Shown one piece after another: positions 1 to 17,097 of a stretch of DNA of 17,097 nt. The stretch lies in contig JABDFB010000046.1 of the NCBI GenBank assembly GCA_013286765.1, forward strand, positions 1 to 17,097. Reading direction: 5' to 3'. The number at the start of each line of letters is the position of its first letter. Within the stretch, counting starts at the first letter, position 1. The notes under the pieces are model-generated. The model ran no database searches. It worked only from the letters and a program-made list of their open reading frames with translations, and had not been told where the DNA came from. The translations under genes were made by a program, and so were the position numbers. The DNA comes from Deltaproteobacteria bacterium. GTDB taxonomy: Bacteria; Bdellovibrionota; UBA1018.

Positions 1-432
1 CGAGGACTCGGATCGGACGGGAAACTATACACTTTCGAACTTCAACAATCACAAGCTGATATCGCACGTGAGAACTTTCAGAATGCCGGTTTTGCGAACC
101 AGGCTGAAATTTTTGTAGGACCGGCGTGGGAGAATTTAGAGAAAATAGTAAAATACGGACCATTCGATCTCGTATTCATCGATGCTGACAAAACCAATTA
201 TCCCAATTATCTCAAATGGGCTGCTGACAACCTCAAAGTCGGTGGAGTCGCACTCGCCGACAATACCTTTGCCTGGGGGACCATCGCTGACCAAAAATTT
301 CTTTCATCGGACGATGAAGCAGCCGTAAAAGCTCTACGGGAATATAACCTGATGGCAGCCCAGGGAGGTCGATTTCGATCCACGATTATCCCGACTGGCG
401 AAGGACTCACTGTTTCGGTGAAAATTAAGTAA
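1..432 (+). CDS. O-methyltransferase, C-terminal part (5' end outside window)
   Basis: The open frame runs from base 1 to a TAA at 430-432 and encodes the last 143 residues. It fits the class I SAM-dependent O-methyltransferases of the Methyltransf_3 / COG4122 group (caffeoyl-CoA and catechol O-methyltransferase-like). The visible part opens with the strand carrying the SAM-ribose-binding acid (KLYTFELQQSQADIARENF). It continues through FDLVFIDADKTNYPNYL, the family's metal-binding D-x-D/K segment, and then GGVALADNTFAWG, where members usually have a D-N pair that also binds metal. The C-terminal strand pair closes the fold. The glycine-rich SAM motif lies upstream of the window. The methyl acceptor cannot be predicted; such enzymes methylate hydroxyls of small aromatic or other molecules in the cytoplasm. 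The family call is firm; substrate is unknown. Confidence 0.9.
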   Translation, partial: RGLGSDGKLYTFELQQSQADIARENFQNAGFANQAEIFVGPAWENLEKIVKYGPFDLVFIDADKTNYPNYLKWAADNLKVGGVALADNTFAWGTIADQKFLSSDDEAAVKALREYNLMAAQGGRFRSTIIPTGEGLTVSVKIK

Positions 433-451
433 AGGCGGGGACGAAGCCTTA
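425..451 (-). terminator. weak candidate terminator for tRNA-Leu
   Basis: Read on the minus strand just downstream of tRNA-Leu, AAGGC pairs with GCCTT across a 9-nt loop, followed by a T-rich tail (TTTACTTAATTTT). The stem is only 5 bp, so this is a weak candidate; it also overlaps the end of the methyltransferase gene. Confidence 0.25.
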
Positions 452-461
452 AAGACTTGCG

Positions 462-545
462 TGGTGCCCAGGAAAGGACTCGAACCTTCATGCTTTTGGC
501 GCTCGCCCCTGAAACGAGTGTGTCTACCAATTCCACCACCTGGGC
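462..545 (-). tRNA. tRNA-Leu (anticodon CAG)
   Basis: On the minus strand the acceptor stem GCCCAGG pairs with CCTGGGC, followed by discriminator A and an encoded CCA. The anticodon stem CTCGT/GCGAG encloses the loop TTCAGGG, giving anticodon CAG, which reads CUG. A variable arm longer than 10 nt (class II) and the T-arm GGTTCGAGTCC complete a normal cloverleaf of 84 nt including CCA. Open frames crossing this region are shadows of the tRNA. Confidence 0.95.
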
Positions 546-562
546 ACATGAACTGGCCCCAC

Positions 563-589
563 ATTCGATCAAAACTCTACCTGTGTCAA
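563..589 (-). promoter_or_regulatory. candidate sigma70 promoter for tRNA-Leu
   Basis: Read on the minus strand, a perfect -35 TTGACA (584-589) is followed after 15 bp by TCGAAT (563-568, 4 of 6 matches to TATAAT). Transcription would start around 556, about 11 nt before the mature tRNA. The spacer is short and the -10 weak, so this is a moderate call. Confidence 0.4.
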
Positions 590-599
590 GGGTTACACA

Positions 600-627
600 T
601 TGAGTTCTTTTGCTGCGGCGTTACAAT
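600..627 (+). promoter_or_regulatory. candidate promoter upstream of the stunted small ORF
   Basis: TTGAGT (600-605) and TACAAT (622-627, 5 of 6 matches) are separated by 16 bp. The predicted start of transcription coincides with the ATG at 634, so any transcript would be leaderless for that ORF. Support is sequence pattern only. Confidence 0.3.
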
Positions 628-633
628 GGAATT

Positions 634-753
634 ATGATGCGGTTCAGAACTCTTTTAGACACGCTTCGGGAAACCAACCGAATTTCGGTAATGAAGGCTC
701 TTTTGGCTATTTTTTTTCTAATTGCCGTTGCTAAGCAGATACTCCCGCTCTAA
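634..753 (+). pseudogene. 39-codon ORF with one membrane segment; possible truncated gene start
   Basis: This ATG-initiated frame encodes 39 residues with a basic, helical N-terminus (RFRTLLDTLRETNRISVMK) and one hydrophobic segment (ALLAIFFLIAV), then stops at TAA 751-753. It looks like the first part of a membrane or exported protein whose body is missing. Three bases after the stop begins the tandem TGTTACCTAT repeat, so the gene may have been cut by insertion and loss of a mobile element. There is no good Shine-Dalgarno sequence. The alternative is a genuine small membrane protein, or chance; homologues carrying a longer C-terminus would settle it. Confidence 0.3.
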
Positions 754-755
754 CG

Positions 756-805
756 TGTTACCTATATCGCCCGAATAAACTGTTACCTATGTCTTCGGAA
801 CGTAC
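756..805 (+). repeat. tandem degenerate 25-bp repeat, two copies (TGTTACCTAT core)
   Basis: TGTTACCTAT occurs at 756-765 and again at 781-790. The two 25-bp units match at 18 of 25 positions, including a shared TC, C, GAA and final AC after the core. Repeated short motifs of this kind are typical of the termini of transposons such as IS21-like elements, which carry several copies of the transposase-binding site. No transposase is present in the window. The repeat is directly seen; the mobile-element reading is inference. Confidence 0.55.
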
Positions 806-815
806 CCGGTAAAAA

Positions 816-890
816 TGGCTGGGGCGCCTGGATTCGAACCAGGGGATGGCGGAATCAAAATCCGCTAGCTTACCGCTTGCCGACGCCCCA
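816..890 (-). tRNA. tRNA-Gln (anticodon TTG)
   Basis: On the minus strand the acceptor stem TGGGGCG pairs with CGCCCCA, followed by discriminator G and an encoded CCA. The anticodon stem GCGGA/TCCGC encloses loop TTTTGAT, giving anticodon TTG (reads CAA/CAG). D-arm and T-arm (TGGTTCGAATCCA) are normal; total 75 nt with CCA. Confidence 0.95.
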
Positions 891-900
891 TCAATATGCG

Positions 901-929
901 TTTTTAGCACACGTGCCCTGGGGGAGCAA
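901..929 (-). promoter_or_regulatory. candidate promoter for tRNA-Gln (extended -10)
   Basis: On the minus strand TTGCTC (924-929) lies 17 bp from TAAAAA (901-906), and the -10 is preceded by TGC, matching the extended -10 pattern TGn. Predicted start is close to 894, a few bases before the tRNA. Only TTG of the -35 box is conserved. Confidence 0.4.
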
Positions 930-951
930 GCTAGAGCTATCCTAAACTTAA

Positions 952-1275
952 CTAACCTTCGTCTTTATCTGCTCTTTTTTCGGCATCTTCTGCGCTAAGA
1001 GGATTGCTCTGTTGTACCGGTTTCTTGATTTCGGCCAAATAAGCGTCCAGGATCCTTTTTTCCATATGAGCGCGAGTTTGTTGGTTCAAGGGATGAGCAA
1101 TATCCTTGAACGTTCCATCCTTGCGTCTTTTGCTTGGCATCGCTACAAAAAGACCTGCAGCTCCGCTAATAATCTTAAGATCGCGAACGACAAAGCATTG
1201 GTCAAAGACAATGGTAATATAGGCCTTGAGTTTCTCTTCATCGACTGGAAAAACTTTTACTTCTGTAATCTCCAT
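952..1275 (-). CDS. spoVG: SpoVG family regulator
   Basis: A 107-residue protein matching SpoVG along most of its length. It starts MEITEVKVFPVDEEKLKAYI, continues through the central FDQCFVVRDLKII strand and the GLFVAMPSKR segment, and has DIAHPLN and the helix preceding the variable tail. SpoVG proteins are small, site-specific DNA- and RNA-binding regulators found in spore formers but also in spirochaetes and Bdellovibrio-type bacteria, so sporulation need not be involved. The C-terminal ~20 residues are charged and low in complexity, making it slightly longer than the usual 84-97 residues. The start is supported by a strong GGAGGGA ribosome-binding sequence 9-15 nt upstream. It is preceded by its own good promoter and is probably monocistronic. 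Confidence 0.95.
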   Translation of the reverse strand: MEITEVKVFPVDEEKLKAYITIVFDQCFVVRDLKIISGAAGLFVAMPSKRRKDGTFKDIAHPLNQQTRAHMEKRILDAYLAEIKKPVQQSNPLSAEDAEKRADKDEG

Positions 1276-1332
1276 TTTGGCCCGTCCCTCCGTTAGTAGG
1301 CCTACGAGGCATTTTTACACTTCTTATTATTT

Positions 1333-1361
1333 ATTGTAGTGGAGTCTTTTAGAGATAGCAA
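1333..1361 (-). promoter_or_regulatory. candidate sigma70 promoter of spoVG
   Basis: On the minus strand, -35 TTGCTA (1356-1361) and -10 TACAAT (1333-1338, 5 of 6) are separated by exactly 17 bp. Transcription would begin near 1326, giving a leader of about 50 nt that includes the GGAGGGA ribosome-binding site. Confidence 0.5.
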
Positions 1362-1459
1362 ACAGCGAATGAATGAACTTTATTTATATATGAAATTCTT
1401 GCTCATTTCATCAACTGATCTGATTTCTTTTTACGCTGTTATCAATGATTCCAATTTGC

Positions 1460-1759
1460 TTATTTGAGTTTGCGTTTCACATCAGCCTCTTTTTCCACGT
1501 ATTTCATCCGTGTTTCAAACAAGAGTTGCTCAATCAGACGATCTTCCTCCGGAGTTCGGTTACCCCGGGTTTTTTCATACATGAGTTCTAAAAGATCAAT
1601 ATTTTGACGGGCTAATTCCAAGTCAACGTTAGTCTCTTGCCCCTCCGGTAACGGAACTATTCCCAAACCTATAAACGCGGCTGAAGAAATGGAAAGAAAA
1701 AAAGTCGTTAAATCGATCTTTGGTAATGACTCTGTTTCATCTTTTTGAGCTTTTGCCAT
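1460..1759 (-). CDS. DUF1844 family protein
   Basis: This 99-residue protein fits the DUF1844 family. It has the characteristic opening helix LTTFFLSISSAAFIGLGIVP, the acidic LxLARQNIDLLELMYEKTRGNRT segment, and the EEDRLIEQLLFETRMKYVE ending. Members are small helical proteins of unknown function, common in Deltaproteobacteria-like lineages, Acidobacteria and Planctomycetes. The first helix is hydrophobic enough to contact a membrane, but no signal peptide is evident. The ribosome-binding sequence (GGAGAGGTAG) overlaps the stop codon of the upstream gene, which ends 9 nt before this start, so the two are surely cotranscribed and perhaps translationally coupled. A 184-bp gap with no clear terminator separates it from spoVG. 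Confidence 0.85.
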   Translation of the reverse strand: MAKAQKDETESLPKIDLTTFFLSISSAAFIGLGIVPLPEGQETNVDLELARQNIDLLELMYEKTRGNRTPEEDRLIEQLLFETRMKYVEKEADVKRKLK

Positions 1760-1768
1760 GCCCTAGAA

Positions 1769-2389
1769 CTACCTCTCCCCGAAACGATAAACAAGTCCTC
1801 CGGAGAGGTTCTCTATTTTAAATAAAAGGGGTCTTCCAAAATAAGCAAAGAATTTATACACGGGCAATACGATCCAAAAACACATCATGGAAAGGGCGTT
1901 GGGGAACTGATTGCCTGCAATGTTGTGACTGGAAGAATTTTCTAAAAAACCTCGCCACGCACGAGGCATTCCCGAAAACAAGATAAGACTCATAATTAAA
2001 CAGAAGCTCCTCAGGACAGAGCCCCGTCTTTTTAGACGATTCACTGTGAGCGCTATCAATTCTCGAGATTGCGACTCTTTGACGGAAGAAATGAGACCTT
2101 GGCTTAAAAAAATAGCTCCTCTTCTTCCAACAGATGCCACCGTTAGACCATAGACCTCTGGATCGGGAATGATATAGATTTTGACTCGTTTTAGTAGCTT
2201 CTGGTTACGACTCTCGGAACCGCTTTTTTGGGCGAGGTCAAAGGTTCGACGCAAAGCTTCTGACTGATTCAGCTTCGCTTTTTTCAAACGGGCGACGATT
2301 TGATGACAGAAACCCAAGCAAAGCGTGAATGCCACAAAACCAGCAACGATAAGACTGGGGGTATCGGCGAAAGTATTTGCTGAGAACAT
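1769..2389 (-). CDS. membrane protein resembling an inactive M48 metallopeptidase
   Basis: A 206-residue protein with an N-terminal hydrophobic segment (about residues 12-29) and further ones around 128-142 and 165-185. The middle (about 69-121) resembles the M48 (HtpX/Oma1-like) peptidase core: a strand KIYIIPDPEVYGLTVA, then AIFLSQGLISSV, then the helix that normally carries HExxH. Here that helix reads ELIALTVNRLKR, so the aligned positions are N117, R118 and R121 instead of His, Glu and His. If the alignment is right the protein cannot bind zinc in the usual way. It is followed after 9 nt by the DUF1844 gene. The start lacks a good ribosome-binding sequence. The M48 relationship is inferred from pattern alone; a plain hypothetical membrane protein is the alternative. 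Confidence 0.6.
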   Translation of the reverse strand: MFSANTFADTPSLIVAGFVAFTLCLGFCHQIVARLKKAKLNQSEALRRTFDLAQKSGSESRNQKLLKRVKIYIIPDPEVYGLTVASVGRRGAIFLSQGLISSVKESQSRELIALTVNRLKRRGSVLRSFCLIMSLILFSGMPRAWRGFLENSSSHNIAGNQFPNALSMMCFWIVLPVYKFFAYFGRPLLFKIENLSGGLVYRFGER

Positions 2390-2486
2390 ACAAGCTAGAC
2401 TATCAAATCTGACGGTTAAAAACTAATTAGTCGTGTCCTGAAATAGGAATTTTGAGTTGAACCTTTGTCAGTCAAAATTCTGCAGA

Positions 2487-2939
2487 CTAATTGAGTTGGG
2501 CCGATCCATAGTTGACGCTATTCAAAGTCGAATAGATATCAACAGCCTTGAAGGTGACTCCTACCCCCCCTGAAAATGGGTAATTCTGGTTGCCTGAGGT
2601 GGCGGACAAAGCGGAGGTAAATACTACCCCGCCTGGATTTCCATCGATTCTTACCTGGAGCCCAGCTTCACTCGGGGTAGAAATCCCTTCCAATCGCAAA
2701 ATATACGATGATCCGGACAGATAGATGACGGCGGATCCTGTAACCGTTTGGCCGCTTTGACTAAAAAATTGACCTTGTTTTAGAATTTGGCCACTTGGAG
2801 TCGGATCATTGGGCGCCACTCCCGTTCCCGCGTGCAATCCACAATGCGTCAAAAACATTAAAAGAAGAAGCGCCCCGATCGACCGCCTCCATGACCCAGT
2901 TAGTAAGTTTCCCGGTAAGTTCAGACGATGCTTAGTCAC
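2487..2939 (-). CDS. lipoprotein with DM13-like domain
   Basis: A 150-residue protein with a lipoprotein signal: basic SWRRSIG, hydrophobic ALLLLMF, then LTHC as a rough lipobox, giving a mature chain starting at the Cys near residue 33. The remainder fits the DM13 (electron-transfer-like) fold. It has GQFFSQSGQTVTGSAVIYLS, then SYILRLEGISTPSEAGLQVRI where family members have the conserved hydrophobic strand followed by the GPDL segment, and a closing YSTLNSVNYGSAQL. DM13 domains occur in exported and envelope proteins of uncertain role; cysteines seen in some members are absent here. The listed start is GTG; no better Met lies far enough upstream of the lipobox. It follows the PilZ-like membrane protein gene by 35 nt on the same strand and is probably in the same operon. 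Confidence 0.65.
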   Translation of the reverse strand: MTKHRLNLPGNLLTGSWRRSIGALLLLMFLTHCGLHAGTGVAPNDPTPSGQILKQGQFFSQSGQTVTGSAVIYLSGSSYILRLEGISTPSEAGLQVRIDGNPGGVVFTSALSATSGNQNYPFSGGVGVTFKAVDIYSTLNSVNYGSAQLN

Positions 2940-2974
2940 AGTTCGAAGAACTTAGCATACCTGATGAAATAAAA

Positions 2975-3727
2975 CTAGTTTGGCAGCAAGCCTCTTATCT
3001 TTAACTTCTCTAGAAAGTCTTCGATATCTTTCTCTTGATCTCCTTCGATCTCAAGAAATTGAATGCCAATGCCCAAGGCCTTTTTCATAGATAAAACTGT
3101 CCGAGCCTTGCAACTAAATTTCTCGCCTTGAAATCGAAATGAAATAGGAAAACTTGGCGATCGAATTAACTGCGACCCTAGAGTGGATGACAAAGCAGCT
3201 GGTGAAGATTTGACTTTTTGACGCGATGGCAATAGAAAGGCTCCATCTGCGTCTAACTTAGTTACTTGAAACGAGCCTTTTTCTTTATCGCAATGAATCT
3301 CGCAGCTCAAACCTGGAATCGGTTTCGAAAATAGCTGATACCACTTTAACTCAGAATCCAAATAAGCTTTGTTTAGCTCTGCCTTCAAAAACTGGTACTG
3401 CATAGTCAGGAAAAGAAGCAGGAAAACCGAAAAGAAACCCAAATTTGAATCTCGAGCAATCAAGGATGAAAACAAACTGCCAATAATCCAGATACCTGCC
3501 AGAGAAATAATCACGTACCGGGTCCACCTTCGGCCAGAAACAACCACAAGGGTAAGACAGAGGGTAAGTCCGAGCGCAATCATGCTCCCAATAAACGTAT
3601 TCCTAAAGGAAAGTTTGAATGAAGCAGAGCCTGAAATCAAAAGCGCCTCTAACGCTAACAATGGCCCCCAAATCAGAAAACTCAGGGAAACGAGCCGCAA
3701 CCTAAAGGGAATAAAATTCATCTTCAT
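2975..3727 (-). CDS. four-helix membrane protein with C-terminal PilZ-like domain
   Basis: This 250-residue protein has four hydrophobic segments in its first half (about residues 10-30, 44-64, 68-90 and 95-112), followed by a soluble region of about 130 residues. That region has the outline of a PilZ domain: VTKLDADGAFL in place of the D/NxSxxG motif, then FRFQGEKFSCKARTVLSM, then LGIGIQFLEI and a terminal helix. PilZ domains bind cyclic di-GMP through RxxxR and D/NxSxxG; here a clear RxxxR is not visible and the second motif is imperfect. Ligand binding is therefore uncertain. The gene starts 2 nt after the stop of the upstream outer-membrane beta-barrel protein gene, so they form one transcription unit, suggesting an envelope role. 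Confidence 0.6.
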   Translation of the reverse strand: MKMNFIPFRLRLVSLSFLIWGPLLALEALLISGSASFKLSFRNTFIGSMIALGLTLCLTLVVVSGRRWTRYVIISLAGIWIIGSLFSSLIARDSNLGFFSVFLLLFLTMQYQFLKAELNKAYLDSELKWYQLFSKPIPGLSCEIHCDKEKGSFQVTKLDADGAFLLPSRQKVKSSPAALSSTLGSQLIRSPSFPISFRFQGEKFSCKARTVLSMKKALGIGIQFLEIEGDQEKDIEDFLEKLKIRGLLPN

Positions 3728-3729
3728 CT

Positions 3730-4821
3730 TCAGAACCTAAGCACCAAATTTAGAGCAATCGACTCATAGCCTATATCGGCTCGTGTGAACCACCCAGGGC
3801 CCAACTGGAAGAAAAATCCAGCCCCAAAAACAGGTAGGATATTAGTTAAGACTTGGATCGCAGAATCCTGGGCCTGAGAACTAGATAATATATATGGTTT
3901 CATAACACCGGCATAGGCAAAAATTCCAAAACTCTCACTGAAGAAAACATTGTAACGGACCATACCTGCGGTAGATAGGACCGTATAAGCGTCACCCAAA
4001 ACAACGAAGTTAATGGTTTTATACATATAGAATCCGCCTTCTATCGTAAGGGAATCTTGTGCACGATGCCCTCGAAAATAGAGCAACCTTCCTACATTGT
4101 AACCATATCGAATACTGCCTGCGGAAAAATAAGTTGTATTGTAGAGAGTCTGAGCTCCACTCGTCCTAAGGAACCCAACTCCTAATGTCAGCCAATGTTT
4201 GTCGGGTTCGAAAGTCACCACTTCTGGAGGAGCTATAACAGAATTTGTTTCATTACTAGATGCTTTATCACTGTCGAATTCATCTTGATCCTTAACAACG
4301 TCTGTCTGTGTTTCTGGGCTTGGGGTAGTGCCGGAGTCCAATTCATCATCGAATCTGCCAGAAAGCGTCCCTTCTAGTTCTTTCAGGCTGTCTTTATCCT
4401 CTTCCGTCAATCCCGCCTTAGAAAGATCCGATTCTTTTTGGATTGCAAGATAGGTTTTGTCGAGTTCCAGAATCCTGTAGCCTTTATATTTTTTTACACG
4501 CTTCGCGGCCACTATCTCTTGATCGGGATAGTTTTTCAAAACACGAAATGCCATAGCCGATTTTCCGCTATCCTTAAATAGGAGAAGATCTCCAACTTTA
4601 GGTAATTTATGAAGCGATGTCTGAAAAATATAAATCTTGTTTGACCTACTTCGTCTGGTCGGCGTGAGATTGTAGGTCCGCGCAAGAATATCTGGCAGTT
4701 CAGCTTCATCCGAGCTAGACCAAGCATAATCAGACAAACAAAATAAGTGTATACAGGCAAGCATCAGGAAGGTCGCAGGAGAAAAAACCATCGAAAGTGC
4801 AAGTTTGACAATGCATCTCAT
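3730..4821 (-). CDS. exported protein with C-terminal outer-membrane beta-barrel
   Basis: No named family is recognised. From the ATG at 4821 the protein has a signal peptide (MRCIVKLALSMVF, then a long hydrophobic core ending near YAWS). It continues with a small beta-rich domain of about 90 residues (KVGDLLLFKDSGKSAMAFRV). An acidic, Ser/Thr-rich linker (EEDKDSL to ETNSVIAPPE) follows. The last ~150 residues consist of alternating aromatic and hydrophobic strands ending NLVLRF. A terminal Phe after amphipathic strands is the classic signal for BAM-dependent insertion into the outer membrane. An upstream in-frame ATG at 4869 would add 16 residues but overlaps the divergent TPR gene. A candidate promoter (TTGGAG 4895-4900, CATAAT 4873-4878) starts transcription near 4866, favouring 4821. 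Neither start has a good ribosome-binding site. Confidence 0.65.
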   Translation of the reverse strand: MRCIVKLALSMVFSPATFLMLACIHLFCLSDYAWSSSDEAELPDILARTYNLTPTRRSRSNKIYIFQTSLHKLPKVGDLLLFKDSGKSAMAFRVLKNYPDQEIVAAKRVKKYKGYRILELDKTYLAIQKESDLSKAGLTEEDKDSLKELEGTLSGRFDDELDSGTTPSPETQTDVVKDQDEFDSDKASSNETNSVIAPPEVVTFEPDKHWLTLGVGFLRTSGAQTLYNTTYFSAGSIRYGYNVGRLLYFRGHRAQDSLTIEGGFYMYKTINFVVLGDAYTVLSTAGMVRYNVFFSESFGIFAYAGVMKPYILSSSQAQDSAIQVLTNILPVFGAGFFFQLGPGWFTRADIGYESIALNLVLRF

Positions 4822-4841
4822 ATCGGTTCTAATGCTGTTGC

Positions 4842-5999
4842 ATGCGAAAGATTCAAAAGGAAGCATCACTCAATTATGTAAGTGTAGCCCGCAACTCCAA
4901 GCATGTCGAGAAATTGATTTTCCGAGCCATACAGGGCTGCGCTATCTGGATTGCATTACTTTCGACAGCCGTAGCTTCAACGTCAGGACTGCCCTCGCCT
5001 GGTCTTGTGACATTTGATCCGCTTTGGAATGAACCTGAGTTCCTATCAGCCAGAGTCGCTTTGGAGAAACGCAATTGGCCTGATGCGATCCCCTTGTTGC
5101 AGAATGTTATTACAAAGTTTCCGCATTATTTGCCTGCGGTACTCAGGTTATCCCATGCTCTCGTTTATCAGGATAGACGATCTGAAGCCCTAGCTTTGTT
5201 GGTAAAGGAGATTAAGGTTTCGAATGGATCCGATTATCAAATTTTAAAGCTTCGACTCCAGACTCTGTCTCAGGCCTTTCTAACTAACCGAACATTTCAA
5301 CTGTATCAGGACGGAGTCAATTACCTCCAAGCGGGGAAGTACAAAAGCGCGAAGGATCGATTTGAACAAGCAGCAATAGATGAAACGGATAACTGTGAAT
5401 TACTCGTTCGCCTAGGACAAAGCGCTATTCTTACCGATGATACCAAACAAGCGCTAACGTATTTAAAGATGGCAAAAAAATTAAATCCCTTCCATCCTGA
5501 AATACAACTCTGGTTGGGACGAGCGTTGCAACTCTCTGGCGCAAATGCTGAAGCCGTGAGCGAATTCCAACTGGCGAAAGCCGAACTGGCGCATTCCGAA
5601 CTCACTACGATATGGTACGCCCAGTCTCTAGTCGCTTCCGGACAGCCTGGCCAAGCGTTAAAAACACTCGAATTAGACGCAAGAAATAACCCTAGTCATG
5701 TCCTAAGTCTGATCGAGAGCGCCCGAATTCGACTCGGCTCAAAAAATCCCCCGCTCGAGTCACTCCGATTTACGCGAAGACAACTCCAACTCGCAAATGG
5801 CAGGTTAGACGCCTATCTCTCTCAGAGTCCTATCAATGAGGGCGAGCTGGCTCTGGATTTCAAAAAAAGCCTTCCTGATCCTGCATCGGATTTACAAAAC
5901 CTAATTAAACTTGCGCAAAGTAAGATAGACGCCAGTCCTCCCGCAGAAAAAATGACGGGTACCCACGAGCCTTGCTGCCGAGAACGGCGTGCACCTTAA
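4842..5999 (+). CDS. exported tetratricopeptide-repeat protein
   Basis: A 385-residue protein with TPR-type helical repeats. The clearest are residues ~65-130 (ALEKRNWPDAIPLLQNVITK, then LRLSHALVYQDRRSEALALL), ~155-190 (GVNYLQAGKYKSAKDRFEQA) and ~190-290 (VRLGQSAILTDDTKQALTYL, then LWLGRALQLSGANAEAVSEF). It is a scaffold for protein-protein contacts rather than an enzyme. A hydrophobic stretch GCAIWIALLSTAVAS at about 32-46 looks like a signal peptide core but lies far from the first Met. A TTG start at 4914 would give a compact signal peptide (MIFRAIQGCAIW...) and leave room for divergent promoters, so the true start may be there. The C-terminal ~40 residues are disordered. The stop codon overlaps that of the convergent citrate synthase gene. 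Confidence 0.75.
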   Translation: MRKIQKEASLNYVSVARNSKHVEKLIFRAIQGCAIWIALLSTAVASTSGLPSPGLVTFDPLWNEPEFLSARVALEKRNWPDAIPLLQNVITKFPHYLPAVLRLSHALVYQDRRSEALALLVKEIKVSNGSDYQILKLRLQTLSQAFLTNRTFQLYQDGVNYLQAGKYKSAKDRFEQAAIDETDNCELLVRLGQSAILTDDTKQALTYLKMAKKLNPFHPEIQLWLGRALQLSGANAEAVSEFQLAKAELAHSELTTIWYAQSLVASGQPGQALKTLELDARNNPSHVLSLIESARIRLGSKNPPLESLRFTRRQLQLANGRLDAYLSQSPINEGELALDFKKSLPDPASDLQNLIKLAQSKIDASPPAEKMTGTHEPCCRERRAP

Positions 6000-7126
6000 C
6001 GCTGGTTGATCGGTTTAATTTTTAGATCCGTTGGTCCCGTATAGAAAGCTCTTGGACGGTAAATACGATTATTCGTAGCCTGTTCCATCACCTGAGCCGA
6101 CCATCCTGAAACGCGACTCATTGCAAAAACTGGTGTGAAATCTCGCGATCTTAGTCCCAGTGCCGTATAGACGAGCCCGCTGAAGAAGTCCACATTCGGC
6201 ATCAGCCCCTTCTTAGCTTCCATCTGTTCTTGAATACTTACCAGCATCTGATGGTATTCTTGAAGGCCAGCTTTCTCGCAAATCTTAAGGGACATTTCCT
6301 TTAGAATTTTTGCTCTCGGATCACCATTTTTATAGACTCGATGCCCAATGCCCATCACTTTTGCTTTAGTGTTGATCGCATTATCAATGAAGGCGTCGAC
6401 CTTCTTCATAGATCCAATTTCTTTCAACATCACCATAACTTGCTCGTTAGCACCTCCGTGAAGAGGTCCTTTGAGCGAACCCAGAGCACCTGTTATCGCA
6501 CTATAGTAGTCGCTGGTGGTTGAAGCTACCACTCGTGCGGTAAAGGTCGAAGCGTTGAGTTCATGGTCAGCGTGCAAGACCAACGCAGTATCAAAAAGCT
6601 TCTCCTCTTCGGGAGTCGGAGCTTTATCCCTGATCATGTTGAGAAAATTCCAGGCAGTCGATTTGCCCGCCTTAGGCTTAACGAGATCCTTCCCCTGTTC
6701 AAAGCGGGAAAGAGTCGACACAATACTCGGCATCGCACCCGTGAGTTTGAGTGCCTTGTTCTTTAGCCCCTCTGGAGTAATATTTTCCGCGTCGGAATCT
6801 AAGAGCCCGAAATAGGAGACAGCTGTTCTGAGTTTTGCCATCGGATGGGCTGATGTCTTAGCGATAGACTTTAGAATTCCTTCCAATTCGGATGGCAGAT
6901 TGATTTCTTTGGCAAGGTCCAATTTAAACTTCTCTAACTCTTTTGCATTCGGAAGATGATCATACCAGAGCAAATAAACGACCTCTTCAAACCCACAATG
7001 GGTAGCTAAGTCCTCAATTGTGTAACCTTTATAAAGAAGGGTAACATCATGTATCGTGCTGACATTGCTCGTGCAGGCCACGATGTTCTCTAATCCCTTG
7101 TTCGCTGTTTCCGGAATTTTTTCCAT
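5996..7126 (-). CDS. gltA: citrate synthase (type II, short form)
   Basis: Condenses oxaloacetate and acetyl-CoA to citrate, the entry step of the TCA cycle. From ATG 7126 it is 376 residues, the length of the Bacillus CitZ-like short-form enzymes. Catalytic signatures are all present: PLHGGANEQVM with His223, GIGHRVYKNGDPRAK with His262, and NVDFFSG with Asp313, plus the conserved LHADHELNAS helix. The closely related 2-methylcitrate synthase (PrpC) cannot be excluded by motif alone; no prp genes are nearby. An earlier in-frame start at 7195 would add 23 unconserved residues and lies upstream of the best promoter (7148-7175). The chosen start has GAGGA about 10 nt upstream. It converges on the TPR gene with overlapping stop codons in TTAA. 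Confidence 0.93.
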   Translation of the reverse strand: MEKIPETANKGLENIVACTSNVSTIHDVTLLYKGYTIEDLATHCGFEEVVYLLWYDHLPNAKELEKFKLDLAKEINLPSELEGILKSIAKTSAHPMAKLRTAVSYFGLLDSDAENITPEGLKNKALKLTGAMPSIVSTLSRFEQGKDLVKPKAGKSTAWNFLNMIRDKAPTPEEEKLFDTALVLHADHELNASTFTARVVASTTSDYYSAITGALGSLKGPLHGGANEQVMVMLKEIGSMKKVDAFIDNAINTKAKVMGIGHRVYKNGDPRAKILKEMSLKICEKAGLQEYHQMLVSIQEQMEAKKGLMPNVDFFSGLVYTALGLRSRDFTPVFAMSRVSGWSAQVMEQATNNRIYRPRAFYTGPTDLKIKPINQR

Positions 7127-7147
7127 GGTTCTTTTTTCCTCGCCCTT

Positions 7148-7175
7148 TATATAAGTACATTTCCGTTCATACCAA
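7148..7175 (-). promoter_or_regulatory. candidate promoter of the citrate synthase gene
   Basis: On the minus strand TTGGTA (7170-7175, 4 of 6) is followed after 16 bp by TATATA (7148-7153, 4 of 6), in an otherwise mixed region. Transcription would begin near 7141, placing the ATG at 7126 about 15 nt downstream and ruling out translation from the ATG at 7195 for this transcript. Confidence 0.4.
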
Positions 7176-7263
7176 ACCTGCCCGGTAGAGCGCAATGGTG
7201 GAGTGAAAGGAATGACTGGACATCTTTATCCTTAAGTGTTTCGATAAGTCATAAGCTAGGCCT

Positions 7264-8232
7264 ATGAAAGTACTAATGCATTTCTACCTTATTATAACTC
7301 TAGTATTGATTTTTTCCGCGTGTTCTCATTCAAAAAAAGAAATAAATATTTCTGGTGAACAACTCGCTAAGATTGAAAACCACATGGGTCAAAAGCTGGC
7401 TCATAAACTGGACCGCCACTTACTTTTCAAAGAGGATATGAAAGTAAGATCCTATCTCGACGAAACTATTAGAAAATTGGCAGGCCATACTGATTTTAGG
7501 GTCCGGATTTTTGCGATGAAAACGCCGCAAAAGCGGGTATCGCCTAGCTTTAATCTCCCCAATAGTAGACTCTATTTGTCACAACAGTCCTTAAAACTGG
7601 CAGATTTTGACAGCGAAATCGCAGCGGAAATCGCTATCCAGCTAGCACATCTATCTAGAAAGGATGTGTATAATCATCTGACTCAAATTGCCCTGCTCAA
7701 AAAGATGGCTAAGAACGCTCATCATGCAACCAGCACGGGCGAGAGTGCAGGTACAGACTCTGATACAAGGACGAGCACGGACAAAGGTCTGGAACTTTCG
7801 CACGAATCAAATAGCAAAGAACTCAGCGCCAATATTGATTTTCTTCCGACTGCAGATCTTCCAAATATCGACACACCGCAAACACCAGATCTCTATACAA
7901 AACCTGATCCCAAAACAACGTTGAGAAACTTTGGAATCGATATTGAAATCCCAGGAGCGAAGGACGCATTAAGATTTACTGAAAGTGAAGAAACTGAAGC
8001 CTGGGTGGGGGCCGTTGATATACTCTACAAGGCCGGATTCGATCCTCGTGGCCTTTTATCTCTTTTAGAGAAATACGAAAAATTAGGAACACGCTCTCCT
8101 TATCCTCTAAAGGCTATTCCGGAACTTCAAGAGCAAGTCCGACAGAAAATTTCGTTTTACGTACCATTGCGTAATCCCGTTCTCAGAAGTCAGGAATTTC
8201 TCGTTATTCAGGAAAGAATTCGAAAGCTGTGA
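7264..8232 (+). CDS. lipoprotein, M48-peptidase-like with lost zinc site
   Basis: This 322-residue protein has a lipoprotein signal ending in FSAC (Cys20). Residues ~75-140 follow the M48 metallopeptidase core: FRVRIFAMKTP, then FNLPNSRLYLSQQSLKL, where active enzymes have the A-x-PGG-x-I/L-x-V-x-x-GLL pattern. The helix SEIAAEIAIQLAHLSRKD follows. The HExxH site here is IQLAH (125-129), keeping only the second His and changing catalytic Glu to Gln. Residues ~238-270 (SEETEAWVGAVDIL, KAGFDPRGLL) match the family's ExxAD helix and AGYDP segment, with the AD pair changed to AW. A 90-residue polar linker (about 150-230), Ser/Thr/Asp-rich, is inserted between the two parts. It overlaps the AmgK reading frame at GTGA, so it belongs to the salvage operon. 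Probably a non-catalytic periplasmic or outer-membrane-anchored protein. Confidence 0.75.
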   Translation: MKVLMHFYLIITLVLIFSACSHSKKEINISGEQLAKIENHMGQKLAHKLDRHLLFKEDMKVRSYLDETIRKLAGHTDFRVRIFAMKTPQKRVSPSFNLPNSRLYLSQQSLKLADFDSEIAAEIAIQLAHLSRKDVYNHLTQIALLKKMAKNAHHATSTGESAGTDSDTRTSTDKGLELSHESNSKELSANIDFLPTADLPNIDTPQTPDLYTKPDPKTTLRNFGIDIEIPGAKDALRFTESEETEAWVGAVDILYKAGFDPRGLLSLLEKYEKLGTRSPYPLKAIPELQEQVRQKISFYVPLRNPVLRSQEFLVIQERIRKL

Positions 8233-8258
8233 ATCCATTTGCCAAGGAGTTAAGGAAA

Positions 8259-9308
8259 ATGATCGATCAATTACTTGTCAGTGACGAACAGGTATCAAAC
8301 TGGGTAAGAAAATCACGGACGATCACCTCTGTGACCCGCATTCCCGGAGACGCGAGTACCCGGCGCTACTACCGAGTTCAAACTGAAGCCCATAGCTATA
8401 TTGCCATGATAGTCGAACCCTTCCCGGATCAGGAAGAAAACTATCCATTTCTTGCAGTTCAGAAACACTTAAGTACGTCGGGAATTCGGGTTCCTACGAT
8501 TTTGGATATTGATTCCGAAAAGGGATTTATCTTACTGGAGGATTTAGGCGACGTCACTCTTCTCCGCAAATTACAGTCAGTTACCTCTGCTCAGGTCGAA
8601 AGGCAGCTCTTTGAAGAGGCTATTGACGCCCTTGTACTTTTTCAAGTCAAAGCATCGCCTGAAAACAAAGGTAGCCAAACTAAGAAAAAAAGTCTGACCG
8701 CATTCAAACTCAAGTTCGACGAAGAAAAGTTGATGTGGGAAGTAAACTTCACCATTGAACATCTCTATAAAGAATACTTAAAAAGAAATTTGTCGGATGC
8801 AGACGAAAAAATCATGACCGGCCAATTTACAAAAATTTGCCGATTTCTGGCCGAACAACCAGCCGTTTTAACACATCGCGACTATCACAGTCGAAATATC
8901 ATGGTTCCACCTGCGCAAAATGAGGCCGACGAAGAAATGGTCATGATTGATTTTCAGGACGCAAGAATGGGTCCGCCCCAGTATGACCTAGCGTCTCTCT
9001 TGAAGGATAGTTACTATCAGCTTGAGGAGTCCCAAATCTCTGGTTTGATCCAATACTACATTAAACAGTACGAGACTCTGTCGGGTAAATCCATTGATCA
9101 AGCTCACTTCCAAAAGGTCTTCGATCTGATGTCCGTCCAGAGAAACTTCAAGGCCATCGGGAGCTTTGCTTCTTTTTTAAATAAACGAGGCAACGCATCC
9201 TATCTCAAGTATATCGGAAATACGTTTGAGAATATTCGTAGACAACTCTTAAAATATCCAGAGTACTCGGATTTGAGAGAAGTTCTATTTTACTATTATT
9301 ATTTCTAG
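8259..9308 (+). CDS. amgK: AmgK-type N-acetylmuramate / N-acetylglucosamine 1-kinase
   Basis: A 349-residue phosphotransferase of the APH/choline-kinase fold. The N-terminus has RIPGDASTRRYYRV, matching the GDAS-x-RRY signature of AmgK. The lobe junction ILLEDLGDVTLL follows, then the Brenner motif THRDYHSRN (D208, N213) and the metal-binding MIDFQDARMGPPQYDLASLL (D231). AmgK phosphorylates MurNAc and GlcNAc at the anomeric position in the cytoplasm, feeding MurU to make UDP-MurNAc and bypassing MurA (the fosfomycin target). A GTG start at 8229 overlapping the upstream stop is possible and would add 10 residues. ATG 8259 is preferred because AAGGAG stands 9 nt before it. The next gene starts 22 nt downstream and encodes the MurU-like partner, which supports the assignment. 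Confidence 0.88.
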   Translation: MIDQLLVSDEQVSNWVRKSRTITSVTRIPGDASTRRYYRVQTEAHSYIAMIVEPFPDQEENYPFLAVQKHLSTSGIRVPTILDIDSEKGFILLEDLGDVTLLRKLQSVTSAQVERQLFEEAIDALVLFQVKASPENKGSQTKKKSLTAFKLKFDEEKLMWEVNFTIEHLYKEYLKRNLSDADEKIMTGQFTKICRFLAEQPAVLTHRDYHSRNIMVPPAQNEADEEMVMIDFQDARMGPPQYDLASLLKDSYYQLEESQISGLIQYYIKQYETLSGKSIDQAHFQKVFDLMSVQRNFKAIGSFASFLNKRGNASYLKYIGNTFENIRRQLLKYPEYSDLREVLFYYYYF

Positions 9309-9330
9309 AACCACAGCCGGGGGGAATAGT

Positions 9331-10317
9331 TTGACATCGACTGCAATGCTCATGGCCGCGGGGATAGGACAAAGGCTCCGCCCATTTACGGATCATAGGA
9401 CGAAAGCGCTACTTCCCGTCTTAGGGATTCCTATTATCCAATTTCTTGTCGATTCTCTGGTTTCAACGGGCGTTAAAAAAATGGTCGTCAACGTGCATCA
9501 CCGCGCCGAGGAAACCAAAGCGGGCCTGGCAGCATTGGAACACCCCAGTTCTACACTCATTGTTAGTGATGAGTCGGCACTCCTTTTAGGGAGCGCCGGG
9601 GGACTAAAAAAGGCGACTCCCTTCCTGGGCAGCGGGTCTTTTTTCTATTCCGTGGCAGATACGATCTTGGATATTGACTGGTCCGCCTTGTCTGAGGCTC
9701 ATCAAAAATTCCGCAAAGAAAAGAACGCTTTAATAACTCTCGCTGTCTCCGTCAGCAAGAATTCTGGAACCTACCGCGAAATCCTCTTTGATCCGCACAC
9801 TCGCCTCATCACAGGCCTGGGTGGGATGGAAAAAAATCGTCCTTACTTCACCGGTGCCGCTGTCTTGGAACGCGAGTGTCTCGATCAAATACCAAAAGAC
9901 ATCCCAAGTGATTTTGTTTCATCTCTTTTAATTCCGGCAATCGAAAAAAAACGTGCCTTCGTTTTCGTTGCCGATTCTACTTCATACGATATTGGCAACC
10001 CCGCCCTTTGGCTTTCCACGCATTTGGATTTAATCCAAATGCTAGAAAGAACCTCCTCCGTCAGCCCCCAAATGACTCGATGGCTCGATCGTCTATGGAA
10101 GCATAATGTAAGACTTGCTCCTGGCATTTGGGCTTCTCAACGTGCAAAGTCCCTCTGCACCAAAGTCGATTGGAAGAAAAATTGGAAACCACCCTGCTAC
10201 TGGGACTGCTTGACCGACTCCGACACTCCACCCGATGCTCTCGGGCCAAATAGTGTTCTATATGGGAGTGCAATTTCCGGCTTCACTTCCGGCATCGGCT
10301 ATAACGGTATCCGATGA
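9331..10317 (+). CDS. murU: MurU-like sugar-1-phosphate nucleotidyltransferase
   Basis: A 328-residue protein whose first ~230 residues form a nucleotidyltransferase of the hexose-1-phosphate uridylyltransferase type. It has AMLMAAGIGQRLRPFTDHRTK (GxGxR and catalytic Lys25), then VKKMVVNVHHRAEE, LLLGSAGGLKKA (the GTAGGL-type motif) and the metal-site strand SVADTILDID (D110 region). After AmgK, MurU is expected to couple MurNAc-1-phosphate with UTP to give UDP-MurNAc. Pseudomonas MurU is about 223 residues. This protein has an extra ~90-residue tail with a Trp-rich stretch (WDRLWKH-like, NWKPPCYWDC) and LGPNSVLYGSAISG, which resembles a left-handed beta-helix coil. The TTG start follows a GGGGGG run. 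The gene overlaps convergent anmK by 19 bp. A different sugar substrate is possible given the tail. Confidence 0.75.
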   Translation: MTSTAMLMAAGIGQRLRPFTDHRTKALLPVLGIPIIQFLVDSLVSTGVKKMVVNVHHRAEETKAGLAALEHPSSTLIVSDESALLLGSAGGLKKATPFLGSGSFFYSVADTILDIDWSALSEAHQKFRKEKNALITLAVSVSKNSGTYREILFDPHTRLITGLGGMEKNRPYFTGAAVLERECLDQIPKDIPSDFVSSLLIPAIEKKRAFVFVADSTSYDIGNPALWLSTHLDLIQMLERTSSVSPQMTRWLDRLWKHNVRLAPGIWASQRAKSLCTKVDWKKNWKPPCYWDCLTDSDTPPDALGPNSVLYGSAISGFTSGIGYNGIR

Positions 10318-11462
10318 ATCTTAGCAACCACCTCGTACCAGTTCTTTCCCGGAATAATATATCCTGGAGGCCCGAATTCTTTCACACCGGTCCAGGTCCC
10401 TCCGACAGGTTTTCCGATTAGGGAGAAAAAGCCCAAAATGGCAAAGGCCTGTGCCTCGATGTACTGGGGATCGTTACCGTACTTGCTTAAATCATCTATC
10501 ATTATATAAGGCAGCCTGGCCTGCAAGCGTCGCATTAAGGTCGCATTTTTTGCCCCACCCCCGCTGATCAAAATAGTCTGCAAGGGCAACCCTTTCTTTA
10601 AAATCCAAGTCTCGTAAGCTCGGGCAATGGACTCAACGGTTACTTCTAGAGCAGTGGCAACCAGCGCAGGGCCTTTCACCTTGGCTTTTGCAAAAAAGTC
10701 ACTCAAAGGAAAATCATCGCGCCCCGTAGTCTTAGGAACCCCTAACGAAAAGTACGTATGTTTGAGCAATGCCTTCACGGTGTCGGAATCTGGCTTTGCC
10801 TGAGACGAAAGTTTTCCGCCTCGGTCCATTTTCCACCGACCTTGTGTAACTCGTTCAGCAGCGGCGTCGATCCAAATATTGCCAGGGCCGGTGTCGAAGG
10901 CAAGAACTCTGTCCTTAGATCCCACATAAGTGAGATTACTAATCCCGCCAATATTATGGATCGCAATTCCCTTCCCTTTTCGATCGAGACTTCGCGCAAC
11001 AAGCTGATGAAAAGCCGAAGCCAGCGGTGCACCCTGTCCACCTGCCGCGATATCACCTTCCCGAAAATTCGAGACCACCGTCTTTCCAGTCGCCACGACA
11101 ATCCGGGTGGGATCTCCCAGTTGCAGCGTGGCACCTTTTCCATTCGGACCTGGAAAGTGTGCGATTGTTTGGCCATGGTTAGCAATGACGTCCGGTTTAA
11201 TTTTTCGCCCAGCGAGGATTCGTTTGATTGTCTGGCCATACCAGAGTCCCAAGTCACGATGGAGGTGTAGAAAGTCCTTACAAGTATGAAGGCTGTTAGT
11301 CTTTTGGAAATCAATAACCCGGCGTCGCAAAGCACTAGGATAATCAGCAGAAGAAGACCAATTCAGGTCCCAACCCTGTCGATCGACCGAAATGCAAGCA
11401 GCATCGAGGCCATCGCATGATGTCCCAGTCATGACTCCTACGATATTAATGCGTGAACCCAT
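10299..11462 (-). CDS. anmK: anhydro-N-acetylmuramic acid kinase AnmK
   Basis: Cleaves the 1,6-anhydro ring of anhydroMurNAc from peptidoglycan turnover and phosphorylates it to MurNAc-6-phosphate, using ATP in the cytoplasm. The 387-residue length fits the family (about 370). All blocks are present: VGVMTGTSCDGLDAA at the N-terminus, IANHGQTIAHFPG, then SNFREGDIAAGGQGAPL with the catalytic Asp, HNIGGISNLTYV, LAFDTGPGNIWIDA, and the C-terminal ATP-side ILISGGGAKNATLM. The start has GAGGA about 5 nt upstream. It lies convergent to the amgK-murU unit with a 19-bp overlap. It diverges from the LptM-like gene across a shared promoter region. Confident by motifs throughout. Confidence 0.97.
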   Translation of the reverse strand: MGSRINIVGVMTGTSCDGLDAACISVDRQGWDLNWSSSADYPSALRRRVIDFQKTNSLHTCKDFLHLHRDLGLWYGQTIKRILAGRKIKPDVIANHGQTIAHFPGPNGKGATLQLGDPTRIVVATGKTVVSNFREGDIAAGGQGAPLASAFHQLVARSLDRKGKGIAIHNIGGISNLTYVGSKDRVLAFDTGPGNIWIDAAAERVTQGRWKMDRGGKLSSQAKPDSDTVKALLKHTYFSLGVPKTTGRDDFPLSDFFAKAKVKGPALVATALEVTVESIARAYETWILKKGLPLQTILISGGGAKNATLMRRLQARLPYIMIDDLSKYGNDPQYIEAQAFAILGFFSLIGKPVGGTWTGVKEFGPPGYIIPGKNWYEVVAKIHRIPL

Positions 11463-11487
11463 AGATCCTCGTCCCCCATTCCAACAG

Positions 11488-11515
11488 ATTAAAGGGATAA
11501 GGCTTCGATTGACAA
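11488..11515 (-). promoter_or_regulatory. candidate sigma70 promoter of anmK
   Basis: On the minus strand TTGTCA (11510-11515, 5 of 6) and TTTAAT (11488-11493, 5 of 6) are separated by 16 bp. Transcription would start near 11481, giving a leader of about 19 nt that includes the GAGGA ribosome-binding site. Its -35 box is the reverse strand of the -35 of the divergent gene. Confidence 0.55.
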
Positions 11516-11537
11516 GCTCTTGCCGATAGTAAAAAAT
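11509..11537 (+). promoter_or_regulatory. candidate promoter of the LptM-like lipoprotein gene
   Basis: TTGACA (11509-11514, perfect -35) is followed after 17 bp by AAAAAT (11532-11537, 4 of 6). Transcription would begin around 11544, only about 5 nt before the ATG at 11549. The mRNA would be nearly leaderless, which fits the lack of a Shine-Dalgarno sequence there. Confidence 0.4.
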
Positions 11538-11548
11538 GCCCCCTTAAA

Positions 11549-11908
11549 ATGCAGAAGCTATTTTGGGGTTTCTTAGTTGCGTTCTTATTTTTTCCGATAT
11601 TCAGCTGCGGGGTGAAAGGTCCGCCTCTCCCGCCGGTTGGTTTTGTGCCGCAAGCGATGGACTACCAGATAGGCCCAGAACGAAAACCGGATTTTGATTC
11701 GGAAGAATTAGGCGCCCAAGGCACAGATCTTTCTGATGTTACTGACGATCCGGACACCCAAGAAGGGTCCTTCTTGATAAAAAAGAGTCTGCGTTCGGCC
11801 GATGAAGAAATAGCGAAATTCAAGAAGTTAAAAGAGGCGAAGGAACGCGCCAAGGCCAGAGCGCAAGAAAAAGCGGACGAAGAAAACGCAAGAGACGGCG
11901 ATGAATAA
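11549..11908 (+). CDS. LptM/YifL-like small lipoprotein
   Basis: A 119-residue lipoprotein: hydrophobic signal (LFWGFLVAFLFFPIFS) and Cys20 in the context FSCGVKGPPLPP. C-G-x-K-G-P-L-x-x-P is the hallmark of the LptM (YifL) family, whose E. coli member helps assembly of the LPS transporter LptD in the outer membrane. The N-terminal ~15 mature residues carry the conserved part; typical members are about 60-70 residues. Here the remainder is an acidic linker followed by a Lys/Glu/Ala-rich probable coiled coil (about residues 80-119), with no equivalent in E. coli LptM. In many bacteria lptM neighbours lysA; that gene is not visible here. Assignment rests on the lipobox-proximal motif, and the long tail leaves function open. 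Confidence 0.75.
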   Translation: MQKLFWGFLVAFLFFPIFSCGVKGPPLPPVGFVPQAMDYQIGPERKPDFDSEELGAQGTDLSDVTDDPDTQEGSFLIKKSLRSADEEIAKFKKLKEAKERAKARAQEKADEENARDGDE

Positions 11909-11972
11909 ATAGCTAGTGAGTAATTACAAACGCGTTTTTGGTAATAATCCTTAATATTTACAATAAGATGGG

Positions 11973-12033
11973 TAACTATATCAATATAAAGATGTAGTTA
12001 TATTGAAACTATATCTTTATGTTGATATAGTTA
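11973..12033. repeat. 27-bp inverted repeat made of two tandem palindromes, directly before the ATPase gene
   Basis: Arms 11973-11999 and 12007-12033 are inverted repeats with 25 of 27 matches around a 7-nt loop (ATATTGA); both mismatches would be G-U pairs in RNA. Each arm is itself a palindrome: AACTATATC-N8-GATGTAGTT (11974-11999) and AACTATATC-N8-GATATAGTT (12007-12032, perfect). The two centres are 33 bp apart, about three helical turns. The ATG of the ATPase gene is 4 bp beyond the repeat. It could be a double operator, a recombinase-type site, or an RNA stem covering the start. There is no T-run suggesting a terminator. Confidence 0.85.
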
Positions 12034-12037
12034 TTTT

Positions 12038-13306
12038 ATGAGTTCGATGATCGATTTAAACCAAGTATTAAGGGAACAGCAGGTTGAAGCTCAAGAGCTT
12101 CGAAGGTTTTGGAAAGAGAGAGAAAGGACTTCTGAGTTTAAAGAAATGATTCTCTCCTCCGGACTGGTGAAAGTCGTGACCGGAATCCGACGGAGCGGAA
12201 AATCAACGTTGTGTCTAGGCTCTATTCCTTCGGATTATCCATTTTCTTATGTCAATTTTGATGACGAACGACTTGTTGGACTTAAGACTGAAGACTTAAA
12301 CAAAGTCTACGAAACTCTATTACAAATCCAACCCGAAACTAAAATATTCATCTTCGATGAAATTCAAAATATTGAGTCATGGGAACTGTTTGCAAATCGG
12401 CTCCAACGAAAGAAAATAAATCTTATCATCACCGGCAGTAACGGCAAGCTCCTCAGCCAAGAACTAGCCACTCATCTCACAGGGAGACATCTTTCACTTG
12501 AGCTAAGCCCTCTTTCCTATCGAGAATTTCTGAAATTTAATAATTTGGAAGTCTCTGAAACAATGACAACTGAAGAGCGGGCACTCGTCAAAAATAAAAT
12601 GCAGACCTATTTCGAAATAGGCGGCTTTCCAGAAGTTGTTCTAGGCGAGCCAGGAGGCCCCTATTTGAGAGAGCTTTTTGATAAAATTATCACCAGAGAT
12701 ATTGCACAGCGACACCGATTGCGAAATACGAGAATTCTAAAAGAAATAGCGCTCTATTTGGTGCAGCAATCTGGGTCCATGACAAGTCTGGCAAACTTGG
12801 AAGAAACATTCCAAATAAATAGTATCAATACGTTGAGAAGCTACTTTCAGTATCTTCAAGAAGTATTTCTTCTTTACGAAGTCCAAGGCTATTCAGGAAA
12901 ACTAAAAGAACGCACTACACGTCCCAGAAAATACTACGTCTGTGACTTAGGCATGTGGTCAGCCCTAAACACAAAGCCCACACTAGACTTAGGAATGAGA
13001 CTGGAAACGCTCATCTATCTACACCTATCGCGATCATTTCCCCACGTTTACTACTTAAAGGAACCCGGCTTTGACATCGATTTCTGCGTGGTTAAAGAAA
13101 GAACCCCCACCCTTCTTATTCAAGTTTGCTATTCCATTCAAAATAGCGCTACAAGGACGAGAGAAATTCGCTCGTTGGTCTCCGCGGCAAAACAGTATCG
13201 CATGAAGTCTGGCACGATTGTAACTTGGGACGATGAAGATAGCTTAGTTGAAGAGGGGATTGAGATCAGAATAGTCCCAGCTTGGAAATTTCTTTTGTCG
13301 GTTTAA
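12038..13306 (+). CDS. AAA-type ATPase with DUF4143 domain
   Basis: This 422-residue protein belongs to the AAA_14 + DUF4143 group. The ATPase part has Walker A GIRRSGKST (49-57), Walker B IFIFDEIQ (103-110), a sensor strand ITGSN (131-135) and the family signature TGRHLSLELSPLSYREFL (149-166). A winged-helix-like middle follows: YLVQQSGSMTSLANLEETF, then YFQYLQEVFLLYEVQGYS. The tail (about 325-400) has a PD-(D/E)XK-like core, with FDIDFCV and LLIQVCYS where an active nuclease would have E-V-K. This Q-V-C form seems usual in one branch of these proteins, so nuclease activity is unlikely. The family is widespread and patchy, and its role is unknown. It stands alone, immediately behind the double palindrome, without a clear ribosome-binding site. 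Confidence 0.9.
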   Translation: MSSMIDLNQVLREQQVEAQELRRFWKERERTSEFKEMILSSGLVKVVTGIRRSGKSTLCLGSIPSDYPFSYVNFDDERLVGLKTEDLNKVYETLLQIQPETKIFIFDEIQNIESWELFANRLQRKKINLIITGSNGKLLSQELATHLTGRHLSLELSPLSYREFLKFNNLEVSETMTTEERALVKNKMQTYFEIGGFPEVVLGEPGGPYLRELFDKIITRDIAQRHRLRNTRILKEIALYLVQQSGSMTSLANLEETFQINSINTLRSYFQYLQEVFLLYEVQGYSGKLKERTTRPRKYYVCDLGMWSALNTKPTLDLGMRLETLIYLHLSRSFPHVYYLKEPGFDIDFCVVKERTPTLLIQVCYSIQNSATRTREIRSLVSAAKQYRMKSGTIVTWDDEDSLVEEGIEIRIVPAWKFLLSV

Positions 13307-13340
13307 AAAAGGGATTCTTTCGGGCTCACTCGGGGCTCAC

Positions 13341-13400
13341 GGCAGGTCGACTACGAATTTTTCGCCGGTGAAGGCCGCGTGTGTAGTAGTACCGCCTGCC
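13341..13400. repeat. imperfect inverted repeat GGCAGG...CCTGCC in intergenic region
   Basis: GGCAGG (13341-13346) and CCTGCC (13395-13400) are complementary. Inside them ACTAC (13350-13354) and GTAGT (13383-13387) also pair, with unequal bulges. Just before it, GGGCTCAC occurs twice (13322-13329 and 13333-13340). The 195-bp gap 13307-13501 otherwise holds no ORF. It could be a structured RNA, a degraded terminator or a mobile-element remnant. Confidence 0.35.
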
Positions 13401-13435
13401 TACTTCACTTCCTGAGACGCCGCATAGCTATTAAT

Positions 13436-13458
13436 GACACATGCCCTTTCGGACACAT
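13436..13458 (+). repeat. short direct repeat GACACAT (two copies, 16 bp apart)
   Basis: GACACAT occurs at 13436-13442 and 13452-13458, just upstream of the candidate -10 box of the large exported protein gene. Closely spaced 7-mers may be binding sites for a regulator or part of an element end. The repeat is short and could be chance. Confidence 0.35.
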
Positions 13459-13461
13459 TTT

Positions 13462-13467
13462 TATAAT
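13462..13467 (+). promoter_or_regulatory. candidate -10 box (TATAAT) of the large exported protein gene
   Basis: A perfect TATAAT lies 35 bp before the ATG at 13502, with no convincing -35 at 16-18 bp. That arrangement suggests an activator-dependent promoter, possibly using the GACACAT repeat. The leader would be about 28 nt with a weak AGG ribosome-binding element 4 nt before the ATG. Confidence 0.35.
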
Positions 13468-13501
13468 GCATTGTTTCACGTTAGTATGATGATTAGGCTA
13501 T

Positions 13502-16500
13502 ATGTTTAAGATCCAATTCCAAATAGACAGTTTTAAGCTTTTTTCTGCAATATTTTTTCTATCTTTATTTCTTATTCTTCCTTCGTTCTGCTTTGCAGGG
13601 GATGTCTTTCCAAACCACTTCAAAGAAATGGTCCGACCGCTCGGCCCGGCTGAAGATACACGGGCCGTAGAAGCGAAAGTTGAGCAGGTGCTCTCTAAAA
13701 TTCTAGAAAGACTTGAGATTCCTTACATAGATGATGAAGGCGACGAAAAAAAGGGGCCTGCTCTACAGACCCGTGGCTTTTTCCATAAGTTACAGGGGAT
13801 TGCAGATCGGCAGAAACCGCCAGGTGCTCAGGTAATGATTGCAGGAGGCGTACTAAGAAGCCTACTCGGTTATATTTATGCAGAAGTGCATAGGGCAAAG
13901 CTAAGGGATAAGACAAAATCCACAATCGATGTCTTAGATGCGATGATCGCTTCTGATAGGCCAATCGAAATTCCGGAAGCATTAGGCATTGGAAGTGACT
14001 TAGACATTTTAATCGTTCCATCCAAAGAAGGTACAAAAACGGACGATGCCCTTAAACACAAAGTTCTTGAATTTATTAATTCTGCGGAGAAAGCGGCATC
14101 GTCGTTGTTTGAGACTAAAGGAAAGCTGAAGTATTCTATTGTTCCTATTGGAGATGTGAAGGACTATTCTGAACAGCTAACGAGAACGACGGCACAGGGT
14201 GGGAGTTCTCTCGATTGGTTGGCTTTTTCAATTGGCGGTGGAAAAATTAAAAATCCGGATCAGTATCCCCATATCTTTCGTCAATTTATTCTAGGTACTT
14301 ACGACTACCTGCCTCCCAGCGCTTCAGCGAAGCAGGGTGATAAAGCCGAAGAATCAGATAAACAAACCATTCGTGGGCTCCGTGCCCTTTTAGAAATTCC
14401 TTTTCTGGAATTATCGGAAGAGGGACAGAAGCAGTTGGAGTCGGAATTAAATAAGCTCTTAGCTAAAATTAAGAGCGGTTATGAACTATCTCCGGAGGCC
14501 ATAGAACAATTTGGTAAAATGATGAGGAACGCTCAGTTTGGTGGAGCTAGGAATCGATTTCGCCTTCCTATTCCTAGGACCCCAGTCGATGCTCTTGCTC
14601 AAGAGGTTTCTCAGGCAATTAAGAAAAACGAAAAAAATCTTTCTCTCATTCCTGAGTTTCTTGATAGCTCAGATCCTTTTCAGAGAGAGGAGAAGTCTGA
14701 CCCCTGCCGTCTGCGAGAAAAAGGACTCTTGATGAAGAAAGAAGATTTTCTTGCCCAATATACAGACAATGGGGTTCTCTATCATGGTACGCCGGAAACG
14801 GATAATTTTCTTGCTATTGTGCGAAATGGACTTGTACGTAGCAGTGAAATTCATGGAAGAGCCGCATTTGGCTCAGGAGCTTATTCCAACTGGAAAAGAC
14901 AAACTGCTGCAGAGTATGGAATTCCCATTCGGCTTGAAGTAAAGAAAGAAGCTCCCCTTAGAATTATAGATTGGAATCAGGTAAAAGATCTAGAGCCTGT
15001 TCGAGAAATGGTTCGACTAGAAAAAAAGCACTCGCCGAACCTAGAATTTCCTTTTCAATATTTGGCCGAGGCTTGTGGCGTTGATTTCATTGTTAATGAA
15101 CACGTCCTCATTCAAAATTCAGGGGCTGTGGAACTTCCTAAGAAAATTGAAGATCTTATACAGTTCAATACAGCATGGGTAGAGAGCCTTGTAAATCAAT
15201 ATAATAAAGATAAGAAGTTATTTTTTCAATTCTATTTCGATTTAGAAGACCAAATACCTCCTATGTTAAAAGCGATCGCTGGTAATGATGCTCTGATCAG
15301 GTTAGCACAGCAGATGGGAAAGAAGGTTCTTCCATCGCCTATGTTGCGAAATCAGGTTCTAGAGTTATTGAGGGACTCGGATATTTCGACTAGAACGAGT
15401 AGTCGAGATTTTAATCTAAAAAGTTCCACCCCTGCTTGGATTAAATATCTTGTAGTGAGAGGAATTGAAGGAGTTTTTACTGTTCTGGAAGACCCTCATA
15501 TACAAATTGAACTATTTAATCTTGAAGTATTTCTTTTGAAAGACTTTTCGTTTCATGCGACAGAATTGCTAGATAGAGTGAAAATCGAGAATCCGGCTGT
15601 GCTTCATGAAATTAAATCTCGAACGCTTAAGGAATTAAGAGACCCAAACTCCTCAAAAAAAAATGAGGCTTGCAGACGCATTCCACTTTCGGTTCTTCAA
15701 GAGGATCCTGAAATTCAAGATGCCGTATTGGATGCTCTTTCTGACAAAAGCCCCTCTGTGCGAAATGCCGCGAGCGCAACGCTCCTAAAATTAGAACCCA
15801 AAGACTTTCGAAAAACTGAGAAATTGGAGGCCCAGCTGTTAGCACCCAAAGGGTTTTCTTTACTCGCTGAAGATGGGAAATGGTTAGTGGCACTAGCTAG
15901 TCACTTCAAACTTCAAAATCCGGCAATCCATATTGCAGTGGCGAATCTGTATGGTTCCTGGACGTATGACGCTAAAGGGACTATTATTCGGGCTCTCGTA
16001 AATTTGAGCCCTAAAGATCCACGCGTAATAGAAATACTCAAGCCCAAATTACTTCGAGACATTCGAGGATTATTTGGTTCTACTCCTCCCCGTTATACGG
16101 CCGCGCTTCATTTGGCTGCCCTATTAGAGATTCAGGATAGGGATTTTCACCTTGAAATGGCGAGGTTATTTGACCATTTTAGCAATCGTAATGTAAATGT
16201 TGAAGATTCTAAGACAACGCTCACTCAGGTGACCGGTGATCTCATTCTGTTAAAGCCCAGAGACGCTCGTGTAGTAAAGAGTCTAAAGGCTTCAATGGAT
16301 AAAATTCTCGATTATGATACTGACTCGGAAGAACTGAATAGTGTGGTAGACCTATTTTTGGGATTCAAAATAGATAATCCTGAACGTCGTCTCAAGGTAA
16401 TCAAGAAAGCACCTCTAAAGAAGCTTTTGCAAGCTTTTCGTGGTCAGGATCTCTCGACACTTGAGCAGAGGACATTCATCAATCGAATCGTTGCAGCTGA

Positions 16501-16876
16501 ATGGACAGCGGAAGAGCTTGAAGAGGAATCCAGCGATACTATCCAGTTTCTTAAAGAAATGAAACCGGACCCAATCATCTATCGTGGTTTGATTGATGGG
16601 CTACGCGGCTATAATTATACTCCGATTGTAGTTAAAAACTTCCTAGGCATGCTTCGAATCCTTGGAAGGCCACAGGACCCTCAGATGGCGTTACAATATG
16701 ATTCGGCTCTAGCCTTGCATTCTCATCCGTCTAAAAACAAAACTTCCGATGGAAATAGTTGCTCTACTCCGGGCCAGGAAAATAAAGAAATGACTCATCT
16801 CCAAGAGTGCATGGGGAAGATTAAAATGGAAATGCCGATGGTCCAAGAGCAACCTATCGACCAACCGCGGCGGTGA
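13502..16876 (+). CDS. large exported protein with NTase-like, PARP-like ADP-ribosyltransferase and HEAT-like regions
   Basis: No full-length family is recognised for this 1124-residue protein. Residues 1-32 are a signal peptide (cleavage after SFCFA). At ~110-175, IAGGVLRSLLG and IGSDLDILIV (D166, D168) resemble the GG-x-x-R and D-x-D motifs of polymerase-beta-like nucleotidyltransferases, with a longer insert than usual. At ~420-550 lies an ART-like module. It has VLYHGTPETDN (H428), NGLVRSS, AAFGSGAY (Y461) and DFIVNEHVLIQN (E533), matching the H-Y-E triad order of PARPs, including the N-E-hydrophobic strand. From ~570 to ~1050 it is mostly helical, with HEAT-like units (DPEIQDAVLDALSDKSPSVRN at ~734-754). 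The C-terminal ~50 residues look disordered. Likely a periplasmic or secreted ADP-ribosylating or AMPylating effector; substrate and activity are inference. Neighbouring genes give no immunity protein. Confidence 0.7.
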   Translation: MFKIQFQIDSFKLFSAIFFLSLFLILPSFCFAGDVFPNHFKEMVRPLGPAEDTRAVEAKVEQVLSKILERLEIPYIDDEGDEKKGPALQTRGFFHKLQGIADRQKPPGAQVMIAGGVLRSLLGYIYAEVHRAKLRDKTKSTIDVLDAMIASDRPIEIPEALGIGSDLDILIVPSKEGTKTDDALKHKVLEFINSAEKAASSLFETKGKLKYSIVPIGDVKDYSEQLTRTTAQGGSSLDWLAFSIGGGKIKNPDQYPHIFRQFILGTYDYLPPSASAKQGDKAEESDKQTIRGLRALLEIPFLELSEEGQKQLESELNKLLAKIKSGYELSPEAIEQFGKMMRNAQFGGARNRFRLPIPRTPVDALAQEVSQAIKKNEKNLSLIPEFLDSSDPFQREEKSDPCRLREKGLLMKKEDFLAQYTDNGVLYHGTPETDNFLAIVRNGLVRSSEIHGRAAFGSGAYSNWKRQTAAEYGIPIRLEVKKEAPLRIIDWNQVKDLEPVREMVRLEKKHSPNLEFPFQYLAEACGVDFIVNEHVLIQNSGAVELPKKIEDLIQFNTAWVESLVNQYNKDKKLFFQFYFDLEDQIPPMLKAIAGNDALIRLAQQMGKKVLPSPMLRNQVLELLRDSDISTRTSSRDFNLKSSTPAWIKYLVVRGIEGVFTVLEDPHIQIELFNLEVFLLKDFSFHATELLDRVKIENPAVLHEIKSRTLKELRDPNSSKKNEACRRIPLSVLQEDPEIQDAVLDALSDKSPSVRNAASATLLKLEPKDFRKTEKLEAQLLAPKGFSLLAEDGKWLVALASHFKLQNPAIHIAVANLYGSWTYDAKGTIIRALVNLSPKDPRVIEILKPKLLRDIRGLFGSTPPRYTAALHLAALLEIQDRDFHLEMARLFDHFSNRNVNVEDSKTTLTQVTGDLILLKPRDARVVKSLKASMDKILDYDTDSEELNSVVDLFLGFKIDNPERRLKVIKKAPLKKLLQAFRGQDLSTLEQRTFINRIVAAEWTAEELEEESSDTIQFLKEMKPDPIIYRGLIDGLRGYNYTPIVVKNFLGMLRILGRPQDPQMALQYDSALALHSHPSKNKTSDGNSCSTPGQENKEMTHLQECMGKIKMEMPMVQEQPIDQPRR

Positions 16877-16898
16877 AAGAGCGTGGTTAATCCACCTT

Positions 16899-17097
16899 CT
16901 AAGGGCCGGCTGGAGTTGCTTCATCAATCAACTCAGCTATATCCAACACCTTAACTTTGTCCTGCATGTCTTTGGATTTAACACCGTCGTTCATCATGGT
17001 CATACAGAATGGACACGATGAGGCGATAATATCTGCGTTCGTCGCTAGAGCCTGTTCAGTTCGAGCAATGTTAATACGCTTACCGATTGTCTCTTCC
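16899..17097 (-). CDS. iron-sulfur protein, CCG-domain (heterodisulfide reductase-like), C-terminal part
   Basis: The minus-strand frame runs from the window edge to TAG at 16899-16901 and gives 65 residues. They match the end of the CCG-domain (Fe-S)-binding oxidoreductases seen next to electron-transfer and fatty-acid oxidation genes: EETIGKRINIARTEQALATN, then ADIIASSCPFCMTMM with the closing CxxC of the CCG motif, then KVKVLDIAELI. The full protein is expected to carry two 4Fe-4S motifs and two CCG domains and act as an electron carrier at the membrane. The start lies outside the window. It converges on the large exported protein gene with a 22-bp gap and no clear terminator. Confidence 0.88.
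   Translation of the reverse strand, partial: EETIGKRINIARTEQALATNADIIASSCPFCMTMMNDGVKSKDMQDKVKVLDIAELIDEATPAGP

Follow-up and report, generated by a model that had tools for sequence, protein, structure and literature searches.

The locus studied here raises the question of what an exported-looking bacterial protein with the marks of a poly(ADP-ribose) polymerase (PARP) does, and where it does it. The window, i.e. the whole stretch of 17,097 nucleotides that was analyzed, holds at 13502-16876 (+) an open reading frame (ORF) that starts with ATG and encodes a protein of 1124 amino acids. A preliminary description had read this product as an exported H-Y-E ADP-ribosyltransferase (ART) fused to a HEAT-like body, and H428 (in HGT), Y461 (in GSGAY), and E533 (in NEHVL) are all found at the residues claimed there. 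It had also known of no named family for the protein, in agreement with our single-sequence family searches, which returned weak, repeat-type matches only, all below the curated cut-offs. The ART assignment therefore had to rest on relatives and on structure.

A first search yielded 12 other proteins, a profile search 54 (P0002-P0055), and a third search with the N-terminal module two more short relatives (P0056 and P0057); about 8000 best candidates were scored each time. P0018 and P0026 are labelled Holosporales and P0056 Alphaproteobacteria, and most relatives are unlabelled. Alignment A2 has 55 rows, the window protein included. A 62-row alignment, again with the window protein, was made from A2 by adding 11 locus sequences and removing four short rows (P0018, P0041, P0052, and P0054). 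Also left out of the 62 rows were P0056, P0057, L020, and L022, as well as the repeats or fragments L001, L003, L006-L009, L011, L012, and L018. Both ART motifs are kept in L001, L003, P0056, and L022, P0057 ends short of the ART, and L020, a weak relative, lacks the HGT and G.G.Y motifs and the nucleotidyltransferase (NTase) alike. L020 (505-2199, -) is an exported-looking ORF of 564 amino acids, the second weak match in genome G276, in which the last ART stretch is still recognizable; it is probably a decayed relative. Two very divergent, exported-looking relatives, L021 (1-2205, -) and L019 (1-3003, -), carry HWT or HGT and G.G.Y motifs that follow an NTase-like GG.../D.D segment, and given these two the 62 rows may not cover the whole family. 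The features of the window protein are as follows.

13502-16876, +: whole ORF, 1124 amino acids, with the predicted order signal peptide, NTase, ART, HEAT-like region
13502-13597, +: hydrophobic N-terminal segment, residues 1-32, predicted signal peptide (hydropathy)
13658-14620, +: CCA-adding-enzyme-like NTase domain, residues ~53-373
13844-13858, +: NTase motif GG..R (G115, G116, R119; alignment A2)
13997-14005, +: NTase DxD (D166, D168; 62-row alignment)
14153-14155, +: third NTase carboxylate D218, putatively catalytic (alignment and place on strand)
14372-14383, +: R291-G-L-R294, presumed counterpart of the class II NTase motif arginines (62-row alignment)
14681-15208, +: ART domain, residues ~394-569 (model; PF00644 in relatives)
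14783-14791, +: H428-G-T, first ART residue (62-row alignment)
14882-14884, +: Y461, second ART residue (62-row alignment)
15098-15100, +: E533, place of the third ART residue, varying (alignments and tree)
15239-16771, +: C-terminal region, HEAT-like, residues ~580-1090, limits estimated (Pfam match at 709-777 only)

Modelled alone, as had been suggested, the ART domain adopts an ART fold (pLDDT 91.8, pTM 0.86), and its matches in the PDB include PARP1/2. The ART assignment is thus correct, the domain being of the PARP/diphtheria (H-Y) kind. The equivalents of H428 and Y461 are identical in all 54 A2 rows that have an ART part (window included). In the 62-row alignment, the first motif has H in 62/62, G in 61/62, and T in 61/62 rows, and Y461 is found in 62/62; with the weak relative L020 counted, conservation of His and Tyr becomes 62/63. 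Taken with the fold, this is more than a coincidence of motifs. Both residues would presumably lie in the NAD+ pocket. While the query has no PF00644 match in Pfam, 23 of the 44 members scanned do at E <= 0.5 (best 4.1e-7). The curated cut-off of 26.7 bits is reached by five of the eight relatives given (P0029 exactly, as rounded), two others score 23-26 bits, and one has no match. ART-PolyVal was matched, weakly, in 10/44 members.

The third residue of the claimed triad did not hold up as the other two did. Of the three positions, free variation among homologues was found for E533 only: Glu occupies it in 14/54 A2 rows (otherwise T 10, Q 6, D 5, R 4, G 4, K 3, S 3, and others) and in 12/62 rows of the larger alignment. 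On a quick tree with long branches flagged, Glu and non-Glu residues interchange at least 12 times, and P0005, P0015, and P0016, which are 80-85% identical, carry Q, R, and T there. For these reasons E533 cannot be called a conserved catalytic residue, and the label of H-Y-E ART in the strict sense was rejected, though the window protein itself has the Glu. In mono-ART PARPs, too, the third triad position varies, a resemblance that counts against the making of poly(ADP-ribose). The wording of the preliminary description suggests a genuine poly(ADP-ribose) polymerase with an H-Y-E triad, a reading that could appeal to that Glu and to PARP1/2 among the PDB matches; it appears extremely improbable in view of the low share of Glu across the family, the Q, R, and T of the three close relatives, and the query's three Pfam matches up to E 1, among which no WGR or PARP regulatory domain occurs. 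A PARP of the DNA-repair type was rejected on the last of these grounds. Just before the variable position, D528 (window 15083-15085) is Asp in 60/62 rows and is possibly a substitute acid or a structural residue. A near-constant His and Tyr next to a free third position offers a natural experiment on the residues that an H-Y ART requires.

Absent from the preliminary reading was a second enzyme domain. The N-terminal part has an NTase fold with GG..R and DxD, as in class II NTases (CCA-adding enzymes). G116, R119, D166, D168, and D218 are all present in each of the 48 A2 rows without gaps; the other 7 of 55 are gapped at the signature and fall outside this count, P0038, with His in place of D168, being one of them. 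Over the 62 rows, D166 is kept in 60, D168 in 60, D218 in 59, R291 in 60, and R294 in 61. From its place on a strand of the model, D218 would be the third catalytic carboxylate, and we take R291-G-L-R294 to be the counterpart of the class II motif arginines. Class II CCA-adding enzymes select the base with an EDxxR motif; the corresponding segment reads KQTIR in the query and KQT(I/V)R in many relatives. NTP_transf_2 matched 4/44 members scanned, weakly.

The two domains are paired almost constantly, with the ART present in 54/55 A2 rows and the DxD region in 52/55; the four rows that lack one or the other are short. L004 and L017 have lost the NTase signature and kept the ART His and Tyr, and the loss occurred separately in each if their join on the tree, which may be false, is indeed so. 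Such members provide a natural test of the NTase domain's role. They also bear on a reading in which the NTase is the working enzyme, with RNA or protein as the acceptor of its nucleotide, and the ART is a non-catalytic module that binds NAD+ or ADP-ribose. This reading is unlikely, as His and Tyr of the ART are invariant in the main alignment, whereas the NTase signature is gone from L004 and L017 and one Asp of it from P0038.

The part that follows the ART is far less constant. The HEAT-like body of the preliminary description was borne out by a HEAT_2 match at residues 709-777 of the query (E 1.1e-4, below the Pfam cut-off) and by clear HEAT arrays in some relatives (HEAT_2 in P0002, E 1.1e-19). 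HEAT repeats were detected in 11/44 members scanned and ankyrin repeats in 3/44, and tail length ranges widely, P0020 being very long (2046 amino acids in all) and P0013 having only 106 residues after the ART. The HEAT part may serve as a target-binding scaffold, as had been proposed; ankyrin or other sequence at this place in relatives fits such a role. An ART fold might instead hydrolyze NAD+ without an acceptor, the protein acting as a glycohydrolase that drains NAD+. We regard this as a minor possibility, since the size of the tail and the presence of another enzyme domain point to a particular macromolecule as the target, and PARP is the strongest sequence signal.

The N-terminus of the query is strongly hydrophobic (best 12-residue mean Kyte-Doolittle hydropathy 2.7), which is signal-peptide-like, as claimed before. 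By a crude test (mean hydropathy >=2.0 over 10 residues), 30 of the 49 A2 rows with an N-terminus have such a segment, compared to 64 of 1100 internal control 40-mers. The remaining 19 may have another export route or misplaced starts.

A genome scan with two peptide patterns recovered five loci, in at least these lineages: Holosporales UBA11393 (two contigs), Bdellovibrionaceae Jr-03apr18-63, Oligoflexia nKLKbin12, and Bdellovibrionales RIFOXYC1_FULL_37_79. In samples that include genomes already known as carriers, the family occurs in 10/368 genomes from the phylum to which the Bdellovibrionaceae locus belongs (3 of the 10 known beforehand) and in 2/289 from the class that includes the Holosporales locus (1 of the 2 known beforehand). 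The window's citrate synthase is 64-74% identical to that of 16 genomes of the former phylum, after which identity drops to 54% in this within-phylum comparison; the possibly predatory lineage proposed earlier fits these values, the source being probably Bdellovibrionota. None of these 16 nearest genomes is among the 10 carriers, so the distribution is patchy, as expected for a mobile or often-lost gene. No relatives were found in plasmid or phage records by tblastn or in viral contigs by the pattern scan. The Bdellovibrionaceae genome has two family copies, the second being L010 (1-3354, -), an open frame of 1929 amino acids.

As for the neighborhood, no shared neighbor or evident immunity gene was seen by eye in the ORF lists of L001, L002, L005, and L004. 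An AAA_14/DUF4143 ATPase (window 12038-13306, +) lies directly upstream of the family gene and matches the PADLOC candidate PDC-S01 (E 1.8e-104). Similar ATPases were recognized by eye near the family gene in L005 (17833-19002, -) and L017 (2940-3761, -), and none was seen in L002 or L004. In the Bdellovibrionaceae MAG, a possibly exported ORF, repeat-like by eye, follows the family gene directly (L002 12511-13572, +). The left end of the window carries tRNA-Leu(cag) and tRNA-Gln(ttg) (462-545 and 816-890, -).

Computation shows both folds, a conserved NTase signature, the conserved ART His and Tyr, a near-constant pairing of the two domains, and a tail and third residue that vary; catalysis, mono- rather than poly-ADP-ribosylation, delivery, and target are inferred. 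The reading that we favor, with modest confidence, is a secreted or translocated two-enzyme effector in which the ART modifies a target, the NTase assists, and the tail selects. No sign was found of the envelope-stress enzyme that the preliminary description had offered as an alternative. The signal peptide would export the protein from the cell that makes it. Both substrates, NAD+ and nucleoside triphosphates, belong to the cytosol, and the simplest place of action for a protein that combines a signal peptide with domains for these substrates is therefore the cytosol of some other cell (prey or host), where they are available. There, the H-Y-type ART would place one ADP-ribose on a macromolecule. 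The class II-like NTase would either attach a nucleotide to this target, or to one linked with it, or control the ART; target choice would fall to the exchangeable tail (HEAT in the window protein). Holosporales are intracellular, and relatives there and in a predator-rich phylum fit action in other cells.

Both domains might instead work one after the other on shared RNA ends of prey or host (e.g. tRNA), the CCA-adding-like domain adding a nucleotide and the PARP/Tpt1-like domain an ADP-ribose, with the tail picking the cell or complex. Such a toxin is distinctly unlikely, but, if true, would cap nucleic acids in two steps, as an effector common to a predator-rich phylum and intracellular bacteria. 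The same pair of folds could also make the protein the producer's own RNA-repair or RNA-end-modifying enzyme, and no effector at all. This is very unlikely in light of the hydrophobic N-termini (30/49), the patchy distribution, the HEAT or ankyrin tails, and a Tpt1 match that spans 78 residues only. For the effector reading, the broader significance is that two nucleotide-using transferases are joined in one often exported protein and stay joined across Bdellovibrionota and Holosporales despite a changing tail; this points to a common, apparently unnamed means of attacking or manipulating cells.

Among the closest known systems is the PARP/ARTD catalytic domain (PF00644), especially PARP10/12/14, which are H-Y-x mono-ARTs. 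The family differs as an exported-looking bacterial protein with an NTase fused to the ART, and the query matches neither PF00644 nor a PARP regulatory or WGR domain. Diphtheria toxin and its homologues (Albireti, Peptono) are similarly close, but their other domains differ, and diphtheria toxin retains the catalytic Glu that the NTase-ART family does not keep. Unlike class II CCA-adding enzymes, the query has KQ for the ED of EDxxR, an ART follows the NTase, and the protein, if exported, acts outside the producer's cytosol. Tpt1/KptA tRNA 2'-phosphotransferase aligns over that short stretch, whereas the motifs of the query are of the PARP type (HGT, G.G.Y). To our knowledge, MenT toxins have no ART. 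They resemble the family in having an NTase and, by description in the part of the source available, act on tRNA acceptor stems and differ in forming a toxin-antitoxin system (PMC10435456). In the available part of a Legionella effector atlas (PMC11696984), the tabulated ART effectors have Arg-Ser-Glu residues, and "nucleotidyltransferase" does not occur in its main text; neither that word nor "PARP" occurs in the available main text of PMC7764402. Among titles and the beginnings of abstracts, few of them from subscription papers, no description of an exported NTase-ART family was found, and an earlier mention is possible. A survey of bacterial PARPs (PMC4245714), in the part available, mentions neither "nucleotidyltransferase" nor "signal peptide" in its main text; it describes mostly WGR plus PARP, in some cases a PARP domain by itself or next to a regulatory domain, and H-Y-E in 27/28. 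With the proteins of that survey, as far as its available part goes, the present family shares a bacterial PARP domain and a sporadic distribution.
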